From: Chelatococcus asaccharovorans
Lineage (GTDB): Bacteria; Pseudomonadota; Alphaproteobacteria; Rhizobiales; Beijerinckiaceae
Length of the DNA: 64,000 nucleotides
Direction of reading: 5' to 3'
Assembly (NCBI RefSeq): GCF_003201475.1
Contig: NZ_QJJK01000004.1
Coordinates: 132,631-196,630 of the forward strand
Shown here: piece by piece, positions 1 to 64,000 of the stretch
Numbering within the stretch: position 1 is the stretch's first letter
How the letters are laid out: the number at the start of each line of letters is the position of its first letter
Notes under the pieces: model-generated
What the model was told of the DNA's origin: nothing
Databases searched by the model: none
The model's input: only the letters and a program-made list of their open reading frames with translations
Program-made: the position numbers and the translations under genes

Positions 1-115
1 CGACCGAGCCTATATCATCCATTCCGGCCGCGTGCTCACCGAGGGTACGCCAAACGAGATCATCGCGGATCAGGACGTCCGCCGGTTGTATCTCGGGGAA
101 GATTTTCACCTGTAA
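1..115 (+). CDS. lptB: LPS export ABC transporter ATP-binding protein LptB, C-terminal end (partial)
   Basis: Only the last 37 codons lie in the window; the reading frame starts at base 2 and stops with TAA at 113-115. The peptide contains [15 protein letters not shown] and ends YLGEDFHL, which is the conserved tail of LptB after the H-loop. LptB is the cytoplasmic ATPase that drives the LptB2FG complex extracting lipopolysaccharide from the inner membrane. The rpoN gene follows 329 bp downstream, the usual alphaproteobacterial order (lptA-lptB-rpoN), and this supports the call over a generic ABC ATPase. The 5' part is outside the window, so Walker motifs cannot be checked. Confidence 0.85.
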
Positions 116-444
116 TTATTTCGGGCTACGCATCGCGTTCGCGAGCAGGCGGGCCAAGCTGCTCAATCCATGAGCATTTTGCTGTTTTACCATCACGCCG
201 GATTGCCGCGTGACCGCATTCAGCACGCGCATTGCGCCTTTGACGCCACGCCCACAACCAGATAGAGATTGAACGCAAGAATTGTGCCGAATGCCGCCTT
301 ATGCTGTCTCTCCGTGCGCGCGAAGCCATCCGGGATGCAGGAAAAGACGGCATGGATGGCAAGCCGGAGGCATGTGCGCGACGCCGAGGTGGGGGCACTT
401 TAGCGTGGCGTGTTCCGGCCATCGGCTGAGGGTGGGCGTCGGCA
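116..444. other. Intergenic region lptB-rpoN
   Basis: 329 bp without a credible gene. The short open frames here have no family resemblance and overlap one another on both strands. The region should carry the rpoN promoter, but I see no clear -35/-10 pair or long inverted repeat. Confidence 0.5.
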
Positions 445-1992
445 ATGGCTCTATCTCACAGACTGGAACTGCGCCAGGGTCAGTCCTTGGTCATGACACC
501 GCAGCTGCTGCAAGCGATCAAGCTGCTGCAGCTGTCGCATTTCGAGCTCATGGCCCATGTGGAGGCGGAACTCGAGACCAATCCTCTTCTGGAGCGGGGT
601 GGTGACGGGGCCGAGGACGGTTTCGAAGGGGCGGATGAGAGGCCCGACGACCTGCGCGAACCGGCGCCCCTCTCAGCCGACACTCCGGTCGATCCCGCCG
701 ACTGGGGCCAGCCTGACAGCGGGCTGCAGCGCGAGACGATCGAGGCGGATTTCGGCACGACCCTCGACAATGTCTTTCAGGATGAACCGCCGTCGCGCGT
801 CGTAGAAGCGCAAGGCGGGGACGAGTTGCCGGTGTCGTCGTCGCTCTGGAGCGGCGTCGGGGGCGGCGGCTTCGACGATGACACGGATTTCATGGCGACG
901 CTTGTCGCCGACGAAACCCTCCATGGCCACCTCGAAGCCCAACTCGATCTTGCAACGACGGATCCCGTCACGCAGTTGATCGGCCGCTTCCTGATCGATG
1001 CCATCGACGAGGCAGGCTATCTGTCCGAGGATCTGGGCGCGATCGCCGAGCGCCTTGACGTCAGTGTCGCACGGGTCGAACTTGTCCTGAAGCTCGTCCA
1101 GGGGTTCGAGCCGTCCGGCGTGGGCGCGCGCAACCTTGCGGAATGCCTCGCGATCCAGCTCCGGGAGCTCGACCGCTTCGATCCGGCGATGGAGGCGCTC
1201 GTCGCCCATCTGCCGCTCGTCGCGCGCCGCGATTTCCCAGCCCTCAAGCGCATCTGCGGGGTGGATGACGAGGATCTCGCCGACATGCTGGCGGAAATCC
1301 GTCAGCTCGACCCGAAACCCGGGCGCGCCTTCGGGTCTACGCCGGTTCAGTCGCTGGTGCCGGATGTCTTCGTGCGGACTGCGCCTGACGGCAGTTGGCT
1401 CATCGACCTCAACCCGGAGACACTGCCGCGGGTGCTCGTCAACCAGAGCTACCATGCCAAGGTGGCCCGCCACGCGCGGAATGAAACGGAAAAGGCCTAT
1501 ATCGCCGATTGTCTGCAGAATGCGACATGGCTGCAGCGCAGCCTCGAGCAGCGCGCCAAGACCATTCTGAAGGTCGCCTCAGAGATCGTGCGCCAGCAGG
1601 ACGGCTTTTTCGCCTACGGCGCCGAGCACCTCAGGCCGCTGAATCTGAAGACGGTGGCGGATGCCATCGGCCTGCACGAATCCACGGTATCCCGCGTGAC
1701 ATCGAACAAGGCGATCGGCACGAGCCGGGGCGTCTTCGCGATGAAATATTTCTTCTCGGCGGCCATCGCGGGGGTGACAGGTGCCGAGAGCCACTCGGCG
1801 GAAGCCGTTCGCCATCGGATCAAGCAGATGATCGATCAGGAAACGCTGCGCGACATTCTGTCCGATGATGCTATCGTACAGAAGTTGCGTGACAGTGGCA
1901 TCGATATTGCTCGGAGGACGGTCGCCAAATATCGCGAATCGCTGCGCATCCCATCCTCCGTCGAACGCCGCAGAATGAATCAGCGAGCCTGA
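445..1992 (+). CDS. rpoN: RNA polymerase sigma-54 factor RpoN
   Basis: Sigma-54 directs RNA polymerase to -24/-12 promoters and needs an AAA+ activator; it controls nitrogen and carbon-use genes in this group. The 515-residue product has all three regions. Region I is a Gln/Leu-rich activator-responsive segment (RQGQSLVMTPQLLQAIKLLQ, about residues 10-29). Region II is acidic and variable (about 50-160). Region III holds the core-binding and DNA-binding domains, with a helix-turn-helix around VADAIGLHESTVSRV and the diagnostic RpoN box ARRTVAKYRE at about 489-498. Length is normal. The ATG at 445 begins the conserved MALSHRLELRQGQSL start. The ptsN gene lies 418 bp downstream. Confidence 0.97.
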   Translation: MALSHRLELRQGQSLVMTPQLLQAIKLLQLSHFELMAHVEAELETNPLLERGGDGAEDGFEGADERPDDLREPAPLSADTPVDPADWGQPDSGLQRETIEADFGTTLDNVFQDEPPSRVVEAQGGDELPVSSSLWSGVGGGGFDDDTDFMATLVADETLHGHLEAQLDLATTDPVTQLIGRFLIDAIDEAGYLSEDLGAIAERLDVSVARVELVLKLVQGFEPSGVGARNLAECLAIQLRELDRFDPAMEALVAHLPLVARRDFPALKRICGVDDEDLADMLAEIRQLDPKPGRAFGSTPVQSLVPDVFVRTAPDGSWLIDLNPETLPRVLVNQSYHAKVARHARNETEKAYIADCLQNATWLQRSLEQRAKTILKVASEIVRQQDGFFAYGAEHLRPLNLKTVADAIGLHESTVSRVTSNKAIGTSRGVFAMKYFFSAAIAGVTGAESHSAEAVRHRIKQMIDQETLRDILSDDAIVQKLRDSGIDIARRTVAKYRESLRIPSSVERRRMNQRA

Positions 1993-2410
1993 CCACGGGA
2001 ACCGGCGCATCTATACCTTTGGGCGCCTTGACAGATCCGAGGGAGTTTTCAAGGTGTCGTCCGCACGCCCGTTGCAATGGATAACAAAGGCCCACGACGC
2101 GATCGCCCCCGGCCAGGCAGGGAGGAACAGATGGATTTGCGGCTTTTCCACGATCAGCATTCCGCCTTCTTGTGCTGCATTTCCAACGTTCTTGCTGATC
2201 GGGTAGGCAGCGCTGGCCCCTATCCAGCGATCGACTGCTCCCATCCCCCCTAGCGGCGGACCTCGCAACATCGTATATCGTCGTGACGAGGAGCTCCGGG
2301 GATACCCGCCCGGGCCATGTTTCGAGGGGCAAGCCTGACGTCGTATCGGCCTTGACGGCCGCTTCATAACGATCTCGCGGGGGCGGCCTTTGCCGCACGT
2401 ACTCAAGACG
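1993..2410. other. Intergenic region rpoN-ptsN, lacking the usual hpf gene
   Basis: 418 bp between rpoN and ptsN. In most alphaproteobacteria this position holds the ribosome hibernation factor gene hpf/raiA (about 190-200 codons). No plus-strand frame here is long enough or looks like it. A minus-strand open frame crosses the gap but runs on into ptsN and resembles no known family, so I treat it as a shadow. No clear terminator was seen. Confidence 0.5.
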
Positions 2411-2875
2411 ATGGCTCTGATCGATATCATCTCTCCTAACGCTGTTTTGCCCTCTCTCAAGGTCAACGGCAAAAAGCAGGCGCTCCAGGAGGTGGCCAGC
2501 CAGGCTGCCCGCCTTCTCAAACTCGATGATCGCGAGATCTTCGAGGCGCTGCTGCAGCGCGAGCGGCTGGGGTCCACCGGCATCGGCGACGGCATCGCCA
2601 TCCCGCACGGAAAGCTCGCCCATGTCGACCGGCTGTTCGGGCTGATGGCGAGGCTGGAGCGGCCGATCGATTTCGAGGCGCTCGACGGCCAGCCCGTCGA
2701 TATCATCTTCCTGCTGCTGGCGCCCGAGACCGCGGGTGCGGATCACCTGAAGGCGCTGGCCCGTATTGCCCGCCTGTTGCGCGAGCCGGGCCTCGTTGAC
2801 AGCATACGCGCCACGCGGGACGCGTCGGCGCTCTACGCCCTGATCACCCAGAGCGCGGTGTCCCATCCGGCCTAA
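2411..2875 (+). CDS. ptsN: PTS IIA-like nitrogen regulatory protein PtsN (EIIA-Ntr)
   Basis: EIIA-Ntr is the terminal phosphocarrier of the nitrogen PTS (PtsP-PtsO-PtsN). It regulates potassium transport, nitrogen metabolism and, in many alphaproteobacteria, the stringent response. The 154-residue product starts MALIDIISPNAVLPSLKV, as family members do, so the ATG at 2411 is chosen over an in-frame start 21 bp upstream. The phospho-acceptor histidine is visible as His66 in DGIAIPHGKLAH. It lies downstream of rpoN, the conserved context, though without hpf between them. A perfect 8-bp hairpin follows the stop codon. Confidence 0.95.
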   Translation: MALIDIISPNAVLPSLKVNGKKQALQEVASQAARLLKLDDREIFEALLQRERLGSTGIGDGIAIPHGKLAHVDRLFGLMARLERPIDFEALDGQPVDIIFLLLAPETAGADHLKALARIARLLREPGLVDSIRATRDASALYALITQSAVSHPA

Positions 2876-2877
2876 AG

Positions 2878-2900
2878 CAAGTCCGTCTGCTGCGGACTTG
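2878..2900 (+). terminator. Hairpin after ptsN
   Basis: CAAGTCCG and CGGACTTG form a perfect 8-bp stem around a 7-nt loop, two bases after the ptsN stop codon. There is no good T-run right after it (GCAACGCTTAAAAATT), so it may be a weak intrinsic terminator or an mRNA 3'-stabilising hairpin. Confidence 0.5.
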
Positions 2901-2967
2901 GCAACGCTTAAAAATTGACGAGCAAATTCACCGGCGTAGATGGTGCCAGACGATTCCATCCAAACCT

Positions 2968-3043
2968 GAAATGCTCCAGGTCTTTGTTTCTACGCATTGT
3001 CTTCGCGCGAACCGGTGTCCACTTCGCGCGAAAATGCTCTAGC
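2968..3043. repeat. Rhizobiales-type intergenic palindromic repeat
   Basis: The stretch contains GCGCGAACCGGTGTCCAC, flanked by two copies of the self-complementary TTCGCGCGAA and ending AAAATGCTCTAG. This matches from memory the widespread rhizobial intergenic palindrome (AAAATGC ... GTGGACACCGGTTCG ...). It lies between ptsN and the next gene. Edges are approximate. It supports a Hyphomicrobiales origin. Confidence 0.65.
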
Positions 3044-3063
3044 GTCAAGGCGAAGAGGATTGC

Positions 3064-3681
3064 ATGTATTTCTACCAGCCATCCAAGGGGCACGGTCTGC
3101 CGCATGATCCCTTCAACGCCATCATCGGCCCCCGTCCCATTGGCTGGATTTCATCCCGCGCACCGGACGGCGTGCTGAACCTCGCTCCCTACAGCTTCTT
3201 CAACGCCTTCAACTACCGGCCGCCGATCATCGGCTTCGCCAGCACGGGCTGGAAGGACAGCGTGCGCAATATCGCCGAGACGGGCGAATTCGTCTGGAAC
3301 CTCGCCACGCGCCCCTTGGCGGAGGCCATGAATATCACGTCGACGACTTTGCCGCCGTCGGTGGATGAATTCGCGCTGGCCGGGCTGACCCCGGAGCCAA
3401 GCACGGTGGTCGGCGTGCCGCGGGTCGCGGAAAGCCCTGTCGCCATGGAATGCATCAAGATCGACATCATCCGCTTGAAATCCGCCGCCGGCGACCCCGT
3501 CGACAGCTGGCTGACCCTCGGGGAAGTCGTTGGTGTCCATATCGACGAGGCGCTCCTCAAGGACGGCGTCTATGATACGGCCGCCGCCTTCCCCATCCTG
3601 CGGGCCGGCGGGGTGGGTGGCTATGCGCAGATCTCCCCCGAAGTCATGTTCGAGATGGTGCGGCCTGACGCGCGCCGATAA
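3064..3681 (+). CDS. Flavin reductase-like domain protein
   Basis: A 205-residue protein of the flavin reductase-like (split beta-barrel, FMN-binding) family. The sequence HDPFNAIIGPRPIGWISSR at the N-terminus followed by NLAPYSFFNAFNYRPPIIGF is the typical FMN-binding segment. Such proteins reduce flavin with NAD(P)H or act as FMN-dependent reductases or oxygenase partners; the substrate cannot be told. It is a single gene after the ptsN hairpin and a repeat, with no obvious functional partner next to it. GAAGAGGA lies about 5 nt upstream of the ATG and serves as the ribosome-binding site. Confidence 0.8.
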   Translation: MYFYQPSKGHGLPHDPFNAIIGPRPIGWISSRAPDGVLNLAPYSFFNAFNYRPPIIGFASTGWKDSVRNIAETGEFVWNLATRPLAEAMNITSTTLPPSVDEFALAGLTPEPSTVVGVPRVAESPVAMECIKIDIIRLKSAAGDPVDSWLTLGEVVGVHIDEALLKDGVYDTAAAFPILRAGGVGGYAQISPEVMFEMVRPDARR

Positions 3682-3809
3682 ATCTCCCTGATGTTTCCGG
3701 CGATCGCATTGAGCCCGATTTATATTCAGGTCATCTGCTGTTACAGATTTCAGGGCTCCCAGCGCATCTGAGGCGGCGGGCCATTGTCCAAGCTGCCACG
3801 GGGCCGCGC

Positions 3810-4442
3810 ATGCTCACTGATCAGGTGCTGTTCATCACCCAGCTCGTCACGCTGTGGGCTGTGCTCGACCCCATCAGCCATTTGCCGCTGTTCATGGGCG
3901 CAACGACAAGCCTGACCGAGGGGGAAAGGCGCCGCGCGGCGGTGATCGCCGTGCTGCTGGCCTTTGTCATTCTCGCAATCTTCGGCTTCTGCGGACAGTT
4001 TCTGCTCCATGCCATGGGCATCTCGCTGCTCTCCTTCCAGATTGCCGGCGGCATTGTCCTTTTCCTGTTCGCTGTTTCCATGGTGCTCGGCGAGACAAAG
4101 CATATGCCACCCTCCGTGCCGACCGGGGAGAGGGTCATGGAGGTTGCCGTCTATCCCCTGGCCACGCCGATCATCGCCGGCCCGGGCGCGATGCTCACCA
4201 TCGTTCTCCTCATGGACAACAACCGTTACTCGCGGGCCGAACAGCTCGTCACGTTCTCGGCCTTGGCGACCGTTCTCGTGGGGCTTCTCGCCATCTTCCT
4301 GCTGGGGGGCATCCTGATGCGCGTGCTCGGCACCGGCTTGACCCATCTGCTCAGGCGGACGATGGGGCTTGTTCTGGCGGCGCTTGCCGTCAATCTCGTT
4401 CTGAGTGCCGCGGCAACCTGGCTGAAACTGCCGGAGATATAG
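3810..4442 (+). CDS. MarC family integral membrane protein
   Basis: A 210-residue, strongly hydrophobic protein with about six predicted transmembrane stretches. The segments LWAVLDPISHLPLFM near the N-terminus and PLATPIIAGPGAMLTIVLL in the middle are the two family signatures. MarC/YchE/YhgN proteins are inner-membrane proteins of unsettled function; the old link to multiple antibiotic resistance has not held up. Length is normal for the family. The gene is followed 50 bp later by a co-directional SAM-fold protein, so the two may be co-transcribed. Confidence 0.85.
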   Translation: MLTDQVLFITQLVTLWAVLDPISHLPLFMGATTSLTEGERRRAAVIAVLLAFVILAIFGFCGQFLLHAMGISLLSFQIAGGIVLFLFAVSMVLGETKHMPPSVPTGERVMEVAVYPLATPIIAGPGAMLTIVLLMDNNRYSRAEQLVTFSALATVLVGLLAIFLLGGILMRVLGTGLTHLLRRTMGLVLAALAVNLVLSAAATWLKLPEI

Positions 4443-4492
4443 GGTATAGGGGCCGTTGTTCCGCCCGCTTGCCGCCCGATAGATCGCCGCCC

Positions 4493-5215
4493 ATGTTGCC
4501 CTGGATCACCCTTGATACCGCCAAAATTCCCGACGCCGGCGTTGCCGGTGGCGAAGGAGAACTGCGCCTCAAGCAGCGTGGCCAGGAATTCTCCATCATG
4601 CTCGGCACGAACGAGCTGATGAACAGCCGGCTCAGCGGCTCCGAGGAGGCCCTCGCAAACCTCGGTTGCGTGCGCATCGCCGGTCGCGCGCGGCCGGATG
4701 TCCTCATCGGCGGGCTCGGCATGGGCTTCACCTTGCGGGCTGCCCTCGCGGCGCTGGGCGCGGACGCACGGGTCACCGTCGCGGAGCTCGTTCCGGCCGT
4801 CGTTGCCTGGGCGCGGGGACCCATGGCCGGTCTCTTCGCCGGCTCGCTGGAAGACCCGCGTGTGACCATACGCGAGGCGGATGTCGGGCGTGTCATGGGA
4901 GAGCGAGCAGCATCCTTCGACGCCATCCTGCTCGATGTGGACAATGGCCCGGAGGGATTGACCGCGGAGGCCAACGACAGCCTCTATTCGACGGCCGGCC
5001 TTGGGATGGCCCGGGCGGCGCTGCGCCCGGGTGGCGTCTTCGCGGTGTGGTCCGCGGCGCCCGATGCCGCTTTTGCCAAGCGGCTGAAGGGGGTGGGCTT
5101 TTCTGTCGAGGAGGTCCGGGTGCGCGCCAATCGCGGGCGCTCCGGGACGCGGCACGTCATCTGGCTCGCCGTCAAGGGCGGCGGCGGTGATGCGCCGCTA
5201 CCCCGATCGCGCTGA
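4493..5215 (+). CDS. Spermidine synthase-like SAM-fold protein
   Basis: A 240-residue protein with a Rossmann methyltransferase/spermidine synthase fold. The nucleotide-binding glycine loop GGLGMGF is at residues 73-79, and an acidic motif FDAILLDVDNGPEGL lies around residue 145, where spermidine synthases and their relatives hold the propylamine donor. It lacks the N-terminal beta-domain of true SpeE and ends in an Arg-rich tail, so polyamine synthesis is not proven. The ATG at 4493 starts the family-like MLPWITLDTA; the open frame continues upstream only as a shadow inside marC. The next gene starts 9 bp later, suggesting one operon. Confidence 0.75.
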   Translation: MLPWITLDTAKIPDAGVAGGEGELRLKQRGQEFSIMLGTNELMNSRLSGSEEALANLGCVRIAGRARPDVLIGGLGMGFTLRAALAALGADARVTVAELVPAVVAWARGPMAGLFAGSLEDPRVTIREADVGRVMGERAASFDAILLDVDNGPEGLTAEANDSLYSTAGLGMARAALRPGGVFAVWSAAPDAAFAKRLKGVGFSVEEVRVRANRGRSGTRHVIWLAVKGGGGDAPLPRSR

Positions 5216-5224
5216 GGCGGTCCG

Positions 5225-5944
5225 TTGGAGACTGCACTCTACCTGCCGGTCAAACGGTTCCTCGAGGGGCTGGGCTTCGCTGTCAAAGGTGAAATCGGCG
5301 GCTGTGACATCGTCGCGCTCAAGGAGGGCGAGCCGCCGCTCGTCGTCATCGGCGAAATGAAGCTGAGCTTCAATCTCGAGCTCGTCCTGCAGGCCGTCGA
5401 TCGCGCCGCGGCCTGCGACGAGGTGTGGCTCGCAGCCCCGCTCTCGGTGCGCGGCAGGGGGCGCGAAAGCGATGCCCGCTTCCGCCAGCTCTGCCGCCGG
5501 TTGGGCTTCGGCATGCTGGGCGTGTCTGCCGGTGGGGACGTTTCTGTGCTCGTGAGCCCTGAGGCACCGATGCCGCGCAGGGACCCGCGCCGGCGTTCGC
5601 GCCTCGTGGCCGAACATCGCAAGCGTCTTGGCGACCCGGCATCAGGAGGTGGCTCGCGCGCGCCGATCATGACGGCCTACCGGCAGCAGGCCCTCCTCTG
5701 CGCGGGTGCGCTCGCCGCGGGCCCGCGCAGGCCGCGTGATCTGCGGCCGCTTGCCCCCGACGCGGCCAAAATCCTGCGGCGCAATGTCTATGGCTGGTTC
5801 GTCCGCGCCGAACGTGGCATCTATGCGCTCACCGAGGCTGGCCATGCAGCGCTTGCGCGCTGGCCGCAGGCGGACGACGCCGGTTCACGCCACGGGTTGG
5901 ATGTGATTGCCACCGCTGCCGATCATTCCACGACCACCTTGTAG
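5225..5944 (+). CDS. DUF2161 family protein (putative PD-(D/E)XK nuclease-like)
   Basis: A 239-residue protein starting at TTG 5225, nine bases after the preceding gene. The N-terminal part has the restriction-endonuclease-like core: a conserved KGEIGGCDIVALKEG stretch followed by VVIGEMKLSFNLELVLQAVD, giving the D...ExK active-site pattern. A winged-helix-like C-terminal segment (RRNVYGWFVRAERGIYALTE) follows. This matches DUF2161, a family of unknown cellular role. Its last 22 bp overlap the end of the convergent M48 protease gene. Confidence 0.75.
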   Translation: METALYLPVKRFLEGLGFAVKGEIGGCDIVALKEGEPPLVVIGEMKLSFNLELVLQAVDRAAACDEVWLAAPLSVRGRGRESDARFRQLCRRLGFGMLGVSAGGDVSVLVSPEAPMPRRDPRRRSRLVAEHRKRLGDPASGGGSRAPIMTAYRQQALLCAGALAAGPRRPRDLRPLAPDAAKILRRNVYGWFVRAERGIYALTEAGHAALARWPQADDAGSRHGLDVIATAADHSTTTL

Positions 5945-7443
5945 CTTTCACCCGTGGCCAAAGGGGTCGATGGATCTAGCCCGTTCAGGATGCGGAAGCG
6001 TTCCACGCGGGCATTGGCGATCGCCATGCGGGCTGCCAGCATATCGGGCGTGTCACCGGGGCCCGCCTTGACAAGAGCAAGCCGCAGCGGCCGCACCGCG
6101 TGGATCTCGCTGTCGGAGAGACGACGCAGGCTGTTCAGGGTTTCGGTGAAGGCCGGGCCACTGGCGTTGTCCCGGTCACGCGAGGCCAGCACCAGGCGGT
6201 AGATCGAGTTGCCGACCCGCACCACGGCCAGATGAAAGCGCCAATCATTGCTGGCTGCCGTCGCCGTGGCCGCGGGAAGGCCATTCACCGTCAAAGGCTG
6301 GATGCTGGCGGGATCGACCTTCTCGATCCAGCCCGAGCGCAGGAAATCCTCGAGTGAATCGATGCCGCCGGCTTCGACGGCATCGAGCCGAAAGGCGGAT
6401 TCGCCGTTGCGGGAGACACCGAGCACGGCCTGGGCCGTATTGTCGATGGAGTAGCCCTCGGGCGCGACAAAGGTGATGCCGAGCCGGGGATGAATAAAGG
6501 CGCGGCCGCGCACCACCCCGTCGGCCGGGTCATCGCCATAGGCAATGCCGTCGATGGCTGCGAGATATTCAGCACGGTTACGTTCGCCCAGACCGGGTGC
6601 CGCGATGCTGCGGGCGGTGGCGAGCGCCTGGGATATACGTTCCGGCGTGCTGGGATGCGTTGCCAGGAAGTTGGACGCCTGCGGCTGACGGCCTGCTGAA
6701 TTGCGGCCGAGCGATGCGAGGAACCGCGAAGAGCCGTAGGGATCATAGCCGGCGCGCGCCATGGTCCGGATACCGATGCGGTCGGCCTCCAGTTCCTGCC
6801 CGCGCGAAAAGCCGGCGATCGTGCGCTGCGACTGGTTGGTGACGGTCTCGCTGTCGGCGGGATTGTTGAGCACTTCGGAAACGACGCGGCTGACCAGGGC
6901 CGATTTCTCGGCTAGCTCTGCGCGGGCGCTGGCGTGTTTGGCCGTGACATGGGCGATCTCATGCGCCAGAACGCCGGCGAGCTCCGAATCGTCGTTGGCG
7001 AGCGCGAGGAGACCGCGCGTGACATAGATATTGCCTGTCGGCAGCGCGAAGGCATTGACCGTCGGCGAGTTCAAGAGGGTGACCCGGTATCCCTCGGTCG
7101 GGGTGTCCGTCGCTGCCACGAGCTTCGCGACGATGGTTTTCAGCCGCGCCTCGGCGGCAGGCCAGCGGTAGCTGCCGCCAAGCGATGCGACAAGGCGCTG
7201 ATGTTCGCGATCGGCCGCGCGCTCGACCCCCGTGACCCTCGGGGCTGCCGGCGGCAGGGGCGCGGATGCCGGCAGCTTGCTGGTCTCGGTGGCGCAGCTT
7301 GCGAGCAAAAAGGCGCTCGCCAAGACGCCGATAGAGCGCACCGCCACGCGGCGCGGGGTATCCCGCTCCGCCTGGGCATGCGGCGATCGCCCGTCAGCCA
7401 CTTCAGCCCGCATCTTTCGTTTCGTCACGCCACACGCGCTCAT
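5923..7443 (-). CDS. M48 family zinc metalloprotease, lipoprotein
   Basis: A 506-residue putative periplasmic Zn protease. The N-terminal region has a signal segment ending in the lipobox LLASC (Cys50), so the mature protein should be anchored in a membrane. The zinc site HEIAH is at 161-165 and the third ligand is in the ELEADRIG motif near residue 219, both typical of M48B (BepA/YfgC-like) proteases that act in outer-membrane quality control. The C-terminal part ends in a LysM-like stretch (MAIANARVERFRILNGL), common in alphaproteobacterial members. The start overlaps the stop of the upstream thermonuclease gene by 4 bp, suggesting translational coupling. Confidence 0.88.
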   Translation of the reverse strand: MSACGVTKRKMRAEVADGRSPHAQAERDTPRRVAVRSIGVLASAFLLASCATETSKLPASAPLPPAAPRVTGVERAADREHQRLVASLGGSYRWPAAEARLKTIVAKLVAATDTPTEGYRVTLLNSPTVNAFALPTGNIYVTRGLLALANDDSELAGVLAHEIAHVTAKHASARAELAEKSALVSRVVSEVLNNPADSETVTNQSQRTIAGFSRGQELEADRIGIRTMARAGYDPYGSSRFLASLGRNSAGRQPQASNFLATHPSTPERISQALATARSIAAPGLGERNRAEYLAAIDGIAYGDDPADGVVRGRAFIHPRLGITFVAPEGYSIDNTAQAVLGVSRNGESAFRLDAVEAGGIDSLEDFLRSGWIEKVDPASIQPLTVNGLPAATATAASNDWRFHLAVVRVGNSIYRLVLASRDRDNASGPAFTETLNSLRRLSDSEIHAVRPLRLALVKAGPGDTPDMLAARMAIANARVERFRILNGLDPSTPLATGESYKVVVE

Positions 7444-8321
7444 TCAGTCCCGATGACCTCGATTTGTTCCGGCGTCAACACGTCGATCAAAGGCCCTCGG
7501 CCTGCCTCCACCATACCGCGCACCCGCACATGCCGCCCCTCGAGTTCGACGGCCCGCAATCCGGCAGCGGCCAATTTTGCCCGATTCTTCTTCCAAATGG
7601 TGACAGTGAAATCACGCGTCCACTGCGATCCGAAATTCAAATAGGTAACCCGCTCCCTTTCCCTTACGCTGACAATTATGCCCTCAACCACGGCAAAATC
7701 ACCAGCCTTTGCGAGAATCGCATCCGGTTCGTCGGCCGCGAGCACGGCCTGATCCCGCCATTGCCCGCGGCGGCCCGCCCGCGCCTTCTCCTCACGTGCG
7801 AGCAATGCCGTCATGCAAGTTCGCGACAGGGACATGGCGGAAGCGTCGGGCGCCGCGCGGGCCATACCATGATCGACCAGCCATTGCGCGAGGGTGTAAG
7901 CGGGTTCGGCGCCTGAGTCCACGCCCATCTCGACGTCCTTCCGCGCCACCGGCGCCGGCAGCAGGATGTCGGCGGACAGGCGCCCCCAGCGGTCCGGGGC
8001 GGGCTGGAGGACATGAAACCGCAGCTCCATGCCGAGAAGCGTGCCAAGCTGCGCGTGCGGAGCGGAAAGCGGGGCATGTGGCGTTGCAAGCAGGATGCCG
8101 GCCTGGGTGATAAGGCGCCCGTCGGCGAGGTGCAGGTCGCCCGTTTCTCCGATGGACACCACAACGCCGGCATCCGTCGCCTCAGGCTGCAGGCAGGCCG
8201 CGTTTGCGCGCGCAGATTTCCTCTCGCGTCCCACCGTTTCAGGCACGGCCAGCGTGATCGTGGCGAAGAGGGCGAGAGCTGCGGGGGCGAAGAGCGGCGC
8301 AAGGGTTCGGGCAGCGACCAT
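7440..8321 (-). CDS. Thermonuclease-like (SNase-fold) secreted protein
   Basis: A 293-residue protein with an N-terminal signal peptide (about residues 1-25). It is related to staphylococcal-nuclease-fold proteins: DLHLADGRLITQAGI, the RWGRLSADILLP strand and a QWLVDHGMARA helix follow the SNase pattern of a beta-barrel and helix. Classical catalytic Arg/Glu residues are not clearly kept, so activity is uncertain. A C-terminal OB-like domain (LEGRHVRVRGMVEAGRGPLI) resembles the DNA-binding domain often found in alphaproteobacterial members. It is the first gene of a two-gene minus-strand unit with the M48 protease, 4-bp overlap. Confidence 0.75.
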   Translation of the reverse strand: MVAARTLAPLFAPAALALFATITLAVPETVGRERKSARANAACLQPEATDAGVVVSIGETGDLHLADGRLITQAGILLATPHAPLSAPHAQLGTLLGMELRFHVLQPAPDRWGRLSADILLPAPVARKDVEMGVDSGAEPAYTLAQWLVDHGMARAAPDASAMSLSRTCMTALLAREEKARAGRRGQWRDQAVLAADEPDAILAKAGDFAVVEGIIVSVRERERVTYLNFGSQWTRDFTVTIWKKNRAKLAAAGLRAVELEGRHVRVRGMVEAGRGPLIDVLTPEQIEVIGTE

Positions 8322-8515
8322 CGGCGGAGCGAGATTGAAGAGCGACCCCGAAGTTTACGCAGGGCCAAGACATAAACCAAGCGACAAACCAAGACGTAGC
8401 AGGAGGCTGTTTTCGTGGGCTCCCCTCTTGAACATGAAGGGCGGCTTGGGTCATATGGACCACGTGGACGCTTCCGCTCGGGGGTGATCGCGCAGGCATC
8501 TCGACCGTCGAGACT

Positions 8516-8592
<77 letters not shown>

Positions 8593-8741
8593 TGCCTTCA
8601 TCCGCCGCCGTCCGGCGTCGTTCAGAACCCTGTTGCGAGGCAATGGATTTTTGCAGGCCGCGCGTCCGGATGCGTCCGCCTATGTGTGTTGGTATCCAGC
8701 AAAATCGTTGGTGTTTTCAGTGGTCGTTCCAAAGCCACGTC

Positions 8742-8910
8742 CTAGTGGAGTGAATTTGACATTTGAGTCCCGCCTGACATGAAGCTCCCGATCAAATGTC
8801 AAATTCAAAAGCTCCACTAGAACCAATAACTTGCTAGTGGTTCTCGTGGCTCCGACATTTGCTCCGAGGCTCGTATCAGGCGGATGCAAATGTCGAAGCC
8901 GAACCACTAG
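8742..8910 (+). repeat. 169-bp two-hairpin element, copy 1
   Basis: Two long palindromes that each start and end with CTAG are joined by the 13-bp linker AACCAATAACTTG. Hairpin 1 (8742-8820) has outer arms CTAGTGGAG/CTCCACTAG and an inner 15-bp stem GAATTTGACATTTGA/TCAAATGTCAAATTC. Hairpin 2 (8834-8910) has CTAGTGGTTC and GACATTTGC arms. CCGCCTGA in loop 1 (8770-8777) is complementary to TCAGGCGG in loop 2 (8876-8883). Copies 2 and 3 have exactly the same total and sub-element lengths. Open frames crossing it are spurious. Confidence 0.93.
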
Positions 8911-8924
8911 CGATACCAACAGCC

Positions 8925-9758
8925 ATGCCACTTACAGACGTTGCCATCTGCCGAATCAAGCCATCCCAACAGCCGAAAAAGATCTCAGACGGTGAGGGGC
9001 TGCACCTATTTGTTGCAGCATCAGGCGCTAAGTTGTGGCGAATGTCCTATCGCTATATGGGCAAACAGAACCTGCTGAGTTTCGGAGCATATCCGACTGT
9101 GAGCTTGGCCGATGCGCGGCGGGCACGCGACGCGGCAAAGCAGGTTCTGGCAAAAGGCGATGATCCAGGTGGGCCGCCTTGACCGAGCCAAAAGCCTTGC
9201 GCGGCGCTCTTGCGGGCAATCGATGGCTTCGAGGGGCAGGCCACGACGACAGCCGCGTTGAAGCTCTTGGCGCTGCTCTTTCCTCGGCCCGGTGAGTTGA
9301 GAGCGGCCCATTGGTCCGCGTTCAATCTGGACGAGGGGCTGTGGACCGTTCTGGAAGCGCGGATGAAGATGCGCCGTCCCCATCGGGTACCGCTGCCCAA
9401 GCAGGCGGTCGCTATTCTCAAAGACGTGCAGCAACTCACGGGTCATGGCACTCTTGTCTTTCCCTCGATCCGCTCGGTCCTCTCTCCCATGTCGGAAAAC
9501 ACATTGAATGCGGCGCTACGCCGTTTGGGCTTCACCAAGGATGAGATGACCTCGCACGGGTTCCGCGCGAGTGCCAGTTCCATGCTCAACGAGAGCGGCT
9601 TCTGGCATCCGGACGCCATTGAGCGGCAGCCGGCCCATGTGGAGGAAAACAGCGTCCGGCGCGCCTATGCGCGCGGTGAGCATTGGGACGAGCGCGTTCG
9701 GATGATGGCTTGGTGGGCCGACCGTCTGGATGAGCTGCGCGCGGGTAACCTGAAGTGA
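8925..9758 (+). pseudogene. Tyrosine integrase (DUF4102/P4-type), internally deleted
   Basis: The first part (8925-9182) is the arm-type DNA-binding domain: SDGEGLHLFVAASGAKLW ... FGAYPTVSLADARRARD. It ends at an in-frame TGA (9180). The same frame continues with an intact catalytic domain (from LLRAIDGFEGQ), which keeps Arg in LLFPRPGELR, the HGFRASAS box, His in QPAHVEENSVR and the nucleophile Tyr in RRAYARGEH. The core-binding domain between them, about 140 residues by family comparison, is missing. The product is therefore broken. Together with the adjacent tRNA-Arg this marks the end of a former genomic island. The start codon lies 15 bp after repeat copy 1. Confidence 0.85.
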
Positions 9759-10130
9759 TCGTGCTCTGCTCCAGGTGCAACTGAACGTGACTCTGAAAGC
9801 CGCTTCTAAATGGCAGAGATGGGGCCGACAGCAGTCTGGCAGCTTTCGGCTGCAGCCGTGTTCATAGCTGCCATTCCGCAGCCGACCCCTTCCCGGTCGT
9901 TCAGGTCGGGTTTGTCCGCGGCCTGAAACCCGCCATTCGAGAGGCATCCGGATTTCTGCTCAAACGGGGCCGATTCCTGACAGTCCGCTTCATGGTAGTA
10001 TCCGGCGATAGCTGCCATCCAGCAGCTAACGCAAAAGGACATTACCTGCCTAGTTGCCGCGGCCTGATTGTCTCTAGTATCTTAGTTGGCATACTCGGTA
10101 GATTTAGTTTTTCTCCGCGGTCTCGAAAAG
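9759..10130. other. Non-coding remnant between integrase and repeat copy 2
   Basis: 372 bp with no supported gene. Short frames on both strands resemble nothing I recognise. I looked for a second copy of the tRNA 3' end (TTCGAATCCCTTCCGGGAC) that would mark attR and did not see one here. Confidence 0.5.
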
Positions 10131-10299
10131 CTAGTGGAGCGAATTTGACATTTGAGTCCCGTCTCACATCAAGCTCCAGATCAAATGTCAAATTCAAAAG
10201 CTCCACTAGAACCAATAACTTGCTAGTGGTTCTCTTGACTCCGACATTTGCTCCGAGGCCCGTATCAGGCGGATGCAAATGTCGGAGTCGAACCACTAG
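10131..10299 (+). repeat. 169-bp two-hairpin element, copy 2
   Basis: Same architecture and orientation as copy 1: hairpin 1 at 10131-10209, linker AACCAATAACTTG at 10210-10222, hairpin 2 at 10223-10299. Stem 2 reads GACTCCGACATTTGC/GCAAATGTCGGAGTC, where copy 1 has GGCTCC and AAGCC: one base pair is changed on both sides. The loop-loop match is weaker here (CCGTCTCA in loop 1). The last CTAG (10296-10299) provides the TAG stop codon of the enoyl-CoA hydratase gene on the minus strand. Confidence 0.93.
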
Positions 10300-11030
10300 C
10301 GACCAACAAAGACCGGCGCGCGTTTTTCGAGGAAGGCATTTTCCCCCTCCTTCTTGTCCGCGCTTTGCCAGATGGCTGCGATTTCGATCTGCGCAGCCAA
10401 CATCAGCTCCGAAGGGCTTTTCGGAAGCGTGCGTGACACGAAGCGCTTGATGGTGCGCAGAACCATCGGCGCCATCTGGGAAAGCTCCTGACCCATTTCC
10501 AGGGCGGTGTCGATATGCTTGCCCTTTTCGACGACCTGGTTGATCAGGCCCGCTTCCAGGGCGCGGTCGGCCGATATCGGCTTGCCCATCATCAGCAGTT
10601 CCATCGCGATCTTGTGTGGAATTCGTGCCGCCAACGCCGCTGCGACGCCGCCGGTGACACCGATCCGCGCTTCCGGATAGGAGAAGCGCGCGGTGCTGTC
10701 GGCCACGCAGAGGTCGCTCATGACCATCGTCATCAGGGCACCGCCGATGCACCAGCCGTGAACCGCGCAGATGATCGGCTTCTCGGATTCGAAGCCGACC
10801 GTCGGCATGATCCGCCATATCTCCGGCGGATCTGAGATGTCGGCGCCGGCGGAGAACGCCTTCTCCCCTGCCCCGGCCAGCACGGCGACCCGCATGTCGG
10901 ACGCCTCGAAATCCTTGAACGCCGCCTGGAGATCAAGCGCCGCTTGCCGATCGACGGCATTGGACCGCTCGGGACGATTGATGGTGATGAGCCTGACCTT
11001 GCCGTGGTCGGTGATTTCGATCTTGGACAT
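10296..11030 (-). CDS. Enoyl-CoA hydratase/isomerase family protein
   Basis: A 244-residue crotonase-fold protein. RPERSNAVDRQAALDL, AFSAGADISD (the oxyanion loop around residues 58-67) and VHGWCIGGALM (90-100) are family signatures. Glu120 in YPEARIGVTGG fits the second catalytic glutamate of hydratases, but the first (in the GGxxE position) is replaced, so hydratase activity is not certain. ATG 11030 begins MSKIEITDHG. It is the last gene of the iclR-BKACE-crotonase unit. Its stop codon lies inside the terminal CTAG of repeat copy 2. Confidence 0.85.
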   Translation of the reverse strand: MSKIEITDHGKVRLITINRPERSNAVDRQAALDLQAAFKDFEASDMRVAVLAGAGEKAFSAGADISDPPEIWRIMPTVGFESEKPIICAVHGWCIGGALMTMVMSDLCVADSTARFSYPEARIGVTGGVAAALAARIPHKIAMELLMMGKPISADRALEAGLINQVVEKGKHIDTALEMGQELSQMAPMVLRTIKRFVSRTLPKSPSELMLAAQIEIAAIWQSADKKEGENAFLEKRAPVFVGR

Positions 11031-11079
11031 GTTCTCGATCCTTGGGATTTGCGATGCTGCGCCGCAAGTCGTGCTTAAG

Positions 11080-11958
11080 TCAGCCGATCTGCAGGATGCG
11101 GCGGGCCTCGTCGGGCGTGGCGGGCAACAGGTCGAGGCTCTCCAGGATCGCCACGGCGCGACGCACCAGCGGCGCATTGCCAACGGAAAGCTCGCCCTTG
11201 CGAAGGTAGAGATTGTCCTCGAGGCCCACGCGGACATGCCCGCCCAGCAGCGCCGTCTGCGCAACCATCGGAAACTGGTTGCGGCCGATTGCGAAGGCCG
11301 ACCAGGTGCTGCCCACCGGCAGCATCGACTTCATCTGCAAAAGGGCCTCGACGGTCGCCGGCGCGCCCCACGGAATGCCCATGCAGAGCTGGAACAGCGG
11401 ATTGGCCGGCAGTTCGCCGCGGCTCACCATGTCCGCGGCCTGCCAGACATGGCCGAGGTCGAACGCCTCGATCTCCGGCTTTACGCCGGCCTGGCGGATC
11501 GCGGCAGCCATCGGACGCAGATGCGAGCCCAGATTGACGATGGCCGCCTCGCCGAAATTCATCGTCGCGACGTCGAGGCTGCAGATGTCGGGCTTCAGCT
11601 CGACGATATGCTGGGTGCGGAACTCCGGCGTGCGGGGGATCGATCCGTCCTGGCTCTTGGTCGGGTCGTCCACGCGCGGGAAGCTTCGCGCGCCCGGGCC
11701 GGTGGTCAGATTGATCAGCATATCGACCTTGCTGGCACGGATGCGTTCGACGACCTCGCGGTAGAGGCCAAGCTCCATTGCCGGCTCGCCGGTCTTGGGA
11801 TCGCGGACGTGGATGTGCACCACCGCCGCGCCGGCCTCGGCCGCCTGGATCGCATCCGCCGCGATCTGCTCCGGCGTGATCGGCACGTGCTTGTGTCCGC
11901 TCTCGTTCAGGCGCGCGCCACCAGTCAGCGCGCAGGTAATGATTACGCTGCGTGTCAT
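11080..11958 (-). CDS. BKACE family 3-keto acid cleavage enzyme (DUF849)
   Basis: A 292-residue TIM-barrel, Zn-dependent enzyme of the beta-keto acid cleavage family. The prototype, 3-keto-5-aminohexanoate cleavage enzyme (Kce), condenses a beta-keto acid with acetyl-CoA to give acetoacetate and a new acyl-CoA. The metal-binding HIHVRD is at residues 48-53, after VIITCALTGG, and the C-terminal GLEDNLYLRKGEL is also diagnostic. The substrate of this member is unknown; BKACE subfamilies differ widely. It sits between an IclR regulator and a crotonase, consistent with a CoA-linked catabolic pathway that yields a 3-keto acid. Confidence 0.9.
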   Translation of the reverse strand: MTRSVIITCALTGGARLNESGHKHVPITPEQIAADAIQAAEAGAAVVHIHVRDPKTGEPAMELGLYREVVERIRASKVDMLINLTTGPGARSFPRVDDPTKSQDGSIPRTPEFRTQHIVELKPDICSLDVATMNFGEAAIVNLGSHLRPMAAAIRQAGVKPEIEAFDLGHVWQAADMVSRGELPANPLFQLCMGIPWGAPATVEALLQMKSMLPVGSTWSAFAIGRNQFPMVAQTALLGGHVRVGLEDNLYLRKGELSVGNAPLVRRAVAILESLDLLPATPDEARRILQIG

Positions 11959-11992
11959 CTCGTATCCATTGATTGTGGAGGGTGCTGATGCC

Positions 11993-12871
11993 TCAGTTGC
12001 GGTTTTGACTCGTGGGCATTCGGGTCATGTTACCGTAGTTCTCCGCGATTTCCGCCTCGATGGCGCGCGCGGTGACCTGCAACGGCTCGGCCAGCCGCTG
12101 CGCAACTTCGCTTTCCGGCACGGCGCTGCGAAAATATCCGAGCGCCAGGCAGCCGAGGACGAGACCGTCATTGCGGATCGCGACGGAGATCGTCTCCGTG
12201 CTGGAGTGTTCGCGCGATCTCACCTTTCGCGCATATCCCTGGTTGCGTATGTCATCGATCACACGCCCGATCTGCCGCTTGCTTTCGGCGCGCTTCGACG
12301 GGGTGATGCGCGCGAGCTGGGCGTCGATCAGCGCCTCACGCTCGTAGTCGGGGCAGAATGCGAGATAGGCACGGCCCATCGCGCTGGTGAACAGATCCAG
12401 CCGCATGCGCAGATGGGTCATCGGCATCGCCCACGGGCTGTAGCGTGCCGTGGTGAACTGCAAGCGCATGAACTGGCCCTCGAGCATGCCGACCCCGACG
12501 CCCCACTTGATCCGCTGGGTCAGTTCCAATGCGTAGGGATGGGCAGCCTCGATGACCATGGGCGCGCCGAAGTATCCGTCGCTCAAATTCTGTACGTTCG
12601 CCGTAATGCGGTAGCCGCCGAACGCTTTGTCGCGGGTCACGTAGCCGGCCGTGATAAGGGTCTCGAGCATGCGCACCACCGTCGGCTTCGCGATACCCGT
12701 GATCTTGTGCAACTCGGTGACCGTGGCGACACGCAGCATGTTGAGATGCTTAAGCACCTCCAGCGCCCGCAGAACGGATTCGACCGGCGCGTAGGAATGT
12801 GCCCCGTCGGCGACGAGGGTGGCACCGCTCGACGGCGTCGGACAATCCTTTACGGGAAATATAGCGTTCAT
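11993..12871 (-). CDS. IclR family transcriptional regulator
   Basis: A 292-residue regulator. An N-terminal winged helix (about residues 28-90; ATVTELHKITGIAKPTVVRMLETL) is followed by an IclR effector domain (ARYSPWAMPMTHLRMRLDLF ... GLVLGCLALGYFR). The family typically represses or activates adjacent catabolic operons in response to a small carboxylic or aromatic acid. It is 34 bp upstream of the BKACE gene on the same strand and probably controls it. A 17-bp perfect palindrome about 210 bp upstream of its start is a candidate operator. Residues 1-25 are poorly conserved, so a later start is possible. Confidence 0.9.
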   Translation of the reverse strand: MNAIFPVKDCPTPSSGATLVADGAHSYAPVESVLRALEVLKHLNMLRVATVTELHKITGIAKPTVVRMLETLITAGYVTRDKAFGGYRITANVQNLSDGYFGAPMVIEAAHPYALELTQRIKWGVGVGMLEGQFMRLQFTTARYSPWAMPMTHLRMRLDLFTSAMGRAYLAFCPDYEREALIDAQLARITPSKRAESKRQIGRVIDDIRNQGYARKVRSREHSSTETISVAIRNDGLVLGCLALGYFRSAVPESEVAQRLAEPLQVTARAIEAEIAENYGNMTRMPTSQNRN

Positions 12872-13079
12872 TGCCGTCTTCTCCCTCCGTCGCGCCGCAG
12901 CTTCTTCTTACCGGGTCCGCATTGTGGAAACGCGGCACGGACGTCAGCGACCGCCTGCTCCAGCTTCGCCCGGTGTCCTCTGTCGGACGGAGCGTCTTCT
13001 GTCGGGCGGCACACCTCCATCCCGGAGCTGCGGCGACCCTATATCTCCGCATCTCAGCGATAAACCTTTAAGCCCGCTG

Positions 13080-13096
13080 ATTTCAACTGTTGAAAT
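13080..13096. promoter_or_regulatory. 17-bp palindrome, candidate IclR operator
   Basis: ATTTCAACTGTTGAAAT is a perfect inverted repeat (8-bp arms, one central base). The TTTCA...TGAAA form resembles operators of IclR-family members such as KdgR and IclR. It lies upstream of the iclR-type gene and overlaps the stop codon of the sulfurtransferase gene at 13083-13085, so it could act on the former. Confidence 0.4.
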
Positions 13097-13988
13097 GCCC
13101 CCTCTCAAAGCCTGAGCTGCCCGTCTCAACAAGCAGCTCGGGAAATCCTTCCCTTCCCCAGTCCGCCCAGGATCCATCATAGACCGCCACCTCGGCAATG
13201 CCGGCCAGTTCGGCCGCAAGCGCGACGATGCACGCCGTCACACCCGATCCGCAGGTGGCGATAACCGGTCGGGCGAGATCGACGCCCGCGGCACCAAATT
13301 CAGCGCGTAGGTCTTCGACCGGCCGGTAGCGTCCGTCGGCGAGAAGCCGTCCGAAAGGCAGGTTCCTCGCGCCCGGCATGTGGCCGGGGCGCAGGCCGGG
13401 GCGCGGTTCGGGATCGCGCCCTTCAAAACGGCCGGCCGAACGGGCATCCACGATCTGCGGGTTGGCGGCCCTCACCGCTGCAAGGACATCGTCGGCGCCG
13501 GCGATCCGGGAACGGTCCGGCTGTGCGGTGAAGTTGCCGCGAAACAGGGGCAGATCGGCTCCCGATTCCAAGGGGTACCCGGCGCCGACCCATGCATCAA
13601 GCCCTCCGTCGAGCACGGCTACGTCGGCGTGCCCCATCGCCTTGAACATCCACCACGCCCGCGGCGCGGCGAATATGCCGGCCGTGTCGTAGATCACGAC
13701 GCGACTGTCGTCATTGATGCCGCAGCGGCGAACATGCGACTGAAACTCCGCGCGCGGCGGCATCATGTGCGGCAGATCGCTGCTGCGATCGGTAACGACC
13801 TCGTCGAAATCGAAACGGCGCGCCCCGGGAATGCGCGAGGCATGGAAGTCATCCTGTGTCGAGCGCTTCTCCGAGGGCAAGTACCAGCTAGCGTCGAGGA
13901 TGACGTCCCGGGCCGAGCGGCTCGCATGCAGCGCGGCCGCGTCGATGAGAGGCCAGGTCTTGTCGGTCGATGACATGCCGGAATCCAT
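13083..13988 (-). CDS. 3-mercaptopyruvate-type sulfurtransferase (two rhodanese domains)
   Basis: A 301-residue protein with tandem rhodanese domains: the first about residues 14-140, inactive, and the second about 165-290 with the active-site loop CGSGVTA (Cys246). CGSGVTA is the loop typical of 3-mercaptopyruvate sulfurtransferase (SseA), which moves sulfur from mercaptopyruvate to a thiophilic acceptor; thiosulfate rhodaneses usually have CRxGx[R/T]. The start is 4 bp after the upstream crotonase stop; MSSTDK 12 bp further in is an alternative start. Its place as the last gene of a transporter-oxidoreductase-dehydrogenase operon suggests the operon's substrate carries sulfur. Confidence 0.88.
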   Translation of the reverse strand: MDSGMSSTDKTWPLIDAAALHASRSARDVILDASWYLPSEKRSTQDDFHASRIPGARRFDFDEVVTDRSSDLPHMMPPRAEFQSHVRRCGINDDSRVVIYDTAGIFAAPRAWWMFKAMGHADVAVLDGGLDAWVGAGYPLESGADLPLFRGNFTAQPDRSRIAGADDVLAAVRAANPQIVDARSAGRFEGRDPEPRPGLRPGHMPGARNLPFGRLLADGRYRPVEDLRAEFGAAGVDLARPVIATCGSGVTACIVALAAELAGIAEVAVYDGSWADWGREGFPELLVETGSSGFERGHFNS

Positions 13989-13992
13989 GATG

Positions 13993-14814
13993 TCAGAGGC
14001 CCGTGAAGGCGGGCGAGCGCTTCTCGAGGAAATGCCGGACGCCTTCCTGGAAATCCTCGCTTCGTAGGCTCGCGATCATTTCGCGGTTCGCCTGCGTCAC
14101 GACATCCTGAAGGTTCTGGAAGCGTGCATCCCAGAGCTGGCGCTTCATGACCCTGACCGAGCGGGGCGACGCCAGCGAAGCCAGTTCGCGCGCATAGTCG
14201 AGGGTTCGGGCCATCAACTCGTCCGGCGGATAGAGCCTGTCGACCAGACCCGCCGCCTTCGCCTCGCCAGCATCGAACCGCCGCGCCGAAAACAGAAGGT
14301 CGGCCGTCACGCCCGGCCCTGCGGTTTGCAGCATGAGCCACGCGATGCCGTGTTCGGCAATCAGCCCGCGTCGCGAGAAGGCGGTGGAGAACACTGCCTT
14401 TTCCGAAGCGAACCGCATGTCCGATGCCAGCGCGAACACGATACCGAGCCCAGCGGCAGCTCCGTTGATGGCGGAAATCACCGGATTCGCCAAAGCCGGG
14501 AAATAGATGTAGCGGCTTTGGAAATCCGCCCGGATCGCCGTATCGAAGGGGCGCATCTTGGCCGGTTCGTAGATGTCCTCCGGCGCGAGGCCCTCGAGCT
14601 CGGCCATGTCCATGCCGGCGCAGAACGCCCGTCCCTCGCCAGTCAGGACGATCACGCGCACCTGCGGCTGTGCGTCGGCCTGCCTCATGGCTGCGTAGAG
14701 CTCGCGCTCCATGACGGCGGTAACGCCGTTCATCCTGTCCGGGCGATCCAGTGAGATCGTTGCAACGCCAGCCTCGACCTGCAGCTTTACCTGTGTGAAT
14801 TCCATCGCGCTCAT
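13993..14814 (-). CDS. Enoyl-CoA hydratase/isomerase family protein
   Basis: A 273-residue crotonase-fold protein with ISLDRPDRMNGVT, RAFCAGMDMAELEG (oxyanion loop), INGAAAGLGIVFALASD and the FSRRGLIAEHG segment. The two classical hydratase glutamates are not both present, so it may be a hydratase, isomerase or hydrolase of an unusual acyl-CoA. It overlaps the upstream aldehyde dehydrogenase stop by 4 bp (ATGA), a sign of translational coupling, and is followed 4 bp later by the sulfurtransferase. Confidence 0.85.
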   Translation of the reverse strand: MSAMEFTQVKLQVEAGVATISLDRPDRMNGVTAVMERELYAAMRQADAQPQVRVIVLTGEGRAFCAGMDMAELEGLAPEDIYEPAKMRPFDTAIRADFQSRYIYFPALANPVISAINGAAAGLGIVFALASDMRFASEKAVFSTAFSRRGLIAEHGIAWLMLQTAGPGVTADLLFSARRFDAGEAKAAGLVDRLYPPDELMARTLDYARELASLASPRSVRVMKRQLWDARFQNLQDVVTQANREMIASLRSEDFQEGVRHFLEKRSPAFTGL

Positions 14815-16244
14815 CCCTTGCGCTGCGGCTGCTGCAGCGACCGATATTCGAGAAAATCATCAAGGCCGAAACGGCCGTTCTCGCGGCCCACTCCGGACAT
14901 TCCGAAGCCACCAAAAGGCGCGTCGAGGTTGAAAGGACCGCCATTGATGTCGACCTGGCCGGCGCGTATCCGCCGCGCCACGGAGAGCGATAACGCGTCG
15001 TCGGGGCCCCATACTGCGCCGGCAAGGCCGTAGGGCGTCCCGTTGGCGATCGCGACGGCTTCGTCGATGTCCCGATAGGGGATGACGCAGAGCACGGGCC
15101 CGAAGATTTCTTCCTGCGCGATGGCCGAAGCGGGGTCAACGTCGGCGAAAACGGTCGGCGAGACGAAATAGCCGGCCTCGTTTCCGCCTGGCTGCTCGGC
15201 GCCACCGCAGACGAGCCGCGCACCCGATTCGATCCCCTTGCTGATGTAGCGGCGCACCCGCTCCTGCTGATCCTTCGATACCAGGGGACCCATGCGGCTG
15301 TTCGGGTCCAGAGGATCGCCGACCGTTATTCGCTGCACGGCCTCCGAGATCAGCGCCAAGACCTCTTCCTGCTGCGCGGCGGGAACGACGAACCGGGTCA
15401 GCGCGGAACAGGTCTGGCCGGAATTCAGGAAACAGCTCCCCACCGTGGACCTCACGGCGGCGGCCATATCAGCTCCGGGCAACAGAACGGAGGCCGACTT
15501 TCCACCGAGTTCGAGCGTGACCCTCTTCACGGCCGACAGCGCCTGCGCACCGATCTGGCGCCCGACCGCGGTGGAGCCGGTGAACGAGATCACATCCGCT
15601 TCGGGCGATGCGACAAGGGCTGCGCCGACATCGGCACCGGCGCCGATCACCATGTTGAACACACCGGCCGGCAACTGCGCCGCCTCGATCGCCTCGGCCA
15701 GGAGGATTGCGGCGGATGGAGCCATTTCCGAAGGCTTCAGGACGACCGTGCATCCGGCGAGCAACGCGGGCGCGACCTTGCCGGTGATCTGATGCAGCGG
15801 GTAGTTCCACGGTGTGATGCAAATCGCGACGCCTGCCGCGACCCGTTCGACGAGCGAGTTGCCGATCGTCTCGGTCCACTGATAGTCCGCCGCCGCCTTT
15901 GCGAGCCGCCGCCATGCCAGTATCGGCGCGGCGACCTGGATCCGCTCGGACAGTTTCAGCGGCATGCCGACCTCACGGCTGACGGCGGCCGCGATTTCCG
16001 CTTGCCGCGCCTCGAGCTCATCGGCGATCCGGCCGAGGTAGCCGGCGCGGACCGCAGGATCGAGGTCCGACCAGCCGGCGAAGGCGGCGCGCCCTGCCAT
16101 GCACGCACGATCGGCTTCGGGAACGCCGGCAAGTGGCACTTCCAGCCACGGCACGCCGGTCGCGGAGTTGGTCACGGTAAACGAGGTCGGCTTATCGGGC
16201 GCCACCCATTGTCCGTTGATGAAGCAGGAACGTGCGATCTGCAT
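14811..16244 (-). CDS. NAD(P)-dependent aldehyde dehydrogenase
   Basis: A 477-residue aldehyde dehydrogenase that oxidises an aldehyde to the acid with NAD(P)+. The catalytic residues are visible: Asn147 in ITPWNYPL, Glu245 in LELGGKS and nucleophile Cys279 in NSGQTCSA; the cofactor loop FTGSTAVGRQ is at 221-230. The C-terminal PFGGFGMSGVGRENG is typical. Substrate specificity cannot be read from sequence. It lies between the molybdopterin oxidoreductase and a crotonase on the same strand. Confidence 0.93.
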   Translation of the reverse strand: MQIARSCFINGQWVAPDKPTSFTVTNSATGVPWLEVPLAGVPEADRACMAGRAAFAGWSDLDPAVRAGYLGRIADELEARQAEIAAAVSREVGMPLKLSERIQVAAPILAWRRLAKAAADYQWTETIGNSLVERVAAGVAICITPWNYPLHQITGKVAPALLAGCTVVLKPSEMAPSAAILLAEAIEAAQLPAGVFNMVIGAGADVGAALVASPEADVISFTGSTAVGRQIGAQALSAVKRVTLELGGKSASVLLPGADMAAAVRSTVGSCFLNSGQTCSALTRFVVPAAQQEEVLALISEAVQRITVGDPLDPNSRMGPLVSKDQQERVRRYISKGIESGARLVCGGAEQPGGNEAGYFVSPTVFADVDPASAIAQEEIFGPVLCVIPYRDIDEAVAIANGTPYGLAGAVWGPDDALSLSVARRIRAGQVDINGGPFNLDAPFGGFGMSGVGRENGRFGLDDFLEYRSLQQPQRKG

Positions 16245-16423
16245 GGCAAGCCTTCGGCATTGAGTGTCACGGGCTAGAGGACCGCGACCTTCGTGTCCTG
16301 GAAGGCGAAGCCGGCCGTCTGAGCGTCCAAACTATCGTGAGGCAGCATCGAGCGGCCATGCTCTATGTGCCGGGGTTTCACGACCTGAAACCCGCAGCAG
16401 GCCAGCCGGCTCGTGCCTCCGTG

Positions 16424-18718
16424 TTACGAAGCCCGGGCCTGAATCTCGGGAAGATCGAAGGCCGTTACGGCGGAGCCGCCCTCGAAACGCTCCACCTCGA
16501 CCAGACAGGTCTGGGCCGAAGATCCCTGCGCAAGGCTGGATGTTCCGCGATCGAGCGTCAGTACGTTGGGGTTCCCATGCTTTTCCAGCGGCACTTCCAG
16601 GGAGCGATCCGGATCGTACCACGCGCCCGTCGGGAGAACGACGACACCCGGCATGACGCCGTCATCGATGGCTGCTGCGGCAAGGCAGCTCCCGCGATCG
16701 TTCCAGAGCCGGATGACGTCTCCGCCAGAAATGCCACGACGCGCCGCATCGGCCGGGTTGATGCGGGCAACCTCCCTGCCCGCCACCTTGCCGTCGACGC
16801 TGTAGGCGGCATGATCGAGCTGGCTGTGCAGGCGACGCGACGGCTGGTTTGAGATCAGGTGAAGCGGGAAACGTGCCGCCTGCGCGGCGCCCAGCCACTC
16901 GTCCGGTTCGAGCCAGACGGCGTGCCCCGGGCAGTCCTGATATCCGAACCCCGCCACGGTGGCCGAGAAGAGTTCGATTTTGCCCGACGGTGTGGGCAGC
17001 GCGTGGGCCTTGGGATCGGCCCTGAATTCGCCGAGCATCACCGGAGGTTCCGGCATGTCGCCCAGATCGATGAGGCCGGCATCCCAGAACTCCTCGAAAG
17101 ATGGCAACGCCATGCCGAGCTTGCGAGCCTGCGCGACGGCCTCGGCATAGAGCCATTGCAGCCAGCCGGTCTCGTCCCGCCCCTCTGTGAAGGCGGGGCC
17201 GACATTCATGCGCGCGGCAAGTTGAGCAAAGATGTCGTAGTCGTCCCGCGCCTGGGCATGCGGCTCCGCCACCTTCTTCATGGCAACCAGATGCCCCTCG
17301 CGCCCGGCATAGCCCAGGTCGTTGCGCTCCAGCGTGGTCGTCGCCGGCAGCACGATGTCGGCCATCCGCGCGACCGGATTCCAGTACTGCTCATGCACGA
17401 TCACCGCTTCCGGCATGGCCCATGCGGCGGCCAGCGTGTTCAGATCCTGATGATGATGGAAGGGATTGCCACCTGCCCAGTAGACCAGCTTGATGTCGGG
17501 ATAGCGGTAGACGTTGCCGTTATAGCTGAACGACTGGCCGGGCTTCGAGAGAAGGTCGGCGATGCGCGCCACCGGAATGAAATCGCTGACCGCGTTCGCG
17601 AGCTGGGGGAAGGTTGGCCCCGTCATGCGCAGCTTCGAGGTGCCGACCGAGTTCACAGCGCCGTAGCCGACGCCAAAGCCGCCGCCCGGTGTGCCGATCT
17701 GGCCAATCATCGCGGCAAGGGTGATCAGCGCCCAATATGGCTGTTCGCCGTGTCTTGCGCGCTGCAGCGACCAGGCGACGTTCATCATCGTCCGGGACGA
17801 GACGATCTCCGTCGCGAGCGTCTCGATCCTGTCGGCTGCAACCCCGGTGATCCCCGCGGCCCACTCCGCATCCTTGACGACACCGTCGGCGCGGCCGGTC
17901 AGATAGGTGCTCACCGTGTCGAAGCCGACGCAATAGCGGTCGAGAAACCCGGAGTCGTGACGTCCGGACTTGAGCATACAGTGCATCAGGCCGAGCATGA
18001 GCGCGGTGTCGGTGTTCGGTCGGATCTGAATCCATTCGAACGGTCCGCCGACATCGAGATCGGCACGCAGTGGTCCGATCAGGATGAAGCGCGTTCCCGC
18101 TCGCCGCATGGCCTCCAACCCCTCGCGCACATGATGGCGCATGGCGCCGCCTGCGGTGACCTGCGCGTTTTTCAGGGGCACGCCGCCGAACCCGACGAAT
18201 AGCTCGCAATGTTCAGCCAGCTGGTCCCAACTCGTATGCTGGGCCATCAGCGTGTCGAGCGGCGCTACGATGTGCGGCAGCACGACATTGGCCGCCGCGT
18301 GGCTGTAGGAGTCCCGGTGGCGGACATACCCGCCGATACAGTTCAAGAACCGATGGATCTGCCCCTGCGCATGGTGGAAACGTCCCGCGCTCGACCATCC
18401 GTATGATCCGCCGAAGATGGCACTGTTGCCGTGGCGGCCGATGACGCGCTCCAGCTCCGAAGCGACGAGCGCGATGGCTTCGTCCCACTCAACCTCCACG
18501 AACGGCTCCTTGCCGCGCAGGTGGCCTTCGGTCCGCCGGCCTTCCAGGAAGCTGCGCCGCACCGCGGGGCGCTTCACGCGCAGCCGGGTGACCGTCGGCG
18601 ACAGTTGGTCGAGGCCGATCGGCGACGGGTCGGGATCCTTCGCCGATGCGACAAGCCGGGGGCCGTCCACGTCCTGCACGACTTCATAGAGGCCCCAGTG
18701 GCTCAGCGTATGATGCAT
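16424..18718 (-). CDS. BisC/TorA-like molybdopterin oxidoreductase
   Basis: A 764-residue DMSO-reductase-family enzyme binding bis-MGD molybdenum. It starts directly in the molybdopterin fold (MHHTLSHWGLYEVV) and lacks the N-terminal Cys motif for a [4Fe-4S] cluster, as in biotin sulfoxide reductase BisC, TMAO reductase TorA and DMSO reductase. FGGSYGWSSAGRFHHAQGQ carries the serine that ligates Mo in that branch. No twin-arginine signal is seen, so it should be cytoplasmic, like BisC. The likely reaction is reduction of an S-oxide or N-oxide, or the reverse oxidation. An ALDH follows 179 bp downstream and the TTT permease lies upstream on the same strand. Confidence 0.87.
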   Translation of the reverse strand: MHHTLSHWGLYEVVQDVDGPRLVASAKDPDPSPIGLDQLSPTVTRLRVKRPAVRRSFLEGRRTEGHLRGKEPFVEVEWDEAIALVASELERVIGRHGNSAIFGGSYGWSSAGRFHHAQGQIHRFLNCIGGYVRHRDSYSHAAANVVLPHIVAPLDTLMAQHTSWDQLAEHCELFVGFGGVPLKNAQVTAGGAMRHHVREGLEAMRRAGTRFILIGPLRADLDVGGPFEWIQIRPNTDTALMLGLMHCMLKSGRHDSGFLDRYCVGFDTVSTYLTGRADGVVKDAEWAAGITGVAADRIETLATEIVSSRTMMNVAWSLQRARHGEQPYWALITLAAMIGQIGTPGGGFGVGYGAVNSVGTSKLRMTGPTFPQLANAVSDFIPVARIADLLSKPGQSFSYNGNVYRYPDIKLVYWAGGNPFHHHQDLNTLAAAWAMPEAVIVHEQYWNPVARMADIVLPATTTLERNDLGYAGREGHLVAMKKVAEPHAQARDDYDIFAQLAARMNVGPAFTEGRDETGWLQWLYAEAVAQARKLGMALPSFEEFWDAGLIDLGDMPEPPVMLGEFRADPKAHALPTPSGKIELFSATVAGFGYQDCPGHAVWLEPDEWLGAAQAARFPLHLISNQPSRRLHSQLDHAAYSVDGKVAGREVARINPADAARRGISGGDVIRLWNDRGSCLAAAAIDDGVMPGVVVLPTGAWYDPDRSLEVPLEKHGNPNVLTLDRGTSSLAQGSSAQTCLVEVERFEGGSAVTAFDLPEIQARAS

Positions 18719-18820
18719 TGATCCGCCCTCTGTTGGATCCGTCGCGTCGAAGATGCCGCCCAGCGCACCGGCGCGCTCCGGGTGTCAACGCGAAATCGAT
18801 GTGACGCGGCGCTTTGTGCC

Positions 18821-20326
18821 CTATTCGTCCTCGACGAAGACTTCCTTGCGGCGCTTACGGATGAACGGAAGAAGGATCACCACGAGCAAGGCCGCCGCCA
18901 CGGCGAGCAGCGTCGCACTGAGCGGTCGCTGGATCAGCACGGTCGCATCACCATCGGCGAGGATCATCGCCCGGCGCAGATACTCCTCCAGAAGCGGCCC
19001 GAGCACGAAACCCAGCAGCATCGGAGCGGGTTCGCAGTCCAGCTTGCCAAGCACGTACCCAGCCGCGCCGAAGATCGCCATCAGATACAGGTCGAACGCC
19101 GAGTTGCCGACGCTGTAGACGCCGATCATGGAGAACCCGAGGATGGTCGGGAAAAGGAAGTGTGGCCGAATCTTGAGGAGCTTCAGCCAGAGGCCGATGA
19201 GCGGCAGGTTCAGGATGACCAGTATCAGGTTTCCGACCCACATCGAGGCGATGACGCCCCAGAACAGTTTCGGCTGCTCGGTGATCAGATTTGGGCCCGG
19301 GATGATGCCCTGGAGAATGAGCGCGCCCACCATCAACGCCATAATCGGGTTGGACGGAATGCCCAGCGTCAGCATGGGAATGAACGACGTCTGCGCCCCC
19401 GCATTGTTGGCCGATTCCGGTCCGGCGACGCCGGCCATCGCGCCATGGCCGAAGCGCTCGGGAGTGCGCGACAGCTTCTTTTCCATGGCATACGACGTGA
19501 ACGCGGACAGGAGAGCCCCACCACCTGGAAGCACGCCGAGCACCGAGCCAAGCAGCGTGCCGCGAACGACCGGCGCGGTCGCCTCCTTCAGGTCGGCGAG
19601 GCTGGGCAGGCGATTGTTGACCGGGATCACCGACACCGGCGCATCGCTTTCGTTCTCGATCCCGCGCAGAATCTCGCCCAAGGCGTAAATGCCCGCGCCG
19701 AACGCGACGATGGGGATGCCGTCCGCCAGGTCCAGCGTGCCGAGCGTGAAGCGCATGGCACCCGTATAGGAATCGGTACCCACGCAGCCCAGAAGGAGAC
19801 CCAGCAGGATCATGGCCAGCCCCTTGAGCACCGAGCCGTGCGCCAGTGCGATAGAGGCGACGAGGCCGAGAACCATCAGCGCGAAATAGTCGGCCGGGCT
19901 GAAGCTGAGCGCCAGCGAGGTGAGCGGCTTGGCAAAGATGGCGATCGCTAAGGTCGCCACAGTCCCCGCAAAAAATGATCCGAGCGCGGCGACGGCGAGC
20001 GCTGTGCCTGCACGTCCCTGACGCGCCATCTGGTAGCCATCGATTGCGGTGACGGCGGAGGTCGCCTCACCTGGAAGATTGATCAGGATCGCGGTGGTGG
20101 AGCCGCCGTACTGCGCTCCGTAATAGATGCCGGCCAGCATGATCAGCGCCGCTTCCGGCGATACGCCGAAGGTTACGGGCAGTAGGATGGCGATGGTGCC
20201 GAGCGGCCCGATCCCCGGAAGCACGCCGATGGCGGTGCCAAGGAAGCAGCCGATGAAGCAGAACAGAAGATTGTAGGGCAGCAGGGCGACGGAAAAGCCG
20301 AGCCCCAGGTTCTGGATGAAGTCCAT
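18821..20326 (-). CDS. tctA: Tripartite tricarboxylate transporter large permease (TctA family)
   Basis: A 501-residue protein with about 11-12 transmembrane segments, the large membrane subunit of a TTT system that imports carboxylates with a periplasmic Bug-type receptor. The family signatures are visible: GVLPGIGPLGTIAILLPVT, YYGAQYGGSTTAILINLPGE and, mid-protein, VLPGGGALLSAFTSYAMEKK. The order tctC-tctB-tctA on the minus strand is a complete transporter. The BisC-like gene follows 102 bp downstream, linking uptake to the enzymes. Confidence 0.94.
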   Translation of the reverse strand: MDFIQNLGLGFSVALLPYNLLFCFIGCFLGTAIGVLPGIGPLGTIAILLPVTFGVSPEAALIMLAGIYYGAQYGGSTTAILINLPGEATSAVTAIDGYQMARQGRAGTALAVAALGSFFAGTVATLAIAIFAKPLTSLALSFSPADYFALMVLGLVASIALAHGSVLKGLAMILLGLLLGCVGTDSYTGAMRFTLGTLDLADGIPIVAFGAGIYALGEILRGIENESDAPVSVIPVNNRLPSLADLKEATAPVVRGTLLGSVLGVLPGGGALLSAFTSYAMEKKLSRTPERFGHGAMAGVAGPESANNAGAQTSFIPMLTLGIPSNPIMALMVGALILQGIIPGPNLITEQPKLFWGVIASMWVGNLILVILNLPLIGLWLKLLKIRPHFLFPTILGFSMIGVYSVGNSAFDLYLMAIFGAAGYVLGKLDCEPAPMLLGFVLGPLLEEYLRRAMILADGDATVLIQRPLSATLLAVAAALLVVILLPFIRKRRKEVFVEDE

Positions 20327-20335
20327 GATACAGCC

Positions 20336-20806
20336 CTAACCGGCTATGAGCCAGCCCCACAGAGGAAGCGGCAGATTGAGGAGATAGATGAAAACCAGCA
20401 CGCAGAAGGCGCTGAAGCCTGCGCTGAGCAGAATGGATTCACCGATCTTGGACCGGATGCTGGCCTGCGTCGAAAACAGGACCGACAGAAAGACGGCGAA
20501 GAACAACCCCAGTGGATCGATGCTGAGGGAAAAGACGATGGGTGCGCCGAGGACCAGCGCCACCGCCCTGAAGGGCGCCACTTTGAGGGGCTCCTCTTGC
20601 GCGCTCGACTGGCCAAAAACGACAGCCAGAATGCTGATCGCGCCCAGGCTGATCGACAGCAAGAGCGGAAAGAAGCCTGGACCCATATTGGCAGGCGTAC
20701 CAATCGGCAGCTTCCTCAACGTCTCGAAGGCCATCAACGCGCTGAAGCTGACAAACACTATTCCGAAGACCATGTTTCTGCGGCTTGGCCAGTAGGTAGC
20801 GAACAT
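20336..20806 (-). CDS. tctB: Tripartite tricarboxylate transporter small permease (TctB family)
   Basis: A 156-residue protein with four hydrophobic segments (for example LLSISLGAISILAVVFGQ and LLSAGFSAFCVLVFIYLL) and the GTPANMGPGFFPLL motif typical of TctB. It is the small membrane subunit of the TTT transporter and starts 200 bp downstream of tctC. The tctA start codon lies 9 bp after its stop. The TctB family is poorly conserved, so position is part of the evidence. Confidence 0.9.
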   Translation of the reverse strand: MFATYWPSRRNMVFGIVFVSFSALMAFETLRKLPIGTPANMGPGFFPLLLSISLGAISILAVVFGQSSAQEEPLKVAPFRAVALVLGAPIVFSLSIDPLGLFFAVFLSVLFSTQASIRSKIGESILLSAGFSAFCVLVFIYLLNLPLPLWGWLIAG

Positions 20807-21006
20807 ATTCTCTTCCTCGCCTTTCGATCGCCACGTGAGTTGATCCCGCGACGCTTGGCAACGCCGTCGCGTATTGGGATGGAAGGGGCGGCCCAGGAGC
20901 CCGCGGTCGTTTGCCGGACTTCGGCGAATGACCCTCCCGAGAGGACCGTCACCGCGTGACGCCTACTCCGACAACGCGCCGGGCAGGCGCCGCATGATGC
21001 TTGGGA

Positions 21007-21987
21007 TCACTGGTTCTTGATCTCGTATTTGGCGATCAGGTCGCGCCACTTGACCTCTTCGGAGACCACGACGTCGCGGAACTCCTTGGGGGTGGTCGGA
21101 TTGACCTGCTGACCGATCTTGGCAAAGGCCTGCTTGGCTTCGTCGGTATTCAGGTAGTTCACGACGGCCTTGTTCATGCGCTCGATCACCGACGGCGGCG
21201 TGCCCTTGGGCGCCATCAGGCCGGCCCAGGGCTGGGCGACGAGATCGATGCCGCTTTCCTTGAAGGTCGGCACGTTCGGCAGGTCCGCGGCCCGTTCGGC
21301 CGAGACGATAGCGAGCGGACGTATGGTTCCCGCTTCGATCTGCTTCATGTAGTTGTTGTTCAGGAAGTCCATCGACATGTCGAGGCTGCCCGACAGCATG
21401 TCGGTCACCACTTCGGAATTGCCCTTGTATGGCACCATCTTCATTTTGATGCCGGCCAGGTCGGAGAATGCAAGCTCCACCATGTGGCCGTAGGTTCCGA
21501 TGCCGCTGTTGGACACGCTGAGCTTGCCAGGGTTGGCCTTGGCGTACTCGATCATGCCCTTGAAATCCGTGAAAGGCAGGCCGGTACGAGCAACGATGAC
21601 CATCGTGGCCTTGGAGATGCCGGAGACGTACTCGAAATCCTCGAGCGGCTTGTACGGAAGGCCGGCAAAGGTATTCGTGAAGTTCGCCGCCGGGCCAGGA
21701 TAGGCGAACACGAAGGTGTAGCCGTCCGCAGGCTGCCGCGCGGCGTAACCGGTGCCGATCGCGCCGCCGGCGCCAGGGCGGTTGTCGATCAGGATCCTCT
21801 GACCGATCTCCTTCTCCACAGCGCCCATCACAATTCGCGCGATATAGTCGGAACCGGCTGCAAACGGGAAGACCGCAGTGATCGTCTTGCGGTTCGGCCA
21901 GTCTTCGGCGGAGGCCTTACCAGCCAGGCCAATCGTGCCGGCAAGCAGCAAGGCGCCTAGAGAGAGCGTTGAAACAAGTTTGCGCAT
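21007..21987 (-). CDS. tctC: TctC/Bug family periplasmic substrate-binding protein
   Basis: A 326-residue receptor of the TTT system. MRKLVSTLSLGALLLAGTIG...ASAEDWPNRK gives a Sec signal peptide with cleavage after ASA. The mature part has the Bug signatures TAVFPFAAGSDYIARIV and IDNRPGAGGAIGTGYAAR. ATG 21987 is chosen because TGGGAGGAA stands 5 nt before it; an open frame extends 18 codons upstream without such a site. It is the first gene of the minus-strand operon and is divergent from the aldolase gene, so the promoter should be in 21988-22238. Confidence 0.93.
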   Translation of the reverse strand: MRKLVSTLSLGALLLAGTIGLAGKASAEDWPNRKTITAVFPFAAGSDYIARIVMGAVEKEIGQRILIDNRPGAGGAIGTGYAARQPADGYTFVFAYPGPAANFTNTFAGLPYKPLEDFEYVSGISKATMVIVARTGLPFTDFKGMIEYAKANPGKLSVSNSGIGTYGHMVELAFSDLAGIKMKMVPYKGNSEVVTDMLSGSLDMSMDFLNNNYMKQIEAGTIRPLAIVSAERAADLPNVPTFKESGIDLVAQPWAGLMAPKGTPPSVIERMNKAVVNYLNTDEAKQAFAKIGQQVNPTTPKEFRDVVVSEEVKWRDLIAKYEIKNQ

Positions 21988-22238
21988 GAATTTCCTCCCA
22001 ATCGAGGCGGCGGGCAACGTTGCCGCATTTTTTAATGCCACCGCCGCAAGCGAGCTTACAGGCGGAAGGGGTGCATCAATACGGCAACGTCAGTCCCGTT
22101 CCAGCCCGTGAAATCGATCGCCCGGCCGGAACGGCATACGGCAGGTTGGTTTCAATCTGAGAAACCCGCCCGCAAATCCTGTTCACCCCGCCGCGCATTC
22201 GCGAATATCTTGTGCTGCCGCATGGAGGAGAAGAGAAC
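21988..22238. promoter_or_regulatory. Divergent promoter region tctC / aldolase
   Basis: 251 bp separate two divergent catabolic units and must hold both promoters. I could not pick out a convincing inverted repeat or -35/-10 pair; a CATTTTTTAATG stretch near 22027 is the only AT-rich part. Confidence 0.4.
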
Positions 22239-23012
22239 TTGGCGAAATCTGATAGATCGGAAGGGTTTCGGTCGCGATTGCTGGGCGGCGACCGGCTGAT
22301 CGGCGCGTTCATCAAGACCCCGACCAGCCACGCGACGGAAATTCTTGGCCTCGTCGGCTTCGACTTCGTCGTCATCGACGCCGAACACGCCCCGTTCGAC
22401 CGCTTGACCACGGATCAGGTTCTGCTTGCGTGCAGGGCCTTCGACATCGCGGGCGTGGTGCGGGTCTCCGAGGCGACGCCAGCGCAGATCCTGTCGGCGC
22501 TCGACTGTGGTGCGGAAGCGGTGCTGGTGCCGCATGTCGACAGCGCGGCGAAGGCCGCTGCGGTCGTTTCTGCCGGGCGCTATCGGCAGGGCGCCCGCGG
22601 CTTCTCCAACAGCCCGCGCGCCGGCGCGTATGGCGGGCGCACCATGGCCGATCACATCCAGCGGTCGGACGCCGACGTCGCACTTATCGCGATGATCGAG
22701 GACATGGCCGCGATCGACGTCTTGGACGAGATCATGGCGGTCGACGGCATCGACGGCATCTTCATCGGGCGTGGCGATCTTGCCGTCGCCATGCGCGCCG
22801 CCTCCCCGAACACGGACGAGGTCAGCGCCGCGGTGGAGAAGATCACCGCCGCCGCTCGCCGCGCCGGAAAGCCGATCATGGTGATGGTTGGCGCGGCCGC
22901 CGACGCCACGCGTTTCGCAGCCCAGGGCGCAACCGCCTTCATCGTCTCTTCCGACCAGGGGCTGATGCGCCAGGCTGCAGCGAAGGTCCTCAAGGACTTC
23001 GCCGAACTCTAG
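22239..23012 (+). CDS. HpcH/HpaI family class II aldolase
   Basis: A 257-residue TIM-barrel, metal-dependent aldolase that cleaves a 2-keto-4-hydroxy acid to pyruvate and an aldehyde. FVVIDAEHAPFD, the metal-site region VLVPHVDSAAKAAAVV, the GARGFSNSPRAGAYGG loop and MIEDMAAIDVLDEI follow the HpcH/RhmA pattern. TTG 22239 is chosen because GGAGGAGAAG stands just upstream; a GTG 27 bp earlier is possible but has no such site. The stop codon TAG (23010-23012) is part of the CTAG end of repeat copy 3. Confidence 0.88.
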   Translation: MAKSDRSEGFRSRLLGGDRLIGAFIKTPTSHATEILGLVGFDFVVIDAEHAPFDRLTTDQVLLACRAFDIAGVVRVSEATPAQILSALDCGAEAVLVPHVDSAAKAAAVVSAGRYRQGARGFSNSPRAGAYGGRTMADHIQRSDADVALIAMIEDMAAIDVLDEIMAVDGIDGIFIGRGDLAVAMRAASPNTDEVSAAVEKITAAARRAGKPIMVMVGAAADATRFAAQGATAFIVSSDQGLMRQAAAKVLKDFAEL

Positions 23013-23177
23013 TGGTTCTGCTCCGACATTTGCATCCGCCTGACACCGGCCTCGGAGCAAATGTCGGAGTCAAGAAAACCACTAGCAAGTTATTGGTTCT
23101 ATTGGAGCTTTCGAATTTGGCATTTGATCTGGAGCTTGATGTCAGGCGGGACTCAAATGTCAAATTCGCTCCTCTAG
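23009..23177 (-). repeat. 169-bp two-hairpin element, copy 3 (inverted)
   Basis: Inverted relative to copies 1 and 2: hairpin 2 at 23009-23085, linker CAAGTTATTGGTT at 23086-23098, hairpin 1 at 23099-23177, total again 169 bp. The outer arm of hairpin 1 has decayed (CTATTGGAGC against GCTCCTCTAG). The loop-loop complementarity is 10 bp here (CCGCCTGACA with TGTCAGGCGG). Its first CTAG contains the aldolase stop codon. It sits inside a plus-strand gene run, 32 bp before the next start codon. Confidence 0.93.
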
Positions 23178-23209
23178 AGATTCCGACGCCGCGCAGGCAG
23201 GAGACAGAC

Positions 23210-24112
23210 ATGTACGCAAAAGACGATCCCCGATCGGCGCTGGCCACCGCCGCGCCCGCACCAACTGCGAAGGCTGTCACCGCCTATGCGCGCGCCGAAT
23301 ACGCAAAATTCTACGAGACCGCCCCGCAGGAAATCCGTGACGGCGCGCGCACATGGTATGCGCGCGGCCAGAACTTCCTCGTCGCCTACACGGACGTCGA
23401 TGGCGAGGTCACCTGGGAGCGGGCTGACCAGCCTGATGAATACGTTGTCCTGCTGCCGGAGGACGGACTGACGGTGGAGCTGTCAGATCCCGGCACTTCG
23501 GTCATCACCGACAAGGCGTCCGTGATCGTCATGCCTCCGGGGAAAAGCTCGGTCACCGCTCGGGGCAAGGGCAGGCTCGTGCGCCTGTTCACGACACAGT
23601 CTTGCGATCTGGCGGCACTGTGCTCCAACGCGGGCGCATACGCTCAGCCGCACCCAAACCTGCCGCCTTTCCAGCCTTGGCCGGAACCGCCGGCCGGGTG
23701 GGCCATCCGTTGCTATCCGCTTGACGTGCCGCCTGTGCCGGGTCGCTTCGGCACGATCTACAGATGTACGACGTTCATGGTGAACGCGTTCGAGATCAAG
23801 CCGCCGCGCGACGCCAAGAACCTGTCGCCGCATTTCCACGATGACTTCGAACAGTGTTCGCTGGCGCTTGACGGCTCGTACATCCACCACATCCGCTTTC
23901 CCTGGATCACCGACTCAACACAATGGTTGCCTGACGATCACGAGATTTGCGCAGCACCCTCGGTGGCTATCATCCCGCCGCCCAGCCTGCACACCTCCCA
24001 GGGTATCGACCCCGCCGGAAACCGTCTCGTCGACATCTTCTCGCCGCCGCGCGTGGATTTCTCGCAGAAGCCGGGATGGGTGATCAACGAAGACGAATAC
24101 CCGATGGGCTGA
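23210..24112 (+). CDS. Cupin-like protein of unknown function
   Basis: A 300-residue soluble protein that looks like a bicupin. The second half has a histidine-rich metal-site candidate, SPHFHDDFEQ (His208, His210, Glu214) with further His at about 226-227, as in cupin motif 1. The first half (EYVVLLPEDGLTVEL ... SVIVMPPGKSSVT) looks like a degenerate cupin without metal ligands. Catalysis or sensing by a bound metal is plausible, but I cannot name a reaction. GGCAGGAGAC precedes ATG 23210. It lies between an aldolase and a DUF6282 protein. Confidence 0.65.
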   Translation: MYAKDDPRSALATAAPAPTAKAVTAYARAEYAKFYETAPQEIRDGARTWYARGQNFLVAYTDVDGEVTWERADQPDEYVVLLPEDGLTVELSDPGTSVITDKASVIVMPPGKSSVTARGKGRLVRLFTTQSCDLAALCSNAGAYAQPHPNLPPFQPWPEPPAGWAIRCYPLDVPPVPGRFGTIYRCTTFMVNAFEIKPPRDAKNLSPHFHDDFEQCSLALDGSYIHHIRFPWITDSTQWLPDDHEICAAPSVAIIPPPSLHTSQGIDPAGNRLVDIFSPPRVDFSQKPGWVINEDEYPMG

Positions 24113-24147
24113 GCCGGGGCTCAACCTGCCAGCATGGGATACAGGAT

Positions 24148-25089
24148 ATGACGACCGATCAGAGCGACATCGACATCAAGAAGAGCTTCGGCGCCGAGCG
24201 CGACGCCAAGATCGCTGGCTTGCTGAAGGGCGCGGTGGATCTGCACTGCCACAGCGGCCCCGCGGCGATGCCACGCATCCTCGACCATCACGAGGCGACC
24301 ATGGACGCCGAGGAGGCCGGCTTCCGTGCACTGGTGTTCAAGGACCATTACTATGTCGGCATGTCGCATAGCGCCATGATCGAGAAGCTGATGCCAGGCT
24401 TGCAGGTGAAGCTCTATTCCGGCGTCGCGTTGAACAATCCGAGCGGTGGCATCAACCCGCACGCGGTCGACCATGCCATCAAGACCGGCGGCCAGATCGT
24501 CTGGATGCCGACGCTGGCGGCGAAGAACCACATCGAGCAGAGCGCCAAGGCGACCAAGAACTTCCCCGCCTCCAAGAAGCCGATGCTGAAGGCAGAGCCC
24601 CTCACCGTTCTGGACGAAGCGGGCAAGCTCACCGATGCGACCCTGAAGATTCTCGACCTCATCGCCGAGGCCGACATCATCCTCGCCGGCGGGCATCTCC
24701 ACGTCAGCGAGCAGGGCATCCTGTTCGATGAGGCCATCCGGCGGGGCGTCAAGAAAATGCTCGTCAACCACCCCACCTATGTCGTGGAATATTCCGACGA
24801 AGACATCCGCAGCTTCGCGGCGTTGGGCGTGCACATGGAACACTCCATCTGCATGTTCGTCGAGGGGCGCGGCTACAAGCATGACGGCGCGCGGCTCAAG
24901 CAGCTGATCGAGCTGGCCGGCATCGAGAAGACGCTGCTTTGCTCCGATCTTGGCCTGACCGGATCGCCCCGTCCTGTCGAGGGTTATCGCCGCATCGTGA
25001 ACACCCTGATCGAGCAGGGATTTGATGACGGCCAGATACGCGCGCTGACCGGCGGTAACGCCATCAAGCTGCTGCCCGTCGATGGCTGA
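24148..25089 (+). CDS. DUF6282 family putative metal-dependent hydrolase
   Basis: A 313-residue protein with an amidohydrolase/PHP-like N-terminus: AVDLHCHSGPAAMPRI carries the His33-x-His35 metal pair, and further likely ligands are in VFKDHYY, GGHLHVSEQG and LVNHPTY. These fit DUF6282, a family of putative TIM-barrel metal hydrolases without an assigned substrate. ATG 24148 follows ACAGGAT, 36 bp after the cupin-like gene; its 3' end overlaps the FAD oxidase start by 8 bp, so the three genes are one operon. Confidence 0.75.
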   Translation: MTTDQSDIDIKKSFGAERDAKIAGLLKGAVDLHCHSGPAAMPRILDHHEATMDAEEAGFRALVFKDHYYVGMSHSAMIEKLMPGLQVKLYSGVALNNPSGGINPHAVDHAIKTGGQIVWMPTLAAKNHIEQSAKATKNFPASKKPMLKAEPLTVLDEAGKLTDATLKILDLIAEADIILAGGHLHVSEQGILFDEAIRRGVKKMLVNHPTYVVEYSDEDIRSFAALGVHMEHSICMFVEGRGYKHDGARLKQLIELAGIEKTLLCSDLGLTGSPRPVEGYRRIVNTLIEQGFDDGQIRALTGGNAIKLLPVDG

Positions 25090-26536
25090 CACCTCTGCCC
25101 AAGTGACGCCCTTCGAGGCCAGCGGCGGAACCCGTCTGATCGAACGGCTGGCCGCGATCGTCGGGGCCCGTCATGTGGTGACGGGCGAGACGGATCTGTC
25201 AGCGCAGACGGCCAATGTTCTGCACGGCGTCAAGGGACTTCCGCTCTGTCTCGTCTACCCTGCCGATGTGGGTGAAGTTTCTGCGGTTGTCAGGGCCTGC
25301 GCGGACGCCGGCATGCCCATGGTGCCGATGGGCGGCAACACCGGCCTGGCCGGCGGTACCCGGCCCTGGCCGGCTGGGCAGTGCGTCATGATCGGGCTCA
25401 AGCGCATGAACCGCATCCTCGACGTCTCGTCCGAGGGCGGGACAATGACGGTCCAGGCGGGCTGCATTCTCGCCGATGTGCAGGCCGAGGCGCTCCGCCA
25501 CGACAGGCTGTTCCCGCTGAGCCTCGGAGCCGAGGGCAGTTGCCAGATCGGCGGCAATATCGCGACCAATGCGGGCGGGGTGAACGCATTGCGCTACGGC
25601 GTGATGCGCGACCTCGTCTTCGGCTTGCAGATCGTGCTGCCCGACGGCAGCGTGCTCGACCTCAACCGCAGCCTCCGCAAGGACAATGCCGGCTACGATC
25701 TGAAGCACCTCTTCATCGGGTCCGGCGGCACGCTCGGCATCATCACTGCCGCTGTCCTCCGGCTCTTTCCCAAGCCGCGCGCGCATATGACTGCCATGAC
25801 CGCGCTTCGCGACGCCGATGCCGCGATCGAGATGCTCGGGCGGCTGTCGTCGCGTTTTGGCGAGTCGCTGACCAGCCTCGAACTCATCGATGCCCTGACC
25901 ATCCAACTGGTGGGGCGGCATTTGCCAAGCATTGCCATGCCGTATGCGACGGAGGGCGACTGGCACCTGTTGATCGAGCTCTCCGGCAGGGATGAAACTG
26001 AGCTGGCCGCAGGGCTGGAGGAGCTCCTCGGCGGAGCGTTCGAGGACGGCGTCATCGCCGACGCGTCGATCGCGACCAGTATCGCACAGTCAAGAAACAT
26101 TTGGGCCCTGCGACACGCCACGGCCGAGGTCGCCAAGCATTTGGGCCCCCGGTTCGCAAACGACGCATCGGTTCCCGTAGGAGCGCAGCCCGCCTTCCTT
26201 GCAGAAGTGCGCCGACGCGTCGCGGCATGGCCCGAAGCAATGCTGACTGTCTACGGCCACGTGGGTGACGGCAACCTGCATTTGCTGGTCGGATTCCCGG
26301 GCCGGTCCGCTGACGATCCGGCGATTCCGGAACTGCGCCGCGCGGTTGAGGCGGCCGTAACCGCCACGATCGTCGCCTTTAACGGCAGCGTGACCGCGGA
26401 GCACGGTATTGGCTTCAACTATTTGCAGAAGCTGATCGACAGCCGTAACGCAGCAGAGATCGCGGTAATGCAACAACTTCGCCGCAGCATTGATCCGCGA
26501 AACCTGATGAACCCTGGCAAAGTCGTTCCGACATAG
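25082..26536 (+). CDS. FAD-linked oxidase, D-2-hydroxyacid dehydrogenase type (GlcD/D2HGDH-like)
   Basis: A 484-residue flavoprotein of the vanillyl-alcohol-oxidase superfamily. The FAD pyrophosphate loop is VPMGGNTGLAGGTRP near residue 82, with GGNIATNAGGVNALRYG further on. The C-terminal oxidase domain has VYGHVGDGNLHLL and TAEHGIGF, which hold the substrate and metal ligands in D-lactate and D-2-hydroxyglutarate dehydrogenases. It should oxidise a 2-hydroxy acid to the 2-keto acid, which would suit the 2-keto-acid aldolase three genes upstream. It is the last gene before the degenerate region. Confidence 0.9.
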   Translation: MADTSAQVTPFEASGGTRLIERLAAIVGARHVVTGETDLSAQTANVLHGVKGLPLCLVYPADVGEVSAVVRACADAGMPMVPMGGNTGLAGGTRPWPAGQCVMIGLKRMNRILDVSSEGGTMTVQAGCILADVQAEALRHDRLFPLSLGAEGSCQIGGNIATNAGGVNALRYGVMRDLVFGLQIVLPDGSVLDLNRSLRKDNAGYDLKHLFIGSGGTLGIITAAVLRLFPKPRAHMTAMTALRDADAAIEMLGRLSSRFGESLTSLELIDALTIQLVGRHLPSIAMPYATEGDWHLLIELSGRDETELAAGLEELLGGAFEDGVIADASIATSIAQSRNIWALRHATAEVAKHLGPRFANDASVPVGAQPAFLAEVRRRVAAWPEAMLTVYGHVGDGNLHLLVGFPGRSADDPAIPELRRAVEAAVTATIVAFNGSVTAEHGIGFNYLQKLIDSRNAAEIAVMQQLRRSIDPRNLMNPGKVVPT

Positions 26537-26652
26537 CGGGTCCGAAGCAGGTTTCCGAGAGCGACGATGAGGGAAAGCGGGATAACTGCTGCAGCGATGA
26601 GCGCCGTCCGGACCCCGTCGAAGCCCGGCAAAGTCTGGCGCCGACCGGACCT
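26537..26652. other. Degenerate stretch, possible RND transporter scrap on minus strand
   Basis: 116 bp after the FAD oxidase with no complete gene. Read on the minus strand it gives VRTALIAAAVIPLSLIVAL, which faintly resembles a transmembrane segment of RND efflux permeases. The match is too short to be sure. Confidence 0.25.
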
Positions 26653-26802
26653 TTGCCCGTGAGCAAGTCCACCTTCTGGGCGAAGGTGAAGACGGGTGAG
26701 TTCCCTCAGCCCGTGCGTCTGGGAGGAACAACAGCCTGGCGTGCGGAAGAGATCTGGGAACTCGTCAACAAGCGGAACCCGCCCGCGAAGACAAAACGCT
26801 GA
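26653..26802 (+). pseudogene. AlpA-family phage/island regulator, N-terminally truncated
   Basis: The frame reads LPVSKSTFWAKVKTGEFPQP then VRLGGTTAWRAEEIWELVNK, and stops at 26800-26802. This is the helix-turn-helix of AlpA-type (MerR-like) excision regulators. The usual N-terminal strand (about 15 residues ending near RLPxVL) is missing: the sequence before residue 1 does not match. A GTG at 26659 could still start a 47-residue peptide. AlpA genes are hallmarks of integrative elements. Confidence 0.65.
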
Positions 26803-26930
26803 CACCAGCTTGGCAAAACCGGCTTCAAAGCCCGTGCATGACACCGGGCCGCTATTGAATATGGCCTGCGCAATGGGCGAAGATATCTCGCTTCGGTGTA
26901 TTTCACGTAAAATGCACTATCGCGCGGCTC

Positions 26931-27065
26931 GATTTCGGCCGCCCACGCAAGAACCATGTGCCCGACGCGAAGTCGGTCTCGGCGGAGAAGACGCTGGCGG
27001 CGGCCTGGCGCAGGCTGAGCTGGCGGCGCGGCACCAAGGGGCCGCTGAAAGCCCGCTTCGCCGCC
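26931..27065 (+). pseudogene. Transposase fragment (DDE, IS701/IS4-like)
   Basis: About 45 codons read DFGRPRKNHVPDAKSVSAEK and then AWRRLSWRRGTKGPLKARFA. The WRRGTKGPLKARFA motif is characteristic of the C-terminal half of IS701-type transposases. There is no start, no full catalytic domain and no visible IS ends, so it is a relic. Confidence 0.6.
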
Positions 27066-27082
27066 AGGGGATTTCTACCGTC

Positions 27083-27217
27083 GGCATCGACCTTGCTAAG
27101 TCGCTGTATCAGATTCATGCGATTGACGACGCCGACAATGTTACCGTTCGGCGACAGTTGGGACACCGGCAGACGTTGAATTTCTTTGAGCAGCAGGCGC
27201 CTTGTTTCGCTTTATCC
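27083..27217 (-). pseudogene. Possible CBS-domain fragment
   Basis: The minus strand reads RRLLLKEIQRLPVSQLSPNG then NIVGVVNRMNLIQRLSK, similar to the last strand and helix of a CBS domain (RxLPVxDxxGxxVGxVxxxDLL). Only this half-domain is present; the frame runs downstream into unrelated sequence at the transposase relic. Identification is tentative. Confidence 0.35.
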
Positions 27218-27298
27218 CGGCTGTGCGATTTCCGCATGAGGCCTCGATCCCAAGACGACCACCTTCCGCCTGCAATTGCCCTCGGCTATGATCGTCTC

Positions 27299-28069
27299 AT
27301 GATCGGAAACGGAAAAGAGCAGCCTTCGCTGGACCTCACGCTGGATGGCATCGGCCCGAGGCATCAGCAGATCGAACGGGCCATTAGGGGTAAGATTCAG
27401 ACCGGCGCGTGGCCACCCGGCTATCGGATTCCACCAGAGGAGGAACTGGCGGTTTTTCTGGGTGTGTCCCGCGCACCTTTGAACAAGGTCCTGAACAACC
27501 TCGCGAACGCGAAAGTCATCATACGCCGCCGACGCCACGGAACCTTTGTCAGTGAGCGGACGGACAACCACGCCGTTATTGGCATCATCGACATCCGCGA
27601 CAAGATCGAAAGTACGGGCAAGGCATATAGCTTCCAGCTTCTAAAACGCGACCTCATTAATGGCGACAATGCCTATGTCTGGTCGGATGCACCCCGGAGC
27701 GAGCGCTTGCTCCGACTGGAGCTGGTTCACAAGGCCAATGGCGCCAGCGAAGTCTATGAAGAGCGGTTGATTCGAATCTCTGCGATTCCGGAGGTCGAGT
27801 TCGAGCCGTTCGACAATGTTCTGCCGAACGAATGGCTGTTGGCTCGGCTGCCCTGCACGCGGCTTGTCAACACGATTCGCGCTGCTATGGCCGAGCGCCG
27901 GATCGCACAGGCGCTTGGTCTGGCTGCCAATGAGCCGGTTTTGATCTCCGAGCGCAAAACCTGGGCGCACACAGAAGCGGTGACATGGGTGAAGTTGTCC
28001 TTCCCCGGTCATCGCAACGAGTTTGTCGGCGAATTCAACCCGCTCGAACCTCTTTCGAAATTGGGCTGA
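27299..28069 (+). CDS. GntR/HutC family transcriptional regulator
   Basis: A 256-residue regulator with an N-terminal winged helix (about residues 15-80; AIRGKIQTGAWPPGYRIPPE and FLGVSRAPLNKVLNNLANA) and a C-terminal UTRA effector domain (about 95-250; YEERLIRISAIPEVEFEPF ... ISERKTWAHTEAVTWVKLSF). HutC-type members repress catabolic operons until a pathway intermediate binds. ATG 27299 is chosen because the longer open frame upstream runs through transposon debris. It probably controls the M24 gene downstream and the ABC/peptidase operon that converges on it. Confidence 0.88.
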   Translation: MIGNGKEQPSLDLTLDGIGPRHQQIERAIRGKIQTGAWPPGYRIPPEEELAVFLGVSRAPLNKVLNNLANAKVIIRRRRHGTFVSERTDNHAVIGIIDIRDKIESTGKAYSFQLLKRDLINGDNAYVWSDAPRSERLLRLELVHKANGASEVYEERLIRISAIPEVEFEPFDNVLPNEWLLARLPCTRLVNTIRAAMAERRIAQALGLAANEPVLISERKTWAHTEAVTWVKLSFPGHRNEFVGEFNPLEPLSKLG

Positions 28070-28226
28070 CGCATGTGGGGGAAAGCTTTCTCACCAGACC
28101 GTAGAGGCGGCGCGGACGTATTGCAGCCTGGCTATTCTGCGAAAGCGAATGGGTCAGGTGAGCTTGTCGCCGCCATCGCGAGGCCCCACCACCAAATCGC
28201 GCCAATATCCTCAGCCCCGTCGCATC

Positions 28227-28236
28227 TATACGTATA
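28227..28236. promoter_or_regulatory. Short palindrome upstream of the M24 peptidase gene
   Basis: TATACGTATA is a perfect 10-bp inverted repeat 22-31 bp before the ATG at 28258. HutC-type GntR proteins often bind TATA-rich palindromes of this kind, and the regulator gene is directly upstream. Short, so the call is weak. Confidence 0.3.
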
Positions 28237-28257
28237 CACCCCAAGGTCAGGACCGGC

Positions 28258-29448
28258 ATGATGAGCTGGAAAGGCGAGCGCCCGACCATGCGGCAATTGG
28301 CGGGTGAGCTTCAGGAGAAGTTCTTTCGTGAAGTGTCCGACGATATAGCCCTGGTCGTTTCCTCGGATACAGCTAACAAGGCCTATCTCTCCGGCTATGT
28401 GAGCATGGCCCATGACTTGGCGCCGTCTTATCGCTCCGCGGCGCTGGTGTCCCGCGATCGGACTTCGCTTGTCGTGAGCGCCGCAGATGCCGGCCCCGCC
28501 TCCGAATTCCTGAGGAAAGCAGGCCAGATCCACCGCTATGGCGAGTTTTATTTCGAGACGGTCGAGGATTGGTCAAAAGATTTTCTCAAGCCTGCAAGAA
28601 GCGATTTTACGGCGGCCTTCAAGGAGGCGATTAACGCTGTTCGGCCAACTGACGGTCTGATCGGGGTGGATCGCACGAATGACGATCTCCTTTGGGATCT
28701 GTGCCGCGAGATTCTGGGCGAGCACCGCATTGCGGACGTCACTCGTTGCCTCGGCGCAGCGCGTGCAACCAAGAGCCCTGGCGAAATAGCGCGCCTGCGT
28801 GAGGCGACCAGGTTGGTCGAGGATGGCTTTCGTAGGATCATCAAGCAGGCCCATCCCGGTATGACCGAGATCGATCTCGCTGCCATGATTACGGAAGGGA
28901 TGGTCGCTGGCGGCGGCATCCCCCGGTTCGTTTCAGTGACATCCGGACCTCGATCGGCGCTGGCCGATACCTATTCAACGCGGCGGGTGATCGCGAAAGG
29001 CGAGACGATCAGGATCGATGCTGGCTGCACGGTGGATGGCTACTGGTCCGACATGGCGCGGACCTTCCTTTTTGGGGAACCCGATACACGACAAAAGACG
29101 ACTTATGCTGCCTTGCTGGCGGGGCTGGAGGAGCAGCTCGCGACAGTCCGCGCAGGTGTGCCCGCAAATGTCCTATTCGATGTCGCGATGAAAGCTGTCC
29201 GATCGAACGGTCTGCCGCATTACAAGCGCCAGCATTGTGGACATGGAATCGGCTTGCGATCCTATGATTCCCCAACTGTCAATGCCACCGACACCACGGT
29301 GTTACTCGAAGGGATGTGCCTCTGTCTTGAGACACCTTACTATAAGCTCGGCCTCGATGGGATGATGGTCGAGGACACAATCCGCGTTACGGCCGATGGC
29401 TTCGAACCGATCACGACCTTGTCACGCGAGCTCTTCGTGCTGTCCTAA
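28258..29448 (+). CDS. M24 family metallopeptidase (Xaa-Pro/creatinase-like)
   Basis: A 396-residue pita-bread-fold hydrolase with a creatinase-type N-terminal domain (about 1-165) and the metal domain after it. The two-metal ligands are recognisable: Asp in RIDAGCTVDGYWSDMARTF, His in QHCGHGIGL and Glu in CLETPYYKLGLDG and MMVEDTIRV. Activity is likely aminopeptidase P, prolidase or hydrolysis of a cyclic amidine or amide. The same family includes ectoine hydrolase DoeA/EutD (about 399 residues), and a DoeB-like gene converges on it. ATG 28261 is an equally good start. Confidence 0.87.
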   Translation: MMSWKGERPTMRQLAGELQEKFFREVSDDIALVVSSDTANKAYLSGYVSMAHDLAPSYRSAALVSRDRTSLVVSAADAGPASEFLRKAGQIHRYGEFYFETVEDWSKDFLKPARSDFTAAFKEAINAVRPTDGLIGVDRTNDDLLWDLCREILGEHRIADVTRCLGAARATKSPGEIARLREATRLVEDGFRRIIKQAHPGMTEIDLAAMITEGMVAGGGIPRFVSVTSGPRSALADTYSTRRVIAKGETIRIDAGCTVDGYWSDMARTFLFGEPDTRQKTTYAALLAGLEEQLATVRAGVPANVLFDVAMKAVRSNGLPHYKRQHCGHGIGLRSYDSPTVNATDTTVLLEGMCLCLETPYYKLGLDGMMVEDTIRVTADGFEPITTLSRELFVLS

Positions 29449-29462
29449 CTGCATGGACCCAG

Positions 29463-30467
29463 TCAACGTTCGCTTTCGGCGGCCAGCCCGTAGAGTGCAT
29501 CCCCGAGCGTTGTCAGAGTCGGATAGCGTCGATAGATCACAATCCCATCCGCCTTGAACCGCAATTCGATCGGGTCGGCCAGCGGCTGGCTCAGCAGGTG
29601 AAGATAGCCGGCGGCCTGGCCTGCTCGCGCGGGCGCTCCGACCTCGACGAGAGGTTCAAAAAGGCCATCGGCGGGCGCGTAGATCGCGGTTTCCGGTGGC
29701 AGGATCTTGAGTTTGCGCGTTGGCCCGGACGCGGGAGCGACGAGATCAGGAACGATGCCAAAGTGATGCAGGACGCGTCGAACGCCGTCCTCCGCAAGTC
29801 TGACGCCAGCTTGCGATAAGCCTTGTCCGCCGCCCAGTTCGGTCGTCAGTGCTGCCACCCCATGCGCCACCGCTGCGGCATAAAGCGTGGTTGCGCCGCC
29901 TCCGCCGCGGCCATCGGTTAAGATGCTATTCGGGGCGGCGAAGCAATCGAGCAGATCGCCGATGCGGTGGTCCTGTTCGGGCGTATGGCCGCGATGCGCG
30001 TAGGCAACCTGCATGTAGTCCAGCGAACTGCCCCCCGAATGCAGGTCGAGGACGTAGTCGGCGAGCGGAAAGAGCACCTCCGTCACATACTCCGCGATCA
30101 TAGCTGTAGGCCCGCTAACCGCACTGCCCGGGAACAGGCGGTTCAGGTTGCCGCCGTCGAGCGGAGAGTTCCGACGCCCAGCGATAACGGCCGGGCGGTT
30201 CAGCTCCGGCAGGATGATGATGCGGCCTTTGACTTCAGTCTGGCAGAGAGCGCGGGCGATCCTGCGCAAGGCGATTTGCCCCTCGTATTCGTCGCCATGC
30301 GTACCGGCCGTCAGAAGGGCCGTTGGGCCGTCGCCGCCATTGAAGCAAATCATCGGCACCGGAATCCAGCCATAGGCGGAAGTGTCTGAAGAGTAGGGAA
30401 CGCGTGCATAGTCACTCTGCACGCCGCATTTATGGAAATCGATGGTGGTCCAGACGGGGCTAACCAA
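29463..30467 (-). CDS. Succinylglutamate desuccinylase/aspartoacylase family deacylase (DoeB-like)
   Basis: A 334-residue zinc carboxypeptidase-fold protein that should remove an N-acyl group from an amino acid. Zinc ligands are visible: LLTAGTHGDEYEGQ (His57, Glu60) and DLHSGGSSLDY (His143). A later Glu in ALTTELGGG fits the family. The length and THGDEYEGQ motif resemble DoeB/EutE, the N-acetyl-diaminobutyrate deacetylase of ectoine breakdown. TTG 30467 is the start: GAGGAG stands 7 nt before it. It is the last gene of the minus-strand operon that begins with the ABC receptor. Confidence 0.87.
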   Translation of the reverse strand: MVSPVWTTIDFHKCGVQSDYARVPYSSDTSAYGWIPVPMICFNGGDGPTALLTAGTHGDEYEGQIALRRIARALCQTEVKGRIIILPELNRPAVIAGRRNSPLDGGNLNRLFPGSAVSGPTAMIAEYVTEVLFPLADYVLDLHSGGSSLDYMQVAYAHRGHTPEQDHRIGDLLDCFAAPNSILTDGRGGGGATTLYAAAVAHGVAALTTELGGGQGLSQAGVRLAEDGVRRVLHHFGIVPDLVAPASGPTRKLKILPPETAIYAPADGLFEPLVEVGAPARAGQAAGYLHLLSQPLADPIELRFKADGIVIYRRYPTLTTLGDALYGLAAESER

Positions 30468-30548
30468 AGTGTGCTCCTCTCACAGCAAGAGCTCGAATAG
30501 AATCCAGATTTCGCGCGCCGGTCGTGCGTCCGATCGGCCTTTCTTCTG

Positions 30549-31784
30549 TCACGGGCTGCCCGTTCTGAATTCCGAGGTCGTCGGGATAGCTGTTGCGGCC
30601 AATGCAGCTCCGAAGCAGACGACGGCGGTAGCGATAAGCACGGTCGTGATACCGAGAACACCGGTGACAGGTGCTATGGCTAAAAGGCCCAGGGGAGCGA
30701 GACCATAGGAAACGATAAAGTCGAGCGCCGAGACGCGGGCCAATTTGGTCCGCGCGACCTCGTCCTGGATGGCCGTGAACCAGACGATGTTGAACAGCTC
30801 CATCCCGAGGCCCGCCAGAAAATAGGCCGCGATCGGGATCCAAAAGTGTTCAGGCACTAAGAGACTGAGAGGCACGAGACCATAAGCGCCGAGGCCCAGA
30901 AGCGCCCACCAGCCGCGTTTTACCGGCCGCCATCGCGATGCGGCGATCGCGCCCAGAAGAGCGCCCGTCATATAGGCGGTGACACTGCCCGTGAGCAGGC
31001 TGGCGTTGCCATGGATGGTGCGACTGATCAGCGGCACGAGTACGGCGGTCACCGAATATCCGGTCGCAATTACCGTCGACAGGGCCACCAGCGCGGCAAA
31101 GAACCAGGGATGCCGCCGCGCCTCGCGGTATCCGTCGACTAGGTCGTGAACGAAACGACCAAGGCGTGGAACACGGCGAGCGCCTGATCCAACATCTGCT
31201 ACAGCCTCGCGAGGCCAGGAAGGGACCAGCGCACTGGCAATCCAGAAACACGCGATGACGAGGATTGCGGTCCCCGGGCCCCAACTGGAGGCGATCAAGG
31301 TCGCAGTCGCCGGGCCGACGAGAACTGTCGCGCGAACGGAGAGGCTGAGTGCCGCGTTCGCAGGCTGGAGCGCGTCGCGGGGCACGACGGATGGCACGAT
31401 CGATTGGTAGGCTGGCCTGCAGGCACCTTGCCCCATCCCGGACAGGATGGCGCCCAGAGTGGCGAGGCTCAAACCAAAGGGCAGCTTCGTGAAGATGCCG
31501 AGAAAGAGTAGCAGCGTCCCGCATGCCGCGGCCAGGCTAGCGATCATGATTATACGCCTGCTGCCCGTTCGGTCCGCCATCACCCCGCCGATCGGAACAG
31601 CCGCCAGGAAGCCGGCGGAGCGAAGCGCCAGGAAAATGCCCAGTTCAAGCGCGCTGAGTTTGCCGCTTGAAACCATGAACCCCAAAACGAAAGGTAGCGC
31701 CCAGGTCGCGATGCCGGAGCCAGCGTTTCCTGCCCATAGCCGGCAAAAGGGAACTGAACGGATACTGGAGGGCGGAGTGGGCAT
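30549..31784 (-). CDS. MFS transporter
   Basis: A 411-residue membrane protein with about 12 transmembrane segments. The inter-helix 2-3 loop motif is present as GGVMADRTGSRRIIM and a second-half counterpart lies near SRWRPVKRGWW. It belongs to the drug/H+ antiporter-like branch (DHA3/enterobactin exporter-like), so export of a metabolite is as likely as import. It follows the M20 peptidase gene by 92 bp, which contains a small hairpin (31802-31818). Confidence 0.88.
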   Translation of the reverse strand: MPTPPSSIRSVPFCRLWAGNAGSGIATWALPFVLGFMVSSGKLSALELGIFLALRSAGFLAAVPIGGVMADRTGSRRIIMIASLAAACGTLLLFLGIFTKLPFGLSLATLGAILSGMGQGACRPAYQSIVPSVVPRDALQPANAALSLSVRATVLVGPATATLIASSWGPGTAILVIACFWIASALVPSWPREAVADVGSGARRVPRLGRFVHDLVDGYREARRHPWFFAALVALSTVIATGYSVTAVLVPLISRTIHGNASLLTGSVTAYMTGALLGAIAASRWRPVKRGWWALLGLGAYGLVPLSLLVPEHFWIPIAAYFLAGLGMELFNIVWFTAIQDEVARTKLARVSALDFIVSYGLAPLGLLAIAPVTGVLGITTVLIATAVVCFGAALAATAIPTTSEFRTGSP

Positions 31785-31801
31785 GGTTTCCGAGGTGCTT
31801 G

Positions 31802-31818
31802 TCCGCCTTGACGGCGGA
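31802..31818 (-). other. Intercistronic hairpin between M20 peptidase and MFS genes
   Basis: TCCGCC-TTGAC-GGCGGA forms a 6-bp GC stem in the gap between the two minus-strand genes. No T-run follows, so it may modulate read-through or stabilise processed mRNA rather than terminate. Confidence 0.35.
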
Positions 31819-31876
31819 TGCTGTTAGCGCAGGGAAGCCCCTGCCACTGGGCTCACGGTGCAATTCGAGCAAAAGA

Positions 31877-33271
31877 TCACCGCTTCATGTGCTGGACCTC
31901 GTCCAAGATCCGCACCCAGCTTCGTATGCCCTTGTGGAGACGCTCGGTGTCGTAGCGCTCGTCGGGGCCATGGATCGCGTCGTCCGGGAGAATGAAGCCG
32001 ATCGCGATGCAGTCGAGCCCGACCGTATCCTTGAGCTGCTGGGCCAGCGGGATAGAGCCGCCGCTACCCTTGAGAACGGTCGGGACGCCCCATTCCTTCT
32101 CCAGTCCGCGGGCCGCCGCCTTCACGAAGGGATTGTCGCGAGGCATGGTCACAGCCGAGCTGCCGTTCGCTCCCTCGAACTCCGCCGAGCAGCCCTCCGG
32201 CAAGCGGGAGCGCACGAATCGCCGGAAGCATTCGCGGATCTTTTCGGGATCCTGTCCTTCCACGAGACGGAACGAGAGGCGTGCCGTCGCGTAGCCGGGA
32301 ATGACCGAGCGTTCGCCAGGCCCCTGATTGCCGCTTGTGATGCCGTTCATGTCGACAGTCGGACGGCCCCAGATCGCTTCGAGCGGCGAATGGCCCGCTT
32401 CGATGACGCCGCCCCTCAGATCGATTTTTTCGAGGGGATCGGCCTGCCGCGACAATGCGGCCCATTGCTCGCGCGCATGGCTCGGTATCGGATCGACGCC
32501 GTCGTAGAACCCCTCGATAGCGATGCGTCCGTCTTCATCGTGGATGGCGGCGAGGATCCCGCTCAAGATCCGGATGGGATTGGCGGCGACCGCACCGAAG
32601 GCGCCGGAATGGAGGTCTCCATTTGACGCGAAGACTGTCAGCTTCTCATGGACGAGGCCTTTGAGCTGAATGGTGAGCGCCGGCTGGTGTGGCAGCCACA
32701 TGTCGCTGTCGCAGATGAAGGCGATGTCACAGGCGAGCTCCTCGCGGCAGGCCTCGATGAACGCGGGCAGATTCTGGGATCCGGATTCCTCCTCGCCTTC
32801 GAGCAGCACGATAATCCTGGCTGGAAAGCCGCCGTGAACAGCCTTCCAGGCCCGAAGGCCCTCGATGAATGTCCAGAGCTGACTTTTGCTGTCGGAGGCT
32901 CCCCGGCCATAGAAGCGATGACGCCCATCTTCCTCGAGGATCTGCGGACCGAACGGATCATGCGTCCAATCCTCGGCCACGCCGACGGGCTGCACGTCGT
33001 AATGGCCGTAGAAGAGCAAGCCCGCTGTATCGGCCATGGTCGTGCCGCCGGCATGTGCCAGTATCAGCGGATGGCCTGGGGTTGTGACAATCCGCGCCTC
33101 GAAGCCTATCGCCGAGAGTTCGTCCTGCAGCCATCGGGCGGCCTGCTCGATACCCGGTTTTCCGATCGGGTCGCTGGAGATCGAAGGGATCGAAATCAGA
33201 TCGAGCAGCTTCTCGATTGTTGTCGGCATATTGCGGTCGACTTCCTTGAGCACGTCTTCGACGTCAGGCAT
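31877..33271 (-). CDS. M20 family dipeptidase
   Basis: A 464-residue zinc peptidase of the CNDP/ArgE-DapE family. First-metal His is in LLFYGHYDVQPV, the bridging Asp in YGRGASDSKSQ, and the general base pair in LLEGEEESGSQNL. The lid/dimerisation domain occupies about residues 210-330. Members hydrolyse dipeptides and N-acyl or beta-alanyl amino acids. In context (amino-acid ABC importer, PLP enzyme, N-deacylase) it probably opens an imported peptide-like compound. It is 87 bp downstream of the PLP enzyme gene. Confidence 0.92.
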   Translation of the reverse strand: MPDVEDVLKEVDRNMPTTIEKLLDLISIPSISSDPIGKPGIEQAARWLQDELSAIGFEARIVTTPGHPLILAHAGGTTMADTAGLLFYGHYDVQPVGVAEDWTHDPFGPQILEEDGRHRFYGRGASDSKSQLWTFIEGLRAWKAVHGGFPARIIVLLEGEEESGSQNLPAFIEACREELACDIAFICDSDMWLPHQPALTIQLKGLVHEKLTVFASNGDLHSGAFGAVAANPIRILSGILAAIHDEDGRIAIEGFYDGVDPIPSHAREQWAALSRQADPLEKIDLRGGVIEAGHSPLEAIWGRPTVDMNGITSGNQGPGERSVIPGYATARLSFRLVEGQDPEKIRECFRRFVRSRLPEGCSAEFEGANGSSAVTMPRDNPFVKAAARGLEKEWGVPTVLKGSGGSIPLAQQLKDTVGLDCIAIGFILPDDAIHGPDERYDTERLHKGIRSWVRILDEVQHMKR

Positions 33272-33358
33272 TTTCCTGTTCCTCTTTCCGTTTTATCCGG
33301 GATGGCTCATGCCCGCCGGCCGATACCGGCCCGAGCGCTGCCGACGCCCGCGCCCCGG

Positions 33359-34606
33359 CTAGATGTCGAAGCCGAATTCCGTTTTCAGATAGTGGCGCAG
33401 GGAGGCGAGATCGGGCTTCGTAGCCGCCGCCGGCCTCGGTTCGGCGGGTTCCTTCAGCCCCGTCGAACAGCCGATCACGACGACGGGGCCATCTGCATCG
33501 AAAGCCATGATGTCATCCAGCGCCGCGAATGCCGCGCTTGACGAATATTCCTGCCAAAGTCCCTGCCGGGCGAGGACGGCGTGCGCGGCCCGCGCCGCAT
33601 CGTCCGTTACCAGCAGGGGGATGCCATTGCTGTCTCGGATCGCAATCACCGCGCGATAGCCGTTGACGGTGACGGCGGTTCCCGACTGGATCGTCGGACC
33701 GGCCTCGACTGTCGTGGCCGGCGTGTTGGCCCTCAGGGCATGATGGAGCGGGCCGCGCGCGGCGGGCTCGACCGAGACGAGCTGGGGGATCCGGTCGATG
33801 CGCCCAAGCAGCCTAGCCTCGTTGAAGCCTTTGTAGATTCCATAGAGCATCTCGCCATAGCCTGTCGGCACGACGACTGCGGCGGGTGTCGCGCCGTCGA
33901 GATCGGCGAGGATTTCGTACGCCATGGTCTTGTAGCCCTCCGGCCCCCATGGGTGGCCGGTATGGACCGGCGTGAGATTGCTGACCGGATAGGTTCCGGG
34001 GAGTTCTTTCAACGCGCGCATCGCGGGCCAGCGCGCATCGGCCGGTAGAAAGACCGGATAGGCTCCATAGCCGAGGATCATGTCGCGAACGACCGGGCTG
34101 ACCTCGGGCATGGTCAGGACGATGCAGTCCAGCCCGGCGCGGCTCGCCATCGCTGCCGCGGAGATTCCATGATTTCCAGAGGAGGCGACGATGATCGTGG
34201 TTGCGCCCTCATACAGGGCCGCGCTGATCGTGAAGGTATTCAGCCGGTCCTTGTGGCTCCAGGTCGGATTACGGCTCTCGTCCTTGATGAAGACCTTTTG
34301 CTCACGGAAGCGCGGAGGCGCCACGCTGGAGACGTCGACCAGCGGCGTGCCGCCGACAGGCATGGTGGCACGAGGGTGGCGCGGAGGAAGAATTGCCTGC
34401 CAATCCTGCCAATGCGTTCCCCGCGCGAAAGAAACGTCGGTGGCGGACGCGTAGTCATAGGCGACCTCAAGCGGAAACTGCATGGTCTCGCTTGAGGTCT
34501 TCGGGCAACCTGAGAGCTGTGCCGGCAGAAGCGGATAGGTGGGGTTTCCAGGGCCAAGTGAACGCTGGGCCGTCGCCAGCGATGGCGTTTGGATATCGAA
34601 AGTCAT
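33359..34606 (-). CDS. Threonine synthase-like PLP-dependent enzyme
   Basis: A 415-residue fold-type II PLP enzyme. The cofactor lysine is Lys119 in NPTWSHKDRLN, the phosphate/substrate loop is ASSGNHGIS (141-149), and a glycine-rich PTGYGEMLYGIYKG segment fits the PLP phosphate cup. It is related to threonine synthase and threonine dehydratase/diaminopropionate lyase enzymes, which do beta-elimination or replacement. A housekeeping threonine synthase is unlikely in this catabolic setting. ATG 34606 is used; a TTG six codons earlier is possible. Confidence 0.82.
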   Translation of the reverse strand: MTFDIQTPSLATAQRSLGPGNPTYPLLPAQLSGCPKTSSETMQFPLEVAYDYASATDVSFARGTHWQDWQAILPPRHPRATMPVGGTPLVDVSSVAPPRFREQKVFIKDESRNPTWSHKDRLNTFTISAALYEGATTIIVASSGNHGISAAAMASRAGLDCIVLTMPEVSPVVRDMILGYGAYPVFLPADARWPAMRALKELPGTYPVSNLTPVHTGHPWGPEGYKTMAYEILADLDGATPAAVVVPTGYGEMLYGIYKGFNEARLLGRIDRIPQLVSVEPAARGPLHHALRANTPATTVEAGPTIQSGTAVTVNGYRAVIAIRDSNGIPLLVTDDAARAAHAVLARQGLWQEYSSSAAFAALDDIMAFDADGPVVVIGCSTGLKEPAEPRPAAATKPDLASLRHYLKTEFGFDI

Positions 34607-34735
34607 AATTGCGTTGTCTTCCAACTCGCCGGGCTCGCTCCAGGTTGACCTGGGCGCTCCCTGGCATTTCGAAGTTCGGACACATCCGCAGCGCGGATGG
34701 GGTGACGCCGATCGGATGATCGGAGCGGCTGGTCG

Positions 34736-35485
34736 CTAATGCAGGACCTGCTCCAGGAACCGCCTGGTCCGCGCTTCCCGCGGGTTTTCGAAGAAGATGG
34801 ACGGCGGCGCTTCTTCGATGATCCGCCCCTGGTCCATGAAGATGACGCGGTCGGCAATCCGGCGCGCAAAGCCCATCTCGTGCGTCACGCAGATGATGGT
34901 CATGCCGTCCTGCGCCAGGTCGGCCATCGTATCGAGCACCTCCTTGACCATCTCAGGATCCAGCGAGGAGGTCGGCTCGTCGAACAGCATGACGCTCGGG
35001 CGCAGACAGAGAGAGCGAGCAATGGCGACGCGCTGCTGCTGGCCGCCGGAGAGCTGGCCCGGGTATTTGCCCGCCTGTTCCGGAATCCTGACTTTTTCCA
35101 GATAGCGGCGGGCGATCCGTTCGGCCTCTGCGCGCGGCGTCTTGTGAACCCATGTCAGCGCCAGGGTGCAGTTCTGCAGAACCGTGAGATGCGGGAACAG
35201 GTTGAACTGCTGGAACACCATGCCGACGTTCTTACGGACTGCCTCAAGGACCCGTGACTTCTGTGCGAGTTCGACGCCATTCACAGTGATCTTGCCGTTC
35301 TGAAATGCTTCCAGGCCATTGATGCAGCGGATCATCGTCGACTTGCCCGAGCCGGAAGGGCCGCACACGACGATGCGTTCGCCCTGTTTCACGCTTAGAT
35401 CGATGTCGCTCAGGACCTGGAAATCCCCGAACCACTTGCTCATCTTTTCAATCTCGACAGATCTCGCGACCGGGCTGTCGGGCAT
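34736..35485 (-). CDS. Amino-acid ABC transporter ATP-binding protein
   Basis: A 249-residue ATPase of the polar amino acid transporter family (GlnQ/HisP-like). Walker A is [10 protein letters not shown] (41-50), the Q-loop [15 protein letters not shown], the signature LSGGQ (145-149) and Walker [13 protein letters not shown] (about 165-176). ATG 35485 has AAGGAC upstream; the open frame continuing further is a shadow of the permease gene. It completes the importer with the receptor and two permeases on the same strand. Confidence 0.94.
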
Positions 35486-35526
35486 GGGTGTGTCCTTTTT
35501 CAATGAACCATTATCTGGCGCCGTCA

Positions 35527-36219
35527 CTACAGCGCCTCCGCACGGGCGCTTCCCGCGACCGAGATCAATGAGAAGATCCAGCTGAGGGCGAGGCGCGTGG
35601 TGATCGTGATGCAGAGATAGATGAAGCCGGCGATGAGAAGTGGCTCGTAGATGTCGAGCGTTCGTGACCTGATCTCGTTGGCAAAACCCATCACGTCCAT
35701 GACGGTGACCGTGAAGGCAAGAGCCGTGCTCTTGCAAAGCAGGATCACTTCGGTCGTGTAGGCAGCGAAACCGTTCCGGATCATCGCCGGGAAGATCGCT
35801 GCCCTGAAGGTCTGGAAACCATTCAATCCGAGCGATCGCGCGGCTTCGATCTGTTCCTTGGGTGTCTGGAAATAGGCGCCGCGCATGATCTCGGACGTGA
35901 AAGCCATCTCGACGATGGCCAGGCAGATGATCGTGCACCAGAACGGGCTGGAGAACACAGCCCACAGGAAGGTCTCGCGGACAATCGGCAGCAGCGGCAA
36001 GCCGTAGTAGATGATGTAAAGCACCAGCAGCATCGGCACGCCGCGGATGCAGAACATCAAATTCCACACGCTCTTCGAGATGTGTCCAGGAAAGCGGATC
36101 TGGATGAACGCCATCGCTGCAGCGAGGATGAAGCCAATCACGAGGGAAACCAGAAACAGGCTCAGGGTCGTGGACAGGCCGCCGAGGATCTCCCGAGTAT
36201 AGGCGATCATAAGTTCCAT
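35527..36219 (-). CDS. Amino-acid ABC transporter permease
   Basis: A 230-residue inner-membrane permease of the HisM/GlnP type. The hydrophobic segments start at [20 protein letters not shown], and the EAA coupling loop is [23 protein letters not shown] 36219 shares one base with the stop codon of the upstream permease (TGATG), so translation is coupled. The pair probably forms a heterodimeric pore. Confidence 0.92.
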
Positions 36220-36923
36220 CAGATCGCCCCCATCGATCGGCGGGAGCGACCTTCGAGATAGGAGAAGACTCTTGAAGACGCGAAGGCGAAGGCGATGAAG
36301 ATCGCGATCGCGATGCCATAGAAGGTGAACGGGGCGCCAGTCGAACGCGCGCCGAGAGAGGCGATGCGTACGATATCGGGAATGCCGATAATGCTGAGCA
36401 ACGCGGTTTCCTTCATGCTGATCAGCCAAAGCGACCCGAGATGCGGCAGCACCTTTCTGTAGATCTGCGGCAGGATGATCAGCGCGAGCGACTGAAAGCG
36501 GGTGAATCCGAGAGCGCGGCCCGCCTCATGTTGCCCGGCCGAGATATCGGCCCAGCCGGCCTTGAACAATTCGGTGGCATAGGCACCGAGCACGATCGAT
36601 GTCGAAAGCACTGCCGGAACGACCGGGCTCACACTCGCGTCGGACGTTCCCGTCAGAAATTTCACCAAGGACTGGATCAGGCTGTCGGCGGTATAGAAGA
36701 TCAACAGAAGCAGAAGAATGCCGGGCAGGCTCCTGAACAGATATGTGTAGAATTTGACGATAGCAGCGGCGAACCTGATGCGCGACGACGCTAGGAGCGT
36801 GGCGCCGATCCCAATGATGATACTTAAGACGAAGCTGATGATTGCGATGGAAAAGCTCATTCCAAACGCTTTGACGAACTGATGTCCCCATCCTTGCTCG
36901 AGGTAATTCAGCATTCCCGACAC
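36219..36923 (-). CDS. Amino-acid ABC transporter permease
   Basis: A 234-residue permease of the HisQ/GlnP type with the hydrophobic start [16 protein letters not shown] and the EAA loop [20 protein letters not shown]. It is the first of two permeases, lies 236 bp downstream of the receptor gene and overlaps the second permease by one base. Confidence 0.92.
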
Positions 36924-37159
36924 CTGTTTATTAATCTATGAAGAAGCCGATTACCGCTCCAGAGGCGGAGGCGAGCGATATCGGCGCGCTCGCCTTGCTC
37001 GGCATCATTCCGTCGAGACACCGCGCGAGGTAGGCGGCAGCGCCGCGAAGCGTTGCCGTCGCCCGCGCGACAGCAGCGCCGGCGCTTGTTGTTTTTCATC
37101 GGCGGTTCGACGGATGTCTCGATCTTCCCGAAATCAGCGATCAGCGTTTACGCCGAGTC

Positions 37160-37906
37160 TCATTTGATTTTCGGGCCCCATTTCTTCTGAAGCTCGGCCC
37201 AGGTGCCATTGGCTCGCAATGTCTTCAGGGCCGCGTTGAATTCGTCTCGCAGAGCGGTGTCCTGAGGGCGGAAGGCGATGCCGATCCCTTCGGAGACCTG
37301 AACGCCCTCTCCGATGGTGACGAGTTTGGGGCCGTCGCCTTCTTTTGCGAATTTTTCTTCCAGCCCCAGGACAATATCGACACGGCCGGCCTTGAGATCG
37401 GAAATCAGCGCGTCGATCGACGGATAGCGCCTGATCTGGGCGCCCGGATACGTCTTCTCGATATAGGCGGCGTTGGTTGTGCCCTGCTGAATGCCGATGA
37501 TCTTGGTCGCCATCGTTTGCGGGGTTATTGGGAACTCCTTGCCTGCGACGACCCCGTATTCCGAATAGGTGATGCCGTAGGGGTCGCTGAAAATGACCCG
37601 CTTCTTGCGCTCTTCGGTGATTCCCATGGCGCCGAGGATGACGTCGAACTTCTTCGCGAGAAGGGCGGGGATGATGCCGCTCCATTCATTCGTGACGAAG
37701 CTGCATTGGGCTTTGATCAGCTTGCAGATCGCATTGCCGATATCGACGTCGAAGCCCTGAACCGTGCCGTCGGCGGCGGTCATGTTGTATGGCGGGAAGC
37801 CGCCCTCGTTCGCGATGACGAGCTTGCGCGGCGCTTGGGCTTGCGCGGTTGACAATGACGCGATGAAGGCCACCGCCATAAGGGCCTTTACGAATTGAAG
37901 TGCCAT
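37160..37906 (-). CDS. Amino-acid ABC transporter periplasmic substrate-binding protein
   Basis: A 248-residue family-3 solute-binding protein. A signal peptide (MALQFVKALMAVAFIASLSTAQA) precedes RKLVIANEGGFPPYNMTAAD. The canonical ligand-site patterns follow: VQGFDVDIGNAICKL, DVILGAMGITEERKK and DIVLGLEE, where the aspartate of such sites contacts the ligand amino group. ATG 37906 starts the signal; the open frame extends 21 codons upstream across the palindrome at 37925. It heads a long operon reaching to 29463. Confidence 0.92.
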   Translation of the reverse strand: MALQFVKALMAVAFIASLSTAQAQAPRKLVIANEGGFPPYNMTAADGTVQGFDVDIGNAICKLIKAQCSFVTNEWSGIIPALLAKKFDVILGAMGITEERKKRVIFSDPYGITYSEYGVVAGKEFPITPQTMATKIIGIQQGTTNAAYIEKTYPGAQIRRYPSIDALISDLKAGRVDIVLGLEEKFAKEGDGPKLVTIGEGVQVSEGIGIAFRPQDTALRDEFNAALKTLRANGTWAELQKKWGPKIK

Positions 37907-37924
37907 GAGGGTGTCCCCATCTCC

Positions 37925-37940
37925 ATTTGTAATTACAAAT
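37925..37940. promoter_or_regulatory. 16-bp perfect palindrome, candidate GntR-type operator
   Basis: ATTTGTAATTACAAAT reads the same on both strands and lies 19-34 bp upstream of the receptor start codon. The core TTGTAATTACAA fits the GntR-family pattern (GT...AC dyad). It is well placed to control the whole ABC-peptidase operon. Confidence 0.6.
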
Positions 37941-38616
37941 GAAGCTAGCGAGGATGCAGCATTTGTCAACTGCCCGATGCTCGTCCATGACGGGATGGGT
38001 ATCTCGGACCACCAAACCTGGGACGAGAAGTGGGGGCCTTGGTGCAGGCACGATATCCATGGAAGGCAGCTGCACGCCTTCGACGTGTAGATCGACTATG
38101 TGGCCTGCTGGCGAGTCTGCCGTCGTACAGGTCGCGACCCGATTAGCACATGCAGGCGGCCAATGCTCGCTTTGCATTTTTTGTAAATAGAATTTACTAT
38201 TCACGGCCACGTAGACGCAAAGCTAAGACGATCGCTCTGTCCACAGAGATTGTATTAGGACAGGCCTTTAGCAAGAGATAGCCAATAAGCTGATCCTGCC
38301 CCTGCTTTGCCCGCAAGCCAGCCCGTTTCCTCGCAATCACCCTAGCCCGGCTGACAACAGCCTTCTCAGCCCCTGAGGCGGTCATCAGGTCGTACTTGCG
38401 CAACTCCCCCAACAGCCGAAGCAGAACGATACGGTGTCGACGTGACTGCCGATCCCGGAAAATTTCGCGAATAGCTCGCGAGTGTCTATCTCAACCCCTC
38501 GTTGCAAAATTCATCCATGCCCTTGACGACCCAAGGGTGGGGCACTCGCGTCAGTGTGTTTGTCGCAAAATGCACTATTGCAACAGGCAAGGAGCCGCGC
38601 TCTTGAGATGATTTGA
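37941..38616. other. Non-coding region with a second operator-like dyad
   Basis: 676 bp with no supported gene. GTAAATAGAATTTAC at 38183-38197 is an inverted repeat (6-bp arms, 3-bp centre) similar in style to the 37925 palindrome. A minus-strand frame at 38197-38412 resembles no known family. The 12-mer AAAATGCACTAT at 38567-38578 also occurs at 26909-26920 beside the transposase relic. Confidence 0.4.
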
Positions 38617-39396
38617 TTAGTCCCAAACGGTGCCCGAATCAATATTTAAGGATTGCCCTGTAATGTTACAGGCCTCATCTGATGCAAGGAATGCGACCGC
38701 AAGCGCTATATCGGACGGAGCGGTCGCTCGGGCAAGCGCACTGGTTCCAACCAGCTTGCGCAACGTTTGAGATTTCGAAGTTCCTGCGTCGCGTGACTGC
38801 CGCTCAAGCCATTCTCGCATCATCGGCGTCTCTGTGATTCCAGGGCACACACAATTCACCGTGATACCGAACTGTCCGAGCTCGGAGGCGGCAATTCTTG
38901 TCATGGCAATAATGGCGCCCTTCGTGCCAGCATAGGCAATGTTCGAGGTCTGTCGAAATCCTTTGCCTGCGATCGAGGAAATGTTCACGATCCGCCCGCT
39001 TCGCGCTGTCCGCATGAGCCGCCCGGCATGCTGCATCATCAGTAGCGTGCCGCGGAAGTTGACCATCGTGATCTCGTCAATCGCGTCCGGCGTAAGATTT
39101 GCGAAGGAAACCTGGCGGGAAACTGCGGCGTTGTTCACAAGAACCTGAACGCCTCCATAATCCGCCTCGACCCGGTTGAAGAATTCCACGATCGCGGCCG
39201 GATCGCGCAGATCAAGATCAAGGCTTCGGCTCTCGGGGGCGAGCGCGCGAAGATCGGCATCGGCGGCGCGAAACTCGCCAGACGGCAGATCCACAGCCAG
39301 GATGACGGCGCCTTCCGACGCAAATTGCAGCGCGATGGCCTTGCCGATCCCGCGAGCGGCCCCGGTCACGACGACCGTCTTGTGCTTGAAGCGCAT
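38617..39396 (-). CDS. Short-chain dehydrogenase/reductase
   Basis: A 259-residue classical SDR. The nucleotide loop is VTGAARGIGKA (11-21), NNAAVS follows, then the catalytic Ser in VNISSIAGKG and the Tyr-x3-Lys in IAYAGTKGA, ending with the typical GQSLNIDSGTVWD tail. Asp after strand 2 (LAVDLP) indicates NAD preference. It should oxidise a secondary alcohol or a 3-hydroxyacyl-CoA. It is divergent from the LysR regulator and probably its target. Confidence 0.92.
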   Translation of the reverse strand: MRFKHKTVVVTGAARGIGKAIALQFASEGAVILAVDLPSGEFRAADADLRALAPESRSLDLDLRDPAAIVEFFNRVEADYGGVQVLVNNAAVSRQVSFANLTPDAIDEITMVNFRGTLLMMQHAGRLMRTARSGRIVNISSIAGKGFRQTSNIAYAGTKGAIIAMTRIAASELGQFGITVNCVCPGITETPMMREWLERQSRDAGTSKSQTLRKLVGTSALARATAPSDIALAVAFLASDEACNITGQSLNIDSGTVWD

Positions 39397-39965
39397 GGAT
39401 GTTGTCTTCGTTGATGGCGGGGGAACATGGCAGGACGCTGCGGGCCGCCCCCGGGGATGTGGCCTCGCTCATGCGCAATGACCTATTTGGTCGGGTCAAA
39501 AACCAGGTGAAAGCGGACGTTGCAATGGCCGCGCCATTGATGTGAGAGCTCTCGACGTTCGTTTCCTCATGCGGCTACGGATCGGTCGGGCGGCCTGCGC
39601 GAAACGGACGCTAAGCGGGACTTCGCAGCCATGACTTGACCGAGACCCGACACGGGCCGCGAGTATTCTGCCTCTTGCGTGGAGCGGTCAGAGTAGAAGC
39701 AGCGAAAACAGCGAAGAAGATCGGTCGATCTCATCGTTCCAATTATTAATATAAAGCGACCAATTGTCCCTGCTTGCTATCCTCCAGCGTGAAAATCATC
39801 TTAGAACTCACATCAAAACATTGAAGCTAAGCCATTACGATGTATATTCAGTGCAGCGGAACTCCGAAGTCGGGCCATCTTGTTGAATTGAAAAGCAGGG
39901 CATTCACTTATCGGGAATGATAACATCGTAGCCGAGAGGGCGTCAATATTTATGGGCAAAATGTT
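39397..39965. promoter_or_regulatory. Divergent regulatory region SDR / lysR with TTATC-N6-GATAA dyad
   Basis: 569 bp between two divergent genes. TTATC-GGGAAT-GATAA at 39908-39923 is a perfect dyad 43-58 bp upstream of the LysR start, a good position for autoregulation. The part from about 39720 to 39965 is clearly more AT-rich than the rest. No gene is supported. Confidence 0.45.
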
Positions 39966-40922
39966 ATGACAAAGCTGCATGTCAGGCAGGTCGAGGCTTT
40001 CCGCGCGGTTGTGACGCTCCGGAGCATGACGAGAGCGGCTGAGTTCTTGGGAATTTCGCAGCCGGCCGTCAGCCGCCTGATCTCGGATTTCCAGGACCAG
40101 GTTGGTTTCCGGCTTTTTCGCCGGTCTCGCACCAGCGCGGAACCTACGCCGGACGCGCTGCTGCTCTTTGAACAGGTTGACAAGCTGTTTAACGGGCTTG
40201 AAGAGCTCGGCCATTACATCGGTGCCATCAACAACACCCAGGTCGGCCGCTTGACTGTAGCGGCGACGAATTCGCATGCGTCCGGCTTCCTGCCGCAGAT
40301 GCTATCGGACTTCAAGCGGGAGCACCCCGGCGTCTCGATCAGCTATCACATCCAAGCCCATGAGCAGGTCATTGATTGGGTTGCGTCGGGCCGCGCCGAC
40401 GCAGGATTCGTCATACAGCCTGTGGCGAAATCGGACCTCACATCGGTCGTCCTGGGGTCGGCGGATGCCCACTGTGTCATGCCGGCAGATCATCCGCTCG
40501 CGCGCAAATCGATCCTTGAGCTCAAGGATTTCGTCGGGGTTCCATTTGTGAGCTTCCCTCGCGGCACGGCGCTCCGCTTCCTGATCGACGGGCTGTTCGA
40601 CCGCGCCGGAATCGACCGCAACTTGCATATCGAGGCGACGTCCCACCACGCTGTCTGTTCATTTGTCGCCTATGGGATGGGTGTCGGTCTGGTCAATCCG
40701 TTTGCCCCTCTGGATGTCTCAGGGAATCCGCTCGTGAGCCGGCCGGTCAAGCCGAGCGTGACCCTTGATGTGCAAATGATTGCGAACGAAAGCGCTCTGT
40801 CGATCACAGCCGACATGTTCCGCGCATACGTGCTTCGGGAAGCGCCCCAGCGACTCGGGGAGCGTCTGAGCGCCCGATCGCATTCGGCGATCTCTCCCAG
40901 GACAAAGAGGCAGTCTGTCTGA
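39966..40922 (+). CDS. LysR family transcriptional regulator
   Basis: A 318-residue regulator. The N-terminal helix-turn-helix (about 1-60) is VEAFRAVVTLRSMTRAAEFL followed by ISQPAVSRLISDFQDQVGFR. A periplasmic-binding-type effector domain follows from about residue 90 (LTVAATNSHASGFLPQML). It is closest in style to regulators of opine and amino-acid or aromatic catabolism. It is divergent from the SDR and upstream of the liv-type operon, and may control both. The ATG at 39961 is out of frame. Confidence 0.93.
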   Translation: MTKLHVRQVEAFRAVVTLRSMTRAAEFLGISQPAVSRLISDFQDQVGFRLFRRSRTSAEPTPDALLLFEQVDKLFNGLEELGHYIGAINNTQVGRLTVAATNSHASGFLPQMLSDFKREHPGVSISYHIQAHEQVIDWVASGRADAGFVIQPVAKSDLTSVVLGSADAHCVMPADHPLARKSILELKDFVGVPFVSFPRGTALRFLIDGLFDRAGIDRNLHIEATSHHAVCSFVAYGMGVGLVNPFAPLDVSGNPLVSRPVKPSVTLDVQMIANESALSITADMFRAYVLREAPQRLGERLSARSHSAISPRTKRQSV

Positions 40923-40973
40923 AGCGCGTGTCGCCGCGATCGGGCTGACTGAGGGACGCGAAAGGTGTCAATG

Positions 40974-40991
40974 CGCCGCCTTCAGGCGGCG
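40974..40991 (+). terminator. Hairpin after the LysR gene
   Basis: CGCCGCC-TTCA-GGCGGCG forms a 7-bp GC stem with a tight tetraloop about 50 bp after the stop codon. There is no T-run (CTATCC follows), so intrinsic termination is only possible. Confidence 0.45.
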
Positions 40992-41096
40992 GCTATCCAC
41001 CGTCCCGGGGCAGATGGGCCCGGTGACCGAACGCGGGCTGGCGCGGATCAAGAAATAATATCTATGAAAAATTATCTTGAAAAATTCGGCAATCTG

Positions 41097-41117
41097 TTAT
41101 TTCTAAAACGATAATAA
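41097..41117. promoter_or_regulatory. TTATT-N11-AATAA dyad upstream of the ABC operon
   Basis: TTATT and AATAA are separated by exactly 11 bp, matching the T-N11-A layout of LysR boxes, in an AT-rich patch 107-127 bp before the permease start. It suggests control of the operon by the adjacent LysR protein. Confidence 0.4.
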
Positions 41118-41223
41118 TTCGGACTCCGGCGAGGCTCCCGGAGATCTGACGATGTGGATTTTTGGGGGCCGGAGTGCGCCCGGGGATCCGAGCGAGACGT
41201 GTGTTGGGAGGATCGTTGCCTGG

Positions 41224-42123
41224 ATGATCGCACAGCAAATCCTTAATGGCCTGATCACGGGTTCGGTATACGCGCTGTTTGCGCTCGGCTTCACGCTCGT
41301 GTTCAGCGTCAATCGCGTGCTTAATCTCGCCCATGGCGCAGTCTTCATGTCGGCAGCGCTTCTCTCCTATTATCTCGTTATGATTGGCACGCCGTTCGTC
41401 ATTGCGGCGGCAGTGGCCACCGTTGTCGCGGGCGGCATCTCGATGGTCGTGGAGTTCGTGGCCTTGCGACGACTGCGACGGTTTTCTCCGCATGTCATGG
41501 AGTTCGCGGCGCTCGTGACGACCCTCGGTGCAGACATCGTGCTCGTCAGTCTGGCTCACAAGCTGACGGCTGCACAGACTGTCCGCTTCCCCTTCGGGAC
41601 TTTCCCAAATCAGTTCTTCCTCCTGTTCGGGCTGCGGATATCGCTCCTGCAGATCATCATCGTCTTGAGTGTGGCCTGCATGCTGTCGTTTCTCGTGTTC
41701 TACCTCTATCGGACATCGGCGGGTCTGCGGCTGCGCGCGGTCGCCTCGAGCGACAGGGCGTCCCTGCTGCTGGGGATCAATCCGAATGCGGTCTATGCGC
41801 AAACTTTTTTCATTTCCGGCATCATGGCCGGCATCGCCGGTGTGCTGATCGCGCTTTCGTTCAATTCGATCAATGCGCATATGGGTGAGAGCTATATGCT
41901 CAAGACCTTCGTCATCATCGTTCTCGGGGGATTGGGAAGCGTGCCGGGGTGCGTTCTGGCAGCGCTGTTCTTCGGTGTCGCACAGACTCTCTGCGTCGCG
42001 TACCTCCCGCCGGGATCGGCCGACATCATCCTCTATGCCTTACTCTTTGGAATGCTGTTGGTTCGGCCGGCAGGGCTCATGGGAAATGCGGCCAATATCA
42101 GCGTCGTGGGACGAAACGCATGA
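41224..42123 (+). CDS. Branched-chain-type ABC transporter permease (LivH family)
   Basis: A 299-residue permease with about eight transmembrane segments. MIAQQILNGLITGSVYALFA is the usual LivH beginning, so ATG 41224, with GGGAGGATC upstream, is preferred over an in-frame ATG at 41152. NRVLNLAHGA and the coupling-loop region LRAVASSDRASLLLGINPN are family motifs. HAAT-family importers carry branched amino acids but also aromatic and alicyclic acids, which suits the catabolic setting. It overlaps the LivM-type gene by 4 bp (ATGA). Confidence 0.93.
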   Translation: MIAQQILNGLITGSVYALFALGFTLVFSVNRVLNLAHGAVFMSAALLSYYLVMIGTPFVIAAAVATVVAGGISMVVEFVALRRLRRFSPHVMEFAALVTTLGADIVLVSLAHKLTAAQTVRFPFGTFPNQFFLLFGLRISLLQIIIVLSVACMLSFLVFYLYRTSAGLRLRAVASSDRASLLLGINPNAVYAQTFFISGIMAGIAGVLIALSFNSINAHMGESYMLKTFVIIVLGGLGSVPGCVLAALFFGVAQTLCVAYLPPGSADIILYALLFGMLLVRPAGLMGNAANISVVGRNA

Positions 42124-43004
42124 GCTTCCTCGGTCAATATATTCCCCTGCTTGATACTGTTCTGCTCGCCGTAGGCTTTGCGTTCAGCCAGCAGGTGGTG
42201 CTGCGGGCCGGCGTTTTCTCCGTCGCGACAGCCGGATTTGCCGCTATCGGATCTTATTGTGCGGCGATCTTGGTCACCAGGCTGGAGTGGCATCCGCTGT
42301 TCGCGATGGCGGCGGCGTGCCTCTTCGGCGCCCTGACGGGTTTTCTCCTGGCCCAGCCCCTGGCGCGTCTTCGCGGCATCTACCAAGCGATCGCCACGCT
42401 AGCCTTCGTGCAGATCGTCATCGCGGTAACCCTCTTCGCGGAGCCGATTACCGGCGGAGGGCTCGGGATCAACAATATACCGAAATCCGTCGGCACGGGG
42501 ACACTCGCTGTCGCTGTTCTTGTCACGGCATACATTCTTCATTCCGTGAAGCAGTCCGGCGTTGGCCGCGCTTTTGATGCGATCCACCAGGATGAGACCG
42601 TGGCCGCGGTCCTCGGTATTTCAATCCGCAAGTATCAGACGCTCGCCTTCCTGATCTCTGGCTGCATCGCGGGCGCGTTCGGGGGCTTGCAGGCCCTCAA
42701 CACTTACTCGATCGCGCCGACGACCTTTTCCTTCGCCTTCGTCATCATGGTCCTGGGCTATATCGTGGTCGGTGGCCGACGGTCGGTCCTGGGCCCCGTT
42801 GTGGGCGTGGCGGTGCTGACCCTGCTGCCGGAGCTGTCGCGTTTCATGGCCGAATGGCGCCCGATCCTGACCGGGGCCACGATGATTCTTATCTCCACAT
42901 ACTTGCCGCTGGGCCTCGCCGACACCCTGATCGCGCGGCTTCGCATGAGGCGCTTGAGCCATGCCCAACCGGAAGGAGGTCACAGTGTCCGAACTCCGTC
43001 TTGA
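42120..43004 (+). CDS. Branched-chain-type ABC transporter permease (LivM family)
   Basis: A 294-residue permease, second membrane subunit. FSVATAGFAAIGSYCAAILV near the N-terminus and GRAFDAIHQDETVAAVLGIS in the coupling loop are LivM signatures. Start ATG overlaps the LivH stop, and the end overlaps the ATPase gene start by 20 bp. The four-gene overlap chain indicates one transcript with coupled translation. Confidence 0.93.
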   Translation: MSFLGQYIPLLDTVLLAVGFAFSQQVVLRAGVFSVATAGFAAIGSYCAAILVTRLEWHPLFAMAAACLFGALTGFLLAQPLARLRGIYQAIATLAFVQIVIAVTLFAEPITGGGLGINNIPKSVGTGTLAVAVLVTAYILHSVKQSGVGRAFDAIHQDETVAAVLGISIRKYQTLAFLISGCIAGAFGGLQALNTYSIAPTTFSFAFVIMVLGYIVVGGRRSVLGPVVGVAVLTLLPELSRFMAEWRPILTGATMILISTYLPLGLADTLIARLRMRRLSHAQPEGGHSVRTPS

Positions 43005-43755
43005 CGCGGTTTCGAAGTCGTTCGGCGGCCTTCATGCGGTCTCGAACATCGACCTTGTCGCACCGCAGGGATCGATCACCGGATTGATCGGCCCGAACGG
43101 TGCCGGCAAGACTACCATCATCAACCTGATCACCGGCACCCTCCGGATCAGCTCGGGCCGTGTCTTTCTGGATGACGTCGAGCTCACCACGGCAGAGCCG
43201 GATGTGATCGCCCGTCGCGGAGTGTCGCGCACCTTCCAGAACATCCGTCTTCTGCCCGAGGCGAGCGTGCTCGATAACGTCATCATCGGCTTTCATCGCC
43301 ACGAGCGTTCCTCTGTTGTGGCGGGTCTTCTCGGTTTGCCGTCCTCGCTCCGCGAGACACGCGCGCTTCGGCAACGCGGCATGGAGATTCTCAAGCGTTT
43401 TCGCATTGAGCGGTTTGCCGACGCGGCGGCGGGTAGTTTGGCTTATGGCCATCAACGGCGTGTCGAAATGGCGAGAGCCGTGGCGGCGCAGCCCCGTATC
43501 CTGCTCCTGGACGAACCTGTCGCGGGAATGAATGATGTGGAGGCCGACGAATTGGGCGACCTCTATGAGGAACTGGCTGCGTCCGGGATCGGCCTTCTGA
43601 TGATCGAGCACAATGTTCGCTTCGTGACGCGGATGTGCACGCGCATCTATGCGATGGCATCCGGCAAGATGATCGCAGCTGGTCCGCCCGGCGAAGTATT
43701 GAAGGATCCCAACGTCATCGCCGCCTACCTCGGAGACCGCTATGCTAAGGGTTGA
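42985..43755 (+). CDS. Branched-chain-type ABC transporter ATPase (LivG family)
   Basis: A 256-residue ATPase. Walker A is IGPNGAGKTT, the Q-loop region SRTFQNIRLLPEASV, and Walker B LLLDEPVAGMND; the C-loop is degenerate (GSLAYGHQRRVE), as is common in LivG. GTG 42985 is chosen because GGAAGGAGG stands 6 nt upstream; the ATG at 42961 has no such site. It overlaps the end of the LivM-type gene and the start of the LivF-type gene. Confidence 0.93.
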   Translation: MSELRLDAVSKSFGGLHAVSNIDLVAPQGSITGLIGPNGAGKTTIINLITGTLRISSGRVFLDDVELTTAEPDVIARRGVSRTFQNIRLLPEASVLDNVIIGFHRHERSSVVAGLLGLPSSLRETRALRQRGMEILKRFRIERFADAAAGSLAYGHQRRVEMARAVAAQPRILLLDEPVAGMNDVEADELGDLYEELAASGIGLLMIEHNVRFVTRMCTRIYAMASGKMIAAGPPGEVLKDPNVIAAYLGDRYAKG

Positions 43756-44458
43756 AAATCTCGTCGCTGCCTATGACGGGATCAAGGCGCTTCGCGGCGT
43801 TAGCATAGAGCTGGGCCCCGGCGAGTTCGCCGCGGTGATCGGGGCCAACGGTGCGGGAAAGTCGACGCTCCTCAATACTGTGTCCGGTCTTGTACGCCCG
43901 GTCTCTGGCAAAGTGCTGCTCGATGGCAAGATGGTGGCCGGGTTGCCCGCGTACCAGATTGCCCGGAGGGGGCTGCTGCAGGTGCCGGAAGGGCGCATGA
44001 TCATGGGCAACCTTACCGTGCGTGAGAACATCCTGCTCGGATCGCTCACGCGCAACGGACGAACGCCCGCACATGATCTGGATGGCATTCTTGATTTGTT
44101 TCCGCGCTTGAGGGAGCGGATGCAGCAGGTTGCCGGCACGATGTCAGGTGGTGAGCAGCAGATGCTGGCGATTGCGCGCGCCCTGATGGGCGCCCCCAAG
44201 GTGCTGCTGCTGGACGAGCCAAGCCTTGGGCTCTCTCCATTGATGGCCGACCTGGTCTTCACTGCCCTCAGCAAGCTTCACGCCTCGGGTCTCGCGATCC
44301 TGCTGATCGAGCAGAACGTCCATCGCGCACTGGAGGTGGCGCAACGCGCCTATGTCATGGAGCAGGGCCGCATCGTTCAGGAGGGCAGCAGCCGTGAACT
44401 GATCAATGATGCACGCCTTATCGAACACTATCTGGGCGGTGCTGTTGCGGCGGCATGA
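43742..44458 (+). CDS. Branched-chain-type ABC transporter ATPase (LivF family)
   Basis: A 238-residue ATPase with Walker A VIGANGAGKSTLL, FPRLRERMQQ, signature MSGGEQQMLAIARALM and Walker B LLLDEPSLGLSP, the usual LivF set. It overlaps the LivG-type gene by 14 bp. The receptor gene follows 75 bp downstream. Confidence 0.94.
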   Translation: MLRVENLVAAYDGIKALRGVSIELGPGEFAAVIGANGAGKSTLLNTVSGLVRPVSGKVLLDGKMVAGLPAYQIARRGLLQVPEGRMIMGNLTVRENILLGSLTRNGRTPAHDLDGILDLFPRLRERMQQVAGTMSGGEQQMLAIARALMGAPKVLLLDEPSLGLSPLMADLVFTALSKLHASGLAILLIEQNVHRALEVAQRAYVMEQGRIVQEGSSRELINDARLIEHYLGGAVAAA

Positions 44459-44533
44459 CCGAAGTGGAAGCGATATCTTGTTCGCAATCGATGATCTCAA
44501 GGATCGCGTTTAAAAAAATCGGGAGGACGACCA

Positions 44534-45652
44534 ATGAAACTCGGAGCTGGTATTCTCGCATTTGCGGCGTTCGCAGCGCTCGCGGGCACCGCGCAGGCCC
44601 GTGAATTTCTTATAACATCCATCACTGAAAAAACGGGTAATCTCGCCTCGCAGGGTATTCCGCTGGCGCGCGGGATGGAGATCGCCGTCGATGAGATCAA
44701 TGCGTCGCGTTATCTGGGCGACAATACGATCAAACTGGTGCAGGAGGACAACGCCAGCGACAGGGGGCAAGCCGCGCTCTTGATGAGCAAGGCCAATGCA
44801 GCCGGCAGCATTGCCGTTATCGGCACGGCAACCGGCTACGTTTCGCATTCAATCGCACCTATTGCGAATGAATTGAAACTGCCCCTAATGGGCATGGTCT
44901 ATTCGCCCGACCTTCTGACCCCGGGACCCTATTCGGTAAAGATCACATCATCCGATGACAGCCACACCCTGTCCTTGGCGCGCTATGTCGTCGATGTTGC
45001 GAAGCCTAAGACCTGCCTCATCATCTATGCGAACGACAACCCCGGTTTTATCGCCCAATATAAGACGTTCCGCGCCTATGCAGAGGAGCGCGGCGTCAAG
45101 TTCATCGGCCAGGAGGCTGTTTCGCTGCAGGACACCGACTTCTCGGCGCTCGCGACGAAGATCGTGTCGCTTCAGCCGGACTGCTTGAACATCTCGACCA
45201 CCGCTCCCATTGGCGCCAATATCATCATTCAGGCCTTGCAGGCGGGGATGGACCCCGCTACGCAGATCTTCGCCGGCGCCGGTTTCGCCAACGAGCAGCT
45301 CATGAAGGTTGGCGGAAAGGCCGTTGAGAATGTCGTCGTCGTCGCTGATTTCGTTCCGCCGGGTGTCAATGACGCGGGCAAGGCCTTCAGCGCAGCTTAC
45401 ACCAAAAAATTCGGTGTCCCACCCGAGAACTGGTCGGCGGTCGGTTACACCCAGGTCATGCTCCTGGCTTACGGCCTGAAGCAGGCGGGAAGCTCGGCAA
45501 CCCGGGAGACGTTGCTTGACGCGATCCGGAACGTCGACAACTTTCCAAATATTCTTGGTGGAACAGGTGTTATGAGCATCAAGGACCGGCTGCCTGAATA
45601 CGAGGCCGCCATCATGAAGGTGAAAGACGGAAAATTTGTAAATGCCAAGTAA
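44534..45652 (+). CDS. Branched-chain-type ABC transporter substrate-binding protein
   Basis: A 372-residue periplasmic receptor of the LivK type. A signal peptide (MKLGAGILAFAAFAALAGTA, cleavage after AQA) precedes REFLITSITEKTGNLASQGI, and GMEIAVDEINAS is a family motif. ATG 44534 follows GGGAGGACG. It is placed after the ATPases, a frequent arrangement in catabolic HAAT systems. The ligand is unknown; given the P450 pathway downstream it may be an aromatic or alicyclic acid rather than leucine. Confidence 0.92.
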   Translation: MKLGAGILAFAAFAALAGTAQAREFLITSITEKTGNLASQGIPLARGMEIAVDEINASRYLGDNTIKLVQEDNASDRGQAALLMSKANAAGSIAVIGTATGYVSHSIAPIANELKLPLMGMVYSPDLLTPGPYSVKITSSDDSHTLSLARYVVDVAKPKTCLIIYANDNPGFIAQYKTFRAYAEERGVKFIGQEAVSLQDTDFSALATKIVSLQPDCLNISTTAPIGANIIIQALQAGMDPATQIFAGAGFANEQLMKVGGKAVENVVVVADFVPPGVNDAGKAFSAAYTKKFGVPPENWSAVGYTQVMLLAYGLKQAGSSATRETLLDAIRNVDNFPNILGGTGVMSIKDRLPEYEAAIMKVKDGKFVNAK

Positions 45653-45703
45653 AGAAAGCCGTTCAGAGCAGAACGCATTCTTTGTTATTCACATGAGCCC
45701 GTG

Positions 45704-46477
45704 ATGCGCAATTTTTCGGAATACTCCGGACACTATCCGGAATTCGAACTGAGCCGCGACAATGGCGTGGCTCACCTTCGGTTCAATACGAACGGCGGAC
45801 CGTGGATATGGTCCGCCCGCGCGCATCGCGAACTCGTTGCGGTCATGCGCGACCTGGATGACGACAGGGAAAATCGGGTTCTGGTTCTCAGTTCCGCCGG
45901 GCCGAACTGGGTCGAAGGGATTGACCTTGCCAGTTTCCGGGGGATCGCCTGGGACGAGATGACGTGGGAGGCGAAGCGCTACTTCCGCGCAATGCTCGAT
46001 TTGGAGATTCCGGTCATTGCCGCCGTTCGCGGGCGCTGCACCATCCATGCCGAAATCCCCTTGATGAGCGATATTGTCCTGGCGACGCCGGACGCCATCT
46101 TCGGCGACTCCGCGCATCTGCCGCGAAACGTTGTGCCTGGAGACGGTACGCATATCATCTGGTCTGCCCTGCTTGGGCCCAATCGCAGCCGCTCGCTGCT
46201 GTTCGGAGAGAGCTTTATCGGTGCTGAAGAAGCACGCTCTGTGGGGATGATTGCGGAAATCGTCCCCGCCGAGAGTATCCTGGAGCGTGCCTTCGAACAC
46301 GCGCATCGCATCGCGAGCAAGCCCTCGGTTGTGGCGCGCAACACGCGCACCGCCCTGATCCGGCCACTGCGCCAGGCGATCGAGGACGGCCTGGCGATGG
46401 GACTGGCGCTGCAGGGCGCTGCCTATAGTAATCAGCCTCATCGTGGTGAGGTACCCGTTGATCCTGATCGCAAATAG
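45704..46477 (+). CDS. Enoyl-CoA hydratase/isomerase family protein
   Basis: A 257-residue crotonase-fold protein with NGVAHLRFNTNGGPWIWSA, VEGIDLASFRG and AAVRGRCTIHAEIPLMSDIV. The typical AGAD oxyanion loop is changed to NWVEGIDL, and the TIHAEIPL segment keeps a glutamate at the position of the first hydratase Glu. It belongs to a divergent subgroup; reactions such as C-C bond hydrolysis of cyclic 1,3-diketones are possible in such branches. GTG 45701 is an alternative start. Confidence 0.8.
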   Translation: MRNFSEYSGHYPEFELSRDNGVAHLRFNTNGGPWIWSARAHRELVAVMRDLDDDRENRVLVLSSAGPNWVEGIDLASFRGIAWDEMTWEAKRYFRAMLDLEIPVIAAVRGRCTIHAEIPLMSDIVLATPDAIFGDSAHLPRNVVPGDGTHIIWSALLGPNRSRSLLFGESFIGAEEARSVGMIAEIVPAESILERAFEHAHRIASKPSVVARNTRTALIRPLRQAIEDGLAMGLALQGAAYSNQPHRGEVPVDPDRK

Positions 46478-46520
46478 TCCTGTTCAGCCTTGAATATCTT
46501 GGCGCGGCGAGAAGTTTACG

Positions 46521-46844
46521 ATGAAGCAAACAATTACGGTAACTTGGCTTTGCGCGGATGGCGCCTCCGTCACGGCAGAGGTTCCCCTAGGGCACAGCCT
46601 TATGGAAGCGGCCGTTGCGCACAATGTTCCAGGCGTTATCGGCGATTGTGGCGGCGCTCTAGCCTGCGCGACATGTCACGTTGTCGTCGAGAGCGCGCCC
46701 ATACCGTTGCCGATGCCGAGCGCGACCGAAGGGGAGATGCTGGAATTCACGGAGGCGCCGGCTGAGCCGAGCTCGCGCTTGTCGTGCCAGATCAAGGCAG
46801 TTCCGGAGCTCAACGGTCTCATTCTGCGCGTTCCGGGCCCGTGA
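46521..46844 (+). CDS. [2Fe-2S] ferredoxin, P450 partner
   Basis: A 107-residue plant/vertebrate-type ferredoxin of the putidaredoxin/palustrisredoxin group. Cluster ligands are Cys43, Cys49, Cys52 and Cys89 (DCGGALACATCHV ... LSCQI). It lies 41 bp before the P450 start codon. With the FAD-dependent reductase at 61.6 kb it makes a class I electron chain from NADH to the P450. Length is normal. Confidence 0.94.
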   Translation: MKQTITVTWLCADGASVTAEVPLGHSLMEAAVAHNVPGVIGDCGGALACATCHVVVESAPIPLPMPSATEGEMLEFTEAPAEPSSRLSCQIKAVPELNGLILRVPGP

Positions 46845-46885
46845 CTTTTGCGACGAGATCACAGCTGTTGGGAGGTCAAAAAGCC

Positions 46886-48124
46886 ATGGCTGAAGCAACG
46901 ACACAAGGTGATGGGCGAGCCATGCAGGCCGGCTCTTCCTCTATTCCGGTCCTCAATCTTGATCCCTATGCGCCGGAGACGATCGATAATCCCTATGGGT
47001 TTGACGAGGCGCTGCGCGAAGCGGGGCCGGTCGTGTGGTTGTCTCGCTATCAGTGTTATGCGACGGGCCGTTTCGACGAGGCGCAGACCGCGTTCTCCGA
47101 TGACAGCCGGTTTCTCTGCACCGCTGGCGTGGGGTTGACCGATATTCGCAAGCCAGAGTCGCTTCGCGACAAGAACCCGTTGATGGAGGTGGAGCCGGCA
47201 GTGCACCGGCGCGTCCGGGGCAACATGATGAAAATCCTGTCGCCTACGCTGATGCGCAGCTATCGCGCGCGGTTTGAGGAAAAAGCGGATGCCATCGTGG
47301 CCCAAATGGTCAAGAAAGGCCGGTTCGATGGTCTCCATGATCTGGTCGAGCCGTTTATCCTGGATGTATTCCCTGAGACCGTTGGAATTCGGATCAATCC
47401 AGAGACAGTGCTGTTGTTCGGGGATCTGAATTTCAATGCAAATGGCCCCATGAACCAGTTCTACAAAGAAGCGCTGGAACGGGTGTCACCGCATTTGCCG
47501 GACTTCGAACGTTCCTTCCGAAAGGAGAACATGCAGCCTGGCGGGATGGGTGCGCGACTCTACGAGGAAGAGGAAGCCGGCGTCTTTGAACCGGGGACCG
47601 CCTTTGGTTTCGTTCGGGTCCTGTTCCGCGGTGGGTTTGATACCACGATTGCCGGGATCAGCGGTGCGCTGCTCGCGCTATCCCGCGACCCGGCGGCGTG
47701 GGCCTATATGAAGGATAATCCCGACAAAGTGCTCAACGCCTTCGACGAGGCGCTGCGTCATGTCTCACCTTTCCGGGTTTCGCACCGTGTCACGGTCCCT
47801 GAAGGCTGTGAGTTTGCAGGGGCTCGGCTTGAGGGTGACCGGAAGATCGCCATCTTCATGGAAGCAGCTAACCGCGATCCGCGGAAATGGCCACAGGCTG
47901 ATCGTTACGATCCATCGCGCGCAGCGGTCACGGAGCATCTCGCGTTCGGTCATGGCGCTCACAAGTGCATCGGTTTGCTGGTGGCTCGCTATGAGGCCGA
48001 GGCGCTGCTGCGTGCCGTGATCCGTCAAGTCGATCAACTGACCTTTGCTGGTGAGAGTGAGCCGGCCTATCGACGGATCAATACGCTGCGAAGCCTTGTA
48101 GACCTCCCGTTGGAGGCTCACTGA
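46886..48124 (+). CDS. Cytochrome P450 (class I, CYP199/CYP101-like)
   Basis: A 412-residue soluble bacterial P450. The heme-thiolate loop is FGHGAHKCIG with Cys361; the consensus Arg is replaced by His, as in CYP101/CYP199-type enzymes. The I-helix oxygen-activating motif is GGFDTT (249-254) and the K-helix ExxR is Glu288-x-x-Arg291 (DEALRHVSP). ATG 46886 has GGGAGGTCA upstream. CYP199 relatives hydroxylate or O-demethylate para-substituted benzoates; CYP101 relatives hydroxylate terpenoids. I cannot choose between these from sequence. Confidence 0.93.
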   Translation: MAEATTQGDGRAMQAGSSSIPVLNLDPYAPETIDNPYGFDEALREAGPVVWLSRYQCYATGRFDEAQTAFSDDSRFLCTAGVGLTDIRKPESLRDKNPLMEVEPAVHRRVRGNMMKILSPTLMRSYRARFEEKADAIVAQMVKKGRFDGLHDLVEPFILDVFPETVGIRINPETVLLFGDLNFNANGPMNQFYKEALERVSPHLPDFERSFRKENMQPGGMGARLYEEEEAGVFEPGTAFGFVRVLFRGGFDTTIAGISGALLALSRDPAAWAYMKDNPDKVLNAFDEALRHVSPFRVSHRVTVPEGCEFAGARLEGDRKIAIFMEAANRDPRKWPQADRYDPSRAAVTEHLAFGHGAHKCIGLLVARYEAEALLRAVIRQVDQLTFAGESEPAYRRINTLRSLVDLPLEAH

Positions 48125-48174
48125 CTCCGGCTACCGGCCGATATGGCATGGATTTTGGGTGGCGAGGTTGCACC

Positions 48175-49023
48175 ATGAACGAAGTGCGTTTGGAAGTTCC
48201 CGAGATCAGCCGCGATGGACGGCTGAGGGGCAAGGTCGCTGTCGTTACAGGGGCCGGCTCTGCAGGGACGATGGGCGGAACCGGGGCGAATATCGCCGTC
48301 CTCTTCGCCGCCAAAGGTGCCAAGCTCGTGCTGGTCGACATTGATCAGGCGCGTGCCGAGCATACGCTGAGTGCCGTAAGAGCTCTCGGCGGTGAGGCGG
48401 TCGTCGCCATTGGCGACATAACCAGAGCAGATCATTGTCGTCGTATGATCGAGACGGCTCAATCCGCGTTCGGGGCGATCGATATTCTTGTAAACAACGC
48501 CGCGATCGCACCAGGGGAACAAGCGAATACCGAGGAACTGTGGGACCGCATTATCGACATCAACTTGAAGGGCGCCAAGCTGATGTCAGACGCGGTACTC
48601 GACCCTATGAAAGCACAGGGGCGTGGCTCCATTGTCCATATATCCTCGATCGCCGCGCTCGCCGCAGGCGGCGGCATCGCCTATTCCGCGTCAAAGGGCG
48701 GCATGGTCGCGATGACCAAGGCGCAGGCATACGAATACGGCCCCCACGGTATCCGGGTGAACAACGTAGCACCCGGGCATGTGGCCATTCCAATGGGCCT
48801 GAATTTCAAAGGCTGGAACGGGGCGGGAACCGACGCAATCCGTAGAAAGCGTGCCAGGGCAAGTCTTCTCGGCACCGAGGGAACCGGGTGGGACGTGGCC
48901 TATGCCGTCCTTTTCCTCGTGAGCGATGAAGCCGCTTATATCACGGGACACACGCTACCGGTGGATGGCGGCACCACTGCGGTGATGCCGATCGTGATGG
49001 CTGAACGCATTCTGACGGATTGA
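48175..49023 (+). CDS. Short-chain dehydrogenase/reductase
   Basis: A 282-residue SDR with an unusually long nucleotide loop, VVTGAGSAGTMGGTGANIA, in place of the usual TGxxxGIG, then NNAAIAPG, ISSIAALAAGGG and YSASKGGMVAMT. Asp in LVLVDID suggests NAD. It follows the P450 gene by 50 bp and may oxidise the alcohol the P450 makes. ATG 48175 is chosen for GGCGAGG upstream over an in-frame ATG at 48148. It ends the plus-strand operon. Confidence 0.9.
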   Translation: MNEVRLEVPEISRDGRLRGKVAVVTGAGSAGTMGGTGANIAVLFAAKGAKLVLVDIDQARAEHTLSAVRALGGEAVVAIGDITRADHCRRMIETAQSAFGAIDILVNNAAIAPGEQANTEELWDRIIDINLKGAKLMSDAVLDPMKAQGRGSIVHISSIAALAAGGGIAYSASKGGMVAMTKAQAYEYGPHGIRVNNVAPGHVAIPMGLNFKGWNGAGTDAIRRKRARASLLGTEGTGWDVAYAVLFLVSDEAAYITGHTLPVDGGTTAVMPIVMAERILTD

Positions 49024-49043
49024 TCGCCGTGTCAAAAGCCGAT

Positions 49044-49066
49044 GGGCGGGCGTAGGCCCGCCCTTT
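49044..49066. terminator. Bidirectional intrinsic terminator between convergent SDR genes
   Basis: GGGCGGGC-GTAG-GCCCGCCC is a perfect 8-bp GC stem followed by TTT, 20 bp after the plus-strand SDR stop and about 15 bp from the end of the convergent SDR gene. It is well placed to end both transcripts. Confidence 0.75.
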
Positions 49067-49080
49067 CCGCTGTTGGGATC

Positions 49081-50043
49081 TCAACCGTCGATATCTTTTC
49101 CCTCGAGGGCGAAAACCCGATTGCGGACAGCGCGAAATTCGTCCGTCATCGCATGCATGGGGTCCTCGCCGTTCTCAGCCATGATCTCATCGATATGGGC
49201 GCTGACGTCATCGGGGCTGATTCCGCCGACGTCGGAGGCGAGCCATCCCTGATTGAGGCTGCGGCGGACCCGTGCAAAGCGGCCTCCAACCGCGGAGATA
49301 AGCTCGCCCGTAATCGCGCACGCTTCGCTCGCCAGGTACAAGGTTGCGGCGGAGACCGTTTCGGGTGGCGAGCGGTGATGGATATCCCGCTGATATCGGA
49401 CATTTGCCGCTGCATCTCTAGCCGGGATCGCGAGTGCGGGATTCTCAAGCGCCATCGGTGAGACGGCGAAGGGTAAGATGCCGTTGACCTTGATGCCGAG
49501 GGGCTCGCCTTCCATCGCCAGGCACGGGACCAGACCCAGCATCGCGGCCTTCGCTGCGCTGTAGGCACTGTTGCCTTCCATGCCGAAATTCGCGGCGGAT
49601 GAGGTCAAGACGATGCGTCCGTAGCCGGCTTTTGCCATCTCGCGCCAGATAGGTTGAGTCACGCCGAACACGGCGGTCAGGTGGACATCGATCGTCCATC
49701 GGGCCAGATCCAGGTCAAGCTCACCGAACATGCCGCGGCGGAGCACACCTGCATTGTTGATCAGCACGTCAATCCGTCCGAAATGCCCCAGGGCTAGGGC
49801 ACATATGTCCGAGCCTGCAGACTTGTGCGTGAGATCATGGTGCGAGGCAATCGCTTCACCCCCCCGAGCGACAATTTCGGCGACAACCTCGTCGGCCCGA
49901 AAACTGCCGCTCGTCTCGCCGGCACCGACGTCATTCACCACCACCCGCGCGCCACGGGCGGCCAAGCCCAGCGCATAGTCGCGCCCGATACCGCGGCCAG
50001 CCCCGGTCACGATCGCTACCCGGTCCTTGAAGGATACGGTCAT
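49081..50043 (-). CDS. Short-chain dehydrogenase, MFE-2-type 3-hydroxyacyl-CoA dehydrogenase-like
   Basis: A 320-residue SDR. VTGAGRGIGRDYALGLAARG, VVVNDVGAGETSGSFRADEV, NNAGVLRRGMF, LTSSAANFGMEG and YSAAKAAMLGL match the (3R)-hydroxyacyl-CoA dehydrogenase domain of MFE-2 enzymes, including the insert after strand 2. A C-terminal extension of about 40 residues follows the core. It should oxidise a 3-hydroxyacyl-CoA made by the MaoC-type hydratase next door. ATG 50043 has GAGGACC upstream. Confidence 0.9.
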   Translation of the reverse strand: MTVSFKDRVAIVTGAGRGIGRDYALGLAARGARVVVNDVGAGETSGSFRADEVVAEIVARGGEAIASHHDLTHKSAGSDICALALGHFGRIDVLINNAGVLRRGMFGELDLDLARWTIDVHLTAVFGVTQPIWREMAKAGYGRIVLTSSAANFGMEGNSAYSAAKAAMLGLVPCLAMEGEPLGIKVNGILPFAVSPMALENPALAIPARDAAANVRYQRDIHHRSPPETVSAATLYLASEACAITGELISAVGGRFARVRRSLNQGWLASDVGGISPDDVSAHIDEIMAENGEDPMHAMTDEFRAVRNRVFALEGKDIDG

Positions 50044-50057
50044 CTTTGAAGGTCCTC

Positions 50058-51098
50058 TCAGTATCCCGCCGCGGCATAGGGCCCTTGTCCGCGGCGATAA
50101 AGCAGCAGATTGCGCCTGTAGCTGCAAACAAGCCGGTCACCGCTATAGGCCTGCGTATCGACCGTTGCGATACCTTGGTCCGGTCGCGACCGGGACGCAC
50201 GGAGGCCGACAACCGTCGATTCAGCCCTTATCGTTTCATCCGGTGCAACAGGCGCTGGCAGCTCGATGTCTGTCCACCCGAGATTGGCGACAACCCGGCC
50301 GAATGTACGCGTGGTCAAGGCGGTCACGGCACCAAGTACGAAAGGCTCCCAGATCTCGTCGGCTATTCCGGTTCGCTCCCGATAGTCGGCGTCCTGCCAG
50401 CGCGGATTGATCTCCAGGGACCGCAGGGCAGCCTGCCTGCTTTCGTAGGCCATGAGGCTGCGTGGAGGCCAATGCTCGTAGGTTTCGTCGAGAGCCAGAT
50501 CCTCGTACCAGAGCCCCGTCTGTTCGGTTCGCACGCCGTCGACGTCCTTGTGGTAAAGGCAGAAGCGCTCATCGGTGCAAACGGGCAGACCGTGCTGATC
50601 CTCAGGATGTCGGCCGGCGCGATAGAGCTCGATATGACAGTCGATCCGGGCAACGATGGCACCGGAGCGGTTGATCCCGTTGATGCGCAGTTGCACCTGG
50701 CCGACATCTCGATCGCCCAGATCGGTCACGCCGATGACTTCCGATTCCGAGCGCAAGGTGTCATCCCCGCGGACCGGAGCGGTCAACGCCAGGTTATCGA
50801 TCCGGAGAATGCGACGCCTGCGATACCAACTGCGAGAGATCATGCCCATGAAGCGCTGGACAGTCATGGTGCTGACGGTCAGGGGCGTTCCCCATTCGGT
50901 CCGGGCGGCGTATTGGCTGTCATAATGCAGATGCGCATTGTTGATGAGGTCAACGGAATCCAGTTGGTTGTCTCGCTGCGTCACGTCGATGGCCGGGCGG
51001 TGACGAATGCGCATGCCCGGCGACAGATCTTCGTAGCTCAGCCCAAAACGTTCACGATAGCGATGAGGCCCGACACGCAGATATCCGTAGCAGCTCAT
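50058..51098 (-). CDS. Double-hotdog MaoC-like dehydratase
   Basis: A 346-residue protein with two hotdog domains (about 1-165 and 180-340). FGLSYEDLSPGMRIRHRPAI starts the first and LWYEDLALDETYEHWPPRSL the second. This layout is that of mesaconyl-CoA hydratase and related 2-enoyl-CoA hydratases. It likely hydrates an unsaturated acyl-CoA, with the CitE-like lyase cleaving the product and the SDR oxidising it. Its ATG overlaps the lyase stop by 4 bp. Confidence 0.82.
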   Translation of the reverse strand: MSCYGYLRVGPHRYRERFGLSYEDLSPGMRIRHRPAIDVTQRDNQLDSVDLINNAHLHYDSQYAARTEWGTPLTVSTMTVQRFMGMISRSWYRRRRILRIDNLALTAPVRGDDTLRSESEVIGVTDLGDRDVGQVQLRINGINRSGAIVARIDCHIELYRAGRHPEDQHGLPVCTDERFCLYHKDVDGVRTEQTGLWYEDLALDETYEHWPPRSLMAYESRQAALRSLEINPRWQDADYRERTGIADEIWEPFVLGAVTALTTRTFGRVVANLGWTDIELPAPVAPDETIRAESTVVGLRASRSRPDQGIATVDTQAYSGDRLVCSYRRNLLLYRRGQGPYAAAGY

Positions 51099-51949
51099 GC
51101 CATCGCTCCGAATTCATGCCCGGTTGCCCGTGCGAGGGTCCGTCTCGCCGCCAAAGCGATGGGCCGATCGATGAGACGGCCGTCGAGGCTGCACGCCCCG
51201 TTACCTGCCGCAGCGAACGCGGTGAGGATCCGCTTGGCCGTGCTGATTGCTTCGGCCGACGGCGTCAGGGTCTGATTGATCACGCCGACTTGTTTGGGAT
51301 GGATGGCAAGTTTGCCTGACATCCCGAGCCGGGACGCGGCTGCCGTTTCCGCCGCCAGTGCTGCGTCGTCGCTGAGCGAAAGGCACGGTACGTCCCACGC
51401 CGGACAGCAGCCGATTGCCGCGGCTTGAACGAGACGCGAACGCGCCATGACGAGCGGTTCCCAGGCCAATTCGACACCAAGGTTCGCCGCGAGATCAGCG
51501 CCGCCCAGGGCAAGACATTCAACGGCCGCGTGGGCCGCCGTCTGCACCGCCCTTTCCAGCCCGAGCGCGGTTTCAACCAGGGCAATGATCGGTGGGATCG
51601 CGCTCGCGGTCGCTGACAGATGGGCCGCGGCAATGGTAACTTCGTCCGGCCCCTCGACTTTCGGGAGCATCAAGGCGGCCCAGGGCGTTGAACAGCTTCG
51701 CAGCATCAGGAAGTCGCGAAGACCATCCTCAGTCGCGATGTGGTTCACGCGCAGGGCGATGCGCTCGCGGTCGCCTTCCGGCAGGCGGGCAACGGCGCTC
51801 CGCGCGCTTTCGCGGGCCTCCGGTGCAACACCGTCTTCCAGATCGACGACGACAAGATCGGCGTCCGAGGCGAGAACCTTGGCCAAGCTGGCGAGTTTCG
51901 TGGCGGGCATGAACAGCGCACTTCGGATGGGAAAGAGGCGATCCGACAT
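51095..51949 (-). CDS. CitE/HpcH-family CoA ester lyase
   Basis: A 284-residue TIM-barrel lyase. RSALFMPATKLASLAKVLAS, ADLVVVDLEDGVAP and MLPKVEGPDEV are CitE signatures, and the Mg-binding Glu in ALVETALGLE is present. The family includes citrate lyase beta, malyl-CoA/methylmalyl-CoA lyases and thioesterases. It is translationally coupled to the double-hotdog gene. It is the second of two CitE-like paralogues in this operon. Confidence 0.88.
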   Translation of the reverse strand: MSDRLFPIRSALFMPATKLASLAKVLASDADLVVVDLEDGVAPEARESARSAVARLPEGDRERIALRVNHIATEDGLRDFLMLRSCSTPWAALMLPKVEGPDEVTIAAAHLSATASAIPPIIALVETALGLERAVQTAAHAAVECLALGGADLAANLGVELAWEPLVMARSRLVQAAAIGCCPAWDVPCLSLSDDAALAAETAAASRLGMSGKLAIHPKQVGVINQTLTPSAEAISTAKRILTAFAAAGNGACSLDGRLIDRPIALAARRTLARATGHEFGAMA

Positions 51950-51952
51950 GGC

Positions 51953-53335
51953 TCAGACTGCCCATTCGCCGGTTGGGCTCAGCTCGAGGCACCGTGTCAC
52001 ATCCCGCACTTTGCGGCCGTCGGCGAGTGAGAGGATGGCATCGCGGATTTCGACGGCGGCAGGCTCGCCCAGAACCCTTGAAGTCCGCGCATCGAAGCGC
52101 GCAATGACCTCGTCAAGGGACGGGTGCAGCAGGTCGGCGTTCGTGCCGTCCAGGACGAGTTCTGAACCGTCACGCAGTGTGATCTCGATGCGTACACCGG
52201 AATCCGTGGTCGGGACCAGCTCGATGCGCTTTGTCAGGGCCGTGATCTCGGGATCGTCGAAGTGACTTGCGAAAAAATCCGGGTTGTCGACTTCATGGCC
52301 CAGAATGGCAGCGGCTGCGGTGAAGCGCGCCGCCATCTGCGCCGCGAGCATATTCGGGAAGGGATCCCGCCGCGAAACGCCGGGGCTGTTCAGCCCATTT
52401 GTTCCGGTGGCCGAGCGCTTGATGATCACTTTCGTCACATCAGAAAGCGCCAGGGGCGATGCAAGTCCTTGCACAAGCAGGGAGATCGTCTGCTGGTTCT
52501 GCAAGCACGCCGCGAAGCGCTTTACACCGACATGCTCGATGCCGTAGCTGTCCTGACGGGCCGTAATGGCCTCGAGATTGCCTTGGACCCCGCCATAGGT
52601 CTGGAAGAAGCCGAACTCCCCCTCAAGCGCCTCCACGGGCGTGCTGGCTCCCGCAAGACCAAGCCTCGCAGCGGCGATGCCATTGCGCGCAGCGAAAGCC
52701 GCCTCGAAATAGGCATCCATCGTGCCTTCGAAGATGCCTTGGGTGGTTCCACCGGCCAAAGTTGCGGCGATGGCCAAAGCGGCTGCCATTTGCTCCGGTG
52801 TGGCGTTGAGAAGCCGGACACTGGCTGCTGCCGCGCCAAGCGTACCCATGATGCCAAGTGGACGGAAGCGACGCTGCACGATCTCCGCAGGTGCCGCTGC
52901 TCCCAATCGATGCATGGTCTCGTAGCCCGCGACGATCGCCTCCAAAAGCGCGGGGCCGTCTGCGTCGATTTCTTCAGCAAGGGCGAGCGCCGCCGGTATG
53001 ATGAAAGTTCCGGGGTGGCTGCCTCCGCGCAGCCCGCCCGGTCCGCAATCCTCGAGCAGGCTACCGTGACCGATGGTCCCGTTGATGAACGCGGCATCCT
53101 CCGTGGCGACCCGCCGCCGTTGCCCAAAGCCGATACTCTCCCCTCGGCTCGCGCCGAAGGCGGTCCAGGCGGTCCGTGACGCGGGCAGATCACCGTGCGC
53201 AAGGCTTACCCCCATAGCATGGACAAGCTTCTGCAGCGCCGCCTGCCTGGGCTGCTGAGGTAAGTTCGACCAGGTCACCTGGCAGAGCTCGCGTGCCAGT
53301 GCCAGCGCCCAGCCCTCATTCCCTTGTTCCCGCAC
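51953..53335 (-). CDS. MmgE/PrpD family protein
   Basis: A 460-residue protein of the 2-methylcitrate dehydratase/cis-aconitate decarboxylase/iminodisuccinate epimerase family. DAAFINGTIGHGSLLEDCGP, GSHPGTFIIPAALALAEE and YETMHRLGAAAP are family segments in the helical domain, and the C-terminal alpha/beta domain begins near VTKVIIKRS. The reaction is probably dehydration or isomerisation of a di- or tricarboxylic acid. GTG 53335 is preferred because GGGAGG stands exactly 6 nt upstream; GTG 53341 abuts that site and is too close. Confidence 0.88.
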   Translation of the reverse strand: MREQGNEGWALALARELCQVTWSNLPQQPRQAALQKLVHAMGVSLAHGDLPASRTAWTAFGASRGESIGFGQRRRVATEDAAFINGTIGHGSLLEDCGPGGLRGGSHPGTFIIPAALALAEEIDADGPALLEAIVAGYETMHRLGAAAPAEIVQRRFRPLGIMGTLGAAAASVRLLNATPEQMAAALAIAATLAGGTTQGIFEGTMDAYFEAAFAARNGIAAARLGLAGASTPVEALEGEFGFFQTYGGVQGNLEAITARQDSYGIEHVGVKRFAACLQNQQTISLLVQGLASPLALSDVTKVIIKRSATGTNGLNSPGVSRRDPFPNMLAAQMAARFTAAAAILGHEVDNPDFFASHFDDPEITALTKRIELVPTTDSGVRIEITLRDGSELVLDGTNADLLHPSLDEVIARFDARTSRVLGEPAAVEIRDAILSLADGRKVRDVTRCLELSPTGEWAV

Positions 53336-53362
53336 GTTCACCCTCCCGATGGCTCGCTGATG

Positions 53363-54250
53363 TCAGACTTTGCCGGCTCGGGCCAGCAGAAGGCTGGCCA
53401 CGCGGTAGTCCGGATTTGTGATGACCTTGCCGTTCAATACAGCCGCGGGCGCGCCTGCCGCGACAGCCTGCTCGTAGGCGGCACAGAGTTCCGATGCGGC
53501 GGCCACCTCCGCGTCGTTCGGACTCATGACGCGGTTGATGATATCGAGATGCGCGGGCGAGAGGCCGATGCAAGCTGTATAGCCGACGTCCGCCCAGCCC
53601 TTGATGAAGGATTCGACCTTCGCCAGATCACGATAGTCCGGAATCATCGATCCGCCGGTGCAGAACAAGCCATAGGCCGCCGCTGCGACGGCGATTTTGG
53701 TGCGCGCATAGCCCGCGGACGCGGGGTGCAGGTCGTCGCCCGCATCGTTGAAAGGACGGGATCCGACATCAGCCGCGTAATCGACGTAACCGAAATGCAG
53801 GCCGACGACACCCTCAAAATTGGCGATCTGATCCAGCTCGATAACGGCGCGCGCCGTCTCGATCATCGGGTAAAGACCACGGTTCGGGCGCCCGGCCAAC
53901 AGAATGCGGGCGACCTCGCGGATCTCGTCGCCACTGCTCACCTTTGGATAGCAGATGACGATGTCATCGTCGGCGTCAGCCAGGGCTGCAAGATCGTCGC
54001 GCCCCCAAGGGGTGGCGAGATTATTCACGCGCACCACGATACCGCGGCCGCCAAAATAGCTGCGGTCCTTCAAGACGTCGATGATCTTGGCGCGCACGGC
54101 TTCCTTGTTGTCAGGTGTGGCGGAGTCCTCAAGATCGAGCATGATCGTGCTTGCATTCGCAGTTGGCACTTTCGACCAGAATTTTTCATTGAGGACCGGA
54201 ACTTCGAGCAAGCTCCTCATTCCGGCAAAACGGGTCCGCGCCGTATTCAT
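53363..54250 (-). CDS. CitE/HpcH-family lyase (second paralogue)
   Basis: A 295-residue CitE-like protein. RSLLEVPVLNEKFWSKVP, ASTIMLDLEDSATPDNKEAV, VVRVNNLATPWGRDDLAAL, and the Glu of YPMIETARAVIEL fit the Mg site. It differs clearly from the paralogue at 51.1 kb, so the two are unlikely to be redundant. ATG 54250 overlaps the stop of the alpha/beta hydrolase gene (ATGA). Confidence 0.87.
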   Translation of the reverse strand: MNTARTRFAGMRSLLEVPVLNEKFWSKVPTANASTIMLDLEDSATPDNKEAVRAKIIDVLKDRSYFGGRGIVVRVNNLATPWGRDDLAALADADDDIVICYPKVSSGDEIREVARILLAGRPNRGLYPMIETARAVIELDQIANFEGVVGLHFGYVDYAADVGSRPFNDAGDDLHPASAGYARTKIAVAAAAYGLFCTGGSMIPDYRDLAKVESFIKGWADVGYTACIGLSPAHLDIINRVMSPNDAEVAAASELCAAYEQAVAAGAPAAVLNGKVITNPDYRVASLLLARAGKV

Positions 54251-55095
54251 GCTGCTTCGTGCTCCGATAGAAAAGCGCTCAGACACGAGAGAAACTCATC
54301 TGGCCTCTCGCGGAGGAAGTAGTGCCCGCTGTCGAACCATGTGGCCTTGGCGTTGGGCATCGTGGCGAGCATCTTGTCGACGACCTCGGCGTCAATGACG
54401 TTGCTGGTGCGGCCGGCCATCACGAGCGTCGGCATGCTCAAGCGCTTCGCCATGCTCCAGAGATATGTCACATCCGGCAGGCTGATAGAGCCGGTGATCC
54501 ATTGCAGATCCGGATCCTGCTTGGGGACCAGCTTGCCAGCCCAATTTTTGCGGAGCTGATACTTTACATGAAGATTGATGAACTCCGGCTGCCACTCGGG
54601 ATGATGTCCCAGGTAGAATGCACGCGCGTCCGCCTCATCACGAAACCCGCGCAGATTGGTGGTGGCGGTCAGGAAGTCGCGCATTGCGACCGCACCCGAC
54701 GGTGAATTTTGCGGGCCGGCGTCGGAGAGCGCGAGCGTTCTGACCATCTCAGGCCGCTCGCCGGCAACCGCAATCCCGACGCGCACACCGTTCGAATGAC
54801 CGACGAGATGCACCGGACCCGTGCCGAGCGCGTCGATGAACCGATGGATATCGTTGGCGAACTGACGCACCCGATAGCCTTCACGGGCCCAATCACTGTC
54901 GCCATGCCCGCGCAGGTCCGGGCAAATGACGTGATAGTTTTTTTGCAGCTCTCGCGCGAAGGGATCCCACGTGTGGCAGGTGACATTTAAGCCATGCAAC
55001 ATAAGCAGGGTCGGCTTTGCAGGAGAGCCCCATTCCGTATAATGCAGGCGCAGGCCGTTTATCTCGACCCAGCCGTCCTGATACGCGTCGTGCAT
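54247..55095 (-). CDS. Alpha/beta hydrolase
   Basis: A 282-residue alpha/beta hydrolase. The oxyanion region LLMLHGLNVTCHTWDPF, the nucleophile elbow LVGHSNGVR (Ser101) and the C-terminal His in WFDSGHYF form the triad with an Asp near the end of strand 7. It resembles epoxide hydrolase/meta-cleavage-product hydrolase branches. In context it could open a lactone or cleave a C-C bond. AAGGAGGAAAG stands just upstream of ATG 55095, a very strong ribosome-binding site. Confidence 0.88.
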   Translation of the reverse strand: MHDAYQDGWVEINGLRLHYTEWGSPAKPTLLMLHGLNVTCHTWDPFARELQKNYHVICPDLRGHGDSDWAREGYRVRQFANDIHRFIDALGTGPVHLVGHSNGVRVGIAVAGERPEMVRTLALSDAGPQNSPSGAVAMRDFLTATTNLRGFRDEADARAFYLGHHPEWQPEFINLHVKYQLRKNWAGKLVPKQDPDLQWITGSISLPDVTYLWSMAKRLSMPTLVMAGRTSNVIDAEVVDKMLATMPNAKATWFDSGHYFLRERPDEFLSCLSAFLSEHEAA

Positions 55096-55143
55096 AAAGC
55101 TTTCCTCCTTTTATTTTCAATTGGACTTCGGATTTGCCCAGGC

Positions 55144-56445
55144 TCACCCACTCGCCGCACATATGTGCTGAGACCGGAGCGCATCGCGGTGGTCTGGATG
55201 GGCGATCGCAATGAGTTTCTCGCGACGTTCCGCCGCTGTACAACCGCGCAGGTCGGCTGAGCCGTTTTCCGTGACGACAAAATCGACGTCTTGCGGAGCA
55301 GTCGTCTCGCGCTGCCCCGCGGCCAGCGACGGGACGATGCGGCTTTGTCCCTTTGCTGTGGCCGACGGCAACATGATGACCGATGCGCCGCCCCTGCTGA
55401 GGTGAGCAGCCCTCGCGAAATCACTCTGCCCGCCACCGCTGCTCACGCGACGTCCGCTGATATATTCAGCGTTGATCCGGCAAGACAGATCGATTTCAAG
55501 ACAGGAGTTCAGCGCCCAAAGGCGATCCTGGCGCGCGAGCGACCGCGCGTCATGGGTTTCGCTGACCGGGCGAAGCGCCACACGCTCAGCCAAATCCTCA
55601 GCCTCGTCCGACTGGAGGCCGATAACCCCCGTCGCAACGATGAGGCCTTGATCCGCGGATTTGCGGCGTCCGCTCAGGGTCCCGGAGCGGACTAGCCTCG
55701 CCAATGCCCCCGAAATGATGCCGGAGTGCACTCCGAGATCCGACTTTCCGTCAAGAGAACCGGCGAGGGCTTGTGCCATAGCGCCGATCCCGAGCTGAAG
55801 CGTCGCTCCATCAGGAACAAGCTCCGCGACATGGGCGGCGATACGCATTTGTATCGCCGAAGGAGGGGCGACGACCGTCGCGGTGGGATGCTGTGGCGGC
55901 GCCGTTATCAGCGCGTCAAATCGGTCTCGCGGGACCCGTGGGGCGTTTGCAAATCGGGCTGTCTCCGGGCGCAGGATTGCTGCGGCCGATGCTCCCGATG
56001 CCAAGGCGGAGGCTGTGTATCCAACCATCGCGCCGAACCCGAAACTCCCGTCGTTCGGGTCCCCCGTCATTTCTGCGATGACAAGGTCGATCGGGATGTT
56101 GCCGGTCGCAAGACCCTGGTCGATGTCCCAGAACCCGATGGGAAAATGATCGATGTGCGCGTGCCAGACGGCTGGAATGCCCCCGGCGAGCGCGACCAGT
56201 CTGAGCTGGCCTCTCTCGACGGCCCCGCGATGGCCGGGGTCGAGGAAGCCGTAAAGCCCGTCCAGGTCCGCGACGAACAGCGTGATACGAACGTCGCGCT
56301 CCAGCGCAACGTCGATGAGCGCGCCGATGAGCTCTGTGGGCTGCTGCGGCGACATCGCCGACAGAACACGGACCTCTCGCCTGCCGGCAAGCAACCTTCC
56401 AGCGACGGTGATCAGTTCTGACTCTGTGGCGGCCTGGAAAATCAT
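55144..56445 (-). CDS. Acetyl-CoA hydrolase/4-hydroxybutyrate CoA-transferase family protein
   Basis: A 433-residue family I CoA-transferase. The catalytic Glu393 lies in FVVTENGSADLRGCT; LQLGIGAMAQALAGSL and DLGVHSGIISGALARLV are other family motifs. It should activate a carboxylic acid by transfer of CoA from acetyl-CoA or succinyl-CoA. It is the first gene of the seven-gene minus-strand operon, and its 5' end faces the amidohydrolase operon across a shared promoter region. ATG 56445 begins the conserved part; the upstream open frame is a shadow. Confidence 0.88.
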   Translation of the reverse strand: MIFQAATESELITVAGRLLAGRREVRVLSAMSPQQPTELIGALIDVALERDVRITLFVADLDGLYGFLDPGHRGAVERGQLRLVALAGGIPAVWHAHIDHFPIGFWDIDQGLATGNIPIDLVIAEMTGDPNDGSFGFGAMVGYTASALASGASAAAILRPETARFANAPRVPRDRFDALITAPPQHPTATVVAPPSAIQMRIAAHVAELVPDGATLQLGIGAMAQALAGSLDGKSDLGVHSGIISGALARLVRSGTLSGRRKSADQGLIVATGVIGLQSDEAEDLAERVALRPVSETHDARSLARQDRLWALNSCLEIDLSCRINAEYISGRRVSSGGGQSDFARAAHLSRGGASVIMLPSATAKGQSRIVPSLAAGQRETTAPQDVDFVVTENGSADLRGCTAAERREKLIAIAHPDHRDALRSQHICAASG

Positions 56446-56574
56446 TGGCAGTCCGGGATCTGAAGGGTGCCTAGAAATAACCTTTGTGAAAATTGTTGTA
56501 AAGATAATATGCATGATGTTATGTCTGAGACAAGAACGACGCGGCTCGGTTCCGCGCTTTGGAGGAAAAAGCCG
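56446..56574. promoter_or_regulatory. Divergent promoter region with ATAA-N11-TTAT dyad
   Basis: 129 bp between two divergent catabolic operons. An AT-rich stretch around 56476-56522 contains a -10-like GATAAT (56503-56508) and the dyad ATAA-N11-TTAT (56504-56522). The LysR-type spacing recalls the site upstream of the liv-type operon, so the same regulator may act here. Confidence 0.4.
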
Positions 56575-57696
56575 ATGCATGAGACAGGTGGGACGGAGAC
56601 GCGAAAGATCGTGGACTGCGATGTCCACCCGCTCATCAAGAGCGTCGACGCGCTTTCCCCTTATCTCTCGAGCCGGTGGCGCGAGCGCTTTGTTCCCCGG
56701 AGCATTGGGCAGAGTAGTTCTAACGGTTTCGTCTTCGCCCGCGCCCGGGATCGCTACCCTCATCCCAACACGACTTACCGGCTTGATGCGCTGCCACCCA
56801 ATGGAGGGCCGGCCGGCTCGGATCCCGAATTCGTTCTGAGCGATCTGATCGAACCGCACGGAATCACGACCGCGCTTCTGTTGCCCCAAGAGCACTACGG
56901 GGTCGTTCGGTTTTCAAGCGCTGAGGCGGCCGCGGTCTTCGAGCGCGCGAACAACGAATATCTGATCGACCAGTGGCTGGCCGTAGACAACCGCTTTGCT
57001 TTGGCGCTGACCGTCTCTGAGCATGATCCGGTTGCGGCTGCGCAGTCGATCCGAGATCTCGGTCGGCGGGAGGGAGTGGTCGGCGTACAGTTGCTCATCA
57101 ACAAGACGATGCTCGGCTCGCGATTGTTCGATCCCATCTATGCAGCCGCCCAGGACATGGGTCTGGCTATCGTCAGTCATCAGAACGGTTCCGAGGGCTG
57201 CTATTCCTTCGCACAGGGGCCGGCCGGAGGGGCGCCCAGGTTCTACGGCGAGCGGCATTCCGTCCTTCCTCAGGTCGGTGCCGCCAACGTGGTCGACATG
57301 ATCATGTCCGGCGTATTCGAGCGCTTTCCGGAGCTCCGCGTCGTCATGGTGGAATGGGGCTTCTCCTGGCTAGGCGCGCTGATGTCCCGCGCGGATCACC
57401 TCTGGATGAAGAATCGATCGGCGGCGCCCCATCTCAAGCATGCGCCGTCTGAGTATGTGGTCAAGCACTTCAAATTCGCCACCCAGCCGCTTGATGAAGC
57501 TTCGGGCAGCAAGGAATTCGAGGCGATGTTCGGTATTCCTGAGCTGAACAAGATGTTGGTCTTCAGCTCCGACTATCCGCATTACGATACAGACGCGCCG
57601 GACGTCATACTTGGGAAGATACCGGAGCCCATGAAAGACGCCGTATACTGGCAAAACGCTTTGGATGCTTTCGGCTCCAAGATATTCCGCAACTGA
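56575..57696 (+). CDS. Amidohydrolase family 2 protein
   Basis: A 373-residue TIM-barrel metal hydrolase/decarboxylase (PF04909-like). KIVDCDVHPLIKS holds the first metal ligands (Asp16-x-His18 style), LAIVSHQNGSEG a barrel His and VFSSDYPHYDTDAP the final Asp. The family covers hydrolases of cyclic and lactone substrates and non-oxidative aromatic decarboxylases (LigW/gamma-RSD-like). ATG 56575 has GGAGGAAAAAG 9 nt upstream. It is immediately followed by a second, distantly related amidohydrolase. Confidence 0.88.
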   Translation: MHETGGTETRKIVDCDVHPLIKSVDALSPYLSSRWRERFVPRSIGQSSSNGFVFARARDRYPHPNTTYRLDALPPNGGPAGSDPEFVLSDLIEPHGITTALLLPQEHYGVVRFSSAEAAAVFERANNEYLIDQWLAVDNRFALALTVSEHDPVAAAQSIRDLGRREGVVGVQLLINKTMLGSRLFDPIYAAAQDMGLAIVSHQNGSEGCYSFAQGPAGGAPRFYGERHSVLPQVGAANVVDMIMSGVFERFPELRVVMVEWGFSWLGALMSRADHLWMKNRSAAPHLKHAPSEYVVKHFKFATQPLDEASGSKEFEAMFGIPELNKMLVFSSDYPHYDTDAPDVILGKIPEPMKDAVYWQNALDAFGSKIFRN

Positions 57697-57706
57697 GGCA
57701 AATCTT

Positions 57707-58717
57707 ATGCTCCGTGATTTTTGCCGCTTCGCCGGCGTGACACGATTTGAGACGCTTTTTCCCCGGATGCCGGAGGGGTGGGCGCGGCATTTCGATCGCT
57801 ATGAGTGGACCGGAGCCGTCGACCTTGCGTCCAACCATATCCGCGTGTCCGACCGCTTCAGCCATCCGCCTCTCGAGGCGTTCGAACCGGAAAGGCTCAC
57901 GGTGCCGTCGATCGTCATTCCCTATCAGGGATTGATCGTGAACGGGTGGGCCGATCCGGTGGCCGCCGCGGTCTTCGTCGATGCCTTGAATGCCCATGCC
58001 CTGGATCAGTGGGCCGGAGACAACGCGCGTATCGCGCTCGTCATCAACCCGCATGACCCCAACGGTTCGGCTGAGACATTAAAGGCGCATCGCGGTGATT
58101 CACGGGTTGGTGCCATAACGATCCCCCTCACGACCGCGATGCTGGGCCAGGGAATTTGGGATCCGGTGTACCGCGTCGTCGAGGAAGCGAATTGGCCGGT
58201 CATCATTCATTTCTCAGGTGTCGAGGGAGCCTATCTCGGCGCCCCGCCGCTCGCCGGAGCCCCCCATACCAATGCCCTGTCGCGGCATATCCTGATGCCC
58301 CATCTGGCGGAATCAAATCTCGCGAGCCTCGTTTTTGAAGGCACCTTCTATCGCTTCCCGCGTCTCCAGGTGGTGCTGGCTGGATTTGGCTTCAAATGGC
58401 TGCCCTCGCTGTTGCGACGCATGGATCAGGAATGGCGCAATTTCCGTTCGGATATGCCGTGGGTCAAAGACAAGCCGTCAGCGATGGTGATGCGGAATGT
58501 CTGGGTGACGACTTACCCGGCAGGCGAAGCAACGCGTCCCGATACATGGGAAGGGGAATTTTCGGATGAACTGTCGCGGCGGCTCGTCTTTTCATCGAAC
58601 GCGCCCTTCGATTCCGACGACGAGCAAGCTGTCGAAGCGGCGCTCGGAGGAAAATGGCTGGACCGGATTGCCAGCAACTCCTTGGAACTGAGCGGCATCG
58701 TCGCTGCGGGGAGATAG
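57707..58717 (+). CDS. Amidohydrolase family 2 protein (second)
   Basis: A 336-residue protein of the same superfamily as its upstream neighbour. WPVIIHFSGVEGAYLGAPPL aligns with the barrel His segment, and RLVFSSNAPFDSDDEQAVEA replaces the usual SSDYPH: the metal-ligand Asp of SSD is Asn here. The N-terminal metal pair is also missing (it starts MLRDFCRFAGVTRFETLF), so it may be a non-catalytic or regulatory partner of the first protein. The gap between the two genes is 10 bp. Confidence 0.75.
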   Translation: MLRDFCRFAGVTRFETLFPRMPEGWARHFDRYEWTGAVDLASNHIRVSDRFSHPPLEAFEPERLTVPSIVIPYQGLIVNGWADPVAAAVFVDALNAHALDQWAGDNARIALVINPHDPNGSAETLKAHRGDSRVGAITIPLTTAMLGQGIWDPVYRVVEEANWPVIIHFSGVEGAYLGAPPLAGAPHTNALSRHILMPHLAESNLASLVFEGTFYRFPRLQVVLAGFGFKWLPSLLRRMDQEWRNFRSDMPWVKDKPSAMVMRNVWVTTYPAGEATRPDTWEGEFSDELSRRLVFSSNAPFDSDDEQAVEAALGGKWLDRIASNSLELSGIVAAGR

Positions 58718-58721
58718 TCGC

Positions 58722-59135
58722 ATGACAACCGAAGCCTCTTCGATGCAGGTCCGTCAGGCGCAGGAATTCAATCTCGGCCGGGTCGATACGTTCCCCGAAC
58801 GCAAGGTCGTCGCGCGGGATGTCGGCGGCAGGACCATCGGTGTGCTGCGGCGAGGCGATACGGTCCACGCCTTTGCCAACCATTGTCCCCATCATGGGGC
58901 ACCCATGTGCCGGGCCCAGGTGGCAGGCACCATGCGACCGTCGGCGCCAAACCAATACGACTACGCGCTGGATGGCCTCGTCGTGAAATGCCCGTGGCAT
59001 GCCTATGAGTTCGATGTGCGCAGCGGCGAGGCCATGGGCGGCATCATCCGCGGGCGCCTTTTCATCTACCACAGTGAGGTGCGGGACGGAGAGGCATTCG
59101 TGCAATTCCGGCGCGCCGCGCTTCCGGCGCGCTGA
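58722..59135 (+). CDS. Rieske [2Fe-2S] protein
   Basis: A 137-residue stand-alone Rieske ferredoxin. Cluster ligands are Cys55 and His57 (NHCPHHGAPMC) and Cys90 and His93 (VKCPWHAYEFD). The CPWHAYEF form is that of oxygenase-type rather than bc1-type proteins. It starts 4 bp after the second amidohydrolase gene. No Rieske oxygenase alpha subunit is present in the window, so its partner is unclear. Confidence 0.9.
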   Translation: MTTEASSMQVRQAQEFNLGRVDTFPERKVVARDVGGRTIGVLRRGDTVHAFANHCPHHGAPMCRAQVAGTMRPSAPNQYDYALDGLVVKCPWHAYEFDVRSGEAMGGIIRGRLFIYHSEVRDGEAFVQFRRAALPAR

Positions 59136-59161
59136 CGCGGCCAAAGCTTATCGGAGGACGT

Positions 59162-60334
59162 ATGGAACTTACCGAAGATCAGGCCGCGATCCTGCGCGCG
59201 GTGCGAGAATTCGTCGATCGCGACGTGTTACCTGCCGTGGCCAAATATGACAAAGCGGACGAGTTTCCTCAGCCGCTGTACGAGCAGATGGTCGAGATGG
59301 GACTGTTCGGCCTGACGATTCCGGAAGAGTACGGCGGGCTTGGCCTCGACCTGACCACATATGCCCATGTCGTGGCTGAACTCTCGCGTGGGTGGATATC
59401 GCTGACCGGCATTCTGAATACGCACTTCATGGCTGCCTGGATGATCCAATCATTCGGCACAGCGTCGCAGAAGAGTGAGTTGCTGCCGCGCATGGCCACT
59501 GCCGAGATGAGGGCGGCCTACTCTATGACGGAACCCGGCGCGGGATCGGATGTTCAGGCGATCCGCACGCGGGCGATCCGTGACGAGAACGGCTGGAGAA
59601 TGTCCGGCCAGAAGATGTGGAGCACGAACGGTCTGCGATCCAGTATCGTGATGCTCCTGGCCGTGACAGATCCGGATGCAGAGCCGCGCCACAAAGGTAT
59701 GACCGCATTCATCGCGCGGAAGCAACCATCTGTGAACGAGCAACCCGGCCTCACGATCCCCCCCAATCTCAAGAAGCTTGGGTACAAGGGCGTTGAGACG
59801 ACGGAGCTGATATTCGATAACTTTCGGCTCAGCGATGATGACGTGCTCGGCGGCTCGGCGGGAATCGGCCAAGGGTTCAAGTACTTCATGGCTGCGGTCG
59901 AACTTGGCCGCGTCAATGTCGCGGCGCGCGGCGTCGGTGTCGCGCGCTGCGCCCTCGAACAGGCTGTCCGCTACGCGCAGGAGCGGTCGGCCTTCGGGAA
60001 GAAAATCGCTCAGCACCAAGCGATCCAGATCAAGATCGCCGAAATGGGAACGCGCTTGCGAGCGGCCGAACTGCTGACTTTCGATGCTGCACGGCGCAAG
60101 GCCTCGGGGGAGCGAGCCGATCTCGAAGCCGGCATGGCGAAGCTGTACGCGACGGAAGCCGCCGCGTTCTGCGCGCTCGAGGCGATGCGGATACACGGCG
60201 GATACGGGTATTCGCAGGAATTCATGGTGGAGCGCCTGTACCGCGATGCGCCCTTACTCATCCTGGGTGAGGGTACCAATGAAATCCAGCAATTGCTGAT
60301 TGCGCGTCGGCTCATCGAGCTTCATCCGGCCTGA
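59162..60334 (+). CDS. Acyl-CoA dehydrogenase
   Basis: A 390-residue FAD enzyme that makes a 2,3-double bond in an acyl-CoA and passes electrons to ETF. AAYSMTEPGAGSDVQAIRTR and MWSTNGLRSSIVML line the FAD/substrate site, and the catalytic-base region is RLYRDAPLLILGEGTNEIQQ. ATG 59162 follows GGAGG. It lies between the Rieske gene and a CoA-transferase; the product would feed the hydratase and dehydrogenase of the divergent operon. Confidence 0.94.
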   Translation: MELTEDQAAILRAVREFVDRDVLPAVAKYDKADEFPQPLYEQMVEMGLFGLTIPEEYGGLGLDLTTYAHVVAELSRGWISLTGILNTHFMAAWMIQSFGTASQKSELLPRMATAEMRAAYSMTEPGAGSDVQAIRTRAIRDENGWRMSGQKMWSTNGLRSSIVMLLAVTDPDAEPRHKGMTAFIARKQPSVNEQPGLTIPPNLKKLGYKGVETTELIFDNFRLSDDDVLGGSAGIGQGFKYFMAAVELGRVNVAARGVGVARCALEQAVRYAQERSAFGKKIAQHQAIQIKIAEMGTRLRAAELLTFDAARRKASGERADLEAGMAKLYATEAAAFCALEAMRIHGGYGYSQEFMVERLYRDAPLLILGEGTNEIQQLLIARRLIELHPA

Positions 60335-60374
60335 GCCACGTAACGCTCGCCGCTATCACCCAAAGGATCAGAAG

Positions 60375-61574
60375 ATGTTGAAGCAGGATGGGGCTCTAAA
60401 GGGCCTGAAGATCGTAGAATTCGCGCACGTGATCGCCGGACCGCTTGCAGGAACCCTCATGGCGGACCTTGGCGCAACAGTCGTTCATGTCGAGGATCCC
60501 GGCGCGGGCGATCCGCAGCGCACCGCGGGACCGGACAAGGACGGCGTCCATCTGTGGTGGCAGATGGCGGGGCGTAACAAGCACTCCGTGACGTTGAACC
60601 TGCGCAGCGACGCGGGGCGCAAAGTCGCCGAGGAATTAGCGGCCTGGGCCGACGTGGTGATCACCAATTTCCGCGTGGAAACCCTTGAGAAATGGGGGTT
60701 GGATTTCGCTTCGCTCAACAGGATCAACCCAAAGATCATCATGCTGCAGGTGACGGGCTTCGGTGCGACGTCGTCGCGCCGCAACGAACCGGGCTTTGGC
60801 AAGGTGGGCGAGGCGATGAGCGGTGTCGTCAACCTGACCGGCTTTCCCGACGGTCCGCCTGTCCACACCGGGTTTTCGCACGGCGATTCAGTCACGGGTC
60901 TGATGGGCGCCTATGCTGTCCAGGCCGCCCTTTATCGCAAGCATACCGATCCCGATTTCCGCGGCGAATGGATTGACCTGGCACTCTACGACGGCTTGTT
61001 CCGGCTGATCGAATGGCAGGTCGTATTTCACGATCAATTGGGCGAGCCGCCGCAGCGGATGGGAAACAAGCTGGCAGCTGCCCCTGCCGCCGTTATCAAC
61101 ATGTACAAGACCGCCGATGACCGCTGGCTGACTGTTACCTCCGGCACCCCGCGTGCCGTCCTGAACACCGCGAAGCTGGTGGGCGAGCCCGAAGATATGT
61201 ATTCGAACCGCGCCGACCAGGCCCGCAATGCGGACAGGCTCGACAAGCTCCTGGCGGAGTGGATCGCATCCCGAGGCATGGATGAATGTATGGCGGCCAT
61301 GAAGGCCATCGGCGTGGTCGCGTCTCCGATCTATACCGTCGCCGATATTCTTGAGGACGAGACATTCAAGGAGCGTGAGAGTGTCATTGAATTGGACGTT
61401 CCCCGTCTTGGAAAAGTAAAAATGCAGAACGTCTTTCCGCGCATGATGAATTATACCGGGGCGGTCTGGCGGGCGGCGCCGCCGCTGGGAGCCGACAACG
61501 AGCTCGTCTACAAGTCATTTCTCGGGAAATCGGACGAGCAACTGGCCGCCTTGCGGGATGGCGCGGACATCTGA
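60375..61574 (+). CDS. CaiB/BaiF family CoA-transferase (family III)
   Basis: A 399-residue family III CoA-transferase. LKIVEFAHVIAGPLAGTLMA DLG-type start, VTGFGATSSRR and the catalytic Asp in GEWIDLALYDGLF are visible. It activates a carboxylic acid with CoA from another acyl-CoA (for example succinyl-CoA). It is the second CoA-transferase type in this locus, beside the family I enzyme at 55-56 kb, so two different acids are probably activated. ATG 60375 is used since the upstream frame is a shadow. Confidence 0.92.
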   Translation: MLKQDGALKGLKIVEFAHVIAGPLAGTLMADLGATVVHVEDPGAGDPQRTAGPDKDGVHLWWQMAGRNKHSVTLNLRSDAGRKVAEELAAWADVVITNFRVETLEKWGLDFASLNRINPKIIMLQVTGFGATSSRRNEPGFGKVGEAMSGVVNLTGFPDGPPVHTGFSHGDSVTGLMGAYAVQAALYRKHTDPDFRGEWIDLALYDGLFRLIEWQVVFHDQLGEPPQRMGNKLAAAPAAVINMYKTADDRWLTVTSGTPRAVLNTAKLVGEPEDMYSNRADQARNADRLDKLLAEWIASRGMDECMAAMKAIGVVASPIYTVADILEDETFKERESVIELDVPRLGKVKMQNVFPRMMNYTGAVWRAAPPLGADNELVYKSFLGKSDEQLAALRDGADI

Positions 61575-61626
61575 TCCTCGCGGTCAGATGGTGCATTCGT
61601 TGAAGTCAAGGGTTGCAGAAGTCGGG

Positions 61627-62850
61627 ATGACCACGATGGAAAAGCAGCGACATATTGTCATCGTGGGCGCGGGACAGGCCGGATACTCGGTCGCAACTTC
61701 ACTTCGGCGTAAAGGCTTCGGCGGGCGGATTAGTCTATTTGGAAACGAAGATCTTCCGCCCTATCAGCGACCGGCGCTCTCAAAAGCCTTTCTTCTTGGC
61801 AAGATCGACCGAGAACGCCTGTTGCTCAAGCCGGCGACCTCCTACGCGGAGGAGCAGGTCGCGCTTGTCCTGGGCGAAACGGTGGAGGCGCTCCACCCGG
61901 CACGTCGCGAGATCATCGTCAGCGGGGAGGTCGTCACGTATGACGATCTCGTCTTGGCGACGGGCGCAGAACCTCGACGTTTGCCGGATGTGGACGCCAA
62001 TGCGCTCCATGTGCTGCGTGGTTTCGCGGATGCCGAACGGCTGGGTGCGGCCTTGCATCCGGGCCGGAGGCTCCTGATCATTGGCGGGGGTTACATCGGC
62101 CTGGAAACCGCAGCAGTTGCGCGCGCCAAGGGGCTTGACGTCACCGTGCTCGAGGCGGCGCCGCGTATCTTGCAACGCGTCGCGGCACCCGAAACGTCAG
62201 ACTATTTTCGCGCCCTGCATGTCGAACGCGGCGTGACGATTATCGAGGGCGTATCGATGAAGTCGTTGACCGTTGCCGACGAAGTGAGAACCGTCACCCT
62301 GTCCGATGGCCGCCGGCTTGATGCCGACATCGTCGTTCTCGGGATCGGGGTCAGCCCGCGAACCGAGTTGGCGGAACGCGCGGGTATAACCGTCGACAAC
62401 GGTATTGTTGTCGACGCGCAGGGCCGCACGTCGGAGCCGAATGTCTGGGCAGTGGGTGATTGTTGTTCGTTCCCCTATCAGGGGCGCAGGATCCGGTTGG
62501 AAAGTATACCGAATGCGATTGATCAGGCCGGAGTGGTGGCAGGAGCCTTGCTCGGCGCCGACGAGCGCTACGAAGCTCAGCCCTGGTTCTGGTCGGATCA
62601 GTATGAGGTCAAATTGCAGACGGCTGGCCTGAATATTGGATACGACAGGACGATCGTCGCGACGCGCGGTGGCGACAGTCGGTCGTGCGCCGTCTGGTAC
62701 TTCCGCGGGGCAACGGCAATCGCGGTGGATGCGATCAACGACGCGAGAACCTACATGGCCGCGCGACGGGCGTTTCAACTGGATAAGGCGCCAACCTACG
62801 ACGAGATCGCGCGCGCAACTGCCGAACCCAATTTAAGGCCCGCAGGCTGA
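61627..62850 (+). CDS. NAD(P)H-ferredoxin reductase, P450 redox partner
   Basis: A 407-residue FAD reductase of the putidaredoxin/rhodocoxin reductase type. FAD motif is VIVGAGQAGYS (12-22), NAD motif LIIGGGYIGLETAAV (150-164), and the second FAD motif VWAVGDCCSFPY. It transfers electrons from NADH to a [2Fe-2S] ferredoxin and should serve the ferredoxin-P450 pair 13.5 kb upstream, the only such acceptor pair in the window. The preceding gene ends 52 bp before. ATG 61636 is an alternative start. Confidence 0.93.
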   Translation: MTTMEKQRHIVIVGAGQAGYSVATSLRRKGFGGRISLFGNEDLPPYQRPALSKAFLLGKIDRERLLLKPATSYAEEQVALVLGETVEALHPARREIIVSGEVVTYDDLVLATGAEPRRLPDVDANALHVLRGFADAERLGAALHPGRRLLIIGGGYIGLETAAVARAKGLDVTVLEAAPRILQRVAAPETSDYFRALHVERGVTIIEGVSMKSLTVADEVRTVTLSDGRRLDADIVVLGIGVSPRTELAERAGITVDNGIVVDAQGRTSEPNVWAVGDCCSFPYQGRRIRLESIPNAIDQAGVVAGALLGADERYEAQPWFWSDQYEVKLQTAGLNIGYDRTIVATRGGDSRSCAVWYFRGATAIAVDAINDARTYMAARRAFQLDKAPTYDEIARATAEPNLRPAG

Positions 62851-62944
62851 TGCGTTCACCGGCTGCCTCGGAATGGCAGAAACCCATAGCGTGTCCGTAG
62901 CTTGAATAGGCCGGACATTTCAATAACAACCGAGGGAGGGGTCT

Positions 62945-63940
62945 ATGTCTGTCAAATTTAGTGCTACGCGTCGCGGCGTGATATGCGGAGGAGCGTCCGC
63001 TGGGCTCCTCTCACTGGCGTTGCCTGCGCTCGGTCAGACTGCGTGGCCAGAGCGCGAGGTGAAGGTCATCGTGCCGTTTGCGGCCGGTGGCGGAACAGAT
63101 CTTGTCAGCCGTCTCTTCGCCCAGAAGCTTAGCGACAGGCTCGGAAAGCCCTTTTTTGTAGAGAATATGGCCGGCGGGACGGGTGGATCGATCGGAAGCC
63201 GGGAGCTCGCACGCTCGACTCCTAATGGATATACGATTGGAAGCGGGACCTCATCCGGGATCGTCGCGGCCGCGATAGACCCGGGCCCCTACAATCCTTT
63301 GCGGGATCTCGAGCCTATTTCCCGTTACGGCGCGACGACGATTGTTCTCGTCGTCAGTCCGTCGATGCCTGTCCGCACGTTCGCCGAGTTCGTGGCATAT
63401 GCGAAAACGAAGCCGGGCCTCACATATGCGTCGTCGGGCATCGGCAGTGCCAATCATCTGACTGGCGTCATGCTGGCAAAGCAGGCCGGACTTGAGTTGA
63501 CGCATGTGCCCTATAAGGGCGAAGGAGCGGCAATTACCGACGTGTTGTCGGGAACTGTCGACATGATCTTCGTCAGCCTCCCTCTTGGGAGGGTGCATAT
63601 GGAATCGGCCGCCTTGCGCCCGCTGGCGATAACTTCGGCGCAGCGGTTCCCGATGTTCCCCGATCTGCCGACCTTCGTCGAACTGGGTTTCGCCGATTTG
63701 ATCGTTGAGGCTTGGTATGGGCTATATGTGCCGAAGGGAACGCCCGACGCCATCCGTGACAAGCTGGTCGCTGAAATTTCGGCGATACGCCGCGATGAGG
63801 CTGTTCTGAAGCAACTGATCGAACAGTTCACCTTCGACGCGCGCGGGCAGGACGATCCTGAGAAATTCCGCGCTTATATGGAGGCGGAACTTGCACGCTT
63901 CCGCGCTGCAGCCCTGGCTGCCGGGCTGGCCAAAAGCTAA
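62945..63940 (+). CDS. TctC/Bug family substrate-binding protein
   Basis: A 331-residue Bug receptor. The N-terminus has a twin-arginine-like TRRGVICGGASAGLLSLALP signal, then EVKVIVPFAAGGGTDLVSRL and ENMAGGTGGSIGSRELARS, the family signatures. ATG 62945 follows GAGGGAGGG. No tctA/tctB is seen beside it, so it may pair with permeases elsewhere or act as a sensor, as many orphan Bug proteins do. It is 40% or so similar by eye only in motifs to the receptor at 21.0 kb, not a recent duplicate. Confidence 0.92.
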   Translation: MSVKFSATRRGVICGGASAGLLSLALPALGQTAWPEREVKVIVPFAAGGGTDLVSRLFAQKLSDRLGKPFFVENMAGGTGGSIGSRELARSTPNGYTIGSGTSSGIVAAAIDPGPYNPLRDLEPISRYGATTIVLVVSPSMPVRTFAEFVAYAKTKPGLTYASSGIGSANHLTGVMLAKQAGLELTHVPYKGEGAAITDVLSGTVDMIFVSLPLGRVHMESAALRPLAITSAQRFPMFPDLPTFVELGFADLIVEAWYGLYVPKGTPDAIRDKLVAEISAIRRDEAVLKQLIEQFTFDARGQDDPEKFRAYMEAELARFRAAALAAGLAKS

Positions 63941-63959
63941 GCTCGCCAGGAGATACCGC

Positions 63960-64000
63960 ATGCACCGACACGATATTGGCGATCTTGCCGGCGGCGTGGC
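63960..64000 (+). CDS. Start of an unidentified gene (partial)
   Basis: ATG at 63960 follows CAGGAGATACC, a good ribosome-binding site, 20 bp after the TctC stop. The 13 visible codons read MHRHDIGDLAGGV and run off the window. Too short to assign; co-directional with the operon. Confidence 0.6.
   Translation, partial: MHRHDIGDLAGGV

Follow-up and report, generated by a model that had tools for sequence, protein, structure and literature searches.

A dispersed 169-bp two-hairpin repeat in Chelatococcus asaccharovorans and other Hyphomicrobiales

Repeat copies in the window

The 64,000-nt stretch of C. asaccharovorans DNA analysed here (the window) carries three copies of a 169-bp repeat, two in direct orientation at 8742–8910 (copy 1) and 10131–10299 (copy 2), and one inverted at 23009–23177 (copy 3), with scores of 203.1, 211.1 and 187.4 bits, respectively. 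In agreement with the initial annotation of this DNA, each copy was composed of a 79-nt hairpin, the 13-nt linker AACCAATAACTTG and a 77-nt hairpin, with CTAG-type feet. Hairpin 1, linker and hairpin 2 occupy 8742–8820, 8821–8833 and 8834–8910 in copy 1; 10131–10209, 10210–10222 and 10223–10299 in copy 2; and, on the minus strand, 23099–23177, 23086–23098 and 23009–23085 in copy 3, which departs slightly from the pattern in starting with CTAGAGG and ending its hairpin 1 with CCAATAG. The inner feet and conserved linker of copy 2 (10206–10226, plus strand) read CTAG-AACCAATAACTTG-CTAG, and the most frequent pattern of this region across the copies examined was AANCAWWAACTTG. On the inner side of each hairpin of copy 2 lies a bulge of four unpaired nucleotides, AAAA at 10196–10199 in hairpin 1 and TCTT at 10233–10236 in hairpin 2 (both plus strand).

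The window copies were 90–94% identical to each other over 169–184 nt, in direct and inverted pairs, and copy 2 was identical to a copy at G000:C6:123216-123384. Stem changes among the three copies were partly compensated, as had been noted from the sequence. When compared with dinucleotide shuffles, the six hairpins gave folding z-scores of -5.0 to -8.9, with none of 200 shuffles folding as well in any case, and the whole of copy 2 folded as DNA gave a z-score of -12.6. Two copies supply stop codons to adjacent genes: the minus-strand ORF at 10296–11264 (enoyl-CoA hydratase-like by eye) takes its TAG stop from the right foot CTAG of copy 2, and the ORF at 22212–23012 (aldolase-like by eye) takes its own from a foot of copy 3. 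The gene between close copies in the window appeared by eye to be an integrase remnant.

Spread and covariation of the repeat

The observation is confirmed, and it is far larger than the window. The covariance-model search that the initial annotation had proposed returned many further copies, and the repeat is thus not confined to the window. The C. asaccharovorans genome contained 94 distinct full-length copies at 120 bits or more, and 108 when weaker ones were included (among the best 114 of 148 matches); nine pairs of neighbouring copies overlapped by exactly 4 bp. When Hyphomicrobiales were surveyed with the model, 70 of 397 genomes, representing 34 of 142 genera, carried the repeat; seven candidates were scored per genome under strict filters, so that the per-genome counts are not copy numbers. 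In draft assemblies the repeat seems to break contigs (G017). No match to the repeat was found in phages. In Rfam, only tRNA reached the gathering threshold in the window, and the repeat in four loci was unmatched at E-values up to 5. No published description was found in the literature searched, which covered few subscription papers, and the four stem motifs searched as letters were likewise unmatched, in keeping with the earlier remark that no described family with this layout was known.

Covariation was analysed in 65 of 68 copies from many genera, three near-duplicates having been left out; these copies are related rather than independent and, as they were found with a two-hairpin structure model, the sampling leans towards that form. 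In this set 97.4% of stem cells were paired, and 39 of 50 stem pairs showed changes on both sides, whereas shuffles gave 17.7 and slid controls no more than 19; the stem covariation suggested as a check was therefore found across genera. The inner bulge was exactly 4 nt long in 55 of 65 copies in hairpin 1 and in 54 of 65 in hairpin 2, loop lengths were nearly fixed, and the 13-nt linker was largely kept. The two hairpins are homologous, hairpin 2 being inverted relative to hairpin 1, and the alternative pairing of the unit as an end-to-end inverted repeat gave a weaker signal, with 80.2% pairing and two-sided changes in 9 of 25 pairs. With about a hundred copies here and a shape that is kept while its letters change in relatives, the repeat looks like an undescribed small mobile family.

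The initial annotation had also predicted a kissing fold between complementary loops. Loop 1 of copy 1 (CCGCCTGA) is indeed complementary to loop 2 (TCAGGCGG), and the complementarity in copy 3 extends over 10 nt, whereas loop 1 of copy 2 reads CCGTCTCA and its pairing is broken. Over the 65 copies, 65.8% of loop-loop cells were paired against 61.0 in shuffles (0 of 500 as high), and the loop-loop covariation score was equalled in 9 of 500 shuffles. Neither two-sided changes (6 versus 6.3 in shuffles) nor pair types (16 versus 18.0) were in excess in this set, and kissing loops were rejected on this ground. The loop match is explained by the inverted homology of the two hairpins.

Empty sites and foot tetranucleotides

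Comparison of orthologous loci, which had been proposed as a further check, revealed empty sites that fit insertion of the repeat. Filled sites have two feet and empty sites one, the difference being the repeat together with a single tetranucleotide, in most cases (C/T)TAG-like. The empty sites fit an insertion of about 165 bp at a single YTAG-like tetranucleotide, with CTGA at one of four sites (at L044, relatives read CTGA), and the site of copy 3 is empty in Oryzicola mucosus. The empty site at L049 (CTAT, TTAT; CTAG..CTAT when filled) also fits a 2-bp duplication of TA. Beyond the feet, flanking direct repeats of 2–8 nt did not exceed shuffles in 112 copies. Together, the 94 full-length copies in the genome and the empty sites support the earlier proposal of a non-autonomous mobile structured element.

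The central dinucleotides of the feet were tallied in 149 of 156 copies; the other seven were dropped for lack of an arm placement with one mismatch or fewer. Both outer feet were centred on TA in 106 of the 149, and at least one outer foot had a non-TA centre in 43, with the same central dinucleotide at both ends in 3 of these 43; in this tally and in the own-genome and pooled foot tests given below, L297 and L302 were misparsed, L276 and L294 were one base short, and window copies 1 and 2 were counted twice (also as L025 copies). Non-TA outer feet tended to match the inner foot of their own hairpin, not the opposite outer foot. After reparsing of all 19 copies of genome G383, full complementarity of outer and inner feet was found in 16 of the 19 for hairpin 1 (5.1 on average in shuffles) and in 14 of the 19 for hairpin 2 (5.9), counts that none of 1000 shuffles reached for either hairpin, and left and right outer feet were equal in 6 of 19 (4.5 in shuffles; 212 of 1000 as high). 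The match was weak in the 12 copies of genome G104, all likewise reparsed (7/12 for hairpin 1, a count reached in 18 of 1000 shuffles, and 6/12 for hairpin 2, reached in 256 of 1000). In C. asaccharovorans, where the copies are young and closely related, none of 11 non-CTAG outer feet was fully matched by the inner foot, and the match may therefore arise after insertion by hairpin-templated correction rather than steer the insertion. That such correction occurs is shown by one copy whose hairpin 2 is now a perfect palindrome without the bulge. Among 71 copies pooled from other genomes, inner-outer matches were above shuffles, and left and right outer feet were identical in 53 (47.6 in shuffles; 0 of 1000 as high), an excess that may be caused by the pooling of genomes or may reflect real duplication.

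Candidate movers and related elements

RAYT transposases are a frequent explanation for structured palindromic repeats in bacterial genomes, and TnpA_REP had been suggested as the partner of this repeat. The C. asaccharovorans genome, rated 100% complete, gave no match to Y1_Tnp (PF01797), and repeat and Y1_Tnp occurred together in 14 of 397 genomes of the order against 11.8 expected (p = 0.48), which is no association; a RAYT partner was rejected. The genes between close copies in this genome, judged by eye, were only hydantoinase-, methionine aminopeptidase-, amidase- and DUF262-like and, in the window, the integrase remnant, with no Y1-like gene. A true REP or REPIN whose RAYT has been lost from the genome or lies in an assembly gap is accordingly quite improbable, even though 14 genomes do hold both the repeat and Y1_Tnp, and the repeat resembles REP/BIME/REPIN units in its two inverted hairpins, conserved bulge, foot tetranucleotide, high copy number and tandem arrays. 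The bulge and GTAG of REPs are reported to matter to TnpA_REP (PMC8266576). Here the GTAG tag is absent: CTAG-type feet flank each hairpin on both sides, whereas in REPs GTAG (or GT[AG]G) stands on the 5' side only, and from the last foot base on the letters are usually GTGG, also GTGT, GTCA or GTAC. The hairpins of 77–79 nt exceed the 21–65 nt given for REPs in PMC6006769, and the unit further differs in its loops of about 25 nt, near-fixed length of 169 bp and conserved 13-nt linker. With the Y1 transposase absent here and unassociated in the order, we do not assign the repeat to the REP/RAYT system.

Another possibility, on the whole doubtful, is that the repeat is a MITE of a DDE insertion sequence (IS5/IS427- or IS630-like) which duplicates TA within YTAR/CTAG, the four arms serving as transposase binding sites and template-switch correction maintaining the match of arm and foot. 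TA-targeting bacterial MITEs, among them ERIC and Correia sequences and those with an IS711-like YTAR target, share with the repeat a short, non-autonomous form, inverted ends and a YTAR-like target. IS711 of Brucella reportedly duplicates TA within YTAR (PMC2266754). The 106 copies with TA in both outer feet, the L049 site with its difference of exactly one TA duplication, the copies of C. asaccharovorans lacking a foot match and the single perfected hairpin would all agree with such an origin. DUF4096 (IS5-type) loci also occur twice in the genome, and one lies in a segment whose inverted ends are bordered by CTA..TAC. However, the ends seen at one of these loci (L233) are unlike those of the repeat, no ends were placed at the other, and no full-length element with the ends of the repeat was found among the matches listed. 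IS630 was rejected because DDE_3 is absent from the genome. Moreover, the non-TA feet of 43 copies seldom agree at both ends (3/43), covariation of the arms is stronger inside a hairpin than from one end of the unit to the other, and correction should erase the 4-nt bulge, yet the bulge is mostly kept. It is very improbable that the hairpins are maintained for a role in RNA, as terminators or in protecting mRNA 3' ends, with dispersal being incidental. Strong folding and the overlap of some copies with stop codons would suit that role. Structural RNAs favour G.T over A.C, but the two mispairs were about equal in the stems (35 and 41 cells, respectively, in a count run without an RNA control), which points to DNA rather than RNA, and an RNA role was rejected for want of a G-U preference. 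The lack of an Rfam match also speaks against it, as does the modest overlap of repeat ends with stops (25/96 in the TAG frame and 16/96 and 9/96 in the other frames, compared with 13/94, 16/94 and 8/94 at other CTAG sites). In a consensus scan, copies 1 and 2 were both free of terminator-like sites.

Other palindromic repeats of alphaproteobacteria were also compared. Rhizobium-specific intergenic mosaic elements (RIME) are about 100 bp long. Bru-RS repeats are listed at 103–105 bp. Both families, like the present repeat, consist of palindromic sequences dispersed in genomes of this order. C. asaccharovorans also carries a 106-bp two-hairpin repeat bounded by CTAG (L191:1027-1132), which may belong to RIME/Bru-RS. 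Matches in plasmid records numbered 107 in Sinorhizobium and 73 in Rhizobium for the 106-bp repeat, and 0 and 1 for the 169-bp repeat. The 169-bp repeat differs from RIME/Bru-RS in length (169 versus about 106 bp) and sequence, a contrast drawn on the 106-bp repeat, whose membership is only possible. According to PMC3733652, which gives REPs as 20–40 bp, CGTC-tagged palindromic repeats predominate in alphaproteobacteria and show no association with transposase genes. The present repeat is similarly alphaproteobacterial and similarly without an association with Y1 transposase, whereas it is a 169-bp double hairpin with CTAG feet in place of the CGTC tag.

Thus, the interpretation in the initial annotation was partly supported: the mobile structured element stood, and the loop-loop fold and the TnpA_REP partner did not. 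In the way it works, the repeat comes closest to elements of the REPIN/IS200 type that are mobilised in single-stranded, folded form. Our preferred reading, at a probability of just under one half, is that of a non-autonomous Hyphomicrobiales element of two inverted, related hairpins and a 13-nt linker, for which a folded single DNA strand would be the moving form; either strand would qualify, given the inverted-repeat layout of the unit. A trans-acting enzyme, other than a recognisable Y1 transposase of this genome, would take the pair of bulged hairpins and their linker as its recognition site and cut at the 4-nt feet. Pairing of the flanking target tetranucleotide with the inner foot may steer insertion, in the manner of IS200/IS605 guide sequences, and tandem copies with one common foot would have arisen when a new copy entered the foot of one already in place. 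IS200/IS605 elements (IS608, ISDra2) resemble the repeat in their hairpin ends, in the internal match to the flanking tetranucleotide (seen here in some genomes only) and in the lack of a flanking duplication beyond the foot; the L049 site fits TA duplication too. The repeat differs from them in being 169 bp long, free of genes and without TnpA, and its putative guide is the opposite foot of a long hairpin, whereas theirs is a tetranucleotide 5' of a short hairpin.

A bolder version, which we regard as rather unlikely, is that these are order-wide, self-guided single-strand elements without Y1, in which the 4-nt inner foot of each hairpin selects the target and, once an imperfect target has been entered, is rewritten to match it by hairpin-templated repair. 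Target choice would then drift from one copy to the next within a conserved architecture, and the mover would be a new structure-reading DNA enzyme. As an abundant, order-wide family whose two-hairpin form is near-exact, found here in a genome that lacks a Y1 transposase, the repeat is a test bed for the spread of palindromic repeats, in which the hairpin foot as a target guide and the enzyme that moves the copies are open to test, and it could also serve as a typing marker.

Distribution of the repeat and its relatives

The three copies of the 169-bp repeat reported in the window by the initial annotation (copy 1 at 8742-8910 and copy 2 at 10131-10299 on the plus strand, copy 3 at 23009-23177 on the minus strand) were present as described, and each of their hairpins folded far above shuffled sequence. 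Searching the C. asaccharovorans genome (7.25 Mb, 40 contigs, the window lying within contig C4) with a covariance model trained on 32 copies gave 148 rows. Among the best 114 of these rows, after removal of opposite-strand echoes, at least 108 distinct places scored 60 bits or more and 94 scored 120 bits or more; 72 of these 94 copies were exactly 169 bp long. In a separate sequence search of the genome, the full-length rows scored were 92-100% like the query, and one older copy was 74% like it. The covariance-model survey of the order Hyphomicrobiales gave a match at E 0.001 in 70 of 397 genomes and 34 of 142 genera, and 68 copies picked for comparison across the order measured 166-171 bp. 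The repeat is thus present in many copies and is not confined to the window. A DNA search of three genomes of the same genus found no full copy, with one 32-nt stretch (E 1e-3) in G001 and nothing in G002 and G003. A plasmid search matched 10 of 72,556 named records (from Martelella, Ochrobactrum, Rhizobium, Aminobacter and Agrobacterium), 4 of which covered at least 80% of the repeat; the phages searched gave no match. No Rfam family matched the repeat, and the literature searched gave no description of it, in agreement with the annotation, which knew of no described family with this layout.

In the draft genome G017, many contigs began or finished inside equally scoring copies; assemblies seem to break at the repeat, and its count there is probably too low. 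Three congeneric species carry copies with near-identical flanks (L072 in G339, L074 in G352 and L271 in G245), apparently one inherited insertion retaining its structure. In the window, a tRNA-Arg(CCT) at 8516-8592 is followed by copy 1, and remnants of an integrase-like gene lie between copy 1 and copy 2 (8911-9757; integrase by eye only); together these are perhaps a decayed island.

Another dispersed repeat in the genome, 106-107 bp long and likewise ending in CTAG (L191:1027-1132, L034:2166-2271, L029:1827-1933 and L032:1898-2004), sometimes shares a CTAG with the 169-bp repeat and is possibly RIME-like. Its L191 copy folded as two hairpins with a linker, and 223 plasmid records, mainly of Sinorhizobium and Rhizobium, matched it. 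Contig C7 holds, as judged by eye, a third element with this two-hairpin plan, diverged and in reverse orientation (L029:1930-2004 and about 2170-2250), which a young 169-bp copy has split at its inner foot. A 132-133-bp relative in G026, of the same order (L011:1501-1632 and L015:1399-1531), has the same CTAGTGG-type ends, but its hairpin 1 is long and its hairpin 2 only 34 nt.

Conservation of the two-hairpin fold

In an alignment of 65 related copies from many genera, 97.4% of 3249 cells were paired in the two-hairpin fold. The covariation expected of its stems was found: 39 of 50 stem pairs had changed on both sides, compared with 17.7 in shuffles (0 of 500 as high) and at most 19 in slid controls. 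An alternative pairing of the outer arms of both hairpins reached 80.2% paired, with 9 of 25 pairs two-sided (shuffles 6.0; 10 of 500 as high). The plan was kept despite very different stem letters, for example at loci L244, L266 and L295. Loops were 23-27 nt (hairpin 1) and 22-24 nt (hairpin 2), and the linker was 13 nt in 115 of 149 parsed copies, positions 1, 2, 4, 5 and 11-13 being a single letter in 104-113 of these 115. An inner bulge of 4 nt was retained in 55 and 54 of the 65 copies (hairpins 1 and 2), which speaks for selection on the hairpin shape itself. Mispairs of the G.T and A.C kinds were about equal (35 and 41), and therefore neither strand acts like a structural RNA; the 32-copy alignment gave 18 and 44, at least partly inherited changes.

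The initial annotation had also predicted a kissing interaction between the loops. Loop-loop pairing was 65.8% versus 61.0% in shuffles, and neither two-sided changes nor pair types exceeded shuffles in the 65 copies. The two hairpins are relatives when hairpin 2 is read on the opposite strand, the 4-nt bulge of either lying on the linker-facing side; because hairpin 2 is an inverted relative of hairpin 1, the complementary loops are part of this homology and a kissing interaction is not needed.

Insertion sites and foot matching

Orthologous empty sites, which the annotation had proposed comparing, were found for four copies. The flanking blocks of copy 3 are contiguous in Oryzicola mucosus (Hyphomicrobiales; source of the closest protein relative of a flanking gene, at 91%), where a single TTAG occupies the site that has CTAG on either side of copy 3. 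The flanking reading frame stops at this TAG; a few nearby bases differ too. The empty site of L047 is one CTAG in G001. L049 (CTAG..CTAT) corresponds to CTAT in G003 and TTAT in G002, and L044 (CTAG..CTAG) to CTGA in G001, G003 and G465. L027 was left out, as it matched on one flank only. Nine neighboring copy pairs in the genome overlapped by exactly 4 bp, and one more, in an N-containing stretch, by 36; the L030 copy occupies the inner CTAG of a copy that is older and diverged. CTAG is scarce in the window (35 versus 222 expected from base composition), and 11 of the 35 lie inside the three copies. Of 96 repeat ends, 25 overlapped gene stops in the TAG frame, compared with 16 and 9 in the two other frames, a modest excess; 94 ends of other CTAG sites gave 13, 16 and 8.

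A plain target duplication should leave left and right outer feet (the 4-nt hairpin ends bordering flanking DNA) that agree. Of 149 parsed copies, 43 departed from TA at the center of one or both outer feet, and left and right agreed in only 3 of these 43. Instead, the outer dinucleotide and the inner foot of its own hairpin were complementary in 17 of 28 cases on the left and 17 of 30 on the right. In G383, outer and inner feet were complementary over all 4 nt in 16 of 19 (hairpin 1, e.g., CTCG..CGAG) and 14 of 19 (hairpin 2, e.g., CCAG..CTGG), a level reached in 0 of 1000 shuffles each; the outer feet agreed in 6 of 19 (212 of 1000 as high). The match was weak in G104 (7 of 12, 18 of 1000 shuffles as high; 6 of 12, 256 of 1000). 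In 71 pooled copies from other genomes, inner-outer matches numbered 57 and 53 (shuffled, 45.2 and 40.8) and identical outer pairs 53 (shuffled, 47.6), each with 0 of 1000 as high. Direct repeats of 2-8 nt outside the feet did not exceed shuffles in 112 copies. Where it could be judged, matching target duplication of the simple MITE kind was not borne out.

Candidate modes of movement

A transposase partner such as TnpA_REP had been suggested. The Y1 partner that defines REP/RAYT systems was absent from the C. asaccharovorans genome, and the Y1 genes of the order (67 of 397 genomes) were not associated with the repeat (14 genomes with both, 11.8 expected; p = 0.48). Alphaproteobacteria, including Rhizobiales, are reported to have none or few such genes per genome (PMC6006769). 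IS630-type DDE_3 was also absent from the genome. Two IS5-type loci were present, and the ends seen in one were unlike those of the repeat. The IS5-type stretch (DUF4096) at L233:1422-2252 in contig C10 has ends GGGTC..GACCC between CTA and TAC and lies by eye at a reading-frame end, so its target seems similar to the repeat's.

On the likeliest reading, what moves would be a single strand of the repeat in its folded form, read by a putative enzyme acting in trans. This reading is favored because IS200/IS605 transposases pick sites by pairing flanking with internal tetranucleotides, and E. coli TnpA_REP requires the REP bulge (PMC6006769, PMC8266576). The data also allow the element to land with mismatches, the inner foot being rewritten afterwards by hairpin-templated correction. 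This second reading is allowed by an age effect in foot matching: the closely related copies of the C. asaccharovorans genome lacked it (non-CTAG outer feet matched, 0 of 5 and 0 of 6), and some older copies of that genome had it (C6:468410, CTCG/CGAG; C1:333799, CGCG/CGCG plus TTAG/CTAA), older copies without it including C13:99007 (CTAG/CGCG). Furthermore, hairpin 2 of the copy at L185:2352-2516 (C2:432851-433015) is now a near-perfect palindrome without a bulge, as expected from template-switch correction, and looks like such an event. Folded-strand movement and later foot correction may both be at work. As a kind, the repeat belongs with REPIN, RIME and Bru-RS, the latter two likened by description rather than by sequence.
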